Shown piece after piece: positions 1 to 49,095 of a DNA stretch of 49,095 nt. The stretch is from Giesbergeria sp. (GTDB lineage: Bacteria > Pseudomonadota > Gammaproteobacteria > Burkholderiales > Burkholderiaceae_C): NCBI RefSeq assembly GCF_028686475.1, contig NZ_JAQUCA010000023.1, forward strand, positions 1-49,095, given 5' to 3'. The translations under genes were made by a program, and so were the position numbers. A model generated the notes under the pieces. That model had not been told where the DNA came from. It saw only the letters and a program-made list of their open reading frames with translations, and made no database searches. The stretch's first letter is position 1. Every line of letters begins with the position of its first letter.

Positions 1-1
1 A

Positions 2-97
2 GCCTGTGGAGAGGAAGGCACTGGCTTGGGTCGTAAGACCCGAGTGAAACCAGCCTCTGTGAAGCAGGAAGCAATCGGTAGATTTAATCAGAAATGA
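2..97 (+). CDS. tnpB: TnpB (IS200/IS605 OrfB) C-terminal end, cut by window edge
   Basis: The reading frame from base 2 to the TGA at 95-97 encodes 31 residues beginning ACGEEGTGLGRKTRVKPA and continuing to VKQE. This is the usual C-terminal tail of IS605-family OrfB/TnpB proteins, in which the last zinc-ligand region (NACGE) is followed by a basic tail ending in KQE. Only the tail lies in the window, so it is not known whether the gene is intact upstream. In this family the guide (omega) RNA is transcribed from this 3' end and the flanking DNA, so the bases just after the stop could hold the element's right end and a guide. No terminal repeat could be fixed here. Confidence 0.7.
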   Translation, partial: ACGEEGTGLGRKTRVKPASVKQEAIGRFNQK

Positions 98-389
98 TTA
101 GATTTGCGTAGGTATTGCAGAACGGTAATCGTTGAGGTTTCTCATGCTTCAAGCTCCACTGACCAAGGCCAAAAATTTCTTCAGATAAATCGGCTTTACT
201 GGGCGATGCGCTGGCACTGGCAAAGTTTTGCCGTCCGCGCGGACGAACACGCAGTGGCTGGAGCCTTCGTGCCGCCAAATCAGTCAACGTAAATTTGGCA
301 TCCGTCGCTGAAGGACTGAAACCCAAAGAACAGCGCCTTATGGTGCATAAACGCCCCCAGTTCCCCAGACTGTGCTACATTGTTTGCCC
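98..389. other. Non-coding stretch between the TnpB tail and the aroG leader
   Basis: No convincing gene is seen. Short open frames on both strands lack ribosome binding sites and family resemblance. The first part may contain the right end of the TnpB element. The last part should contain the aroG promoter. A possible extended -10 (TGCTACATT, 373-381) lies just before the leader peptide, without a recognisable -35. Confidence 0.4.
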
Positions 390-446
390 ATGTCGATAGC
401 ACGCGCTTTTTATTTTTGGTCTTATTTCTCTGTCCTGGGCGGATGA
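390..446 (+). CDS. Putative aroG leader peptide (transcription attenuation)
   Basis: This 18-codon frame encodes MSIARAFYFWSYFSVLGG. Six of the seven residues in FYFWSYF (codons at 408-428) are Phe, Tyr or Trp, the three end products that control DAHP synthase. The frame ends 42 bases before a GC-rich hairpin followed by six T residues (489-516), which precedes aroG. By analogy with other amino-acid biosynthetic leaders, stalling at the aromatic codons would favour readthrough. The start has no clear Shine-Dalgarno sequence. Translation has not been shown; the call rests on composition and position. Confidence 0.75.
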   Translation: MSIARAFYFWSYFSVLGG

Positions 447-488
447 GAGAGCTAAGCGCGCAAGCACCTAGACCCTGTTCACACACCG

Positions 489-516
489 CCGCCGCTGCAA
501 AGCCCGGCGGTTTTTT
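489..516 (+). terminator. Intrinsic terminator acting as the aroG attenuator
   Basis: CCGCC (489-493) pairs with GGCGG (506-510) and is followed directly by TTTTTT (511-516), 43 bases before the aroG start. A second GGCGG at 438-442, at the end of the leader peptide frame, can pair with CCGCC at 486-490 or 489-493 and would then block the terminator. This gives the two mutually exclusive structures expected of a ribosome-controlled attenuator. Confidence 0.75.
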
Positions 517-559
517 GCTTTCAAAACCTTCACTTTGACTTACCCAAAGGACGAAAAAC

Positions 560-1681
560 ATGAGCCCCCAAACTACCCCTGCTACTGAACCTTGGTACCA
601 ACATGTCGAGAAAACCAGCCAAACCGACGACGAACGCATCAAGGACATCACCGTGCTACCCCCTCCCGAACACCTGATTCGCTTTTTCCCTATCCGGGGT
701 ACCAGTGTAGAAACGCTGGTAACGCAAACGCGCCAAAGCATCCACAACATCATGGCAGGCACCGATGACCGCCTGCTGGTCATTATTGGCCCTTGCTCCA
801 TCCACGACCCCGCTGCCGCGTTGGACTACGCTCGCCGCCTGCAAGCCGTGCGCGAGCAATACAAAGACACGCTAGAAATTGTGATGCGTGTCTATTTTGA
901 AAAGCCCCGTACCACCGTGGGCTGGAAAGGACTCATCAACGACCCCTACTTGGACGACAGCTACCGCATTGACGAAGGTCTGCGTATGGCGCGCCAGTTG
1001 CTGATTGACATCAACCGCTTGGGCGTGCCCGCAGGTAGCGAGTTTCTGGACGTGATTTCGCCCCAATACATTGGCGATTTGATCAGCTGGGGCGCGATTG
1101 GCGCACGCACCACCGAAAGCCAAGTGCATCGCGAGTTGGCCTCGGGCTTATCGGCCCCGATTGGTTTCAAAAACGGCACCGACGGCAACATCCGTATTGC
1201 CACCGATGCCATCCAGTCGGCCAGCCGTAGCCACCATTTCTTGTCGGTACACAAAAACGGCCAAGTGGCGATTGTCGATACCGCTGGCAATCCCGACTGC
1301 CATGTCATTTTGCGTGGCGGTAAGGCCCCCAATTACGATGCCGCCAGCGTGGCCGCCGCCTGCAAAGACCTAGAAGCCGCCAAACTGCCCGCTACGTTGA
1401 TGGTCGATTGCAGCCATGCCAACAGCAGCAAGCAGCACGAAAAGCAACGCGACGTGGCCCGCGATATTGCCGCGCAAATTGCGGGCGGTTCGCGCAGTGT
1501 GTTTGGCGTGATGATTGAGAGCCACATCAACCCCGGCGCGCAAAAGTTCACCCCCGGCAAAGACGACCCCTGCACCTTAGAGTACGGCAAGAGCATCACC
1601 GATGCCTGCTTGGGTTGGGATGATTCGGTGCAATCTTTGGCCGATTTGGCCGCTGCCGTGCAGGCGCGTCGTACCCGCTGA
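560..1681 (+). CDS. aroG: 3-deoxy-7-phosphoheptulonate (DAHP) synthase, class I
   Basis: This enzyme condenses phosphoenolpyruvate and erythrose 4-phosphate to DAHP, the first step of the shikimate pathway. The 373-residue protein has the class I AroF/G/H length and motifs: GPCSIHD (about 77-83), KPRTTVGWKGL (about 115), ARTTESQ, HRELASGLS and KNGTDG, including metal and substrate ligands. The start at 560 follows an AAAGGACG ribosome binding site. An aromatic-rich leader peptide and terminator precede it, so expression is probably set by charging of aromatic tRNAs as well as by allosteric feedback. Sequence alone does not show which aromatic amino acid inhibits it. The symbol aroG is used for the family; aroF or aroH would be equally defensible. 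Confidence 0.95.
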   Translation: MSPQTTPATEPWYQHVEKTSQTDDERIKDITVLPPPEHLIRFFPIRGTSVETLVTQTRQSIHNIMAGTDDRLLVIIGPCSIHDPAAALDYARRLQAVREQYKDTLEIVMRVYFEKPRTTVGWKGLINDPYLDDSYRIDEGLRMARQLLIDINRLGVPAGSEFLDVISPQYIGDLISWGAIGARTTESQVHRELASGLSAPIGFKNGTDGNIRIATDAIQSASRSHHFLSVHKNGQVAIVDTAGNPDCHVILRGGKAPNYDAASVAAACKDLEAAKLPATLMVDCSHANSSKQHEKQRDVARDIAAQIAGGSRSVFGVMIESHINPGAQKFTPGKDDPCTLEYGKSITDACLGWDDSVQSLADLAAAVQARRTR

Positions 1682-1696
1682 TAGATGGGTTCAAGG

Positions 1697-1766
1697 GGTG
1701 TAAGCTGGTGTAAGCTAGAGGTGGCGCAAGCAGCGCCATCGGGCAGCGGAGACACTGCCCTTTCTC
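1697..1766 (+). terminator. Candidate aroG terminator and 10-bp tandem repeat
   Basis: GGTGTAAGCT is repeated twice head to tail (1697-1706, 1707-1716). It is followed by two hairpins: GGCGC/GCGCC near 1722-1738, and GGGCAG (1741-1746) with CTGCCC (1755-1760), the latter leading into a pyrimidine-rich TTTCTCCTCTT tract. The U-tract is imperfect, so termination may be weak. Confidence 0.45.
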
Positions 1767-1789
1767 CTCTTGATTAGAAAGACAAATTC

Positions 1790-2101
1790 ATGCACAGAGA
1801 AGTTACCGTCACCCTAGCGCAAAACCTAGAGTTTCGCTTCGACTTAGAACATGCCGAGCCGATGGCCAACGAAGAAGCCCGCCGCTGGCTGGATGACGAG
1901 TTCATTCGCCTAGAGTGTGAGCCGCTGCGCGCCAGCGGCAAAGTGTTGCTGGCCGACAAGGTCCTGACGGTGGCCACAGCAGCCGGTGCGCCGCTGCTGT
2001 CGGATGCCGTGTGGTTTGCCCAGTTTGCCCGCGCCACCTATGCTGTGTTGGTCAAGCCCATCATCCATGTGGATGTGCCGGCCATGACCATCAGCTACTA
2101 A
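1790..2101 (+). CDS. Conserved small protein of unknown function
   Basis: This encodes a 103-residue protein without signal peptide, membrane segment or cysteines. It is rich in acidic residues in the first half (EHAEPMANEEARRWLDDEF) and more hydrophobic in the second half (KVLLADKVLTVATAAG), which suggests a small soluble alpha/beta fold. I do not recognise the family. It starts with ATG at 1790 after aroG and converges with mpl only a few bases beyond its stop. Codon usage matches the neighbouring housekeeping genes, so it is likely a real gene. No function is assigned. Confidence 0.7.
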   Translation: MHREVTVTLAQNLEFRFDLEHAEPMANEEARRWLDDEFIRLECEPLRASGKVLLADKVLTVATAAGAPLLSDAVWFAQFARATYAVLVKPIIHVDVPAMTISY

Positions 2102-2108
2102 AAAAGCG

Positions 2109-3527
2109 CTATTCAGCACCGTCTGCCAAGGCTTGCAGCAGCAGGCTGTGGATGCCGCCAAAAGCGCCATTGCTCATGCACAGAATGTAATCACCCGGCT
2201 GTGCTGCTTGGGTGATTTGCGCCACCAGTGTGGCAATATCGGGCGCGGTGTGTGCTTGTGCCCCTAAAGGGGCCAGCGCGGCAGCGGCATCCCAGTCTAG
2301 CCCGGCCGTGTGGCAAAACACTTGATTAGCGTTGGCAAGCGCCCAAGGCAATTGGGCCTTCATGGTGCCCAGTTTCATGGTGTTGCTGCGTGGCTCAAAG
2401 GCCACCAAAATGCGTGCCTGTGGGCCGACGCGCTGGCGCAGGCCGTCTAGCGTGGTTCGCATGGCGGTAGGGTGGTGGGCAAAATCATCGTAAACGGTGA
2501 TGCCGCGCACCACGCCGCGCTGCTCCATGCGTCGGCGTACATTCTGAAAACTGCCCAAGGCTGCTGCCGCAGTCGCTGGAGTCACGCCCACATGCGCTGC
2601 TGCTGCAATGGCGGCCAAGGCATTGAGTTGGTTGTGTACCCCATCTAAGGCCCACTCGACCCGTGCCACCTGCTGGCCGCGCTGTAATACATCAAAGGCA
2701 TGGGGTGGGCCTTCGGCCGTGAAATCACTCACCGCTGCGCCAAAACTGCTGGTGCTGCTCCAGCAGCCGGTATGCAGCACCCGGGCCAAGCTTTCTTCCA
2801 ACCCATTGAATACCACTTGCCCAGAGGGTGGCACGGTACGCACCAGATGATGAAATTGGCGCTCAATGGCGGCCAAATCATCAAAAATGTCGGCATGGTC
2901 GAACTCTAGGTTGTTCAAAATGGCCGTGCGTGGCCGATAGTGAACAAACTTGCTGCGCTTGTCAAAAAAAGCGGTATCGTATTCATCCGCCTCTATCACA
3001 AACAAGGGTGCGCTGCCCAGGGGGCCAGGGCCGGGTTCGGGCCGGGTAGCTGCACCCAAACGGGCCGAAACGCCAAAATTGAGCGGCACCCCACCCACCA
3101 AAAACCCCGGTTGCAGACCGGCACATTCCAGCACCCATGCCAGCATGGAGGTGGTGGTGGTTTTGCCGTGCGTGCCCGCCACGGCCAGCACATGGCGGCC
3201 TTGCAAGACGTTTTCGGCCAACCACTGTGGTCCACTGGTGTAGGGCAGTCCGGCATCCAAAATGGCTTCCATCAGTGGGAACTTAGGGCTGCCATCGGCC
3301 AGCCGGGCGCGGCTGACCACATTGCCCACCACAAAGATGTCGGGTTTTAAGGCCAATTGCTCGCTGCCAAAGCCTTCCATCAACTCAATGCCCAAGGCGC
3401 GCAATTGCTCGCTCATGGGGGGATAAACGCCAGCATCGCAGCCGGTAACGCGGTGTCCGGCCTCGCGGGCCAATGCGGCTACGCCGCCCATAAAAGTGCC
3501 GCAAATGCCTAGGATGTGTATGTGCAT
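2109..3527 (-). CDS. mpl: UDP-N-acetylmuramate:L-Ala-gamma-D-Glu-meso-DAP ligase
   Basis: Mpl joins the recycled tripeptide L-Ala-gamma-D-Glu-meso-DAP to UDP-MurNAc in the cytoplasm, returning murein turnover products to peptidoglycan synthesis. The 472-residue protein begins MHIHILGICGTFMGG, the N-terminal Mur dinucleotide-like fold, and has the ATP loop AGTHGKTTT at about 117-125, IEADEYDTAFFDKR in the central domain and DDFAHHPTA in the C-terminal half, all typical of Mpl rather than MurC. An in-frame extension of 25 codons upstream exists but lacks family homology, so the start is set at 3527. The gene is divergent from the gene at 3580 with only about 50 bases between them. Confidence 0.93.
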   Translation of the reverse strand: MHIHILGICGTFMGGVAALAREAGHRVTGCDAGVYPPMSEQLRALGIELMEGFGSEQLALKPDIFVVGNVVSRARLADGSPKFPLMEAILDAGLPYTSGPQWLAENVLQGRHVLAVAGTHGKTTTTSMLAWVLECAGLQPGFLVGGVPLNFGVSARLGAATRPEPGPGPLGSAPLFVIEADEYDTAFFDKRSKFVHYRPRTAILNNLEFDHADIFDDLAAIERQFHHLVRTVPPSGQVVFNGLEESLARVLHTGCWSSTSSFGAAVSDFTAEGPPHAFDVLQRGQQVARVEWALDGVHNQLNALAAIAAAAHVGVTPATAAAALGSFQNVRRRMEQRGVVRGITVYDDFAHHPTAMRTTLDGLRQRVGPQARILVAFEPRSNTMKLGTMKAQLPWALANANQVFCHTAGLDWDAAAALAPLGAQAHTAPDIATLVAQITQAAQPGDYILCMSNGAFGGIHSLLLQALADGAE

Positions 3528-3579
3528 GGGCGCAGATTCTACGGTTGCAGGCCACAATGCCGCTTGGAAGCCATACACC

Positions 3580-4197
3580 ATGCAAAACACCCACCTTGCC
3601 ACTGAAATTGCCCAAGCTGCCGCCCGTCTGGTGGTGGATGAGGGGCTGGACTACGGTCCAGCAAAGCGCCGCGCTGTACGTGATTTGGGCCTGCCAGCAC
3701 GCACCGCCCTGCCCGATAACGACCTGCTAGAAGCTGCGGTGGCCGAGCATATCGCCCTGTTTTGCGCCGATACCCAACCACAAGAGTTGCGCGCCTTGCG
3801 CGAATTGGCCCTGCTGTGGATGGAGCGCTTGGCCGAGTTTCGCCCGCACTTGGCCGGGGCGGTGTGGCACGGCACAGCCACCCGCTTGTCGGATATTTAC
3901 CTGTCTTTGTTTTGCGACGATTCCAAATCGGCTGAAATTTTGCTGATTAACCGGGGCGTGGATTACGATGCCCAGATGGTCAACGGCTTGCATGGCGAGC
4001 CGGTAGAGGCCCTGACCATCGGCCACCCGCTGCCCGAGTTGGAAATCGTGGTGGGGGTGCATCTGCTAATTTACGATTTAGATGATTTACGCGGTGCCTT
4101 GCGCCCTGACAGCCAAGGGCGCACACCACGCGGCCACACCGAGGCGCTGCGCCAGTTGCTGGCCAGCAGTGGTACAGCTACCAGCACAGCGCCATGA
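3580..4197 (+). CDS. Conserved hypothetical protein, possibly nucleotidyltransferase-like
   Basis: This encodes a 205-residue soluble protein beginning MQNTHLATEIAQAAARLVV. Similar proteins sit beside mpl in many Burkholderiales and are often labelled UDP-N-acetylmuramate–alanine ligase. That label is not supported here, because the ATP loop and other Mur ligase motifs are absent. The segment GTATRLSDIYLSLFCDDSKS followed by a hydrophobic strand hints at a nucleotidyltransferase-like core, but this is a weak inference. An upstream in-frame ATG would overlap mpl, so the internal start at 3580 is preferred. The stop overlaps the tlpA start by four bases (ATGA), suggesting translational coupling. 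Confidence 0.75.
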   Translation: MQNTHLATEIAQAAARLVVDEGLDYGPAKRRAVRDLGLPARTALPDNDLLEAAVAEHIALFCADTQPQELRALRELALLWMERLAEFRPHLAGAVWHGTATRLSDIYLSLFCDDSKSAEILLINRGVDYDAQMVNGLHGEPVEALTIGHPLPELEIVVGVHLLIYDLDDLRGALRPDSQGRTPRGHTEALRQLLASSGTATSTAP

Positions 4198-4811
4198 ACC
4201 TGCCCACCACGGCCACCACGGCCACCACGGCCACCACGGCCACCACGGCCACCACGGCCAACGTCCCCGCTCCCAGCCCGTCGCGCCGCCTGCTGTTGGC
4301 TGGTGCTACTGCCAGCGTAGCCATCGCCGCTGGCGCTGGCTGGAGCTGGTGGCAAAGCCAGCGCCCCGCCACCGTGCCCGGCACGCCCGATGGCGTACCA
4401 GATTTTTGGGATAAAACTTTTGCCAGTTCTGCTGATGGTCAAACCGTGGCACTGCGCCAGTTTCAGCACCAACCGCTGCTGCTGAACTTTTGGGCTACTT
4501 GGTGTCCGCCTTGTGTGGCCGAAATGCCGCTATTGAATGCTTTTTTTCAGCAACAACGCGCCAAAGGCTGGCAAGTGCTGGGTATCGCCATCGACAAACC
4601 AGCGCCAGTGCGCCAATTCTTAGCCCGCCAGCCGGTGGATTTTCCGGTAGCACTGGCCAGCACAGAAGGTAGCAACTTGGCGCGCACGCTGGGCAATTTG
4701 GGCGGCGGCTTGCCCTTTACGCTGCTGCTCGATGCCCAAGGCCAAGTGCGACAACGTAAAATCGGCCAAGTGACGGCGCAGTTGCTACAAAGCTGGAGCA
4801 GCCTGCGCTAA
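4194..4811 (+). CDS. tlpA: TlpA-like membrane-anchored thiol:disulfide oxidoreductase
   Basis: The protein is a periplasmic thioredoxin-fold reductase held by an N-terminal signal anchor (about residues 31-54, RRLLLAGATASVAIAAG and onward). The redox centre WCPPC lies at about 103-107, after NFWAT, and a cis-Pro loop (GGGLPFTLLLD) follows. TlpA/ResE-type proteins reduce apo-cytochrome c or copper-chaperone cysteines; the exact partner is unknown here. The start codon overlaps the previous stop. Immediately after the start, residues 5-22 are six copies of Thr-Thr-Ala encoded by a 9-bp minisatellite, a low-complexity cytoplasmic tail unusual for this family. Length (205 residues) is otherwise normal. 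Confidence 0.85.
   Translation: MNLPTTATTATTATTATTATTANVPAPSPSRRLLLAGATASVAIAAGAGWSWWQSQRPATVPGTPDGVPDFWDKTFASSADGQTVALRQFQHQPLLLNFWATWCPPCVAEMPLLNAFFQQQRAKGWQVLGIAIDKPAPVRQFLARQPVDFPVALASTEGSNLARTLGNLGGGLPFTLLLDAQGQVRQRKIGQVTAQLLQSWSSLR
4206..4259 (+). repeat. Six perfect copies of a 9-bp tandem repeat within tlpA
   Basis: ACCACGGCC is repeated six times without mismatch from the fifth codon of tlpA, encoding (Thr-Thr-Ala)6. Because the unit is three codons, copy-number change keeps the frame. Confidence 0.95.
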
Positions 4812-4935
4812 CACCTGACACTGGGGCACCTTAGAAGATGGCCTCTATTTACCTCAGATATACCAAAAAGACCGCAGTAGCGTGAAATTAGGGTAAATTC
4901 GCGCCCTGTTCAGTTTTTAGCTCTTGGAGCCTTGC

Positions 4936-5382
4936 ATGGATTTGCGTAAACTCAAAACCCTGATTGACCTCGTTTCCGAGTCAAATGTGTCGGAACTGGA
5001 AATCACCGAGGCCGAAGGCAAAGTCCGCATCGTCAAAGGTGGCGGTGCGGTGATGCAGCAGTTTGTCGCCGCGCCCATGCAGGCGGCCACTGCTGCCCCG
5101 GTGTCGCCTGCTGCCGTGGCCGAATTGCCCGCCCCCACCGAGCCAACCGGCCACATCGTTAAATCACCGATGGTGGGCACGTTTTACCGCTCCTCCAGCC
5201 CCGGTGCCAAGCCCTTTGTCGAGTTGGGCAGCCAAGTCAAAGAGGGCGATACCGTCTGCATCATCGAGGCCATGAAAATTCTCAATGAGATTGAGGCCGA
5301 TAAATCTGGCACCGTGACGCGCATTTTGGGTGAAAACGGCCAGGCGGTAGAGTACGGCCAGCCCCTGTTCGTCATTGAATAA
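4936..5382 (+). CDS. accB: Biotin carboxyl carrier protein of acetyl-CoA carboxylase
   Basis: AccB carries the carboxylated biotin between biotin carboxylase (AccC) and the carboxyltransferase in malonyl-CoA synthesis. The 148-residue protein begins [13 protein letters not shown], has a Pro/Ala-rich linker (about 45-72) and a biotinyl domain with the thumb motif [18 protein letters not shown]. The biotin attachment site reads EAMKIL, with the modified Lys at about 114, instead of the more usual EAMKMM; the second Met is replaced by Ile. An alternative start four codons upstream is possible, but the chosen ATG follows TTGGAG at good spacing. accC follows after 48 bases, the usual accBC operon. 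Confidence 0.95.
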
Positions 5383-5430
5383 AGCACTGCGATGCTCTCC
5401 GCTTTCGAGTCATCCGCTCCCAGAACACCC

Positions 5431-6786
<1,356 letters not shown>

Positions 6787-6801
6787 GCCTCTTGCCCTGA
6801 T

Positions 6802-6843
6802 AGGGGCCTGCGCCAAGCACCGGGCGCGGGCCTGTTTTTTTTT
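6802..6843 (+). terminator. Intrinsic terminator after accBC
   Basis: A long GC-rich stem (GGGGCCTGCGCC with GGCGCGGGCCT, one wobble pair) with a short loop is followed by nine T residues. It lies between the accC stop and the prmA start, so it should end the accBC transcript and prmA probably has its own promoter or relies on readthrough. Confidence 0.85.
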
Positions 6844-6872
6844 GATTGCTGTGCCAAAGGCCCCCACCAGCC

Positions 6873-7757
6873 ATGTATGAATTGAGTCTGATGAGCCCGC
6901 AAGACCGGGTCGAATCTTTGAGCGATGCGCTGGACGCACTCGATGCCCTGAGCGTCTCGGTAGAAGATGCCGATGCCCAAACCGATGCCGAGCAAGCCCT
7001 GTTTGGCGAACCCGGTATGCCACCGCCCCAAGACGGCTGGCAGCGTAGCCGCATTGTCGCCCTGTTTGCCAGCCAAGCCTTGGCCGAAGAGGCGCGCGAT
7101 TTACTGCAAGCGCAAGAATTTTTTGACGGTTGTAGCGTGCTGGGTATCAGCCCCTTAGAAGACCAAGACTGGGTGCGCCTGACGCAAGCGCAATTTACCC
7201 CGGTGGACATCACCCCCGATTTTTGGATTGTGCCCACTTGGCACGAACCACCAGCCCAAGCCACGCGCACCATCCGCCTAGACCCCGGTTTGGCCTTTGG
7301 TACTGGCACGCACCCCACCACCCGTATGTGCCTGCGCTGGATTGCACGCCAGCCCGAAGGCAGTTTGGGCCGGGTGCTGGACTACGGTTGTGGTTCGGGC
7401 ATTTTAGCGATTGGCGCGGCCAAGTTTGGTGCCCAAGACATTGACGCGGTGGACATTGACCTAGCGGCCGTAGAGTCCAGCCAGCAAAACGCCCATGCCA
7501 ATGGCGTACAGATGCGTTCGGGCCTACCAGAATTGGCCCAAGGAAGCTACCAAACCGTGCTGGCCAACATTTTGGCCACGCCCCTGCGCGTGCTGGCCCC
7601 GCTGTTGTGCGCCCACGTGGCCGCTGGTGGCCATCTGGTGCTGGCTGGCATTTTAGAGCGCCAAGCCGACGAGCTGAAACAAGCCTATGCCCCCTATCTG
7701 CCGCTGCAAGTGGCCGATACCCAAGAGGGTTGGATTTTAATGACCGCACAACGCTAA
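6873..7757 (+). CDS. prmA: Ribosomal protein L11 methyltransferase
   Basis: PrmA trimethylates ribosomal protein L11 using S-adenosylmethionine. The 294-residue protein has FGTGTHPTT (about 142-150), the SAM-binding loop LDYGCGSGILAIGA (about 169), the acidic residue pair in AVDIDLAAVESSQQN and the catalytic NILATPL motif. The ATG at 6873 starts the typical MYELSL N-terminus. The gene follows accBC, as in most Burkholderiales, and is followed 35 bases later by the DUF3426 gene. Confidence 0.95.
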   Translation: MYELSLMSPQDRVESLSDALDALDALSVSVEDADAQTDAEQALFGEPGMPPPQDGWQRSRIVALFASQALAEEARDLLQAQEFFDGCSVLGISPLEDQDWVRLTQAQFTPVDITPDFWIVPTWHEPPAQATRTIRLDPGLAFGTGTHPTTRMCLRWIARQPEGSLGRVLDYGCGSGILAIGAAKFGAQDIDAVDIDLAAVESSQQNAHANGVQMRSGLPELAQGSYQTVLANILATPLRVLAPLLCAHVAAGGHLVLAGILERQADELKQAYAPYLPLQVADTQEGWILMTAQR

Positions 7758-7792
7758 AAGCGCCAGCACCGCCCGCCTACTCGCCACCGCCG

Positions 7793-9286
7793 ATGAGCCA
7801 AATCACCCGTTGCCCATCTTGCACCACCTCGTTCAAGGTGGTTCCGGATCAACTTCGCATTTCCGAGGGCTGGGTGCGCTGCGGCCATTGTCAGCATGTA
7901 TTTGATGCCACACTGCATCTGCAATCTGTACCGGCATCATCTGGTGCCAGCGCGGCCCCCAATATATCTGGCACTGCCATAGAAGAGGCAGCAGCACCAG
8001 CAGCAGCGGCTGTAAGCCCAGCGTCTTCTGCTGCTGCCAGTGCGGATCCTTGGGAAATACCACTGCCGCCGCCCCCAGCGCCCTCGACACCAGAAGATAC
8101 GGCCACCGCTGCCTCCGAGGCACTCGATTTTGCGGCCCCTGAATTAGCGCTGGAACTAGACTTACCAGCAGCAGCCCGCCCCACGCCTGTGGCCATCCCT
8201 GCCAACTTGGCCGTGCCAGCAGCGCCGCCAGCCAGCCCCGATAGCGCGGCCAGCGTAGAACTCGATTGGCCCGAGCAAGCAGTGCCTGCGCCGATGGTGG
8301 CAGCCCCGGCAGTGGTAGCGCCACCCCCCCCTCCCCCGGCAGCACCAGCGATACCGGCGGCACCGGCACCGATTCCGGCCTCTAGCATCCCCACGGATAT
8401 TGATTGGCCCGAACCCGCCTTAGAGCCAGAACCCGACCCAGCGGCCAGCACCGCACTGGCCAATGGCAGTGCCAGCGATGCCCCCGCAGAGCCGGTGATG
8501 CCCGAGTTAGACTTAACCCCCAGTTTGGCCCCTTTGCCCCAGCAGCCGCTGGCGGCCACGAGCAGCGATGAGCGCATTGAACCCAGTTGGTCTTCCGCTC
8601 CCCCTGCGGCCAGCCCCCCCCCGATAGCTGCCCTTGCTCCCTTCGATGAGGAGGATGCGCCCGTCCGCGCGCCGCTACCGCCCGCCGCCGCAATTCCAGC
8701 CGCAGCCGCCGCAGCAGCAGCCGACACCAGCGCCGATGCCTCCACCAGCGCTGCGCGCAAGCACCCCCATGAGCCGTCTTTTGTGCGCGCTGCACGGCGC
8801 CAAGCGCTGTGGCGTCAACCAGCGGTACGCCTAGGCTTGGCTTTGTTGGCTTTGTTGTTGTTACTGGCGCTCATCGGGCAAATTTTGCTGCACGACCGAC
8901 ACCGCCTAGCGGCCGCGCATCCCTCTTGGCGGCCCATGCTAGAGCTGCTGTGCGCCCCCTTGGATTGCAAGGTGCAGCTACACCGGCAAATTGGCGCGGT
9001 GGTGGTAGAAAGCTCCTCCTTCAATCGGGTGGATGGCGGTGTTTATCATTTTGCCGTCACGCTCAAAAATCGCTCGGACTTGGTGCTAGAAATGCCCGCC
9101 GTTGAGCTGACCCTGACCGATGCCAACGAACAGCCAGTGTTGCGGCGCGTATTCACCCCGCAGCAGCTAGGCGCAGGCCACACGCTGGCCGCCCATGCCG
9201 AATCCAGCTCTACCGTGCTGGTGCGTATTGCAGCCACCGGCAATGCACCGATGGCAGGTTATCGGGTGCTGGCGTTTTACCCTTGA
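7793..9286 (+). CDS. Zinc-ribbon (MJ0042) / DUF3426 inner-membrane protein
   Basis: This 497-residue protein starts with a zinc ribbon: CPSC at 7-10 and CGHC at 30-33 within a sequence ending HVFDA, the MJ0042 finger family. About 300 residues of Ala/Pro-rich low-complexity sequence follow, with a recurring IDWPE/LDWPE motif. A single membrane segment lies at about 343-366 (LGLALLALLLLLALIGQILL). A C-terminal periplasmic DUF3426 domain (about 370-497) includes the pattern CAPLDCKV. Such proteins lie next to prmA in Burkholderiales; the function is unknown. The start is the ATG at 7793, placing the finger at the N-terminus. Confidence 0.88.
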   Translation: MSQITRCPSCTTSFKVVPDQLRISEGWVRCGHCQHVFDATLHLQSVPASSGASAAPNISGTAIEEAAAPAAAAVSPASSAAASADPWEIPLPPPPAPSTPEDTATAASEALDFAAPELALELDLPAAARPTPVAIPANLAVPAAPPASPDSAASVELDWPEQAVPAPMVAAPAVVAPPPPPPAAPAIPAAPAPIPASSIPTDIDWPEPALEPEPDPAASTALANGSASDAPAEPVMPELDLTPSLAPLPQQPLAATSSDERIEPSWSSAPPAASPPPIAALAPFDEEDAPVRAPLPPAAAIPAAAAAAAADTSADASTSAARKHPHEPSFVRAARRQALWRQPAVRLGLALLALLLLLALIGQILLHDRHRLAAAHPSWRPMLELLCAPLDCKVQLHRQIGAVVVESSSFNRVDGGVYHFAVTLKNRSDLVLEMPAVELTLTDANEQPVLRRVFTPQQLGAGHTLAAHAESSSTVLVRIAATGNAPMAGYRVLAFYP

Positions 9287-9399
9287 GGGGGCTGTCCACA
9301 CCAGCGTGGACCAGCGTGGCCGAGGACAAGATGGTAGCAGGCACGGCGATAGCTGGGGCCGCTTGCCAAGGTTGGCACAGCTCTCCAGATGGCCACAAC

Positions 9400-10092
9400 T
9401 TACCGGGGCCAGCGCTGTGCCAGTGTATCGAACAGCCAAGCCACACACCAACACAGCCAGCCTGTCCAAAGGGTGTGGCTCATAAAGTGGGCACCGCGCG
9501 CTTGTTGCGCGAACCCCAGCACCAGCCCGGCCACCAAGCTGGCCACCAGCCAGTAGCGCGCTGCCTGAGGCTGGTGCGGGCGCAGGGCAAAAAAGCCGCC
9601 CAAAAAGGCAAACCCAGCACTGGCATGGCCTGCTGGAAAGCAACGTCCGACACCACCGTCCGCCGTGCCCCAAGCCCAGTGCGAGACATAGCGCGCCACG
9701 CCGCCAAACTCTTGCAAGTCCCACGGGCAGCTGGTGCTGCTGCTGTACTTGAACAGGTTAATTAGCAGCAAAGAGCATAAAACACTCAGCACCAGTTGTA
9801 CCCGTTGCTGGCTGTGCAAGCGGCGCAAGACCCCAAAGGGCCACCAGATACCCACCGTCAACACCAGCAGCAGCAGCCAAGCGAAGCGGCGTGCGCCCTC
9901 GTGCATGATGTGGAGCAAAAACCAATGTTCGCGCAAGGCAAACCCATGCTGGCTGCCAAACGCATGTGCCAGCCAACGGTCTTGGCCAGAGGCATCCCAC
10001 AGCACCAAGCCGAGCAGGGTGCCCAAAGTCAACAGGAGCAATGAACGGGTGTCAGAGCGTGGCGGCGCGTAGGCCAAGGCAGAAGTGTGCAT
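9400..10092 (-). CDS. PAP2-family membrane phosphatase
   Basis: This 230-residue integral membrane protein has the three acid-phosphatase signature motifs of the PAP2 family: KYSSSTSCPWDL (about 115-126), PAGHAS (about 153-158) and GAHFMSH (about 200-206), with the two catalytic His residues in the last two. At least five hydrophobic segments surround them. The family dephosphorylates undecaprenyl pyrophosphate, phosphatidylglycerophosphate or lipid A; the substrate cannot be told from the sequence. It converges with the DUF3426 gene and lies downstream of the HD-GYP gene on the same strand. Confidence 0.85.
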   Translation of the reverse strand: MHTSALAYAPPRSDTRSLLLLTLGTLLGLVLWDASGQDRWLAHAFGSQHGFALREHWFLLHIMHEGARRFAWLLLLVLTVGIWWPFGVLRRLHSQQRVQLVLSVLCSLLLINLFKYSSSTSCPWDLQEFGGVARYVSHWAWGTADGGVGRCFPAGHASAGFAFLGGFFALRPHQPQAARYWLVASLVAGLVLGFAQQARGAHFMSHTLWTGWLCWCVAWLFDTLAQRWPR

Positions 10093-10178
10093 GGCCTTGC
10101 ACGATAAATGCTGCCACTTAACCGGGTCTTAACCAGCGACGGGACAGGTTTAGCCATCTGCAACCGCCTTTAGACCCT

Positions 10179-11447
10179 TTAGACCAAAATATCGAAATGC
10201 CGCTGCACCATGTCGGTCATCAGCTTGCGTGTGGCCGGTTCGTCTAGCCCTTGCAGCTGTTGGTGCAGTTGTGGTGCCAATGGGGTAAAGGTGTCCAGCA
10301 CCAGCGGGTCAAAATGGCTGCCCCGGCCTTGCTGCAAAATCGCCATGACCTGCTCAAACGGTAAAGGCTCTTTGTAAGGGCGGCGCGAACTGAGGGCATC
10401 AAACACATCGGCCACCGCAAAAATGCGCGCTGACAGCGGAATGTTCTGCCCAGACAGCCCACGCGGATAGCCCGAGCCGTCCCATTTTTCGTGGTGGCTG
10501 CCCACCACAGCGCGTGCGCCATCGAGCCAGCCCGCCCCGGTGACAATGTCCTCCCCCAAGGCCACATGGGTACGCATAATCTCCATCTCGGCCTCGTCTA
10601 AGCGCCCCGGTTTGAGCAAGATGGCATCTGGGATGCCAATTTTGCCCGCGTCGTGCAAAAAGCTGCCCGCAATCAATGCTTGCATGGCCGCACCTTGCAA
10701 GCCTAGCACCTCGGCGGTGCGAGCCGCCAGCCAAGCGACACGGTAGTTGTGTGCGCCGGTGTCGGAGTCGCGTTTGGCAATCGCCCGGCCCAGCGCTTCC
10801 ATCATGGCAATGTGCGAATCCAGCACCTGTTGTGCTTTGTCTTCGTTCTCTTTGGCCAGATGCACCACCACTGGATAAATTACCGCACCACACACCAAAG
10901 AGGCCAAGCACACCATCAAACTGACGATAAAGGCATCGGACAAAATTTGCTCGCGCTGCCATTCGGGGATGGTGCGTACCCCCTCAAAATAGCCAGTAAT
11001 GGGGCCAGCGTCGGTTTCGCGCAGCGGCACAAACACGCGCATCACCCATTGGCCATTGGGCAGCGGCAGGCTTTCGTAAGAGGGCTGGGTGTAGCGTGGG
11101 GTGCCGTGGCGTGGCAGTTGAGACTCTACCAAATGCCCAGCTGGTGTGACCGACTCGGCCAGTTTGCGGCCATCGGGGCCATAAATTTCGGTAATTTCAA
11201 ACAAGCCACCTGTGAGCAGTTGTGCTGCTTGTTGCGCTTGGGTTGCTGCTTGCGGCCCATCTAGGCGCACACTGCGGTGCGCGCTCAAGACGCGGCGCGA
11301 TTCTTCTTGCGCGAAGGCCACCACCTCCTGCTCGGCGTTTTCACGCGAGACCAGCCAGGCCAGTGGACTGGCGCAGGCGGCCATCAAAAGCGTAACAGCG
11401 GCAATGCGCCCGGCGGTTTTGCGTTGGAATGTCTGCATGGGTTTCAC
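10179..11447 (-). CDS. HD-GYP domain c-di-GMP phosphodiesterase with membrane sensor
   Basis: This 422-residue protein has an N-terminal membrane segment (about 13-34), a periplasmic sensor region (about 35-168), a second membrane segment (about 171-195) and a cytoplasmic HD-GYP domain (about 210-410). HDAGKIGIPD (about 265-274), HHEKWDGSGYP (about 318-328) and IFAVADVFDALSSRRPYK are all present, so the metal-binding and GYP residues are intact. HD-GYP enzymes hydrolyse c-di-GMP to pGpG or GMP. It is the only gene of second-messenger signalling in the window and its input signal is unknown. The start codon lies 66 bases before rnpB on the opposite strand. Confidence 0.9.
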   Translation of the reverse strand: MKPMQTFQRKTAGRIAAVTLLMAACASPLAWLVSRENAEQEVVAFAQEESRRVLSAHRSVRLDGPQAATQAQQAAQLLTGGLFEITEIYGPDGRKLAESVTPAGHLVESQLPRHGTPRYTQPSYESLPLPNGQWVMRVFVPLRETDAGPITGYFEGVRTIPEWQREQILSDAFIVSLMVCLASLVCGAVIYPVVVHLAKENEDKAQQVLDSHIAMMEALGRAIAKRDSDTGAHNYRVAWLAARTAEVLGLQGAAMQALIAGSFLHDAGKIGIPDAILLKPGRLDEAEMEIMRTHVALGEDIVTGAGWLDGARAVVGSHHEKWDGSGYPRGLSGQNIPLSARIFAVADVFDALSSRRPYKEPLPFEQVMAILQQGRGSHFDPLVLDTFTPLAPQLHQQLQGLDEPATRKLMTDMVQRHFDILV

Positions 11448-11496
11448 CTTGGGGGAAGGGTATCACTATGCACCGCTGCGCTGAAGCCCATCTGAA

Positions 11497-11505
11497 TGCC
11501 ATAAT
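11497..11505 (+). promoter_or_regulatory. Probable rnpB promoter (-10 region)
   Basis: An extended -10 (TGC then CATAAT at 11500-11505) is followed seven bases later by the first base of the RNase P RNA closing helix at 11513. No good -35 is visible, consistent with an extended -10 promoter. Confidence 0.55.
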
Positions 11506-11512
11506 CGCCCCT

Positions 11513-11852
11513 GTGAAGCACGCCAGACCGCCGCTGGTGCAATTTGGGAAACCAAGCACTGGAGGAACGTCCGGACTGCACAGGACAGCGTAGCAGCTAA
11601 CGGCTGCCCACCGTAAGGTGAGGATTAGAGCAACAGAGACGAGTTCGGCGGGCGTACCGCAAGGTAAACCAGCCGAGGTGAAACGGGCAATCTCTACGCG
11701 CAGCAATACCAAGTAGGCCAGCGTTGATGTGGTTCCGCAGAGCTGGCGGGTAGGTAGCACCGAGCCGGGTGGGTAACCCCCGGCCCAGAGTAATGGCGGT
11801 CACATTGCGGCCTGCCGCAATGCACAGAATCCGGCTTACCGGCGTGCTTCAC
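11513..11852 (+). ncRNA. rnpB: RNase P RNA, bacterial class A
   Basis: This is the catalytic RNA that matures the 5' ends of tRNAs. The ends form a perfect 12-bp closing helix (GTGAAGCACGCC at 11513-11524 with GGCGTGCTTCAC at 11841-11852). Conserved core segments are present: GAGGAACGTCCGGACTGCAC near 11561, AGGGTGAAA-like ACCAGCCGAGGTGAAACGG, and CAGAATCCGGCTTACC near 11825. The closing helix is followed by CACTTTTTCC, which probably serves as terminator. About 340 nucleotides is a normal size. Confidence 0.95.
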
Positions 11853-11854
11853 AC

Positions 11855-12103
11855 TTTTTCCTTCAGCCACCGAATAGCGCGAGGGGCTCCATCCATTTGG
11901 GTTGGCCGCTTGCGGCCTAGAGGCAAAGCCGCCCCCATTGGCTGGAGGGGTAAGCGCGCCGCCAGCCGCAGGCTGGCTTCAGTCGTCCGGCCTGTCCTGC
12001 TGCTGGTGCCAGTCTTGAGTGCATTGAAGAACTCAGCCAGTGCCGCCGTAGGCGGCAACTGTGTAGCTTGCTTAATTGCATGATGAAGGTATAGTAACCA
12101 ATT
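11855..12103 (+). other. Structured region between rnpB and tnpB, likely TnpB element left end
   Basis: No gene is seen. Three perfect short-loop hairpins occur: GGCCGC/GCGGCC at 11904-11917, GCCAGCC/GGCTGGC at 11961-11977, and TGCCGCC/GGCGGCA at 12041-12057. Subterminal hairpins are typical of IS200/IS605 ends. A weak promoter-like GGTATAGTAA lies just before the tnpB start. Confidence 0.45.
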
Positions 12104-13375
12104 ATGAGCGAAGCCCGCAACCTGCGCAAAACAACCTATCGGCTGTACCCAACGCCGAAGCAGGCCGTTGCGCTCGATGCCCTGCTGCGCTCACACCAGC
12201 AGCTTTACAACGCGGCCTTGGAGGAACGCATCAGCGCTTGGAGCAAGGCGGGCAAATCAATTTCTTATGCCGACCAGTGCAAGGGCCTGACGCTGCTGCG
12301 CCACGACCTGCCCGAGTGGGCTGATGCAGCTAACTGTTCTAGCCAGCAGATGACGCTGCGCCGCTTGGACAAAGCATTTGCTGCGTTCTTCAGGCGCATC
12401 AAGGCGGGCCAAACACCGGGCTTTCCGCGCTTCAAGTCGCTGGGGCGTTTTCCCGGCTTCAGCTTCAAAAGTCATGGTGATGGTTGGCGCTTCACACCCG
12501 AAGAAGGCTGGAGGCATGGCAGCCTGCGCCTATCGGGCGTGGGGCAAATCCGTGCCCGTGGTCAAGCCCGTCAGGGCGGCGATATTCGTGCCAGTGACAT
12601 CCTGCACCGCGATGGCCGCTGGTATTTGTCACTGACCGTGGCCGTGGCCAGCCCAGAACGCACCCGGCAAGCCGATGGCGCACTGGCCTATGACTGGGGC
12701 GTGGAGAGATTCCTGTCGGGCGTAACGCACAGCGGCGAGCTGGAGAACATTGACAACCCGCGCTGGTGGCAACAGGAAAAGGAGCAGGCCATCCGGTTGC
12801 AGCAAGCTGTCTCAAGCAAGAGCAACAAGCGCTCTAACCGTAGAAAGAAGGCCGTGCGCCGCTTGGCCGCTGCTCGGGCCAAGGTAGCGCGCAAGCGGTT
12901 GGACTGGGCACACCAGCAAACGGCAGCGCTGGCAAACAAGTATGCCTTGGTAGCAACGGAAGAACTCACGCTCAAGAACATGACCCGCAGTGCTGCTGGC
13001 ACTGTGGAAGAACCGGGCAAGCAGGTAGCGCAAAAGGCGGGCCTGAACCGGGAAATACTGGACACCGCTCCGGGGCTGTTCACTTCACTATTTCGCTACA
13101 AAGTGCTGGAAACTGGTGGCGAATGGGTGGATGCTCCAACCCGCAAGCTTAAACCCAGCCAGCGCTGCCCCCAGTGCTGGCATGTGGCCAAAAAGCAGCT
13201 CTCACAGCGAATGCACTGCTGCGAACAATGCGGGCACCAAGAGAACAGAGATACGGCTTCAGCGCGTGTAGTGTTGCGCTGGGCTTTGGAATCCATATCC
13301 GGTCAGGAACTGGCCGAGACGGGAGTTTATGGCTCCCGTGAAACTCCATCCTTTGCAACGCATAGGGTGGAGTAG
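12104..13375 (+). CDS. tnpB: TnpB RNA-guided endonuclease (IS200/IS605, IS1341-type, no TnpA)
   Basis: The protein has 423 residues, a usual TnpB length. It has the N-terminal OrfB helix-turn-helix region (KTTYRLYPTPKQ), a RuvC nuclease with likely catalytic D197 (AYDWGVERF), E286 or E287 (ATEELTLKNM) and D383 (ENRDTASA), and a zinc finger CPQC (355-358) with CEQC (373-376). All catalytic positions appear intact. Known TnpB proteins cut DNA using an omega RNA from their own 3' end and help keep the element in the genome. No TnpA is present next to it, so it is either mobilised in trans or stranded. It sits between rnpB and the unknown gene at 13393. Confidence 0.92.
   Translation: MSEARNLRKTTYRLYPTPKQAVALDALLRSHQQLYNAALEERISAWSKAGKSISYADQCKGLTLLRHDLPEWADAANCSSQQMTLRRLDKAFAAFFRRIKAGQTPGFPRFKSLGRFPGFSFKSHGDGWRFTPEEGWRHGSLRLSGVGQIRARGQARQGGDIRASDILHRDGRWYLSLTVAVASPERTRQADGALAYDWGVERFLSGVTHSGELENIDNPRWWQQEKEQAIRLQQAVSSKSNKRSNRRKKAVRRLAAARAKVARKRLDWAHQQTAALANKYALVATEELTLKNMTRSAAGTVEEPGKQVAQKAGLNREILDTAPGLFTSLFRYKVLETGGEWVDAPTRKLKPSQRCPQCWHVAKKQLSQRMHCCEQCGHQENRDTASARVVLRWALESISGQELAETGVYGSRETPSFATHRVE
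13319..13372 (+). ncRNA. Candidate omega RNA scaffold hairpins at the tnpB 3' end
   Basis: Two consecutive hairpins overlap the last codons of tnpB: ACGGGAG/CTCCCGT (13319-13339) and CTCCATCC/GGGTGGAG (13344-13372, one wobble pair). In characterised TnpB systems the guide RNA scaffold lies exactly here and the guide is read from DNA just beyond the element's right end, here probably near 13375-13395. The boundary was not determined. Confidence 0.45.
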
Positions 13376-13392
13376 TTCATTGGATATACACC

Positions 13393-13800
13393 ATGCACCG
13401 CTGCCCCCCTTGCCTTGGGCCTTCCTGGTACGAACGGCCCCGTTCTCGCTTTGCCCGCTGGCTGCTGGCTTTGTCTATGGCCACCGCTGCTGCGTTTATC
13501 GTTGGCTTGCTCGCCCCAGCGCAGGCACAAATGCAGCCCAGTGTGGGTGCGGGCCGCAATTTTCCCCAAGCCGCTGTGCGTGGCAGTTTGGTGATTACCG
13601 GGCAAAACATGGCCGAAATCAACGGCAAGGAGATACGCATGGCCCCCGGAATGCGCCTGTTGAATGCAGAAAATGCCTTGGTGATGTTGCACACCGTTAT
13701 CGGGCAAAAATTGACGGTCAATTATGTGATTGAACCCAGCACCGGCCTGTTATGGACGGCTTGGGTGCTGAGTCCCGCCGAGGCCGCCCAGAAACGCTAA
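13393..13800 (+). CDS. Conserved secreted protein of unknown function
   Basis: The frame encodes up to 135 residues. A signal peptide (FARWLLALSMATAAAFIVGLLAPAQA, described here by its ends RWLL and PAQA) is followed by a mature domain of about 90 residues containing NFPQAAVRGSLVITG, VNYVIEPSTGLLWTAWVL and a C-terminal AEAAQKR. Similar proteins are found just upstream of miaB in other Burkholderiales; function is unknown. The first 15-20 codons before the basic part of the signal peptide look atypical (MHRCPPCLGPSWYERP) and begin right at the tnpB element's end, so the native start may lie downstream or may have been replaced by the insertion. Confidence 0.7.
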   Translation: MHRCPPCLGPSWYERPRSRFARWLLALSMATAAAFIVGLLAPAQAQMQPSVGAGRNFPQAAVRGSLVITGQNMAEINGKEIRMAPGMRLLNAENALVMLHTVIGQKLTVNYVIEPSTGLLWTAWVLSPAEAAQKR

Positions 13801-13867
13801 GGCGCATAGTAGCGCCCGTATTTTTTCCGTTTGAAAGCCGTAGCGCCGCTAGGGCACGATGTTCCCC

Positions 13868-15196
13868 ATGTCTAAAAAAGTCTTTATCAAAACCTTTGGC
13901 TGCCAGATGAACGAGTACGACTCGGACAAAATGGCCGATGTGCTGGGTGCGGCCCAAGGCTACGAAGCCACCGACAACCCCGAAGAAGCCGACCTGATTT
14001 TGTTCAACACCTGCTCGGTGCGCGAAAAAGCGCAAGAAAAAGTGTTCAGCGATTTGGGGCGCGTCAGGCACTTGAAGGAAAAAGGCGTGCTGATTGGCGT
14101 GGGCGGCTGTGTCGCCAGCCAAGAGGGCGAAGAAATCATCAAGCGCGCGCCCTATGTCGATGTGGTGTTTGGCCCACAAACCCTGCACCGCCTGCCCGAG
14201 TTGCTTTTGGCCCGTGCCGCCAAAGCCAAGCCGCAGGTAGATATTAGCTTTCCAGAGATTGAAAAGTTTGACCACCTACCCCCAGCGCGGGTAGAGGGGG
14301 CGAGCGCTTTTGTCTCGATTATGGAAGGCTGCTCCAAGTATTGCAGCTACTGCGTTGTGCCCTATACGCGGGGCGAAGAAGTGAGCCGCCCGCTGGACGA
14401 TGTATTGCTAGAAATAGCCGGTTTGGCCGACCAAGGCGTGAAAGAAATCACCCTGTTGGGCCAGAACGTGAACGCTTACCGGGGTGCAATGGGCGACACC
14501 GCCGAGGTAGCCGACTTTGCCTTGCTGCTGGAATACGTGGCCGAAATTCCGGGCATGGAGCGCATCCGCTACACCACCAGCCACCCCAATGAGTTCACGC
14601 CGCGCCTGATTGAAGCCTACGCCAACATCCCGCAATTGGTCAGCCACCTGCATTTGCCAGTGCAGCACGGCAGCGACCGGATTTTGATGGCCATGAAGCG
14701 CGGTTACACCGCAATGGAATACAAAAGCACCGTGCGTAAGCTGCGTGCTATCCGCCCCGACATGGCCATGAGCAGCGACTTTATCGTTGGTTTTCCGGGC
14801 GAGACCGAAGATGACTTCCAAAAGATGATGAAGCTGATTGACGATGTGCGATTTGACAACAGTTTTAGCTTTATCTTCAGCCCACGCCCCGGCACGCCAG
14901 CGGCCAGCCTGCCCGACGACACGCCACACGATGTCAAACTGCGCCGCTTGCAACAACTGCAAGCGGTGATTAACCAAAACATCAAAGACATCAGCAATGA
15001 GCGCGTGGGCACGGTGCAGCGCTTGCTGGTAGAAGGCGTAAGCAAGCGCGATGCCACTGAACTGATGGGCCGCACCGAATGCAACCGGGTAGTCAACTTT
15101 CCGGGCCATGCGCGCCTGATGGGGCACATGGTGGACGTGCGTATCACCGAGGCCAAAACCTACACCCTGCGCGGTGAGGTGCTGCTGCACGACTAA
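13868..15196 (+). CDS. miaB: tRNA-2-methylthio-N6-dimethylallyladenosine synthase
   Basis: MiaB is a radical-SAM methylthiotransferase that modifies i6A37 of tRNAs reading UNN codons. The protein has the N-terminal UPF0004 domain with cluster cysteines ([26 protein letters not shown]), the radical-SAM motif [16 protein letters not shown] (about 155) and a C-terminal TRAM domain ending [13 protein letters not shown] at 13868 is preferred; another lies three codons upstream. The last codons are unusual: the frame ends in Asp-stop inside one copy of a 46-bp repeat, while the second copy 926 bp downstream continues with codons for Glu-Arg-Ala-stop. The insertion of the DUF3800 element has therefore rebuilt the 3' end of miaB with a slightly changed C-terminus; 442 residues remain. 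Confidence 0.95.
15147..15192 (+). repeat. Left copy of 46-bp direct repeat (miaB 3' end)
   Basis: It is identical over 46 bases to 16073-16118. This copy is joined to intact miaB. The sequence codes for [14 protein letters not shown] within the TRAM domain. It is consistent with an attachment site duplicated by insertion. Confidence 0.9.
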
Positions 15197-15198
15197 AA

Positions 15199-15214
15199 GA
15201 GTAGATGTCGAGTC
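15199..15214 (+). repeat. Left imperfect inverted repeat of the DUF3800 insert
   Basis: GAGTAGATGTCGAGTC matches the reverse complement of 16026-16041 at 13 of 16 positions, with eight contiguous matching bases (GTCGAGTC). Confidence 0.6.
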
Positions 15215-15221
15215 TAAAAGA

Positions 15222-15923
15222 CTACACGCGAATGTACAGACCGTGTTCAACGCCTCCTTCAGCATCAAAACAATGTTTCACTACATCGTAGAAGCTGTTG
15301 TCGTTGTGTTCATAAAACCGAAATAGAGCGAACGCCACCAAGTCGGCTAACTGGATGAGTCTTGAAGCCTTGGAGTCAAGAAAAACGGGTACTTCTGCGT
15401 AATTTTTTGTACGACCCCAGCTATGTCCTTCGTACTTGAATTCGCGTGCAAGGGTTTGAATCCGATTCTCGGTGGAAGACTTGTCCAGCAAGATCAAGCC
15501 ACGTTGGGCATCGTTGTGCTTGTTAAAGAGCCGTTTCAGGAATAAGTCGTAGCGACTTGTGAGCTGCTCAAATGCCAACTCAACTGGATCCTGACCTGCA
15601 ACAGCAGCTTTTTTGATTACCGCTCCAAACAAGCGCACGTTTCTTGACGAGCGATCTGCCACACCCACTTGCAGCGCATCTTTGATGGCTTGAAATCTAT
15701 CGTCTTTTGAATGGCGACGCCAAGCGCCATTACCGCTACGCATAGGTGAGCCATGTAATTCCACCGAATGGGGGTCTGTGGGCGCGAATCGTTGTGCTAT
15801 GGCATTGAGCTGCTGTTCGACCCAATGAGCTTCTCGTTCAAACACGGAAACGCCAGCTAGGACAAAATACTGTTGACTTGGATCGCTTGCAGAGCCGGAC
15901 TCATCTAGGTAAAGCAGATGCAC
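15222..15923 (-). CDS. DUF3800 domain protein
   Basis: This encodes a 233-residue soluble protein. It has the DUF3800 N-terminal strand HLLYLDESGS, a central region with LILLDKSST, and the C-terminal motif SRLIQLADLVAFALFR, with the acidic residues expected of an RNase H-like fold. DUF3800 proteins are scattered among mobile elements and defence-type loci; their activity is not established. The GTG at 15921-15923 is chosen because GGAGAGA precedes it at good spacing; an upstream TTG would overlap that ribosome binding site. The gene is alone in a repeat-flanked insert within miaB, and its codon use and GC are unlike the neighbours, pointing to recent transfer. A terminator-like hairpin lies in its 5' leader. 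Confidence 0.85.
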   Translation of the reverse strand: MHLLYLDESGSASDPSQQYFVLAGVSVFEREAHWVEQQLNAIAQRFAPTDPHSVELHGSPMRSGNGAWRRHSKDDRFQAIKDALQVGVADRSSRNVRLFGAVIKKAAVAGQDPVELAFEQLTSRYDLFLKRLFNKHNDAQRGLILLDKSSTENRIQTLAREFKYEGHSWGRTKNYAEVPVFLDSKASRLIQLADLVAFALFRFYEHNDNSFYDVVKHCFDAEGGVEHGLYIRV

Positions 15924-15933
15924 GCTTCTCTCC

Positions 15934-15964
15934 AAAAATGAAACAGGCCGCTTGAGGCGGCCTG
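15934..15964 (-). promoter_or_regulatory. Terminator-like hairpin in the DUF3800 5' leader
   Basis: On the minus strand CAGGCCGC and GCGGCCTG (15964-15957 and 15951-15944) form a perfect 8-bp stem with a 5-base loop, followed by TTTCATTTTT, and then directly by the Shine-Dalgarno of the DUF3800 gene. It could stop outside transcription from entering the gene or act as an attenuator. Confidence 0.5.
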
Positions 15965-16025
15965 CAAAAATGGGTAAGCCAGGTGAGGTAAATCCTCAAA
16001 ACACTAAAAAGGTAAGCGTCATCCC

Positions 16026-16041
16026 GACTCGACTACAACTC
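16026..16041 (+). repeat. Right imperfect inverted repeat of the DUF3800 insert
   Basis: It is the counterpart of 15199-15214 in inverted orientation. Confidence 0.6.
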
Positions 16042-16072
16042 TATCACAGAAAAAGATGTGCCGTAAACCCTT

Positions 16073-16118
16073 CCGAGGCCAAAACCTACACCCTGCGCGG
16101 TGAGGTGCTGCTGCACGA
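16073..16118 (+). repeat. Right copy of 46-bp direct repeat (displaced miaB 3' end)
   Basis: It is identical to 15147-15192 and is followed by GCGCGCCTAA, which would complete miaB with codons for Glu-Arg-Ala-stop. This flank is probably the ancestral 3' end. Confidence 0.9.
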
Positions 16119-16142
16119 GCGCGCCTAACCCCGCGCTGGCCC

Positions 16143-17114
16143 TTAGGCGGGCTGCTCTAGCCCGTCTTCAATCTGAAAGCGCCGCAACAGCAACCGTGAA
16201 GCTGGTGGCATGTCGCCGTTGGCCAGTTGCAGGCACTGGTCTAGGTGGCGCTCGGATGGAGCCAGCAAGCGGCGGTAGATTTCTTTGCACAGCAGGCGGG
16301 CTTGGCTGCCCGGCCAGTGGGCGGGTAGCAGCACGTCCGGCAGCTCGGGGTCACGCAATAAAAAACGCCGAAAATCGTGGATGAGCAGGATGCGCGCCAA
16401 ACAGGCCAACTCCTCATTGACATGGTCGCTCGGGTCTTGGCGTAGGGCATCCAAAATGGGTTGGTAGCGCGCTACAAAGCCATCGTAAGCGCTGGCCAGT
16501 CCATCCAGATTCCAAGCCCGTTGCACCAAGCTGGCATCGTCGGCGCTGGGGCTAAGTTTGGGGTTCAGGGCGACCAGTGGCAGCAAGTGTGGCAGGACAT
16601 CGGCCATGCCATCGGCGGCCAAAGCGTCCAAGGCGACATCCAACTCGGCACTGGGGTGGACAAAGCAGCCCGCGCCGGTATCGCCAAAACCTTGCCAATA
16701 CAGCGCTTGGCGCAGGCGTTCGCGCTGGCGTGGTTCCAATTCACCCACCACCATGATGAGGCGCCAACGCCTATCCCATAAGGGCGGTTCGGCGGCGTAA
16801 ATTTGGCGCGAGGCTTCTTCAAACCGGCGCTGGCCAGAGGGAGTGAGCCTGTAATCGGTGCGGCGGCCCACGGCTTCGGTTTGCAGCCATTCATCTTTTA
16901 CCAGCCGAAACACCGTGGTGCGTACCAAGCGCTCGTTGATGTCCAGCGGTTGCAACAGCTTAATCAGGCTGCCCAGCCAAACCCGGCCACCACGCGGCAG
17001 GATGGCATCACCAAAAATCGAGGTGATGAGGGAGCTGGCTTGGACGCGGCTTTTCTGGCGAAAGTTCTCTAAAAGGGCCTCAATGGCTGCTTGTGATGCG
17101 GTGTGTTCTTGCAT
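16143..17114 (-). CDS. paaX: PaaX-family transcriptional repressor of phenylacetate genes
   Basis: PaaX is a GntR-like winged-helix repressor released by phenylacetyl-CoA. The 323-residue protein has the family's N-terminal winged helix (SLITSIFGDAILPRGGRVW, ERLVRTTVFRLVKDEWL), the middle domain (DRRWRLIMVVGELEPRQRERLR) and the C-terminal domain with LARILLIHDFRRFLLRDPELPDVLLP. MQEHTASQ at 17114 is chosen as start, because the 43 codons upstream do not resemble the family. It is divergent from the liv/paa operon. The 10-mer AAGTGATACA occurs in its upstream region and again before paaN, a candidate operator. Confidence 0.92.
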   Translation of the reverse strand: MQEHTASQAAIEALLENFRQKSRVQASSLITSIFGDAILPRGGRVWLGSLIKLLQPLDINERLVRTTVFRLVKDEWLQTEAVGRRTDYRLTPSGQRRFEEASRQIYAAEPPLWDRRWRLIMVVGELEPRQRERLRQALYWQGFGDTGAGCFVHPSAELDVALDALAADGMADVLPHLLPLVALNPKLSPSADDASLVQRAWNLDGLASAYDGFVARYQPILDALRQDPSDHVNEELACLARILLIHDFRRFLLRDPELPDVLLPAHWPGSQARLLCKEIYRRLLAPSERHLDQCLQLANGDMPPASRLLLRRFQIEDGLEQPA

Positions 17115-17537
17115 AGGTGCCTGATGGTAGCGCTGCGCCAGCGGTGCTGGGGGCGTGGCATGGAGTCTTTCGTGCAAAGTGATACATACAGAAGTGTTTT
17201 GTCTCGGTCTGTGTAAGCCTCTAGGCGCTAAATTGTTTACCATTTTTTAAAAAATTTGGCTTGTCTTCTGGGCAACAGAATAGCGCCGTATGGGGAAAAT
17301 TTGGCCAATTTCTGCGCTAAATCAAACCATTTTGGGGCTTCGGAGCAATTTTTGCGAACTTTTTTCTAGGGATTACCCTTGTTTTTGCCCTAAAACGAGA
17401 TACAAAAACCAGAAAAAATTGCAATTTGGGTATCATGACGGTCGCGCACAACGATGCTGCGCCAGACACTTTTTTCCGCCCCCTGCCGGGCAGCGCCAAT
17501 GCCTGCCTTTTCAGAATCCATTACGGAGACACCACCT
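17115..17537. promoter_or_regulatory. Divergent control region between paaX and the liv/paa operon
   Basis: This AT-rich 420-bp region contains no gene. It carries the putative operator at 17177-17196, an A/T palindrome (TTTTTTAAAAAA near 17245), and GGTATCAT near 17429-17436 that could be an extended -10 without a clear -35. Promoters for both directions are expected here. Confidence 0.5.
17177..17196 (+). promoter_or_regulatory. Candidate PaaX operator 1
   Basis: AAGTGATACA is followed four bases after its T by a second AAGTG (17192-17196). The same 10-mer begins the perfect dyad at 21569. It lies 63 bases before the paaX start codon, where a repressor could control both directions. Confidence 0.4.
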
Positions 17538-17594
17538 ATGCTGTTGCCGCTACACGGTCGCCACGCCTGCGCGATGCCTGGGAGAGATGACTGA
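17538..17594 (+). CDS. Possible small peptide translationally coupled to livH
   Basis: An 18-codon frame (MLLPLHGRHACAMPGRDD) starts 11 bases after ACGGAGAC, a fair Shine-Dalgarno, and ends with TGA overlapping the livH ATG by one base (TGATG). It might couple translation to livH or be a leader. No stalling codon bias comparable to the aroG leader is seen. Confidence 0.35.
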   Translation: MLLPLHGRHACAMPGRDD

Positions 17595-18469
17595 TGCTCG
17601 CCGAATTTTTACAATTTTTGTTCTCGGGTATCACCGTCGGAGCCACCTACGCCTTGGCGGCGTTGGGCTTTACGCTGATTTACAACGCCAGCAATGTGAT
17701 TAACTTTGCCCAAGGCGAGTTCATCATGCTGGGTGGCATGTTGGCGGTGTTGTTTGCCCAAGCGGGCCTGCCGATGCCGGTGGTGCTGTTGCTGGCGATT
17801 GCCATTCCGGCAGTGGTGGGCGTGGTGATGGAAAAGGTGGCGATTGAGCCTATCAAGGGTGCCGAGACGGTCTCGCTCATCATCGTCACGATTGGTGCTT
17901 CGTTGGTGATTCGCGGCCTGATTCAAGTCTGGTTGGGCAAGGGCACGCACAGCTTGCCCGCCTTCTCGGGCGATGAGCCACTGCAAATTTTGGGTGCTAC
18001 GCTGCTGCCACAAAGTCTGTGGGTGCTGGGTGTCACGGCGGTGGTGGTGGTGTGCCTGTGGTACTTCTTTAACCGCACCCTGACCGGCAAGGCCATGCTG
18101 GCCACTTCGTTCAACCGCACGGCTGCCGAGTTGGTCGGTATCAACACCAATTGGGTGCTGTTCATGAGCTTTGCGATGGCCGCTGGTTTGGGCGCGTTGG
18201 GCGGCATTCTCATCACCCCCATCACCATGACCTCCTATGACGTGGGCATCATGCTCGGCCTCAAGGGCTTTGTGGCCGTGGTGGTCGGTGGCTTGGGCAA
18301 TGGCTTGGGCGCGGTGGTCGGTGGCTTGTTGGTGGGCGTACTGGAGGCGATGGGCGCGGGCTATATCTCCTCGGCCTACAAAGATGCGATGCCGTTTGTG
18401 CTGATTTTGTTGGTGCTGTTCTTCATGCCGCGCGGTTTGTTCGGTGGCAAATCGACCGATCGGGTGTAA
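17594..18469 (+). CDS. livH: Branched-chain-amino-acid-type ABC transporter permease LivH
   Basis: This 291-residue inner-membrane permease has about eight hydrophobic segments and the LivH family motifs GATYALAALGFTLIYNASNVINFAQGEF at the N-terminus (described by its ends GATYAL and AQGEF) and GLKGFVAVVVGGLGNGLGAVVGG near the C-terminus. It forms the membrane channel with LivM. Its place at the head of the phenylacetate operon suggests import of phenylacetate or another aromatic acid rather than leucine, which is inference. The start follows GGAGAGATGACTG. Confidence 0.93.
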   Translation: MLAEFLQFLFSGITVGATYALAALGFTLIYNASNVINFAQGEFIMLGGMLAVLFAQAGLPMPVVLLLAIAIPAVVGVVMEKVAIEPIKGAETVSLIIVTIGASLVIRGLIQVWLGKGTHSLPAFSGDEPLQILGATLLPQSLWVLGVTAVVVVCLWYFFNRTLTGKAMLATSFNRTAAELVGINTNWVLFMSFAMAAGLGALGGILITPITMTSYDVGIMLGLKGFVAVVVGGLGNGLGAVVGGLLVGVLEAMGAGYISSAYKDAMPFVLILLVLFFMPRGLFGGKSTDRV

Positions 18470-18471
18470 GT

Positions 18472-19404
18472 ATGCAAAAAAGTTCTGCTATCGGTCTGGG
18501 CCTGTTGGTGGCCGTGTTGCTGGTGCTGCCGTGGGTGGTGCCCAACAGTTATTACATGGATTTGGTGATTCGCATTGGCATTAACGCCATCATCGTGATT
18601 GGCCTGAACCTGCTGATTGGCTTTGCTGGCCAAATCAGTATGGGCCATGCCGGATTTTTGGGCATTGGCGCTTACGCCTCGGCGGTGTTGCCTACGCATT
18701 TTGCTTGGCACCCCTTGCTGGCGATGGCTGCCGGTGCGGCCTTCACCGCCTTGATTGCTGGTTTGGTGGCCCGGCCCATTTTCAAGCTCAAGGGCAACTA
18801 TTTGGCGATGGCCACCTTGGGGTTGGGCATCATCATCAACATTGTGCTACGCAATGAAGCCCAATGGACGGGCGGCCCCGATGGCATGGCCGTGCCTGCG
18901 ATGTCGGTGTTTGGTTTTGAACTCAGCAGCGATAAACATTGGTACTGGGTGGTGGCGGCCATGTTGGCCTTCAGTGTTTGGGCTTCGCTCAATATGATTG
19001 ATTCACCGTTTGGCCGCGCGCTGCGTGCGCTGCATGGCTCTGAAGTGGCCTCGCAGGTGGTGGGCGTGAACATTGTGCGCTACAAAGTGACGATTTTTGT
19101 CATGTCGGCCGCCTTTGCCAGCATCATGGGCAGCATCACCGCGCATTACATGGCTTTTGTGACACCCAATTTTGCTGATTTTTTCCATTCGGTCGAGTTG
19201 GTGACGATGGTGGTGGTGGGCGGTATGGCCTCGGTGTTTGGCTCCATCATTGGGGCGGTGCTGCTCACGGCCTTGCCCCAAGCTTTGGCTACCTTTGAGG
19301 GCTGGGAAACCGTGGTTTTTGGCGCCGTGCTGATGCTGTGCATGATTTTCCTGCCCAAGGGCCTGGTGCCCACGCTGGCGGCTAAATTTGGCAAGGGAGA
19401 CTGA
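18472..19404 (+). CDS. livM: Branched-chain-amino-acid-type ABC transporter permease LivM
   Basis: This 310-residue inner-membrane permease has the LivM signatures NLLIGFAGQISMGHAGFLGIGAY (residues about 43-65, given by its ends NLLIG and GIGAY), LKGNYLAMATLGLGII and the EAA-like loop FGRALRALHGSEVASQVVGVN. It starts two bases after the livH stop and ends two bases before livG, so the four genes are one transcript. Confidence 0.93.
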   Translation: MQKSSAIGLGLLVAVLLVLPWVVPNSYYMDLVIRIGINAIIVIGLNLLIGFAGQISMGHAGFLGIGAYASAVLPTHFAWHPLLAMAAGAAFTALIAGLVARPIFKLKGNYLAMATLGLGIIINIVLRNEAQWTGGPDGMAVPAMSVFGFELSSDKHWYWVVAAMLAFSVWASLNMIDSPFGRALRALHGSEVASQVVGVNIVRYKVTIFVMSAAFASIMGSITAHYMAFVTPNFADFFHSVELVTMVVVGGMASVFGSIIGAVLLTALPQALATFEGWETVVFGAVLMLCMIFLPKGLVPTLAAKFGKGD

Positions 19405-19406
19405 AC

Positions 19407-20168
19407 ATGGCCCTGCTAGAAGTCAAAGACCTGTCTATCCACTTTGGTGGTGTCAAGGCGGTGCAAAACGTCTCGTTCAATATTGATGCGGGCATTGTGT
19501 ATGCGGTGATTGGCCCCAACGGTGCGGGCAAGACCACGCTGTTCAACCTGATTACCGGGGTTTATAAACCCACCACGGGTGAGATTCGTTTGGATGGCGA
19601 GCCTATCCACGGCAAATCGCCCAACGAGTTGGCCGAACGCGGTGTGGCGCGCACCTTCCAAAACCTGCAAATCTGCATGAACATGAGCGCCATCGAGAAC
19701 GTGATGGTGGGCGCACATTTGCGCCTAGACCGCAACTTGTTCAAAGCGGCACTGCGCTGGCCCAGCCTACGCAAGCGCGACCGCGAATTGCGCGAAGAGG
19801 CCGCCGAGCTGATGCGCTTTGTTGGCCTAGAAAGCTACATCAACGCCCGCGCCGACACCATGTCTTACGGCGTACTCAAGCGCTTAGAAATTGCCCGTGC
19901 GCTGGCCATGAAGCCACGCATGATTTTTTTGGATGAGCCAGCTGCTGGCCTGAACCCGAAAGAAACCATCGAAGTGGACCAGCTGGTGCGTAAGGTGGCC
20001 GACTCGGGCATCACTGTGGTGCTGGTAGAGCATGACATGAAGATGGTGATGAACCTGTCTGACCGCATTTTGGTGTTGGATTACGGCAAAAAATTGGCCG
20101 AAGGCACTGGCGCAGAGGTGCGTAAGAACCCCGATGTGATTGCTGCCTACCTCGGTGGCCACGGCTAA
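19407..20168 (+). CDS. livG: Branched-chain-amino-acid-type ABC transporter ATPase LivG
   Basis: This 253-residue ATPase has Walker A GPNGAGKTT (36-44), a Q-loop in RTFQNLQ (82-88), Walker B RMIFLDEP (171-178) and the H-loop in VLVEHDMKMVM. The ABC signature is unusual. Where LivG normally has S/AYGQQRRLEIAR, this protein has MSYGVLKRLEIARAL (about 152-166), with the two Gln replaced by Val-Leu. The start is two bases after livM. It would pair with the hemerythrin–LivF protein encoded next. Confidence 0.93.
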   Translation: MALLEVKDLSIHFGGVKAVQNVSFNIDAGIVYAVIGPNGAGKTTLFNLITGVYKPTTGEIRLDGEPIHGKSPNELAERGVARTFQNLQICMNMSAIENVMVGAHLRLDRNLFKAALRWPSLRKRDRELREEAAELMRFVGLESYINARADTMSYGVLKRLEIARALAMKPRMIFLDEPAAGLNPKETIEVDQLVRKVADSGITVVLVEHDMKMVMNLSDRILVLDYGKKLAEGTGAEVRKNPDVIAAYLGGHG

Positions 20169-20184
20169 AACGAAAGCAGGAAAA

Positions 20185-21498
20185 ATGGAAACACTGCGTA
20201 TCATTACCGAAGAGCATCGGAGCTTCTGGCGCATGGCGATTGCGCTAGAGCAGGTGGCCGATGATTTGGATGCGGGCAAGCCGGTGGACCCGGCCTTCTT
20301 TCAGGCCGCGTTTGAATACATCGAAAAGTTTGCCGACCACGCGCACCACCGCAAAGAAGACGATTGCCTGTTCCCGCTGATGCGCCAGCGCTCCGCCGAT
20401 GCGGTGCCCTTGGTCGAGGCGCTGGAAGAAGACCACCGCCAAGCCATCGTCCACTTGGAAGCGATGCGCCAAGCCTTCGCCCAAGTGAAAGCTGGCCAGC
20501 CACCGGGCGCTTTGGTGCAATCCTTGCGCGACTATTGCAAGCGGCTGAAAAACCACATCCACACCGAAGAATCCAAGGCGCTGCCCTTGGCACGCAAAAT
20601 TCTGACGGCAGAAGATTGGCAGAAGATTGATGCCCGCTTCCAAGAAAACAACGACCCGCTGTTTGGCCCCGAGGCCCAAGCCGAGTTCCAAGAGCTGTAC
20701 CACCGCGTGGTCAGTTTGGCCCCTGAGTCGATAGGCTTGGGCGCGCACAGCGGCGGCGTATTAAAAACCCCCATGCCCGCCAGCGGCGGCGATGTGCTGC
20801 TCAAAGTCACAGGCTTAGAGAGCAGCTATGGCCGTATCAAGGCGCTCAAGGGGCTGAATTTAGAAATCCACCGGGGCGAAACCGTCGCGCTGGTGGGGGC
20901 CAACGGTGCGGGCAAAACCACTTTCCTGCGTACCTTGTCGGGCGTACAACCAATGGGCGCGGGGCAAATTTGGTTTGATGGCGAAGACATCTCCAAAGTG
21001 CGCGCTGACCAGCGGATGCGCCGGGGTATTTGCCAAAGCCCAGAAGGGCGCCAAGTGTTTGGCCCACTGGCGATTGAGGACAACCTGCTGCTGGGTGCTT
21101 ACACCCAGCCCAAGCAGCAAGTACCCGAAGACTTGGAAAAAGTCTATGCCATGTTTCCGATTTTGAAAGAAAAGCGCAAGCTGCCCGCTGGCACTTTGTC
21201 GGGCGGGCAGCAGCAAATGCTGGCGATTGGCCGCGCCCTGATGGGCCGCCCCAAGCTGCTGCTGCTGGATGAGCCGTCGATGGGTTTGGCCCCGCTGCTG
21301 GTGCAAGAAGTGTTCAACGTGGTCAAGGCGCTCAAGGCGCAGGGCATGACCATCATCTTGGCCGAACAAAACGCTTTTGCCGCACTGGCGCTGGCCGACC
21401 GGGGCTATGTGCTAGAGACGGGCGAAATCACCCTGACCGGCACCGGCCAAGACCTCATCCATAACGAGCAGGTGCGCGCTGCCTACCTGGGTATGTGA
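20185..21498 (+). CDS. livF: Hemerythrin–LivF fusion ABC transporter ATPase
   Basis: The single uninterrupted frame encodes 437 residues. Residues 1-145 form a hemerythrin/HHE domain with candidate diiron ligands H11, H52-H55 with E58 (DHAHHRKEDD), H84 (EEDHRQ), and H124/H126 with E128 (NHIHTEES). A linker (about 150-200) leads to a complete LivF ATPase with Walker A GANGAGKTT (238-246), signature LSGGQQQ (338-344), Walker B LLLLDEP (358-364) and the switch His replaced as in LivF by AEQNA. LivF alone is about 235 residues. The ATG at 20185 follows AGCAGGA. There is no internal Shine-Dalgarno before the Met at 197, so a fusion is favoured over two genes. Hemerythrins bind O2 or NO, so transport might be tied to oxygen, which the PaaABCE epoxidase needs (inference). 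Confidence 0.9.
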   Translation: METLRIITEEHRSFWRMAIALEQVADDLDAGKPVDPAFFQAAFEYIEKFADHAHHRKEDDCLFPLMRQRSADAVPLVEALEEDHRQAIVHLEAMRQAFAQVKAGQPPGALVQSLRDYCKRLKNHIHTEESKALPLARKILTAEDWQKIDARFQENNDPLFGPEAQAEFQELYHRVVSLAPESIGLGAHSGGVLKTPMPASGGDVLLKVTGLESSYGRIKALKGLNLEIHRGETVALVGANGAGKTTFLRTLSGVQPMGAGQIWFDGEDISKVRADQRMRRGICQSPEGRQVFGPLAIEDNLLLGAYTQPKQQVPEDLEKVYAMFPILKEKRKLPAGTLSGGQQQMLAIGRALMGRPKLLLLDEPSMGLAPLLVQEVFNVVKALKAQGMTIILAEQNAFAALALADRGYVLETGEITLTGTGQDLIHNEQVRAAYLGM

Positions 21499-21568
21499 CA
21501 TAAAAATTTATTTTTTGCCCTAGATGTTTATCGTATTAAGGTTTTCCCTCTAAGCAAAATCTTTTTTT

Positions 21569-21581
21569 AAGTGATACACTT
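21569..21581 (+). promoter_or_regulatory. Candidate PaaX operator 2 before paaN
   Basis: AAGTG-ATA-CACTT is a perfect 13-bp dyad sharing its first 10 bases with the candidate site upstream of paaX. It sits in an AT-rich gap of 186 bases between livF and paaN, suggesting a second promoter of the operon. Confidence 0.45.
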
Positions 21582-21621
21582 TTTTCTGTTGCCGTGAAAA
21601 CTGTGTGTTGCTTGTCGTCGA

Positions 21622-21650
21622 GCAAAGCAGCGCTGGCTTCGCTGTTTTGC
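21622..21650 (+). other. 5' untranslated hairpin upstream of paaN
   Basis: GCAAAGCAGCG (21622-21632) pairs with CGCTGTTTTGC (21640-21650) apart from one mismatch, with a 7-base loop. It has no following T-tract, so it is more likely an mRNA structure than a terminator. Confidence 0.4.
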
Positions 21651-21684
21651 CTGCAAGTTTCAGCCGTATCTCTTTGGAAAAAGC

Positions 21685-23352
21685 ATGTCCCATCCTTTGT
21701 TTGAACAACACCGCGCCACCCTCGATGGTGCTTTGCAAGCCATTGCCACCCGTGGCTACTGGTCGCCCTACACTGAGATGCCCAGCCCCAAAGCCTATGG
21801 CGAGACGGCTGCTGAAGAGGGCAAGCGTGCTTACGAAGCCCATTTGGGCCAAAATTTTGAACTCAACCAACCCGGCCAAGATGGCTGGACGGGCAACGAG
21901 GTTTCGCCTTACGCCGGTGCCTTGAACGTGCGCTACCCGCTGTGCGACCACGAAGCCCTGATTGATGCCGGTTTGGCCGCCATGAAAGGCTGGCAAGCCG
22001 TGGGCGCCGCAGGCCGCACCAGCATTTGCTTGGAAATTCTGGCGCGTCTGAACCGCCAAAGCTTTGAAATCGGCCACGCCGTGATGATGACCACCGGCCA
22101 AGGCTGGATGATGGCCTTCCAAGCCGGTGCCCCCCATGCCCAAGACCGTGGCTTAGAGGCGGTGGCCTACGCTTGGCGCGAACAAAGTTTTGTCCCGGCC
22201 GAAGCCACTTGGGAAAAGCCCCAAGGCAAAAATCCCGCCTTGGTGATGAAGAAGCATTTTGAAGTGGTAGGCCGTGGCGTTGGTTTGGTGGTCGGTTGCG
22301 GCACCTTCCCCACTTGGAACACCTATCCGGGCGTATTTGCCACGCTGGCCACCGGCAATGCCGTCATCATCAAGCCGCACAGCAATTCCATTTTGCCCGC
22401 TGCCATTACCGTGCGTACCATCCGTGCCGTGCTGGCGGAAAACGGCATCGACCCCAACTTGGTCACCTTGTGCGTGACGGACAAGCGCAGCACCACCCAA
22501 GCCTTGGCCACACACCCCAGCGTTAAATCGGTGGACTTTACCGGCAGCAATGTGTTTGGTCAGTGGCTGATTGACAACTGCAAGCAAGCCCAAGTCTATG
22601 CCGAGCTGGCCGGTGTGAACAACATCGTCATTGACTCGACCAACGCTTACAAAGCCATGTTGGGCAACTTGGCGTTCACGCTGTCGCTGTATTCCGGTCA
22701 AATGTGTACCACCTCGCAGGCTATTTTTGTGCCCGCTGGCGGTATCGACACCGACGAAGGCCACAAAACTTACGACGAAGTGTGCGCCGATTTGGGTAAG
22801 GCCATTACCCGCTTCCTGTCCAAGCCCGAAGTCGCCTTTGCGGTGCTGGGCGCGATGCAATCTGATGCCACCACCGAGCGCGTGGCCTATGCCAACAGTG
22901 GCGAATTGGGCACCGTAGTGCTGGCTTCGCAAAACCTGAGCAACCCCGACTTCCCCGCCGCCCAAGTGCGTACCCCCGTGCTGCTGGCTTGCGATGCGTC
23001 GGACGAAGCCGCCTACATGGAAGAGCGCTTTGGCCCCATCAGCTTTGTCGTCAAGGTGGCCGATACCGCCGCCGGTATCGCCCTGTCGGAGCGCGTGGTG
23101 CGCGAGCATGGCGCTTTGACGGTGGGTCTGTATTCCACGCGCCAAGAAGTGATTGACGCGATGACCGAAGCCACTTGGCGCGGCAAGGTGGCGCTGTCTA
23201 TCAACCTGACCAGCGGCGTGTTCGTCAACCAGTCCAGCGCCTTCTCGGATTACCACGGCACCGGCGGCAACCCAGCCGCCAACGCCTCGTATGCGGATTC
23301 GGCCTTTGTCGCCAACCGCTTCCGCGTGGTGCAACGCCGTTACCACGTTTAA
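21685..23352 (+). CDS. paaN: Phenylacetate degradation aldehyde dehydrogenase PaaN
   Basis: PaaN is the aldehyde dehydrogenase-type protein that oxidises the reactive ring-opened semialdehyde of the phenylacetyl-CoA pathway. The 555-residue protein matches the single-domain PaaN type, with the catalytic Cys at about 341 (SGQMCTTSQ), the general base region YAELAGVNN and cofactor region FTGSNVFGQW. It lacks the C-terminal MaoC-like hydratase domain of PaaZ, so oxepin-CoA ring hydrolysis must come from another protein. It starts with ATG at 21685 behind GGAAAAAGC and begins a second block of paa genes. Confidence 0.9.
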   Translation: MSHPLFEQHRATLDGALQAIATRGYWSPYTEMPSPKAYGETAAEEGKRAYEAHLGQNFELNQPGQDGWTGNEVSPYAGALNVRYPLCDHEALIDAGLAAMKGWQAVGAAGRTSICLEILARLNRQSFEIGHAVMMTTGQGWMMAFQAGAPHAQDRGLEAVAYAWREQSFVPAEATWEKPQGKNPALVMKKHFEVVGRGVGLVVGCGTFPTWNTYPGVFATLATGNAVIIKPHSNSILPAAITVRTIRAVLAENGIDPNLVTLCVTDKRSTTQALATHPSVKSVDFTGSNVFGQWLIDNCKQAQVYAELAGVNNIVIDSTNAYKAMLGNLAFTLSLYSGQMCTTSQAIFVPAGGIDTDEGHKTYDEVCADLGKAITRFLSKPEVAFAVLGAMQSDATTERVAYANSGELGTVVLASQNLSNPDFPAAQVRTPVLLACDASDEAAYMEERFGPISFVVKVADTAAGIALSERVVREHGALTVGLYSTRQEVIDAMTEATWRGKVALSINLTSGVFVNQSSAFSDYHGTGGNPAANASYADSAFVANRFRVVQRRYHV

Positions 23353-23364
23353 GGAGTCGCAGCG

Positions 23365-24165
23365 ATGGCTTATCAACATATTCTGTTCGAGGTCAGCGAG
23401 AGCGGCATGGCCCGCCTGACGCTGAACCGTCCGGACAAAATGAACAGCTTTAACGCGGCCATGCACGCCGAGTTGCGCGATGCCTTAGACAGTATCCAAA
23501 CCAACCCCGCCGTGCGCGTGTTGGTACTGACCGGCGCAGGCCGGGGCTTCTGTGCGGGCCAAGACCTGGCCGATGCCGAAGTGCGCTTTGTGCCCGGCGA
23601 AACCCCGCCCGATTTGGGCGATGTGGTCGAGCGCCATTACAAGCCACTCATCCTGCGTTTGGCCAACTTGCGCGTGCCGACCGTGGCGGCTGTCAATGGC
23701 GTAGCTGCTGGCGCTGGGGCCAGCTTGGCGCTGGCTTGCGATATGGTGATTGCCAGCCAAGTAGCCTCGTTCATGTTGCCGTTTGCCAAGATTGGCCTGA
23801 TTCCTGATACCGCCTGCTCTTGGTTGGTGCCGCAACGCATTGGTCATGCCCGTGCTTTGGGCTTGGCCATGATGGGGAACAAATTGCCCGCGGCCAAGGC
23901 TGCCGAGTGGGGCCTGATTTGGGAAGCCGTGGCTGAGGATGCCTTTGCCGAAAATGTGCAAAAGCTGGCCGAACAACTGGCCGCCATGCCCACCAAGGCC
24001 TTGGTGCGTACCCGCCAAGCCATGCAAGCGGCACAAACCAACACGCTAGAGCAACAACTCACGCTCGAAGGCATGTTGATGCGCGAAATGGGCCGCAGCA
24101 GCGACTATGTCGAAGGCGTGGCCGCCTTCTTGGAAAAGCGTGCTCCACGCTTTACCGGAGCATGA
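23365..24165 (+). CDS. paaG: Ring-epoxide isomerase (enoyl-CoA hydratase family) PaaG
   Basis: PaaG isomerises the ring-1,2-epoxide of phenylacetyl-CoA to oxepin-CoA and also shifts double bonds later in the pathway. The 266-residue crotonase-fold protein has the CoA/oxyanion segments GAGRGFCAGQDL (about 52-63) and GVAAGAGASLALACDM (about 112-127), and MLPFAKIGLIPDTACSW as in PaaG. It starts after a GGAGTCGCAGCG leader 12 bases downstream of paaN and overlaps paaH by four bases (ATGA). Confidence 0.9.
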   Translation: MAYQHILFEVSESGMARLTLNRPDKMNSFNAAMHAELRDALDSIQTNPAVRVLVLTGAGRGFCAGQDLADAEVRFVPGETPPDLGDVVERHYKPLILRLANLRVPTVAAVNGVAAGAGASLALACDMVIASQVASFMLPFAKIGLIPDTACSWLVPQRIGHARALGLAMMGNKLPAAKAAEWGLIWEAVAEDAFAENVQKLAEQLAAMPTKALVRTRQAMQAAQTNTLEQQLTLEGMLMREMGRSSDYVEGVAAFLEKRAPRFTGA

Positions 24166-25700
24166 GCATGGCCGTGAATGCACTTCCCCTGTCCGCTGTG
24201 GTAGCGGTGATTGGCACCGGCGCAATGGGTGCGGGCATTGCCCAAGTGGCTGCTGTTGCTGGCCACCCGGTGCGCTTGTTAGACAACCGCCCCGGTGCGG
24301 CGCAACAAGCCGTCGAGGGTATCCGCGCCCAACTGAACAAGCTGGCCGACAAAGGCAAGATGACAGCCGATGCAGCCCGCGCTGCTGGTGAGCGCCTCCA
24401 AGCAGTGGAGAGCGTAGCCCAATTGGCCGATGCTGGTTTGGTGGTCGAGGCGATTGTCGAAAACCTCGAAGTCAAGCGCGCCCTGTTCCGTGATTTGGAA
24501 GCCGTGGTGGGTGCACATTGCATTTTTGGTACCAACACCTCGTCTATTTCTGTCACCGCCATTGGCGCTGGTTTGCAAAATGCCGGTCGTTTGGCTGGGC
24601 TGCACTTCTTCAATCCAGCCCCGTTGATGGCGCTGGTCGAGGTAGTGTCCGGCTTGGCTACCGAGCCTGCGGTGGCCGAGACGCTGTTTGCCACCGCCGC
24701 CGCGTGGGGCAAAACGCCAGTACATGCCAAATCAACCCCCGGCTTCATCGTGAACCGGGTGGCGCGTCCGTTCTACGCCGAAGGTTTGCGTCTGGTACAC
24801 GAGGGTGCCGCTGATTGCGCCACCATCGATGCCGTGGTGCGTGAGGCCGGTGGTTTCCGCATGGGGCCATTTGAACTGATGGACATGATTGGCCACGATG
24901 TCAACTTTGCCGTTACCCGTTCGGTCTGGAATGCTTTCTTTAACGACCAGCGTTTCTTGCCCTCGCTGATTCAGCAAGAGTTGGTCGATGCGGGTTTCTT
25001 GGGGCGCAAAACAGGCCGGGGTTTTTACAGCTATGCCGCTGGCGCTGAACGCCCCGCCGCACAAACCGCTGCTGCTTGCACCGCACCAGCGCAAATCACG
25101 GTGTATGGCAACACGGCGCTGGCGCAAGCCTTGGCCAGCCGCTTGCAAGCTGCTGGGCTTGCCTTCAGCCAAGCTGCCGAGGCTGCCGATGGCCGCGTGG
25201 CCGAAGCTGCCGAGGCGGTGTTGTACCAAACCGATGGCCGCACTGCCACCCAGCGCGCCCAAGCCAGCGGCGTTGCCAACACCGTGTTGGTCGATTTGGC
25301 CTTGGACTATGGCAAAGCCACCCGCTTGGCCGTGGCCGTAGCCCGCCAAACCTCCAGCGTGGCACGCGATGCCGCAGTCGGTTTGCTGCAAGCCGCTGGT
25401 TGGGCGGTGTCGCAGTTCAACGATGTGCCCGGTTTGGCGGTGATGCGTACCGTGGCCATGTTGGCCAACGAGGCCGCCGATGCCGTCAACCAAGGCGTGT
25501 GCGATGTGCGCGGTGCCGATGCCGCCATGCGCTTGGGTGTCAATTACCCCTGCGGCCCGTTGGCTTGGGCCGATGCGGTGGGCGTGGCACAAATCCATGC
25601 CGTCCTGAAGAATTTAGGCCAGTTCTACGGTGAAGACCGCTACCGCGTCTCGCCGCTGATTCAGCAAGCCGTTTATGCCGGAAGCACCCTCCATGTCTGA
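24162..25700 (+). CDS. paaH: 3-hydroxyadipyl-CoA dehydrogenase PaaH
   Basis: PaaH oxidises 3-hydroxyadipyl-CoA to 3-oxoadipyl-CoA with NAD. The 512-residue protein has the Rossmann loop VIGTGAMGAGIAQ (about 15-27), the NAD region FGTNTSSISVT, HFFNPAPLMALVEVV and two 3HCDH C-terminal domains (about 195-290 and 410-505), the second with CGPLAWAD. This double C-terminal length is usual for PaaH. It overlaps paaG at the start and paaI at the end, so it is tightly coupled. Confidence 0.92.
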   Translation: MSMAVNALPLSAVVAVIGTGAMGAGIAQVAAVAGHPVRLLDNRPGAAQQAVEGIRAQLNKLADKGKMTADAARAAGERLQAVESVAQLADAGLVVEAIVENLEVKRALFRDLEAVVGAHCIFGTNTSSISVTAIGAGLQNAGRLAGLHFFNPAPLMALVEVVSGLATEPAVAETLFATAAAWGKTPVHAKSTPGFIVNRVARPFYAEGLRLVHEGAADCATIDAVVREAGGFRMGPFELMDMIGHDVNFAVTRSVWNAFFNDQRFLPSLIQQELVDAGFLGRKTGRGFYSYAAGAERPAAQTAAACTAPAQITVYGNTALAQALASRLQAAGLAFSQAAEAADGRVAEAAEAVLYQTDGRTATQRAQASGVANTVLVDLALDYGKATRLAVAVARQTSSVARDAAVGLLQAAGWAVSQFNDVPGLAVMRTVAMLANEAADAVNQGVCDVRGADAAMRLGVNYPCGPLAWADAVGVAQIHAVLKNLGQFYGEDRYRVSPLIQQAVYAGSTLHV

Positions 25701-26157
25701 AGTTGATACCTCTGCCTTGACCCCCCAAGAATTGGCTACGGCCGCCAGCGATGCCATGTGGCAGCGCGATGCTACCGCCCAAGCCTTGGGCATGGAGCGT
25801 CTCTCGGTCACGCCGGGCCAAGCTACCCTGCGTATGGCGGTGCGCCCCGATATGGTCAATGGCCACCACATTTGCCACGGTGGGATGATTTTTGCGCTGG
25901 CCGATACCGCCTTTGCCTATTCCTGCAATAGCTACAACCTCAACACCGTGGCCTCGGCCTGCCATATTGATTTTCTCTCGCCAGCGCGTGAGGGTGATGT
26001 GCTTGAAGCCGTGGCCGTAGAGCGCTCCGCTGCCGGTCGCACCGGCGTTTATGACGTCACCGTGAGCGTCGTAGGTGGAAAAACCGTAGCGCTGTTCCGT
26101 GGCAAGAGTTACCGTATCAAAGGCGAAGTGACTGCCAGCTTTGCCACACAAGATTGA
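25693..26157 (+). CDS. paaI: Phenylacetate pathway thioesterase PaaI
   Basis: PaaI is a hotdog-fold acyl-CoA thioesterase that frees CoA trapped in dead-end ring-hydroxylated phenylacetyl-CoA. The 154-residue protein has the hotdog signature NGHHICHGGMIFALADTAF with the catalytic Asp in ALADTA, and HIDFLSPAREGD. The ATG at 25693 lies eight bases inside paaH and follows GGAAG. An in-frame ATG six codons earlier is possible. Confidence 0.9.
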   Translation: MSEVDTSALTPQELATAASDAMWQRDATAQALGMERLSVTPGQATLRMAVRPDMVNGHHICHGGMIFALADTAFAYSCNSYNLNTVASACHIDFLSPAREGDVLEAVAVERSAAGRTGVYDVTVSVVGGKTVALFRGKSYRIKGEVTASFATQD

Positions 26158-26216
26158 GCGCCAGCGCCATCTTGCAGCCCCTTTTGTAAAAAATTCTGGA
26201 TGAAAGAGACCAATCC

Positions 26217-27542
26217 ATGACCGTCAAGCAACCCGCTCCAGGTGATTTGGAACCCATCGAAACCGCCAGCCGTGATGAAATCTCTGCGCTGCAACTCGAA
26301 CGCCTGAAATGGTCGGTGCGCCACACCTACGACAACGTGGCCCCTTACCGTGAAAAGTGCCTGGCCAAGGGCGTACACCCCGATGACCTGAAGACGCTGG
26401 CCGATTTGGCCAAGTTCCCCTTCATGACCAAGTTGGACTTGCGCGACCACTACCCGTTTGGCCTGTTTGCCGTGCCGCGCCAAAAAATTGCTCGTCTGCA
26501 CGCCTCCAGCGGCACCACTGGCAAATCCATTGTGGTGGGTTACACCCGGCAAGATGCCGACAACTGGGCCGACTTGGCTGCCCGCTCTTTGCGTGCTGCC
26601 GGTGTACGCCCCGGTGATATGGTGCAGAACTCCTATGGCTACGGTATGTTTACCGGCGGTTTGGGCGCCCACTTTGGTATTGAACGCTTGGGTTGCACCG
26701 CCGTGCCTATGTCTGGTGGCCAAACCGAAAAGCAAGTCCAGCAAATCATGGACTTCAAGCCCGATGCCATCATGGTTACGCCCTCGTACTCGCTGGTGAT
26801 TGCCGAAGAGTTTGAACGCCAAGGCATCAAGCCCGAAGAAATCTCGCTCAAAGTGGGTATTTTTGGTGCCGAGCCTTGGGGCGAAGGGATGCGCGCCGAA
26901 ATTGAGAAAAAACTCGGCATTGACGCTATCGACATCTACGGCCTGACCGAAGTGATGGGGCCGGGCGTGGCCTGCGAGTGCATCGAGACCAAAGACGGCC
27001 CGGTGATTTGGGAAGACCATTTCTACCCCGAAATCATCAACCCCGACACCGGCGAAGTGTTGCCCGATGGTGAACTGGGCGAACTGGTGTTTACCTCGCT
27101 GACCAAAGAAGCCTTCCCCGTTATCCGCTACCGCACGCGCGATTTGACCCGCCTGTTGCCACCCACAGCGCGTTCGTTCCGCCGTATGGGCAAGATTACC
27201 GGTCGTTCGGACGACATGCTGATTGTGCGCGGTGTCAACGTTTTCCCCACCCAAGTGGAAGAGCAAATCCTGCGTGACAACCGTTTGTCGGGCAACTACC
27301 AAATCCACCTGAGCCGCGACGGCCACTTGGACAACGTAGAAATCCGCTGCGAACTGCAACAAAGCCTGAGCGGCCAACTCAGCCCAGCTGACATCCAACA
27401 GGTCGCCAAAGAGCTGCAACACCATATCAAGACCATCGTTGGCATCTCGACCAAGGTGAACGTGTTTGAGGCCAATGCCTTGCCGCGCACCCTGACCGGC
27501 AAAGCCCGCCGTGTGTTCGACGAGCGTCCTAAGCAAGCCTGA
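26217..27542 (+). CDS. paaK: Phenylacetate–CoA ligase PaaK
   Basis: PaaK activates phenylacetate to phenylacetyl-CoA with ATP, the entry step of the pathway and the source of the PaaX inducer. The 441-residue adenylate-forming enzyme has the P-loop HASSGTTGKSIVVGYT (about 95-110), YGLTEVMGPGVACE, RYRTRDLTRLLP and the C-terminal domain KITGRSDDMLIVRGVNVFP with a Lys near GKARRV. Length and order are typical. It lies 59 bases after paaI and 11 bases before the thiolase. Confidence 0.96.
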   Translation: MTVKQPAPGDLEPIETASRDEISALQLERLKWSVRHTYDNVAPYREKCLAKGVHPDDLKTLADLAKFPFMTKLDLRDHYPFGLFAVPRQKIARLHASSGTTGKSIVVGYTRQDADNWADLAARSLRAAGVRPGDMVQNSYGYGMFTGGLGAHFGIERLGCTAVPMSGGQTEKQVQQIMDFKPDAIMVTPSYSLVIAEEFERQGIKPEEISLKVGIFGAEPWGEGMRAEIEKKLGIDAIDIYGLTEVMGPGVACECIETKDGPVIWEDHFYPEIINPDTGEVLPDGELGELVFTSLTKEAFPVIRYRTRDLTRLLPPTARSFRRMGKITGRSDDMLIVRGVNVFPTQVEEQILRDNRLSGNYQIHLSRDGHLDNVEIRCELQQSLSGQLSPADIQQVAKELQHHIKTIVGISTKVNVFEANALPRTLTGKARRVFDERPKQA

Positions 27543-27553
27543 GGAGAAACTGC

Positions 27554-28759
27554 ATGACCCAAGCCTTTATTTGCGACGCTATCCGCACCCCCATTGGCCG
27601 TTACGGTGGCGCACTGTCTTCGGTGCGTGCCGATGATTTGGGCGCTGTTCCGCTCAAGGCGCTGATGGAGCGCAACCCCCAAGTGGACTGGCCCGCTGTG
27701 GATGACATCATCTACGGCTGTGCCAACCAAGCCGGTGAAGACAACCGCAACGTGGCGCGCATGTCTGGCCTGTTGGCTGGCCTGCCGGTGCAAGTGCCCG
27801 GCACCACCGTCAACCGCCTGTGCGGCTCTGGTATGGATGCCATTGGTTTGGCTGCCCGCTCTATCAAGGCCGGTGAAGCCAGTTTGATGGTTGCTGGTGG
27901 CGTGGAAAGCATGAGCCGCGCCCCCTTCGTCATGCCCAAGGCCGATAGCGCTTTCAGCCGTAGCAACGTGGTCTATGACACCACCATCGGCTGGCGCTTT
28001 CCCAATCCCTTGATGAAGAAGCTCTACGACACCCACTCGATGCCGCAAACGGCCGACAACGTGGCCGCAGAGTTCCAAATTGGCCGTGCCGACCAAGATG
28101 CCTTTGCCTTGCGTTCACAACAACGTTGGGGCGCTGCCAACGCCGCTGGTCGTTTTGCCGATGAGTTGGTGTCCGTCACCATCCCGCGCAAAAAGGGCGA
28201 CCCGCTGGTCGTGACCACCGACGAGCATCCGCGCCCCGAAACCACGCTAGAGATGCTGGCCAAGCTCAAAGGTGTGAACGGCCCCGATTTGAGCGTGACT
28301 GCTGGCAATGCCTCGGGTGTGAACGATGGCGCTTGCGCCCTGCTGTTGGCCTCCGAAGATGCGGCAAAGCGTTATGGCTTGACCCCACGCGCCCGTGTGG
28401 TCGGCATGGCGACGGCGGGCCTGGCTCCGCGCATCATGGGCTTTGGCCCGGCTCCGGCAGTCCGCAAAGTGCTGGCACAAACCGGCCTGACGCTGGCGCA
28501 AATGGACGTAATTGAGCTGAATGAAGCTTTTGCCGCCCAAGCCTTGGCGGTGTTGCGTGATTTGGGCTTGCCCGACGATGCCGCCCACGTCAACCCCAAC
28601 GGCGGCGCGATTGCAATGGGCCACCCGCTGGGTATGAGTGGCGCCCGTTTGGTCACCACCGCCAGTTACGAACTCGCCCGCCGGGGTGGCCGCTACGCAC
28701 TTTGCACCATGTGCATTGGCGTGGGCCAAGGTATTGCAATGGTTATCGAGCGCGTTTGA
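27554..28759 (+). CDS. paaJ: 3-oxoadipyl-CoA thiolase
   Basis: This thiolase cleaves 3-oxoadipyl-CoA to succinyl-CoA and acetyl-CoA, the last step of the pathway. The 401-residue protein has the nucleophilic Cys in [12 protein letters not shown] (about 92), [25 protein letters not shown] and the second active-site Cys in [10 protein letters not shown]. PaaJ and PcaF cannot be told apart from sequence; the context points to PaaJ. It begins after a GGAGAAACTGC ribosome binding site. Confidence 0.93.
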
Positions 28760-28798
28760 GCGTTATAAACAAAAGCTTATTCACTAGGAGACAAAGTA

Positions 28799-29947
28799 AT
28801 GAAATTTCAACTCAAGCAAATCGCCATCGGCGCTACGCTGGCTCTGGGTGCTTTGATGGCACAGGCGGCTGACCCGATCAAAATCGGTGCCGTGCTGTCC
28901 GTTACCGGCCCCGCGGCCTTCTTGGGTGACCCTGAGCTGAAAACCCTGCAAATGTACGTCGAAGACCTGAACAAAAAGGGCGGCGTGTTGGGGCGTCAGT
29001 TGGAACTGGTGCATTACGACGATGGCAGCGATGCCAACAAGGCCAACGGCTTCACCAAGCGCCTGATTGACAACGACAAGGTCGATGTCGTGATTGGCGG
29101 CACCACCACCGGTGCCACCATGTCGATGGTGCCGCTGGTCATGAAGGCCGAAGTGCCCTTTATCTCCTTGGCTGGTGCCGTGGTGATTACGGAGCCGGTC
29201 AAGAAATGGGTGTTCAAGACCCCCCACACCGACCGCATGGCTGCTGAAAAAGTGTTTGAAGACATGAAAAAGCGCAACCTGACCAAGGTAGCGCTGCTGT
29301 CGGAAACTTCCGGTTTTGGCCAGTCGGGCAAAAAAGAAACCGAAGCTGTGGCCGCTAAATACGGCATTACTTTGGTGGCCAACGAAACCTACGGCCCCAA
29401 AGACACCGACATGAGTCCCCAGCTGACCAAAATCAAGAACACAGCCGGTGTGCAAGCTGTGTTTGTGTTTGGTTTGGGCCAAGGGCCAGCTATCGTGACC
29501 AAGAACTACAAGCAGTTGGGTGTGAACCTGCCGCTGTACCAATCGCACGGTGTGGCCTCGGACGAGTTCCTGAAGCTGGCTGGCCCAGCAGCTGAAGGTG
29601 TGCGCCTGCCCTCGCCAGCCCAGTTGATTCCGGAGCAACTGCCCGCCAGCGACCCCCAAAAGCCCGTGGTAGCGGCTTACGACTTGGCCTACAAAACGCG
29701 CTACAAGTCTGACGTATCCACCTTTGGCGGTTACGCCTACGACGCTTTGATGCTGACGGTAGATGCCATGAAGCGTGCCAATGGCACCGACAAGGCCAAG
29801 GTGCGCGATGCCCTCGAAGCCACCAAAGGCTTTGTGGCCACCAGCGGCACCTTCAATATGTCGGCCACCGACCACATGGGCCTGAACCTGACCGCCTTCC
29901 GCCTGTTGGAAGTCAAGGATGGCAAATGGAGCCTGTTGCAGCAATAA
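28799..29947 (+). CDS. livK: Liv-type ABC transporter substrate-binding protein
   Basis: This is a 382-residue periplasmic binding protein with a signal peptide (MKFQLKQIAIGATLALGA up to AQA, cleavage before ADPIKIG) and the type I periplasmic fold of LivJ/LivK: VLSVTGPAAFLGDPE, DVVIGGTTTGATMS, ETSGFGQSGKKETEA and YDALMLTVDAMKRA. It is separated from livHMGF by seven paa genes but uses the same strand and probably the same transcript. The ligand is likely phenylacetate or a related aromatic acid (inference). AGGAGACAAAGTA precedes the start. Confidence 0.92.
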   Translation: MKFQLKQIAIGATLALGALMAQAADPIKIGAVLSVTGPAAFLGDPELKTLQMYVEDLNKKGGVLGRQLELVHYDDGSDANKANGFTKRLIDNDKVDVVIGGTTTGATMSMVPLVMKAEVPFISLAGAVVITEPVKKWVFKTPHTDRMAAEKVFEDMKKRNLTKVALLSETSGFGQSGKKETEAVAAKYGITLVANETYGPKDTDMSPQLTKIKNTAGVQAVFVFGLGQGPAIVTKNYKQLGVNLPLYQSHGVASDEFLKLAGPAAEGVRLPSPAQLIPEQLPASDPQKPVVAAYDLAYKTRYKSDVSTFGGYAYDALMLTVDAMKRANGTDKAKVRDALEATKGFVATSGTFNMSATDHMGLNLTAFRLLEVKDGKWSLLQQ

Positions 29948-29983
29948 ACCCCTGAAAAATTTTGACCACGAGCCACCTTCACC

Positions 29984-30766
29984 ATGTACCAAACCCTGAG
30001 CATTGAGCGCCAAGACCGCGTCGCCACCATCTGGATGGACCGTCCCGATGTGTTCAACGCCTTTGACGAACAACTGATTACCGACTTGGGCGCGGCCTGC
30101 GCCGAACTGGATGCCGATGCCTCGGTGCGCGTGGTGGTGTTGGCTGGCCGTGGCAAGCATTTTTCAGCCGGTGCCGATTTGAACTGGATGAAGCGCGCAT
30201 CGGCCTTCACCGAGGAAGAAAACCGCGCCGATGCGCGCAAGTTTGCCCACATGTTGCGCGCCTTGTCGGGCATGTCCAAGCCCACCGTAGCCCGCGTACA
30301 AGGGGCTGCTTTGGGCGGCGGCACCGGCTTGGCCGCCGCTTGCGATATGGCCGTGGCCAGCAGTGATGCCAGCTTTGCCACCTCCGAAGTCAAGTTCGGC
30401 ATCATCCCGGCGGTGATTAGCCCCTATGTGCTGCGCGCCATTGGGCCGCGCCATGCACTGCGCTACTTCCAAAGTGGCGAGCGCTTCTCGGCCCAGCGCG
30501 CCTTGGCGATGGGCTTGGTAACCGAAGTATGCGAGCGCGAGCAGTTGGATACCACCATCGCCGCCCTGATTGAGCCGCTGATTGTGGGCGCACCACTGGC
30601 CCAAAAAGCCGCCAAAGATTTGATTGCTGCCGTCGCTGGCCACCCGATTGACGATGCCGTCAGCGAAGAAACCGCCCAGCGCATTGCCCGCCAGCGTGCC
30701 ACCAGCGAAGCCAAAGACGGCATCAGCGCTTTTTTAGAAAAGCGCACGCCCGCTTGGTTGCTCTGA
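29984..30766 (+). CDS. Enoyl-CoA hydratase, likely serving as PaaF
   Basis: This 260-residue crotonase has [15 protein letters not shown] (about 55-69), [16 protein letters not shown] (about 107-122) and [17 protein letters not shown] with the catalytic Glu. The ADLNWM and PAVISPYV motifs resemble methylglutaconyl-CoA hydratase (LiuC-type) more than E. coli PaaF. No other hydratase is present in the cluster, so it is the likely 2,3-dehydroadipyl-CoA hydratase. It lies between livK and paaA. Confidence 0.88.
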
Positions 30767-30812
30767 TTTTTTCCCCACCGTATTGGCCTCAACCTTCAAG
30801 GAGTTAATCGCC

Positions 30813-31826
30813 ATGTACACGCAATCGTTCAGTGTGCCGGATGAGCCCGGCCAAAAACACATCAAAGCTGTGGCACCTGCCGAGCCAGCAGAATTGATGG
30901 CCAAATTTGATGCGCGCATCGATTCCGATGGCCGCATCGAGCCGCAAGACTGGATGCCCGATGCCTACCGCAAAACGCTGGTACGCCAAATCAGCCAGCA
31001 CGCCCACAGCGAAATCGTGGGGATGCTGCCCGAAGGCAACTGGATTAGCCGCGCCCCCAGCTTGAAGCGCAAAGCCATTTTGATTGCCAAGGTGCAAGAC
31101 GAAGGCGGTCACGGCCAGTACCTGTACAGCGCTGCCGAAACCTTGGGCGTGAGCCGCGCCGATTTGCTGGATGCCCTGCATTCGGGCAAGGCCAAATACA
31201 GCTCCATCTTCAACTACCCCACGCTCAATTGGGCCGACGTAGGCACGATTGGCTGGCTGGTCGATGGCGCTGCCATCATGAACCAAGTGCCGCTGTGCCG
31301 CTGCTCTTATGGCCCTTACTCGCGCGCCATGATTCGCGTGTGCAAGGAAGAATCGTTCCACCAACGCCAAGGCTACGAAGCCCTGCTGGTGATGATGAAG
31401 GGCACCGACGAGCAAAAAGCGATGGTGCAAGATGCCGTCAACCGTTACTGGTGGAAGTGCTTGGCCATGTTTGGCCCGCCCGATGCCGACAGCCCGCACA
31501 GCGCGCAAGCCATGCGTTGGGGTATCAAGCGTGTCTCTAACGATGACCTGCGCCAAAAATTTATCGATGCCACTGTGCCTCAGGCCAAGGTATTGGGTGT
31601 CACCCTGCCCGACCCCGACCTGAAGTGGAATGAAGAACGTGGTCACTACGACTACGGCCAAATCGATTGGGACGAATTCTGGAACACGGTCAACGGCAAC
31701 GGCCCGTGCAACAAAGAGCGTCTCTCGACCCGCGTGAAAGCGCACAACGACGGCCAATGGGTGCGCGATGCCGCCCTGGCCCACGCCCGTAAACAGCAAC
31801 AACGCGCAATGAAGGAAGCAGCATGA
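30813..31826 (+). CDS. paaA: Phenylacetyl-CoA 1,2-epoxidase subunit A (catalytic)
   Basis: PaaA is the diiron oxygenase subunit that forms the ring 1,2-epoxide of phenylacetyl-CoA with O2. The 337-residue protein has the ferritin-like diiron motifs [20 protein letters not shown] (about 96-115) and [16 protein letters not shown] (about 181-196). AAGGAG precedes the ATG at 30813 (spacing eight bases). It overlaps paaB by four bases. Confidence 0.96.
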
Positions 31827-32119
31827 GCACCCCCGCACTGAAAGATTGGCCCCTGTGGGAAGTTTTTGTTCGCAGCAAGCAAGGCTTGGACCACAAGCAC
31901 TGCGGTAGCCTGCACGCCTCGGACCCTCAGCACGCGCTGCAAATGGCACGCGACATGTACACCCGCCGCCAAGAAGGCGTGAGCATCTGGGTGATTCCTT
32001 CGGCCCAAATCACAGCCAGCAACCCCGACGACAAGGGCGAGCTGTTTGACCCAGCGGCTGACAAAATCTACCGCCACCCGACCTTCTACGAAATTCCCGA
32101 AGAAGTGGGGCACATGTAA
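31823..32119 (+). CDS. paaB: Phenylacetyl-CoA epoxidase subunit B
   Basis: PaaB is a 98-residue structural subunit that links PaaA–PaaC heterodimers. It has the conserved [21 protein letters not shown]-terminus and DNA-independent small alpha/beta pattern [19 protein letters not shown] overlap with paaA and two bases before paaC show translational coupling. Confidence 0.95.
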
Positions 32120-32121
32120 TC

Positions 32122-32904
32122 ATGAGCGCAACCGCCAACTACCTGTTGCACTTGGCCGATAACGCCGTAGTGCTGGGCCAGCGCAACGCCGAATGGTGCG
32201 GCCACGGCCCCGTGATTGAGGAAGACATTGCGCTGGCCAACGTCAGCTTGGACTTGATTGGCCAAGCGCGCTTGCTCTACCAGCAGGCCGCGAAAGAACT
32301 GGGTGGTGATGCCACCGAGGACAAGCTGGCCTACTTCCGCAATGAACCCGATTTCCGCAACTACACCCTGCTGGAACTGCCGCACCACAGCGCCTTGGTG
32401 GGTTACGCCAAGACCGATATGGACTATGGCACCACCATCGTGCGTAACTTCCTCTACAGCGCCTTGATGGTGCTGGTCTGGGAAGCCTTGCAGCAGTCCA
32501 AAGACGAGCAATTGGCCGCGATTGCTGCCAAATCGCTCAAAGAGGTGCGCTACCACCTGCGCCACTCGCGCGACTGGCTGATTCGTTTGGGCGATGGCAC
32601 CGACGAATCGCACGCCCGCGTGCAAGCCGCATTGGACCACCTGATGCCCTACACCCAAGAGTTCTGGATTGACAGCAGCATCGAAAGCGCTGCCGTCGCC
32701 GCCGGTGTGGGCGTCCATGTGGCCAGCTTGCGCGCACAATGGGATGCTTTGGTCGATGATGCTTTGGCCCAAGCCACCCTCAAGCGTTCTTCCGCCGATG
32801 GCTACGTCACCCAAGGTAAGAACGGCCTACACTCTGAGCATCTGGGCTTCTTGCTCACCGAGATGCAAAGTTTGGCCCGCGCCCATCCTAACGCTACCTG
32901 GTAA
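32122..32904 (+). CDS. paaC: Phenylacetyl-CoA epoxidase subunit C (structural)
   Basis: PaaC is the ferritin-like partner of PaaA that lacks a catalytic iron site and stabilises the complex. The 260-residue protein has LGQRNAEWCGHGPVIEEDIALANV (given here by ends LGQRN and ALANV), LDLIGQARLLYQ and LKEVRYHLRHSRDWLIRLGDGT. It follows paaB by two bases and precedes paaD by six. Confidence 0.95.
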   Translation: MSATANYLLHLADNAVVLGQRNAEWCGHGPVIEEDIALANVSLDLIGQARLLYQQAAKELGGDATEDKLAYFRNEPDFRNYTLLELPHHSALVGYAKTDMDYGTTIVRNFLYSALMVLVWEALQQSKDEQLAAIAAKSLKEVRYHLRHSRDWLIRLGDGTDESHARVQAALDHLMPYTQEFWIDSSIESAAVAAGVGVHVASLRAQWDALVDDALAQATLKRSSADGYVTQGKNGLHSEHLGFLLTEMQSLARAHPNATW

Positions 32905-32910
32905 AACACC

Positions 32911-33447
32911 ATGAACACCGTTGTCACCCCCGCCGATGCCATACAGGCAGCTTGGGCTGCCCTAGAAACCTTGGCCGACCCGGAAATTCCGGTAGTGTCG
33001 CTGCGTGAACTGGGCATCCTGCGCGATGTGCGTCAGGGTGCCGACGGGCTGGAGGTGGTTATCACCCCCACTTACAGCGGCTGCCCCGCGATGGGCCAGA
33101 TTGAAGACGATGTGAATGCCACCCTGCAAGCTGCTGGCTTGCAGGCCAAGGTCGTCACACAATTGGCCCCCGCTTGGACCACCGACTGGATGACCGAGAT
33201 TGCCAAAGAAAAGCTGCGCGCCTATGGCATTGCACCGCCGGGCCACAGCTGCACCCCAGGGCGCGAAGCGGGCGAGAGCGTGTTGCGTTTTGTGCGCGGA
33301 GCGGCTGAGTCCGCCCCCGCTGTGCCCTGCCCCCATTGTGGTTCTAGCCACACCGTAGAGTCTTCGCATTTTGGCTCTACCGCTTGCAAAGCGCTGTACA
33401 AATGCCTAGATTGCCAAGAACCGTTTGATTATTTCAAACCGTATTAA
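32911..33447 (+). CDS. paaD: Phenylacetyl-CoA epoxidase maturation factor PaaD
   Basis: PaaD is a MIP18/DUF59-family protein thought to help assemble iron centres of the epoxidase. The 178-residue protein has an N-terminal DUF59 domain (LADPEIPVVSLRELGILRDV, TYSGCPAM with the conserved Cys) and a C-terminal zinc-binding segment with CPHCGSSH (about 139-146) and CLDCQEPF (about 168-175). Its end overlaps no other gene; paaE starts 28 bases later. Confidence 0.93.
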   Translation: MNTVVTPADAIQAAWAALETLADPEIPVVSLRELGILRDVRQGADGLEVVITPTYSGCPAMGQIEDDVNATLQAAGLQAKVVTQLAPAWTTDWMTEIAKEKLRAYGIAPPGHSCTPGREAGESVLRFVRGAAESAPAVPCPHCGSSHTVESSHFGSTACKALYKCLDCQEPFDYFKPY

Positions 33448-33475
33448 CACCTTATCACCACCCGGAAACGCCAGC

Positions 33476-34564
33476 ATGTCTGCCCCCCATTTCCATGAAC
33501 TCAAGGTCAAGCGCGTCAGCCCGGAAGCGGCTGGTGCGGTGGCCATCACCTTTGACATCCCGGCCAATCTGCGCGAGGCTTTTGCGTTCGAGCCAGGCCA
33601 ATTTTTAACCTTGCGCGCCACCATCAACGGCCAAGATGTGCGCCGCAACTACTCTATCAGCAGCCCGCGTAGCCGCCTGACGCAAAAGGGCGAGATTGAA
33701 GTCGGTATCCGTGCGGTAGAAAACGGCCTGTTTTCCAACTGGGCTACCACGGCTATCAAGGCAGGCGATAGCCTCAACGTCATGACCCCCGATGGTCGCT
33801 TTGTGGTCAAGAAGCAGCGCGCCATCCACCGCGTCGGTTTTGCTGGTGGTTCGGGCATTACCCCGATTTTGTCGATTGCCGCCACCACGCTAGAAGAGCA
33901 ACCCGAGTCCAAGTTCACCTTGGTCTATGGCAACCGCAACATGGCCACCGTCATGTTCAACGAAGCGCTGCAAGACCTGAAAGACCGCTTTGCTGGTCGC
34001 TTCACCATGATTCACATCTTGTCGAGCCAAGCGCAAGAAGTGGACTTGCTGCAAGGCTTGATTGATGGCGATAAAGTGCGCGCCCTGATTGCCGCGTTCT
34101 TGCCCGTCAAGAGCATGGACGAAGTGTTCATTTGCGGCCCCGAGCCGATGATGGATGCGGTGGAAAAAACCCTGGTCGAGTCCGGTGTGCCTGCCAACCG
34201 CGTCTACAGCGAGCGCTTCAGCGCTGGTGCCCCTGCCGGTGCCCAAGTGGTGAGCATTGATGCGCCCAAAGCCTCGGCTGCGCGCACGGTGCAACTGACG
34301 ATTGTGGTGGACGGCACCGAACACCACATGACGATGGCCTCGACCGAGCGCGTGTTGGATGTAGGCTTAGATGCCGGGCTGGATTTGTCGTTCTCGTGCA
34401 AAGCCGGTGTCTGCTGCACCTGCCGCGCCAAGGTGCTGTGTGGCTCCGTCACGATGGACAAAAACTACACCCTAGAGGCCGACGAAATCGCCCAAGGCTT
34501 TGTTTTGAGCTGCCAAGCCCGCCCCACCAGCGAGCAAGTCACCATCAGCTTTGACGAGCGTTAA
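33476..34564 (+). CDS. paaE: Phenylacetyl-CoA epoxidase reductase subunit PaaE
   Basis: PaaE passes electrons from NADPH through FAD and a plant-type [2Fe-2S] cluster to PaaA. The 362-residue protein has the FAD domain motif RRNYSISSP, the NAD(P) region VGFAGGSGITPILSI, and FICGPEPMMDAVE. A C-terminal ferredoxin domain has cysteines in SCKAGVCCTCRAKV and LSCQA. The start at 33476 (MSAPHFHELKVKRVSP) is the family start; an in-frame ATG inside paaD is rejected. It is the last gene before a strong terminator. Confidence 0.95.
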   Translation: MSAPHFHELKVKRVSPEAAGAVAITFDIPANLREAFAFEPGQFLTLRATINGQDVRRNYSISSPRSRLTQKGEIEVGIRAVENGLFSNWATTAIKAGDSLNVMTPDGRFVVKKQRAIHRVGFAGGSGITPILSIAATTLEEQPESKFTLVYGNRNMATVMFNEALQDLKDRFAGRFTMIHILSSQAQEVDLLQGLIDGDKVRALIAAFLPVKSMDEVFICGPEPMMDAVEKTLVESGVPANRVYSERFSAGAPAGAQVVSIDAPKASAARTVQLTIVVDGTEHHMTMASTERVLDVGLDAGLDLSFSCKAGVCCTCRAKVLCGSVTMDKNYTLEADEIAQGFVLSCQARPTSEQVTISFDER

Positions 34565-34610
34565 GCCGGTTTTGCGACCTCAGGGCGTTTGCGCCACCTC
34601 AAAAAAGCCC

Positions 34611-34637
34611 AAAAAGCCGACCTCGTGTCGGTTTTTT
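34611..34637. terminator. Bidirectional intrinsic terminator after paaE
   Basis: AAAAAGCCGAC pairs with GTCGGTTTTTT around a 5-base loop. A- and T-tracts on both sides allow use by the paa operon and by the convergent gene at 34645. Confidence 0.88.
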
Positions 34638-34644
34638 GCCCTTC

Positions 34645-35001
34645 TCAAGGCTTGACCGGCGTTGGTGCTGGCACCCGCGTGGTGCGTACCGTCTCGCCGG
34701 TGATGGGGTGCAGGTAGCTTTCGACCACCGTGCCTTGGGCATCGACGGCATAAAACTCGTGGCAATTACCGCTAGAGACTTTGTATTTCACCAGCACATA
34801 ATCTTGCGCCCGAAAACGCTCGCGCGCTTGCGCTTCGGATGTCCATTGCGCGCGTGGGGCGTTGGTACAAAACACTTTTTCTTTCGGGGCGCTGGCTTGG
34901 GCCGGCATGGCCGCCAGCAGCGTGCCAGCGCATAACAGCGCAGCCCAAGCCTTGCCGCGCAAGTTCAGAAAAGACCAAACAGGAGAAGAATGCTGTGTCA
35001 T
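34645..35001 (-). CDS. Small secreted protein of unknown function
   Basis: This is a 118-residue protein with a signal peptide (AWAALLCAGTLLAAMPAQASA, cleavage near AQA or ASA) and a mature part of about 80 residues with two Cys (VFCTN, GNCHE) that could form a disulfide. The segment FYAVDAQGTVVESYLHPITG resembles a PepSY-type strand pattern, but the match is weak. The ATG at 35001 is chosen over an upstream one because it begins the signal peptide region. It shares a terminator with paaE. Confidence 0.75.
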   Translation of the reverse strand: MTQHSSPVWSFLNLRGKAWAALLCAGTLLAAMPAQASAPKEKVFCTNAPRAQWTSEAQARERFRAQDYVLVKYKVSSGNCHEFYAVDAQGTVVESYLHPITGETVRTTRVPAPTPVKP

Positions 35002-35193
35002 GCCAGCTAATGTAGGCCAGATAGATGAATAGTGCCTTAAATTGAGTGGAAGTCTAGGCCGTGGTACGCTTGCCGCCAAGGCATCAACCGGTGGCAAAGA
35101 TAGACGTGACAGGTACGCCACCACAGCGCCGAAGGCTGTGCTTTCTGCGCTTTACCGCCCCGGCATCGGTGCCGAGGTTTCACGCGCAAACGG

Positions 35194-36489
35194 ATGAGCA
35201 GCACGCGCTTTTTGACAGGCATTACCACCACCGGCACGCCCCATTTGGGCAATTTTGTCGGTTCAATCCGCCCAGCAGTGGCGGCCAGCCATCGCCCCGG
35301 TGTCGAGAGTTTTTACTTTCTGGCCGATTACCACGCCCTTATCAAATGTGAGGACCCGCAGCGCATCCAGCGCTCTACGCTGGAAATTGCCGCCAGTTGG
35401 TTGGCGGCGGGCCTGAACCCGGAGCAGGTGACGTTTTACCGCCAGTCGGATATTCCTGAAATCCCCGAGCTGACTTGGTTGCTTACCTGCGTCACGGGCA
35501 AGGGCCTGCTCAACCGTGCCCATGCCTACAAAGCCGCTCAAGACAAAAATGCCGCCGTTGGGCGCGAGCAAGACGATGGTGTCACGGCCGGTTTGTTCAT
35601 GTACCCGGTGTTGATGGGGGCCGACATTCTGATGTTCAAGGCCAACAAGGTGCCGGTGGGGCGCGACCAAATCCAGCACATCGAAATGGCGCGCGACATG
35701 GCCAGCAGTTTCAACCACCTGTATGGCGAGCATTTTGTGCTGCCCGAAGCGGTAGTCGATGACAACGTTGCCACTTTGCCCGGCTTGGATGGGCGCAAAA
35801 TGAGCAAAAGCTACGACAACACGATTCCGCTGTTTTCGTCGCGCGCGCAGTTGCAAAAACTGATTGGTGGCCTGCTGACCGATTCGCGCCTGCCGGGCGA
35901 ACCGAAGGAAGTAGAAGGTTCGGCCTTGTTCCAAATCTACCAAGCCTTTGCCACCGAGGCCGAGACCGCCGCACTGCGCCAAGCCTATGCCGATGGCATT
36001 GCCTGGGGCGATGCGAAAAAACTGCTGCTAGAGCGCGTGGACCAAGTGATTGCCCCGATGCGGGCCGAGTATGAAACATTGATTGCAGACCCTGCACGCA
36101 TGGAGCGCACCTTGCTGGCCGGAGCCGAGCGCGCCCGCGCGCTGGCTACGCCCTTTATCCGTGAACTGCGCCACGCCGTGGGCCTGCGTAGCTTGGTGCA
36201 AGTCGCCAGCGCTGCACCCACCAAGGCAGCCAAAGTGGCCAAGCCTGCGTTTAAGCAATACCGCGACACCGAAGGGCAGTTTTACTTCAAACTGCTGGCG
36301 GCTGATGGCCGTTTGTTGTTGCAAAGCACCGGCTTTGCCGCGCCCAAAGAGGCTGGCCAAACCATTGCACGCTTGCAACAGCAGGGTGAAGCCGCATTAG
36401 CCGATGTAGCAGCCCAACTGGCCCCAGTGGAGGGCATTACGGTCCAAGACGTGGCAGCGGCTTTGCAAGCCTTGCGCGCCGACGATTGA
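35194..36489 (+). CDS. trpS: Tryptophanyl-tRNA synthetase with C-terminal DUF1508-like domain
   Basis: TrpS charges tRNA-Trp. The class I motifs are present: TTTGTPHLGN (about 11-20, HIGH equivalent) and DGRKMSKSYDN (about 201-211). Catalytic and anticodon-binding domains fill about residues 1-335. After an Ala-rich linker, residues about 350-400 (FKQYRDTEGQFYFKLLAADG, then LLQSTGF) form a YegP/DUF1508-like beta unit, followed by a helical tail. The 431 residues exceed the usual 330-350. A similar extension may be usual in Burkholderiales; its role is unknown. Confidence 0.93.
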   Translation: MSSTRFLTGITTTGTPHLGNFVGSIRPAVAASHRPGVESFYFLADYHALIKCEDPQRIQRSTLEIAASWLAAGLNPEQVTFYRQSDIPEIPELTWLLTCVTGKGLLNRAHAYKAAQDKNAAVGREQDDGVTAGLFMYPVLMGADILMFKANKVPVGRDQIQHIEMARDMASSFNHLYGEHFVLPEAVVDDNVATLPGLDGRKMSKSYDNTIPLFSSRAQLQKLIGGLLTDSRLPGEPKEVEGSALFQIYQAFATEAETAALRQAYADGIAWGDAKKLLLERVDQVIAPMRAEYETLIADPARMERTLLAGAERARALATPFIRELRHAVGLRSLVQVASAAPTKAAKVAKPAFKQYRDTEGQFYFKLLAADGRLLLQSTGFAAPKEAGQTIARLQQQGEAALADVAAQLAPVEGITVQDVAAALQALRADD

Positions 36490-36495
36490 GCCAGT

Positions 36496-37860
36496 TCAGG
36501 GCGTTGCGTCTTGGAGCAGGGCGCGCAACTCTGCCAAGGCTTGGCGCAAGCTGGCCGGAAGCAGTGCAGGTGGCGCAGGTGGTGTTGTTGCGGGTGTTGC
36601 CGTCTCAGTGGCCCCAGCAGCCAGCGTTTGCACCCATTGCAGTTGTTGCGGCAACGTGACTTGGTGCAGGTCGGCATGGGTTTGCACCCATTGCCGCGCC
36701 TGTGCGCCCAAGCGCTGGCGCTGTGCGCTATTGGCCAGCAAGTCGGCCACCGTGTGTGCCAAAGCAGCGCTATCAAAAAAATCTAGCAATAAACCGTTAT
36801 GGCCGTGTTGTAGCACTTCGCGCACGGGTGCGGTGTCGCTGCCGACGATGGCGCAACCGACGCTCATGGCCTCTAGCAAGCTGCGGCCCAGCACAAATGG
36901 ATAACTCCAATAGACATGCACGCTCGACAGCTGCAACAGGCCGACCAAGCTGGCATGGGGCACCCGCCCAACAAAACGCACCCGCGCCCAATCCTCTGGG
37001 GCTAGGCGCGGTTGTAACGCTTGCACCAGCAACTCGCGCCAGCTTTGGCCGTTGTCGGGGCGCGGGCCATAACCGCCATCGCTGCCCCCAGCGATGAGGA
37101 TGTGCGCTTGGGGGCGCAAGCGCAACAATTGCGGCAGGCAGCGCATAAAAATATGAAAGCCCCGGCAAGGCTCCAGCGTGCGGCTGGCAAAGGTGACGAC
37201 TTCTTGGGCGCGGCTTAACACCAAGCGCTCATTGAGTGTCAGGCTGATGTCGGGCTTGGGGGCCAGGGCTTGGGTGTCGATGCCGTCCCGAATCACGCTG
37301 ATGTGCTGTTGTGGCGACAAGGCCGCGCTAAAGCTATCGGCTTGCCATTGCGTCGGGCTGAAGGCGGCATCCATTTCTTGCCAATGCAGCCAGTGCGGTA
37401 GGTTTTTTAGGCGCAAGGCTGCACCCGTCAGGGGGCCGGGGGCCGGAAACTCGGGGTCAAAACCGGCAGCGATGCTCTCGGGGCGGTAAAACAGCTCGGC
37501 ATACAGGCCCAGCTTGGCCTGTGGCCAGATTTCTTTCAAAAACAGGCTGTCACCCCAAGCCGGGTGCGCGATGATGACATCGGGCGCAAAGCCCTGTGCC
37601 TGTAATTGCAGCGCGGCTTGGCAAGCGGCTTCGGCGCGCAGGGTTTGGCGCTCCAGGTCTTGCAACCACGGGTGCAATGGGGTGGCTGCTGTGCGTGGCG
37701 TGGGGCAAGCTACCAAAGTTACGCCCTGCCACGAAGTGGCCACAGGCTCGGGCTGGGCTGCCACCAAGGCCAGTACGGTATGGGCGGCATCGGCGGCTAA
37801 ATGGGCGGCTAATGCCGCAAACGGCCCCGGAAAATAGGGGTGAACGAACAGTATCTTCAT
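36496..37860 (-). CDS. Glycosyltransferase family 4 (GT-B fold)
   Basis: This 454-residue protein begins MKILFVHPYFPGPF. It has an N-terminal acceptor domain with DVIIAHPAWGDSLF and a C-terminal Rossmann domain with EPCRGFHIFMRCLPQLL, HILIAGGSDGGYG, VRFVGRVPHASLVGLL and LLEAMSVGCAIVGSDTAPVREVLQHG, the Glu-x7-Glu region of GT4 enzymes. Sugar donor and acceptor are unknown. A Pro/Ala-rich tail ends the protein. The ATG at 37860 is one codon after a possible TTG. It lies 22 bases downstream of mutY, probably in the same transcript. Confidence 0.85.
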   Translation of the reverse strand: MKILFVHPYFPGPFAALAAHLAADAAHTVLALVAAQPEPVATSWQGVTLVACPTPRTAATPLHPWLQDLERQTLRAEAACQAALQLQAQGFAPDVIIAHPAWGDSLFLKEIWPQAKLGLYAELFYRPESIAAGFDPEFPAPGPLTGAALRLKNLPHWLHWQEMDAAFSPTQWQADSFSAALSPQQHISVIRDGIDTQALAPKPDISLTLNERLVLSRAQEVVTFASRTLEPCRGFHIFMRCLPQLLRLRPQAHILIAGGSDGGYGPRPDNGQSWRELLVQALQPRLAPEDWARVRFVGRVPHASLVGLLQLSSVHVYWSYPFVLGRSLLEAMSVGCAIVGSDTAPVREVLQHGHNGLLLDFFDSAALAHTVADLLANSAQRQRLGAQARQWVQTHADLHQVTLPQQLQWVQTLAAGATETATPATTPPAPPALLPASLRQALAELRALLQDATP

Positions 37861-37881
37861 CAACCGGGGCTGTGGGTGTGT

Positions 37882-38919
37882 TTAAGCATCCACCGTCAAT
37901 AATTTGCGAATCGGGGCGGGCAGGCCCAAGTGGGGCCATTGTTCCGCGCTAAACCAGTTGCCACTCGCAGTGTCAAGGGCTTCGGTGTTTGCCAGTGTGG
38001 CCCGCACCGGGTGCAGGTGTAAATCGCGGTGCGTGAGTACATGCAAGAAGGCGGGCAGGTGTTCTACCGTGCGTGCTTGTGGTAACGCTGGGTGCTGTGC
38101 GACAGCAGCGGCGGACTCATGCACTGGCAAGCAATACAAGCCAGCCCAAATGCCTTGGTTGGGGCGCTGCTGCAAATACACCCGTCCTTGGGCATCTTGC
38201 AACCACAGCAACCACCACGATTGGGCTTGGCGCTGCAATTTGCGTGTTTTGACGGGGTAGTTTTCGGGCGCGCCTTGGGCCAAGGCCACGCATTCGCGGC
38301 TCAAGGGGCAGAGCAGGCAACTGGGTTTGCGTACTGAGCATACCGTGGCACCCAAATCCATCAGCCCTTGGGTATAGCGTGGCATGGCCATATCCAACTG
38401 CTGGGTCGGCAACAGGGTTTGGGCGGCATCCCACAATTGGCGCTCGTGCGCGGCCACGGCCAAATCGGCGGCAAAACCCAGTGCCCGCGTTAAAACGCGG
38501 CGCACATTGGCATCCAAAATCGGCACGCGCTCGGCAAAGCAAAAAGCTGCAATCGCTCCGGCAGTGGAGCGCCCTATGCCCGGTAACTCTGCCAACTGGG
38601 CCGCAGTGCGTGGAAACTGCCCCCCATGCTCTGCCAATACCACTTGGGCGCAGCGGTGTAAATTGCGCGCCCGACTGTAATAGCCCAAACCACTCCATAG
38701 CGCCAACACCTCGTCTTGCGAAGCGGCGGCCAAAGCGGCTACGTTGGGGAAACGGGCTAAAAAGCGCTCGTAGTAAGCCAGCACGGTGCTGACTTGGGTT
38801 TGCTGCAACATGATTTCGGACAACCAAACGCGGTACGGGTCGCGCGTTTGTTGCCAAGGCAGGTGCTGGCGGCCATGCTCGGCCTGCCAAGCCACTACCT
38901 TATCGGCCAAACTGCTCAT
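37882..38919 (-). CDS. mutY: A/G-specific adenine DNA glycosylase
   Basis: MutY removes adenine mispaired with 8-oxoguanine. The 345-residue protein has the helix-hairpin-helix LAELPGIGRSTAGAIAAF (about 107-124) with the catalytic Asp in PILDANVRRVL, [4Fe-4S] cysteines in CSVRKPSCLLCPLSREC (about 193-209), and a C-terminal NUDIX-like domain with LQQRPNQGIWAGLYCLP. Its ATG overlaps the GTPase stop by four bases, so it is translated after it. mutM lies upstream in the same direction. Confidence 0.95.
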   Translation of the reverse strand: MSSLADKVVAWQAEHGRQHLPWQQTRDPYRVWLSEIMLQQTQVSTVLAYYERFLARFPNVAALAAASQDEVLALWSGLGYYSRARNLHRCAQVVLAEHGGQFPRTAAQLAELPGIGRSTAGAIAAFCFAERVPILDANVRRVLTRALGFAADLAVAAHERQLWDAAQTLLPTQQLDMAMPRYTQGLMDLGATVCSVRKPSCLLCPLSRECVALAQGAPENYPVKTRKLQRQAQSWWLLWLQDAQGRVYLQQRPNQGIWAGLYCLPVHESAAAVAQHPALPQARTVEHLPAFLHVLTHRDLHLHPVRATLANTEALDTASGNWFSAEQWPHLGLPAPIRKLLTVDA

Positions 38920-40889
38920 GCAGGGGCCAGCGCGGTTGCGCTTTCTGCCGCTGCTGCCTCAGTGGCAGCACCCGACAGTGCCAGCAATTGCTGGGTGTGT
39001 GCTTGCAAGCGTTGCTCTAATTGGGCCAAGGTGGCCTCGCTTTCTTCGATTTCGGTGATGCGCTCGACCAAGCCACTGGCGGCCGATTGGATGCGGTCCA
39101 CGGCCTCGATGCGGCGGGTAAAACTGCGCCGCCGCTCGCGCAGTTGGGCATCTAATTGGGCGGTAGCGGTTTTGCTCCACAGCTCTAAATCATTGGCTGC
39201 CGATTCAAACACCGCGCGCACGCGCATGAACAGCGCCCGGCCCAAGCGTTCGGCAAAATCAGGGTTGGCCAATTTGAGGGCATTGCCCAAACTCAGGTAT
39301 TGCAGGTGGCTTTCTTGGATACGCGATAAATCGGTGGCAAACTGCTCCATGCGCGGTGCTGGCGGTACTTGCAGCGAGAAGCCAAACTCGGAATTGAGCT
39401 GGCTGAAGGTGCCCCCTAACATGGCTTGGATTTCGGTGGCGGCAGCTTGGGCGGCGTCTAAGGTGGCGCACAGGTGTTCAAAGGTTTGCGCGTATTGCTT
39501 GCGTACCCCCAGCTTCAGGCCCTTTTGCTGCAAGGCATCGACCAAAGCACGCATCTGCTCTTTCAATGCTTTGGCCCCCAATTGCTGAAACACATCTTGT
39601 AACAATTTCAGGTGTACGGTACGCACTGCCTGTATTTTGGCCGCGCTGAAATTGAACTCGGTTTGCTCTTGTTCAATCCGGCTCCGCATCGACTCAATCA
39701 CCGAGGCATTTTTGCCACGCAAACTGCGTAGCTCTAGCATTTGGTCATCTAAATCACGGCGGCGGATGTTGAACACGCGGCCCATTTCGGTGTTCAGATT
39801 GGCCACTCCAGCCGCCACTGCCGCACGCAAAATGGTTTGCCGTTGCCCCATGATGCCGTGGGCCAAGGCGGCCTCTAGGGTGGGCAAGCCGCTGGCTTGC
39901 AGCAAGGCATCATCGTTGGTAATTTTGGCCAACAAGCCTTTTTGTGCCGATACCGGCAACACTTGGCTGGTGGCCACGCCCAGCAATTGGGCCGAGGTAG
40001 CACATTGGCGCTGCAATTGCTCCCGCACCAGCTCTGGGGTGTTGAGGGCATCCCACAGGGTGTCAATCTTGTTCAGCACCACCAGCCGGGCATCGTTGCT
40101 GCCTTGCGGATTGGCCAGATGCTCGCGCCAAATCGCCAAATCGGAGCGCGTCACGCCGGTATCGGCCCCCAAAATAAACACCACCGCATGGGCCTGCGGA
40201 ATTAAATTGACCGTCAGTTCTGGCTCGGCCCCGACGGCATTGAGGCCGGGGGTGTCCAAAATCACCAGCCCATCTTTGAGCAGCGGGTGCGGCATGTTGA
40301 TGATGGCGTGGCGCCACATCGGCACTTCTACTTGGCCTTGGGCATCGGGGGCGGGGTTGTCTTCGGGCAGCTCGTCGTTCCAAAAGCCCAAGGCTTGGGC
40401 ATCTTGTACCGATACCTTGCGTACTTGGGCCACTTTCTCGATGGCGGCTGCAATTTGGTCGGCGTTGTGGATGTCCAGCGGCAGCATGACCCAAGTGTCG
40501 CGCTTGAGCCGCCACTCGCTCAGGCTTAACGCTTGCAAACGGGTGTCAATCGGCAACAAGCGCAAAGTGGGCGGCTCGGTGCTATCGTAGCCAAGCTCGG
40601 TGGGGCACATGGTGGTGCGCCCCGGACTGGCTGGCATGATGCGTCGCCCATACTTGGCAAAAAAGATGGCGTTAATCAGCTCGGATTTACCGCGCGAAAA
40701 CTCGGCCACAAAGGCCACCATGATTTTGTCGGAGCGTACTTGAGCCTCTAGCCGTTGTAGGCGCTCTTGCGCGGCGGCATCCATCAGCTCATGGGCGTTC
40801 ATCCATTGCGCCAGCTGCTTCAACTGCTGGGCAAATGCACGCCGCCAGTGGCCATGCTGCTCAAACTGGTCGTTGAATGAAGATCCCAC
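38916..40889 (-). CDS. Dynamin-like large GTPase
   Basis: The 657-residue protein has a GTPase domain with P-loop AEFSRGKSELINA (about 63-75), switch Thr in GRTTMCPTEL, G3 DTPGLNAV, and G4 NKID. Long alpha-helical, coiled-coil-prone segments follow (RRRDLDDQMLELRSLRGKN, LELWSKTATAQLDAQLRER) as in bacterial dynamin-like proteins. No clear transmembrane segment is seen; the Ala-rich C-terminus is short. The GTG at 40889 is chosen because AGGA precedes it by nine bases; the earlier ATG at 40955 lies within mutM. Bacterial dynamins remodel or repair membranes; the function here is unknown. It sits between mutM and mutY. Confidence 0.88.
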   Translation of the reverse strand: MGSSFNDQFEQHGHWRRAFAQQLKQLAQWMNAHELMDAAAQERLQRLEAQVRSDKIMVAFVAEFSRGKSELINAIFFAKYGRRIMPASPGRTTMCPTELGYDSTEPPTLRLLPIDTRLQALSLSEWRLKRDTWVMLPLDIHNADQIAAAIEKVAQVRKVSVQDAQALGFWNDELPEDNPAPDAQGQVEVPMWRHAIINMPHPLLKDGLVILDTPGLNAVGAEPELTVNLIPQAHAVVFILGADTGVTRSDLAIWREHLANPQGSNDARLVVLNKIDTLWDALNTPELVREQLQRQCATSAQLLGVATSQVLPVSAQKGLLAKITNDDALLQASGLPTLEAALAHGIMGQRQTILRAAVAAGVANLNTEMGRVFNIRRRDLDDQMLELRSLRGKNASVIESMRSRIEQEQTEFNFSAAKIQAVRTVHLKLLQDVFQQLGAKALKEQMRALVDALQQKGLKLGVRKQYAQTFEHLCATLDAAQAAATEIQAMLGGTFSQLNSEFGFSLQVPPAPRMEQFATDLSRIQESHLQYLSLGNALKLANPDFAERLGRALFMRVRAVFESAANDLELWSKTATAQLDAQLRERRRSFTRRIEAVDRIQSAASGLVERITEIEESEATLAQLEQRLQAHTQQLLALSGAATEAAAAESATALAPA

Positions 40890-40939
40890 TTTATTCCTGG
40901 AGATTAAAAAGCTGTCTGCACCAGACAGCGGCAAAAAAT

Positions 40940-41755
40940 TTAGCCATGTTGGCAACTAGGACAGTAATAACTGCTGCGCTGCCCTTGGCGCACCATGCAC
41001 ACCGGGGTAGCGCAAGTATGACAGGGCTGGCCCGCGCGTCCGTAAACTTGGGCCTGTTGTTGAAAATGGCCGCTTTGGCCATCGGCATTGCTAAAGTTAC
41101 GCAAGGTGCTGCCGCCGGTTTCTAGTGCTTGGTTGAGTACTTGCACAATGGCACTGTGCAGGCGTTGCACCCGTTGCGGGCTGACATCGCATGCGGCCAC
41201 CGTGGGCAAAATACCGGCCAAAAACAGGGCCTCGCTGGCATAAATGTTACCGACACCCACCACGACTTTACCCGCCAGCAACACTTGTTTGATGTCACTG
41301 CGGCTGTTTTTTAGCCCTTGTTGGAATGCTGCCACGCTGAAATCTTCTGACAGCGGCTCTAGCCCCCAATGGCCCAGCAGTTTGCGTGCTATCGGGTCTT
41401 GCTCATCGCGGGCATAGACCACAGCCCCAAAACGGCGCGGGTCGTGCAGGCGCAATATACCTTGCGTGGTGTGCAAATCAAAATGGTCATGCACGCCGGG
41501 CGGTGGCAAGCTGGCCGCAAAGCGCAAGCTACCCGACATGCCCAAGTGCAGCAGCAACAAGCCACGGTCTAAATCTATCAGCAGGTATTTGCCGCGTCGG
41601 CGCACCGCCAACACCTGTTGGCCGACCAAATTTTCGGGCGCACAACCCAAAGGCCAACGCAAAGGCTTGCCCAAGCGGGCCGCCACAATGTGCGCTTGGG
41701 CAATAGCCGACGCAAAGCTGCGCCGCGTAACTTCTACCTCTGGCAATTCAGGCAT
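40940..41755 (-). CDS. mutM: Formamidopyrimidine-DNA glycosylase
   Basis: MutM (Fpg) excises 8-oxoguanine and formamidopyrimidines from DNA. The 271-residue protein starts [12 protein letters not shown], with the catalytic N-terminal Pro and Glu, has the conserved LGMSGSLR loop, [11 protein letters not shown], and a C-terminal zinc finger with CHTC and CPSC. The ATG at 41755 is required to expose Pro2; longer frames upstream are rejected. It is divergent from the TPR gene and probably leads the mutM–GTPase–mutY–glycosyltransferase transcript. Confidence 0.96.
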
Positions 41756-41774
41756 CTCGAACCACTTGTAAGCA

Positions 41775-43583
41775 ATGTTGGAGCTTCGATTATTATGGTT
41801 CATGGCCTCCTGTATCCATCGTTTTTTATTTTCTGCACTTGTTGCTGCTTTTACTAGCTCCGCCCAGCTGGCGTTGGCTGGCCCGGCGGTGCCCAAATCG
41901 CCTTCGGCGAGCGCACAGCAGCGCCAAGCGCTGCAAGAGCTGCGACGGCCAATGCTGGATGCAGAAACTTTTTACGAAATTTTATTGGGCGAAATGACCA
42001 CCCGCAGTGGCGACCCCGCCACCGGCTTTGCCCTGATGCTAGAGGCGGCACGCAACAGCGAGGACGAAAAACTCTACCAACGCGCGGCCAATATTGCACT
42101 GCAAGCGCGCTCGGGCGAGTCGGCCTTGATTGCCGCACGCGCTTGGCAACAAGCCTGGCCCGAATCGGTCGAGGCCAACCGCTACGTGCTGCAAATTTTG
42201 GTGGCCCTCAACCGGGTGCGTGATTCCATCCCGGCCCTGACACAAGAATTGGCCAACACCCCCGCCGCCAGCCAAGCCAGTGCCTTGCTGGCGCTGCCCA
42301 CTCTGTACCGGCGCATCCCTGATAAGCCCTTGCTACTGGGTTTGGTAGAGCCGGTGCTGGCACCGTATTTGGCGCAGGAGCATACCGCCGTGGCAGCATG
42401 GGCCGCCTTAGGCCGCCTGCGCTTGCAAGCCGAAGACCTGTCTGGCGCAGTGCAAGCCGTGCAACAAGCCCAAAAACTGGCCCCAGACGATGAGGCTACC
42501 GCCCTGCTGGCGCTGGAATTGTTAGAGCGCGGCGAGCTGGCTGCTGGCGCGCTGGTGGATGTTTATTTTGCCCAGCCCCAAGCCAGCGCTCCGCTGCGCT
42601 TGGCCTATACGCGCTGGCTATTGGCCACCCAGCGCCATGCCGATGCCCAAGCGCAATTGAACACCCTGACCAGCCAAACCCCAGACCAATCCGAGGCTTG
42701 GTTTTTGTTGGCGGCAGTAGCATTGCAAAACAACCAATTGCCCGAGGCCGAAGCAGCGCTAGAAAAATTCATGGCCCTGACGGCCAGCACCGAAGCTGCC
42801 GACAACAAGCTTAACAAAAGCCTGACCCAAGCCTATCTGCTGCACGCCCAAATCGCCGAAAAACGCGGCCAGTACCACCAAGCCGATGCGTGGCTCAACC
42901 GAATTCAGCACCCCGAAGACCGCTTTATCGCCCAAACCCAACGCGCGGCCTTGTTGGCGCGCCAAGGCAAATTGCCCCAAGCCCGCGCTTTGCTGCGCCA
43001 ACTGCCCACGCAAAACGCGCAAGAAGAGCAGCTCAAGCTGCAAGCCGAAGTCCAATTGCTGCGCGATGCCAAACAATACGCCCCGGCCTACGAAATCCAA
43101 GCCCAACTGGCCGCGCTAGACCCGGACAACAACGAACTCCTCTACGACCACGCCATGCTGGCCGACAAACTGGGGCGTTTGGACGAAATGGAGCGCCTGC
43201 TGCGCCAAATTATCGAGCGCCAGCCCGATTTTCAGCACGCTTACAACGCCTTGGGCTACTCCTTGGCCGACCGGGGCCTGCGCCTCAAAGAAGCCAAAGC
43301 CCTGATAGAAACCGCCCTCAGTCATGCCCCCAATGACCCCTTCATCATCGACAGCTTGGGCTGGGTGCATTTTCGGCTAGGCGAACACACCGAAGCCCTG
43401 CGCCTACTCGAATCGGCCTTTGCCCGCCGCCCCGATGCCGAAATTGCCGCCCATTTGGGCGAAGTGCTTTGGACGATGAAGCAACCCGAGCGCGCCCGTG
43501 CCATCTGGCAACAGGGCTTGCGCCTGCAAGGCGATAACGAAACCCTGCTCAAAACCCTGCGCCGCTTTGGCGTGCGCCCCTGA
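41775..43583 (+). CDS. Exported TPR-repeat protein
   Basis: This is a protein of up to 602 residues with an N-terminal signal ([19 protein letters not shown], cleavage near LALAG) and tetratricopeptide-type helical repeats through most of its length, clearest at the C-terminus ([20 protein letters not shown] and [20 protein letters not shown]). Such proteins lie upstream of lolB in most Burkholderiales and probably scaffold envelope proteins; the partner is unknown. The ATG at 41802 is an alternative start closer to the signal core. Its TGA overlaps the lolB ATG by one base. Confidence 0.88.
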
Positions 43584-44110
43584 TGGCAGCGCTGGCGGCT
43601 TTCTCTGCGGTGTGGCCGCGTCGGCTGTTGTGCTGCGGCGCAGTGGCTACGGCGCTGGTTTTGTCCGGCTGCGCCCAGCCCCCCAGCCCCCCCGCCTTGC
43701 CCGATGCCGCACTACACACCGTTTGGCATGGCCGTTTGGCGGTGCAAGTGCAAGACCAGCCTTCGCGCTCCTTCATTGCCGCCTTCGACTTGCAAGGCAA
43801 CGCCCACAGCGGCAGCTTGCAACTGAGCAGCCCCTTGGGCAGCACGCTGGCGCAACTGCATTGGAATCCCCAAGGGGCGCAACTCAACACCGGCGAGCGC
43901 ACCGAACAAGCCGACTCTATCGAGGCACTGCTAGAACGCGGCACCGGTGCCGCCATTCCGGTCACGGCACTGTTTGATTGGCTCTCGGGCTTGCCCACGC
44001 CGGTAGAAGGTTGGAGTACCGATTTGAGCGCCATCGCCCAAGGCCGCCTCAATGCCACACGCTGGCACCCCGAGCCACAAACCTCCTTGCGTATCACTTT
44101 TGAGCGCTAA
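43583..44110 (+). CDS. lolB: Outer-membrane lipoprotein insertion protein LolB
   Basis: LolB receives lipoproteins from LolA and inserts them in the outer membrane. The 175-residue protein has a lipobox LVLSGC (Cys at about 30), WHGRLAVQV, a beta-rich body and LPTPVEGW with a C-terminal WHPEPQTSLRITFER. It is short but within the family range. It starts within the stop of the TPR gene and is followed by ispE after 11 bases. Confidence 0.9.
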   Translation: MAALAAFSAVWPRRLLCCGAVATALVLSGCAQPPSPPALPDAALHTVWHGRLAVQVQDQPSRSFIAAFDLQGNAHSGSLQLSSPLGSTLAQLHWNPQGAQLNTGERTEQADSIEALLERGTGAAIPVTALFDWLSGLPTPVEGWSTDLSAIAQGRLNATRWHPEPQTSLRITFER

Positions 44111-44121
44111 ATTCTCAGTCC

Positions 44122-44979
44122 ATGCAAGCCCTGTACGATGTTCCGGCCCCGGCCAAACTCAACCTGTTTTTGCACATCACAGGCCGCCGCGCCGATGGCT
44201 ACCACCTGTTGCAGTCGGCGTTTATGCTGATAGATTGGTGCGACACCCTGCATTTTGAGCTGCGCCCCGATGGCCACATCAGTCGCGAAGACCTGAACAC
44301 CCCGCTGCCACAAGATGATTTAATTGTGCGTGCGGCCAAAGCCCTGCAAAGGGCCACCGGCTGCCCTTTGGGTGCCCACATCGGCATCCACAAAAGCATT
44401 CCGGCCCAAGCGGGCATGGGCGGTGGCTCCTCCGATGCCGCCAGCACCTTGCTGGCCCTCAACCAACTGTGGCAACTTCACTTGGACCGTGCCAGCCTAA
44501 GCCGCATTGGCTTGCAACTGGGTGCCGACGTGCCCTTCTTTTTGTGCGGCCACGGTGCAGCGTGGGTAGAGGGTATCGGTGAACACATCACCCCACTGAC
44601 TGGCGCACAGGCCCTGCCTGCGGCCCAGTTTGCCGTAGTCAAGCCAGCCGCTGGGTTGGAAACCCCGGCCATCTTTGCCTCTGCGCTGTTGCAGCGTGAC
44701 ACCGCTCCCGTCAGTATTGAGCAGTTTTGTACCGCGCCCTACCAGTTTGGGCGCAACGATTTGCAGCCCGTGGCCGAACAACTCTGCCCTGACGTGAAAA
44801 AAGTCGTTGATTGGTTGGAGGAGCAGCAATTACATGCTATAATGACGGGGTCGGGTAGTGCTGTATTTGCGCGGCTATCACATACCCAGCCTCTGGCCAG
44901 CCACCCTAGCGCTTGGCAAAGCAAAAAATGTGAAAATCTGATGACTCATCCTGTTGGCAGTTGGGTTTCAGGTATATAA
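44122..44979 (+). CDS. ispE: 4-diphosphocytidyl-2-C-methyl-D-erythritol kinase
   Basis: IspE phosphorylates CDP-methylerythritol in the MEP isoprenoid pathway. The 285-residue GHMP kinase has PAPAKLNLFLHITGRRADGYH at the N-terminus (given by its ends PAPAKL and ADGYH), the ATP motif PAQAGMGGGSSDAAS (about 94-108), GADVPFFLCG and the C-terminal MTGSGSAVFA. Its last 50 codons also contain a sigma70-type promoter for the downstream tRNA and prs, and its stop codon overlaps a second -10 box. Confidence 0.95.
   Translation: MQALYDVPAPAKLNLFLHITGRRADGYHLLQSAFMLIDWCDTLHFELRPDGHISREDLNTPLPQDDLIVRAAKALQRATGCPLGAHIGIHKSIPAQAGMGGGSSDAASTLLALNQLWQLHLDRASLSRIGLQLGADVPFFLCGHGAAWVEGIGEHITPLTGAQALPAAQFAVVKPAAGLETPAIFASALLQRDTAPVSIEQFCTAPYQFGRNDLQPVAEQLCPDVKKVVDWLEEQQLHAIMTGSGSAVFARLSHTQPLASHPSAWQSKKCENLMTHPVGSWVSGI
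44815..44843 (+). promoter_or_regulatory. Sigma70-type promoter inside ispE
   Basis: TTGGAG (44815-44820) and an extended consensus -10 TGC-TATAAT (-10 at 44838-44843) are separated by 17 bases. It would transcribe the ispE tail, tRNA-Gln and prs. Confidence 0.6.
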
Positions 44980-44980
44980 T
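44954..44980 (+). promoter_or_regulatory. Promoter directly upstream of tRNA-Gln
   Basis: TTGGCA (44954-44959) and a perfect TATAAT (44975-44980) are separated by 15 bases. The -10 box contains the ispE stop codon. The predicted start near 44987 lies about 30 bases before the tRNA. Confidence 0.6.
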
Positions 44981-45016
44981 TTAAGGCTTGCTGAATAACG
45001 TTCAGTAAACCTGTGT

Positions 45017-45093
45017 AGGGGAGTCGCCAAGCTGGTTAAGGCACCGGATTTTGATTCCGGCATGCGAAGGTTCGAATCCTTCTTCCCCTGCCA
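45017..45093 (+). tRNA. tRNA-Gln (anticodon TTG)
   Basis: The 77-nt cloverleaf has acceptor AGGGGAG pairing with TTCCCCT (one G-T), D stem GCC/GGC, anticodon stem CCGGA/TCCGG with loop TTTTGAT, T stem GAAGG/CCTTC with TTCGAAT, discriminator G and encoded CCA. It lies between ispE and prs, the usual Burkholderiales position. Confidence 0.96.
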
Positions 45094-45143
45094 AATTCGC
45101 CTCAATGCAGGCAACAAACTTCAGCTCAATTGCTGGGTCGCTC

Positions 45144-46115
45144 ATGCAAGCCAATCCTCTCGATTTCATGGTTTTCACTGGCAATGCCAATCCTGGTATG
45201 GCCGCTGACATCGCCAAGCACCTTGGCACCACTTTGGGGGCCGCTGATGTCAGTCGCTTCTCCGATGGTGAAGTCACCGTAGAAATCAAAGAAAACGTTC
45301 GTGCCCGTGATGTGTTCGTGGTGCAATCCACCTGCGCGCCCACGAATGAAAACCTCATGGAACTGCTGATTATGGTCGATGCGCTCAAACGCGCCTCAGC
45401 CGAACGTATCAGCGCCGTCATTCCTTATTTTGGTTACGCCCGCCAAGACCGCCGTCCGCGTTCTACCCGCGTGCCGATTTCGGCCAAAGTAGTGGCCAAT
45501 CTGTTGCAAACCGTGGGCGTGGCCCGTGTGCTCACGATGGATTTGCACGCCGACCAAATTCAAGGCTTCTTCGACATTCCGGTCGATAACATCTATGCCT
45601 CGCCCATTTTGCTGGGTGATTTGCGCCAAAAGCAATACGAAAACCTGATTGTGGTCTCGCCCGATGTGGGCGGCGTAGTGCGCGCCCGTGCTTTGGCCAA
45701 ACAATTGGGCTGTGACTTGGCCATTATTGACAAGCGCCGTCCCAAGGCCAATGTGTCCGAAGTCATGCACGTGATTGGCGAAATCGAAGGCCGTAACTGC
45801 GTCATCATGGACGACATGATTGACACCGCTGGTACGCTGGTCAAAGCGGCCGAAGTGCTCAAAGCGCGCGGTGCCAAGAGTGTCTATGCCTACTGTACCC
45901 ATCCCATTTTCTCTGGCCCCGCCATTGAACGCATCACGGGTTCGGCACTGGATGAAGTGGTCGTGACCAACACCATCCCCCTGAGCGCTGCCGCCAGCGC
46001 TTGCAGCAAAATCCGCCAGCTTTCCGTGGCACCGCTGATTGGCGAGACCATCCAGCGCATTGCCAACGGAGACTCGGTGATGAGTTTGTTCTCAGACCAG
46101 AACGACCAGTTCTGA
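45144..46115 (+). CDS. prs: Ribose-phosphate pyrophosphokinase
   Basis: Prs makes phosphoribosyl pyrophosphate from ribose 5-phosphate and ATP. The 323-residue protein has [10 protein letters not shown], the ATP-binding [26 protein letters not shown] and the PRPP loop [10 protein letters not shown] (about 220-229). The ATG at 45144 ([18 protein letters not shown]) is preferred over upstream frames that run through the tRNA. A terminator follows. Confidence 0.96.
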
Positions 46116-46131
46116 TTCTGGCAAAAAGCCT

Positions 46132-46162
46132 GGCCCTCTCCTGCATTGGCGAGGGCCTTTTT
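46132..46162 (+). terminator. Terminator between prs and rplY
   Basis: GGCCCTC (46132-46138) pairs with GAGGGCC (46151-46157) and is followed by TTTTT. Confidence 0.85.
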
Positions 46163-46211
46163 ACAACCGAAGGTGACACTGGTCGCGGTGCGCCTTTCAC
46201 GGAGAAATTTT

Positions 46212-46838
46212 ATGAACATCGTCGCTTTTGAGCGCGCCATGCAAGGCACGGGTGCGAGCCGCCGTCTGCGTAATTCTGGCCGTACCCCCGGCATCATCTA
46301 CGGTGGCGAAGCCCAGCCCCAAGCCATCGAAGTGGACCACAATGGTCTGTGGCACACCCTGAAGAAAGAAGCCTTCCACTCCAGCGTGCTGGACATGGAC
46401 TTGGGCGGCCAAACTATCAAAGTGGTGCTGCGTAATGTGCAATACCACCCCTACAAGCAACAAGTGTTGCACATTGACTTCCAGCGCGTCGATGCCAAGA
46501 CCAAGCTGCACCTGAAGGTGCCCGTCCATTATGTGGGTGCAGACGAATCGGCAGCTGTCAAGGTCGATCATTGCACCGTCAACATCGTGGTCAACGAACT
46601 CGATGTTACCTGTATGCCTTCGGACTTGCCCGAGTTCATCTCGGTTGATTTGAGCGAGCTGAAGAAGGGTGCCACCTTGCACCTGAAGGATGTCAAGTTC
46701 CCCCGTGGCGTGACACCTGTGACCCGTGGCAGCCAGAACAACCCCGCGCTGGTTTCTATGGTGGCCCCCGTCATCGTGGTGGACACACCCGTGGTGGCTG
46801 CTGCACCCGCCAAGGGCAAGGGCAAGGGCAAGAAGTAA
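46212..46838 (+). CDS. rplY: Ribosomal protein L25 (general stress protein Ctc type)
   Basis: L25 binds 5S rRNA in the large subunit. The 208-residue protein is the long Ctc form, with an N-terminal L25 domain (RRLRNSGRTPGIIYGG, VLRNVQYHPYKQQVLHIDFQRV), a C-terminal TL5 beta domain and a Lys-rich tail. The ATG at 46212 follows GGAGAAATTTT. The gene follows prs as expected, after a terminator, so it may have its own promoter. Confidence 0.95.
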   Translation: MNIVAFERAMQGTGASRRLRNSGRTPGIIYGGEAQPQAIEVDHNGLWHTLKKEAFHSSVLDMDLGGQTIKVVLRNVQYHPYKQQVLHIDFQRVDAKTKLHLKVPVHYVGADESAAVKVDHCTVNIVVNELDVTCMPSDLPEFISVDLSELKKGATLHLKDVKFPRGVTPVTRGSQNNPALVSMVAPVIVVDTPVVAAAPAKGKGKGKK

Positions 46839-46882
46839 TTTTTGCTCTGTGGTGGCAGCACCTGCTGCCGCTGTCTTGTATA

Positions 46883-46914
46883 ACGGCCCACCGCGTGTGG
46901 GCCGTTTGCTTTTT
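46883..46914 (+). terminator. Terminator after rplY
   Basis: A perfect 9-bp stem ACGGCCCAC/GTGGGCCGT (46883-46891, 46897-46905) is followed by TTGCTTTTT. It marks the end of the conserved housekeeping block. Confidence 0.85.
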
Positions 46915-47054
46915 GGTCGTGTTGACATCCTCTCTGGGGTGAACCCCTCTTGGCCTAGAGACTTCCAGTTTTGGAACTCTGCGGCCAAATTGTCTGGGTT
47001 GCTCCCTTGGCTTTGTAACAGTTGGCGTAAGGCATGGGTAACGAACGTGGCCAA
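46915..47054 (-). pseudogene. Possible N-terminal remnant of a YafO-like toxin
   Basis: A TTG at 47054, 5 bases after AGGGGGGAG, opens a frame reading MATFVTHALRQLLQ and later NLAAEFQNWKSLGQEG before it runs antisense into the rplY terminator. The pattern L-A-E-F-x2-W-K-x2-G loosely resembles YafO-family interferases, whose C-terminal half is missing here. The match is weak and rests on pattern recall only. Confidence 0.3.
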
Positions 47055-47402
47055 CTGCTCTCCCCCCTTTGGCTGATGATGTGTGCGAACGCCTGAAGGG
47101 CTGCTTTAGCGGTGAACAGATGTGCGTTGGCAGGGGCGGAAATCATCTCAAACGTGCGGCGCGTCTCGTTGGAAATGGTTTTTTGTGGACGAGCGTGCTT
47201 GCGGCACGCGCGAACACTTCCCCCCGGAAGTCCGGTAACGTGGCGACCGACGTGATGCTGGTGTTTGGTAATCGGCATGGAGCTACCCTTCTGTCCTGCG
47301 TGTTACATCATTTTGATGATGCTTCAGTTTGGAATGTAGTGGGAATCTCTTATCCTACTACGCATCGTTGCGCTTTGGGGGCGGCTGGGTAGCCTCGTAG
47401 TT
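47055..47402. other. Decayed accessory sequence without an intact gene
   Basis: Overlapping open frames occur on both strands but none has family resemblance along its length. A minus-strand frame (about 47080-47278, residues such as LPDFRGEVFARAAST) has coding-like third-position GC and then stops. It is best seen as remnant DNA between rplY and the toxin–antitoxin pair. Confidence 0.4.
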
Positions 47403-47418
47403 GGGTTGCGTGCAACCC
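47403..47418. repeat. REP-like palindrome, copy 1
   Basis: GGGTTGC-GT-GCAACCC, preceded by CGTAGTT. A closely related palindrome occurs at 48191. Just downstream, CCCCTCCGGGGGG with AGCGGTTTT may act as a terminator. Confidence 0.6.
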
Positions 47419-47518
47419 GCCTTACCCCTCCGGGGGGAGCGGTTTTCGTTGTCTCTGATTTCTGTATATTTTGTGTACCATTGCTTGTGAATTTTCGCCT
47501 TAAAGCTAAAATTTAAAC

Positions 47519-47842
47519 ATGCACCAAATCATCCACTACCTCGATCAAACTGAGCGAGACCTGTACCAAGACTGGCTCAATGCTTTGCGTGATCGGGTGG
47601 CTAAGGTGGCAATCATCAAGCGTGTGGCCCGTATGGAAGTGGGCTTGTTTGGTGATTGCAAGCCGCTACGCGAAGGCGTTTGGGAACTCAGGGTCGATGT
47701 AGGAGCTGGGTATCGTGTGTACTATGCCCATGTCGGTAACACACTTATCCTACTCACGAGTGGCGGCGACAAAAAGTCGCAGAGCCGCGACATTGACCGT
47801 GCTATCAAGTTGTTAAAGGATTGGGAGAAGCGAAATGGCTAA
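47519..47842 (+). CDS. higB: HigB/RelE-type addiction module toxin
   Basis: This 107-residue protein of the RelE/ParE superfamily (phage-derived Gp49-like, addiction module killer type) has FGDCKPLREGVWELRVDVGAGYRVYYAHVG, given by its ends FGDCK and YAHVG, and LLTSGGDKKSQSRDIDRA near the C-terminus. Such toxins cleave mRNA on the ribosome. It overlaps the antitoxin gene by eight bases. The start lacks a clear Shine-Dalgarno; TTAAA precedes it. Confidence 0.88.
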   Translation: MHQIIHYLDQTERDLYQDWLNALRDRVAKVAIIKRVARMEVGLFGDCKPLREGVWELRVDVGAGYRVYYAHVGNTLILLTSGGDKKSQSRDIDRAIKLLKDWEKRNG

Positions 47843-48161
47843 AACATATCGAACCCACGAAGAGGCCACCGTCGAAATGTTCTGCAAAGATCCGGCATTG
47901 GCTGCCGATTACCTCAATGCAGTACTAGAAGACGGCGATGAGACTGACCTGATGTTGGCGCTACGTGCCCTAAGTAAGGCATTTGGCGGTGTGCAGGAGG
48001 TAGCGCGCCAGGCGGATGTTAATGCCCACACTTTGTACCGTACCCTTTCTGAGAAGGGGAATCCCGAACTCAAAACGTTGTCTGCTATTTTAAAAGCGAT
48101 GGGTATGCGCTTGGCCATTCAGCCATTAAACATACATAGCCAGCGTCACGCACACGCCTAA
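47835..48161 (+). CDS. higA: HigA-type antitoxin
   Basis: This 108-residue protein has a C-terminal helix-turn-helix (FGGVQEVARQADVNAHTLYR, then EKGNPELKTLSAILKAMGMRL), typical of the HigA-family addiction module antidote (TIGR02684-like). It would neutralise the toxin and repress the operon. AAGGATTGGGAGAAGCG precedes the start inside the toxin gene. The toxin-first order is typical of higBA. Confidence 0.88.
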   Translation: MAKTYRTHEEATVEMFCKDPALAADYLNAVLEDGDETDLMLALRALSKAFGGVQEVARQADVNAHTLYRTLSEKGNPELKTLSAILKAMGMRLAIQPLNIHSQRHAHA

Positions 48162-48190
48162 CAAAAACGGGAAAAATAACTTTCGTAGGT

Positions 48191-48208
48191 AGGGTTGCGC
48201 GCAACCCT
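48191..48208. repeat. REP-like palindrome, copy 2
   Basis: AGGGTTGCGCGCAACCCT is a perfect 18-bp palindrome preceded by CGTAGGT. Together with the copy at 47403 it brackets the toxin–antitoxin pair. Confidence 0.65.
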
Positions 48209-48245
48209 ATGTTTGGTTCATTTAAAATTTTGTCCGATTTACTGA

Positions 48246-49004
48246 ATGGGTATATTCATGTTAAATATCAAAAAATCGCTAAAAAAAGCAAATCTGATTT
48301 TTACTTTTTTGGTTGTTCATGCCTGTGCCAGTAGTGCCTTTACAGCCCCAGCGCTTACAGGTATCATGTTGTCCACCACTGTCTGGAATGCAGCCACCGA
48401 TACTACTAATACCACGGTTAAAGTCAGCCCACAGCCCGCTGTAGCAGCGCTGCCTGTCTGCACCGCCAACTCAACCAATTTATTGACAGTTGGCCCTGCG
48501 TCTGCTACAGAAGCGCAGTTTATCATTAATCCTGCTGCTGTCACAGAAAATACTACAGTGACTATTGTTTGTGGAGGAAAAATGGCATCTTTAGTGCTGC
48601 AGCCAGCAGTGCTTCCTGCCCAAATAAAAGACCTTTTTTATAGAACAAATTCTGATGGAAACATGAATATTTATTTCCAGTTGGCCCGCTCAACTAGCGA
48701 AATTATAGGGAAAACCAAGACCAGTTTTTGGGTGGCTGCCTAGGTGTCTGCTACTTTCTCTCCATTTTATTATGAGGATTCATGGTTCTTCTTAACTCCT
48801 GATGGATGGAGTACGTTAATTACATCGAGTCCACAATCAGTAGCCTATAAAATCAACCAAATTCCTGAAAAATTAACCTACTTCACAATTCCTACTGAAA
48901 CACCAGAAGCTGATTTTAGATATCTTAATATAAAAATCGGTGGTGGTAAAATTTCAAATGTTTTCAATTTTTTTTTGTTTTTAAAATTATTAACTTCTAA
49001 ATAA
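48246..49004 (+). pseudogene. Secreted protein gene interrupted by an in-frame TAG
   Basis: From ATG 48246 (or 48258) the frame encodes 165 residues with a signal peptide (NLIFTFLVVHACASSAFTA), a Thr/Ala-rich beta-type domain and FQLARSTSEIIGKTKTSFWVAA. It stops at TAG (48741-48743) but continues open in the same frame for 86 codons (VSATFSPFYYEDSWFFLTPDGW and onward), so the two parts look like one protein split by a nonsense codon. The second part ends after a run of T residues near 48969, where a frameshift may also have occurred. The region is AT-rich, unlike the rest of the window. I do not recognise the family; a cell-surface or fimbrial role is possible. Readthrough or sequencing error are alternatives. 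Confidence 0.6.
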
Positions 49005-49034
49005 AAGATTTAAATTATACTTTCGTATAAAAAG

Positions 49035-49095
49035 ATGAGTGACAAGGTTGTGAAATTCATCGGATTTAGAGAAAGACAAAGTTTTTCTAGTGTAG
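49035..49095 (+). CDS. Possible start of another gene, cut by window end
   Basis: An open frame beginning MSDKVVKFIGFRERQS runs off the window. TATACT and TATAAA boxes lie upstream. Too short to assign. Confidence 0.25.
   Translation, partial: MSDKVVKFIGFRERQSFSSV

Follow-up and report, generated by a model that had tools for sequence, protein, structure and literature searches.

Introduction

Several ABC importer ATPases, including MalK, MetN, ModC, and OpuA, carry a fused regulatory domain at the C-terminus. Such domains sense partner proteins, substrate, or ionic strength/nucleotides, and we know of no hemerythrin-type domain among them. The YtfE/RIC family has an extra N-terminal RIC domain in addition to its HHE domain.

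The seven-ligand set H-HxxxE-HxxxH-HxxxxD is that of the oxygen carriers and most characterised sensors, and the signal-passing mechanism of DcrH is described as still unclear (PMC9388753, excerpts). In the excerpts of PMC6449761, hemerythrin genes of COG3945 are separate genes of benzoate clusters, some with an ABC transporter, and their role is given as unclear. Phthalate clusters contain a hemerythrin-like gene, OphH (PMC5031561, excerpts). PMC4919030 reports 56 domain architectures, in figures, so an earlier listing of the architecture described here is possible. The term 'ABC' is absent from the main text of PMC4919030, PMC2556348, and PMC9388753.

Here we analyse a stretch of 49,095 nucleotides from Giesbergeria sp. 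(the window). In a branched-chain-type (HAAT) ABC importer, one of the two ATPases has permanently acquired a hemerythrin-type domain (Hr) at its N-terminus. The Hr-LivF importer travels with predicted aromatic-acid catabolism genes, and nearly all sampled lineages retain its predicted metal ligands. The first-pass annotation knew of no such fusion, and in agreement we find no description of it in the open literature searched.

Results

The fused gene and its operon

The operon and the parts of the fused protein are as follows.

16143..17243, minus strand, paaX repressor, divergent upstream (TIGR02277, 282.5 bits, cut-off 264.55)
17594..18469, plus strand, livH permease (PF02653)
18472..19404, plus strand, livM permease (PF02653)
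19407..20168, plus strand, livG ATPase, 16 bp ahead of the fusion (family match)
20185..21498, plus strand, fused Hr-LivF gene, 437 aa (single ATG frame without internal stop)
20194..20592, plus strand, hemerythrin/HHE domain, residues 4-136 (Pfam Hemerythrin PF01814, 67.1 bits, cut-off 25.3, E 2.7e-18)
20608..20718, plus strand, a further pair of helices, residues 142-152 and 162-178, and a conserved DPxFG turn (AlphaFold2 model, alignment)
20743..20793, plus strand, linker of about 17 residues (alignment of 114 rows)
20794..21495, plus strand, LivF-type ATPase, residues 204-437 (PF00005; Walker A, LSGGQ, and Walker B invariant in alignment A2)
21685..23352, plus strand, paaN (TIGR02288, 888.8 bits, cut-off 578.75)
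28799..29947, plus strand, livK-like periplasmic binding protein, 7.3 kb downstream of the fused gene (PF13458)
30783..31826, plus strand, paaA, subunit of the O2-using phenylacetyl-CoA epoxidase (TIGR02156, 542.8 bits, cut-off 280)

The single frame joining a hemerythrin domain to a complete LivF, as proposed in the first-pass annotation, is borne out. From N- to C-terminus, the protein consists of the HHE domain, a short linker, and a full LivF-type ATPase, whose ABC_tran domain occupies residues 221-365 (Pfam PF00005, 106.3 bits, cut-off 25). Initiation at an in-frame TTG upstream of the ATG would give a protein of 452 aa. By eye, standalone relatives show a tail similar to the two extra helices that follow the bundle. 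In 102 of the 114 aligned rows, the linker spans 16-18 residues.

The ATPase has the features of a LivF-type ABC importer ATPase: the sequence motifs, livHMG directly upstream, and a livK-like gene in the cluster. Its top NCBIfam match is the LivF equivalog NF008626, at 269.4 bits and under the cut-off of 441. The best Foldseek match is 1ji0 (52% identity). Pfam and Foldseek both identify an ABC-type ATPase, which places the protein outside the P1B-5 class.

The livH, livM, livG, and fused genes are consecutive, with gaps of 2, 2, and 16 bp. Downstream of the fused gene lie paaN, more paa genes, the livK-like gene, and paaA. This agrees with the operon context described earlier. The genome (3.39 Mb) is nearest by sequence to Giesbergeria anulus and Simplicispira (Comamonadaceae), and the Hr domain is 96% identical to that of G. 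anulus.

The same genome has a second hemerythrin-type match, a standalone gene (G000:C51:57051-57593; L002, L207) that is 32% identical and has no Liv homologue within 1.5 kb. Elsewhere in the window, positions 12104-13375 (plus strand) hold a 423-aa ORF that resembles, by eye only, a TnpB/OrfB-type transposon protein.

Distribution of the fusion

A scan of a named genome collection matched 297 stretches, 250 of which encode relatives, and the best 80 of the 250 were kept. In all 80, Hr is fused in frame to LivF and livG is the gene directly before the fusion. Six loci are truncated by a contig end, one (L097) lacks about 45 residues inside LivF but has a normal end, and one (L148) has an altered tail at its end. 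The genera represented include Giesbergeria, Simplicispira, Malikia, Azonexus, Dechloromonas, Zoogloea, Rhodoferax, Polaromonas, Castellaniella, and Glaciimonas. Eighteen further fused homologues from family and genus genomes are all open across the junction; 17 are complete, and one (L056) is cut by a contig end. The fusion is confirmed in at least 13 of 399 family genomes and at least 10 of 399 order genomes; both counts include the window and are minimum values, as fusion was checked only for matches with retrieved loci.

Outside the order, a LivF query against 369 genomes of the class finds fusions in G1007, G890, and G1013, and unfused LivF proteins of 62-63% identity in G867, G820, and G893. 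Three genomes among 349 of the phylum (G1230, G1292, and G1325) are also fused. Judging from the taxonomy used, these six fusion carriers are probably Gammaproteobacteria that do not belong to the former Betaproteobacteria. A search of 72,556 plasmid records gives a single match covering at least 80% of the query, on plasmid AZO_p1 of Azospirillum lipoferum 4B (45.6% identity). This fusion (L224, 9001-10323) is the most distant with all six ligands. The Hr part has no match in the phage collection.

The first-pass annotation had allowed for a stop or start between the domains. The junction is open in all 80 named loci, and the stretch aligned to residues 181-208 contains no Met in 95 of 114 rows, indicating that an internal ATG start for LivF is not conserved. 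The fusion is not peculiar to one genome and recurs in many bacteria. We therefore reject an oddity of one genome, given the 80 of 80 fused loci among the best 80 of 250 named relatives and the carriers beyond the order, and likewise an assembly or sequencing artefact, given the open junction in 18 of 18 family and genus loci and in 80 of 80 named loci.

Trees of the two parts

From the retrieved rows, we hand-picked 41 fused and 42 standalone Hr domains (83 in all) for a midpoint-rooted tree, whose bootstrap is not fully settled. The fused and standalone domains are split by a branch with 100/99 support. In the LivF tree, the fused and some unfused proteins are not cleanly separated and long branches meet; therefore, we claim a single origin only for the sampled Hr domains and not for the fusion event.

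At five loci (L036, L038, L048, L166, and L168), a standalone Hr gene directly follows a distant livF. These genes take three places among the standalone rows of the Hr tree (L036/L038, L048, and L166/L168), suggesting that hemerythrin-type genes came to lie beside such transporters more than once.

The predicted diiron site

The AlphaFold2 model of residues 1-192 is a confident bundle (pLDDT 89.0, pTM 0.84) with helices at residues 2-29, 36-69, 71-102, and 108-139, plus two further ones. This predicted four-helix bundle, together with a Pfam score above the gathering cut-off, places the domain in the PF01814 superfamily. Foldseek against the PDB gives no match at E <= 0.001; the best matches, 2p0n and 3cax, have a probability of 1.00 but E of about 0.02. 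The sequence profile of the domain (A3) matches FBXL5 (E 0.00024), 2p0n (E 0.0003), and YtfE (E 0.0016). In the full-length model, the pTM is 0.51 and the linker pLDDT is below 50, so the coupling surface cannot be read from it.

Six residues are predicted to hold the metal.

20215..20217, plus strand, predicted iron ligand H11 (114 of 114 rows)
20344..20346, plus strand, predicted iron ligand H54 (114 of 114 rows)
20356..20358, plus strand, predicted bridging ligand E58 (111 of 114 rows, T in the other 3)
20434..20436, plus strand, predicted iron ligand H84 (111 of 114 rows, Y in the other 3)
20554..20556, plus strand, predicted iron ligand H124 (114 of 114 rows)
20566..20568, plus strand, predicted bridging ligand E128 (114 of 114 rows)

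The pattern H-HxxxE-H-HxxxE resembles the six-residue YtfE type. An intact His/Glu ligand set had been claimed for the domain. The claim stands for the six-ligand HHE type (H11, H54, E58, H84, H124, and E128) and falls for the seven-ligand carrier set: the canonical bacteriohemerythrin pattern H-HxxxE-HxxxH-HxxxxD is absent, as the residue four positions after H84 is I88, and H124 is followed by E128 and E129 rather than by D. The spacing between successive ligands is 43, 4, 26, 40, and 4. In YtfE, it is 45, 4, 27, 44, and 4. In sequence alignments, the HxxxE motif and the next His align with those of YtfE.

Retention of the ligands was counted in the alignment of 114 rows, of which 101 are distinct because some genomes are represented by two loci; the Azospirillum fusion was examined separately. 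All six residues are retained in 111 rows. The exception is family f234 (G1230, G1292, and G1325; L199-L201), in which T replaces E58 and Y replaces H84 in the fused domain. In 12 pairs, dN/dS is 0.03-0.28 for the Hr domain and 0.009-0.084 for LivF, and the Hr domain is under purifying selection.

Gene neighbourhoods

Within the genus, strict coupling of the fusion to PaaABCE holds. The fusion is present in 7 of 26 genomes, and PaaA in exactly those 7 (7/7 carriers, 0/19 others). Only four other LivF proteins of the genus are found at E <= 1e-75, all unfused and of 53-54% identity.

More widely, the coupling fails. We surveyed 59 chosen fusion genomes, comprising 32 of the 80 named loci and 27 further genomes; at most 56 are distinct, as three pairs (G528/G1482, G772/G1481, and G190/G1504) have identical AurF-like gene coordinates. 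PaaA is above the cut-off in 37 of the 59 and below it in 22. A full-length AurF-like protein is encoded in 31 of the 59, in 18 of the 22 genomes without PaaA versus 13 of the 37 with it; these counts cover fusion-bearing genomes only. Four of the 59 (G890, G1013, G549, and G1498) are without both PaaA over the cut-off and an AurF-like protein. Two of them, G890 and G1013, do encode weak PaaA-like proteins (E about 1e-21); in G890, one such protein lies near livK and is assigned to PF05138.

The AurF-like protein is encoded in the retained flank of 28 of the 80 named loci (at 300 aa or longer in 26), 24 times between paaN and livH, and is usually accompanied by a 2Fe-2S/FAD/NAD reductase. It is a candidate alternative oxygenase where PaaA is missing. 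At one locus (L081), positions 3152-4177 and 4285-5331 (plus strand) encode an AurF-like diiron protein with a BenC-like reductase, near paaN. This AurF-like protein scores 20 bits with PF11583, under the cut-off of 29.6, and has two DExxH motifs by eye; it has no NCBIfam family over the cut-off and no PDB sequence relative at E <= 1.

At thresholds that we set, 59 of the 80 named loci have one or more paa homologues within the retained flank. Flavin monooxygenase-type proteins adjoin the fusion in L145 and L209, and the Azospirillum cluster (L224) encodes a Rieske ring-hydroxylating dioxygenase, a muconate cycloisomerase, and a LysR regulator. Candidate O2-using aromatic enzymes thus recur around the other fusions, a comparison that the first-pass annotation had called for. 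The common thread of the neighbourhoods is predicted oxygen-dependent aromatic catabolism, with phenylacetate the commonest case seen. In the family, PaaA is over the cut-off in 125 of 200 genomes and the fusion is detected in at least 13 of 399; PaaA is common and the fusion rare, indicating that the fusion is one of several solutions.

Discussion

The recurrence of the fusion beside O2-using aromatic breakdown genes suggests that uptake may follow the oxygen or redox state. The Hr domain would house a cytoplasmic diiron site next to the ATPase core. The state of the site (diferrous, diferric, or O2 bound) may change the shape of the bundle, and the change may pass through the two C-terminal helices and the short linker to alter LivF-LivG closure or the ATPase rate. 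Import of phenylacetate or related acids would thereby track oxygen or redox state. Judging from the operon, phenylacetate is probably the substrate, and gating of its uptake by O2 or redox state is plausible. We consider this reading, in which the predicted diiron site signals the oxygen or redox status to the ATPase, the most likely one, at about even odds. The broader reading, a clade of aromatic-acid ABC importers with a built-in diiron oxygen/redox switch that would match uptake to the adjoining O2-dependent pathway, is tentative and falls a little short of even.

The first-pass annotation proposed uptake only with O2 present, a direction that makes metabolic sense. Three observations speak against simple O2 gating: the ligands are YtfE-like, f234 has PaaA and retains the domain but has lost E58 and H84, and 22 of the 59 chosen fusion genomes are without PaaA over the cut-off. 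The four chosen genomes with neither PaaA over the cut-off nor the AurF-like protein, and the many paa genomes of the family in which no fusion is detected, also weigh against the gating model.

The f234 exception counts against a purely iron-based account and favours the alternative that we rank first, which is nonetheless unlikely: the domain would serve chiefly as structure, helping LivF to dimerise or dock, and its iron would be secondary or vestigial. The f234 domain remains strongly constrained despite the loss of two ligands (dN/dS 0.031-0.055, three pairs), indicating that at least one lineage can use the domain with an incomplete ligand set. Against a mainly structural role stand the six ligands unchanged in the other 111 of 114 rows, which include domains only 42-66% identical to that of the window.

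Ranked second, and improbable, is a local store or scavenger that would supply the oxygenase with buffered O2 or peroxide close to the membrane, or protect the pathway, with no regulation of the pump. Such a role is proposed for standalone HHE proteins of benzoate clusters in the excerpts of PMC6449761, and candidate O2-using enzymes adjoin the fusion. However, one site per transporter subunit would be a poor store, and storage would not need a linker to the ATPase of near-constant length.

Third, and more doubtful again, the Hr domain may sense or detoxify NO and slow uptake under nitrosative stress. The ligand spacing is near that of YtfE, and profile A3 matches YtfE (E 0.0016). Dechloromonas, Azonexus, and Castellaniella are genera of denitrifiers, and several fusion carriers belong to them. 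However, a cytochrome-d1-type protein (PF02239, E <= 0.001, a model that may also catch nirS relatives) is common in the genus with or without the fusion (22 of 26 genomes), and three of the four genomes without any such match (G002, G007, and G020) carry the fusion, which speaks against a simple NO link. The 26 genus genomes thus show no positive association of the fusion with cytochrome d1, and we reject a link to denitrification. Furthermore, a Pfam scan finds no second, YtfE-type N-terminal domain in Hr-LivF, which is therefore not of the RIC architecture.

An assembly or frameshift artefact, or translation as two proteins, can practically be dismissed: standalone HHE genes do adjoin livF at the five loci noted above, but the junction is open in all 18 family and genus loci and all 80 named loci, and the linker region is free of Met in 95 of 114 rows.

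If the oxygen/redox reading is true, Hr-LivF would, as far as our searches show, be the first case of an ABC importer under the control of a hemerythrin-type domain. With a metal-based sensor of gas or redox state on the importer ATPase, oxygen would control carbon uptake directly and post-translationally. Hr-LivF would provide a partly soluble, ATPase-assayable model for signal passing from hemerythrin-type domains, with f234, which is without the full ligand set, as a ready-made natural comparison. The transporter is, moreover, often accompanied by the AurF-like oxygenase candidate.

Hr-LivF shares features with several known systems. An ordinary HAAT-family LivF is likewise a complete ATPase, to which Hr-LivF adds about 200 N-terminal residues. 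In MalK, MetN, ModC, and OpuA the regulatory domain is C-terminal, whereas that of Hr-LivF is N-terminal and hemerythrin-type. YtfE/RIC has a six-ligand HHE bundle of similar spacing and a weak profile match (E 0.0016), but YtfE has no ATPase. The P1B-5 ATPase with an Hr domain also places a hemerythrin-like domain on a transport ATPase; it is, however, a P-type metal pump with a C-terminal domain and the pattern H-HxxxE-HxE-HxxxxD, whereas Hr-LivF is ABC-type, has its domain at the N-terminus, and lies beside aromatic genes. The direction of uptake only with O2 contrasts with the two characterised c-di-GMP enzymes that bear such domains, which are active in the reduced state. The COG3945 proteins (PMC6449761, excerpts) and OphH (PMC5031561, excerpts) are encoded by separate genes, whereas Hr-LivF is one polypeptide with its own Hr clade. 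DcrH, Bhr-DGC, and Bhr-HD-GYP likewise join a hemerythrin-type domain to an output domain in one chain, at the N-terminus in the two Bhr proteins as in Hr-LivF; these sensors have H-HxxxE-HxxxH-HxxxxD, whereas Hr-LivF has H-HxxxE-H-HxxxE and an ABC importer ATPase as output (PMC9388753, excerpts). As far as our searches show, the ABC importer is a new output beside the known outputs of hemerythrin domains, namely chemotaxis, c-di-GMP enzymes, and P-type ATPases.
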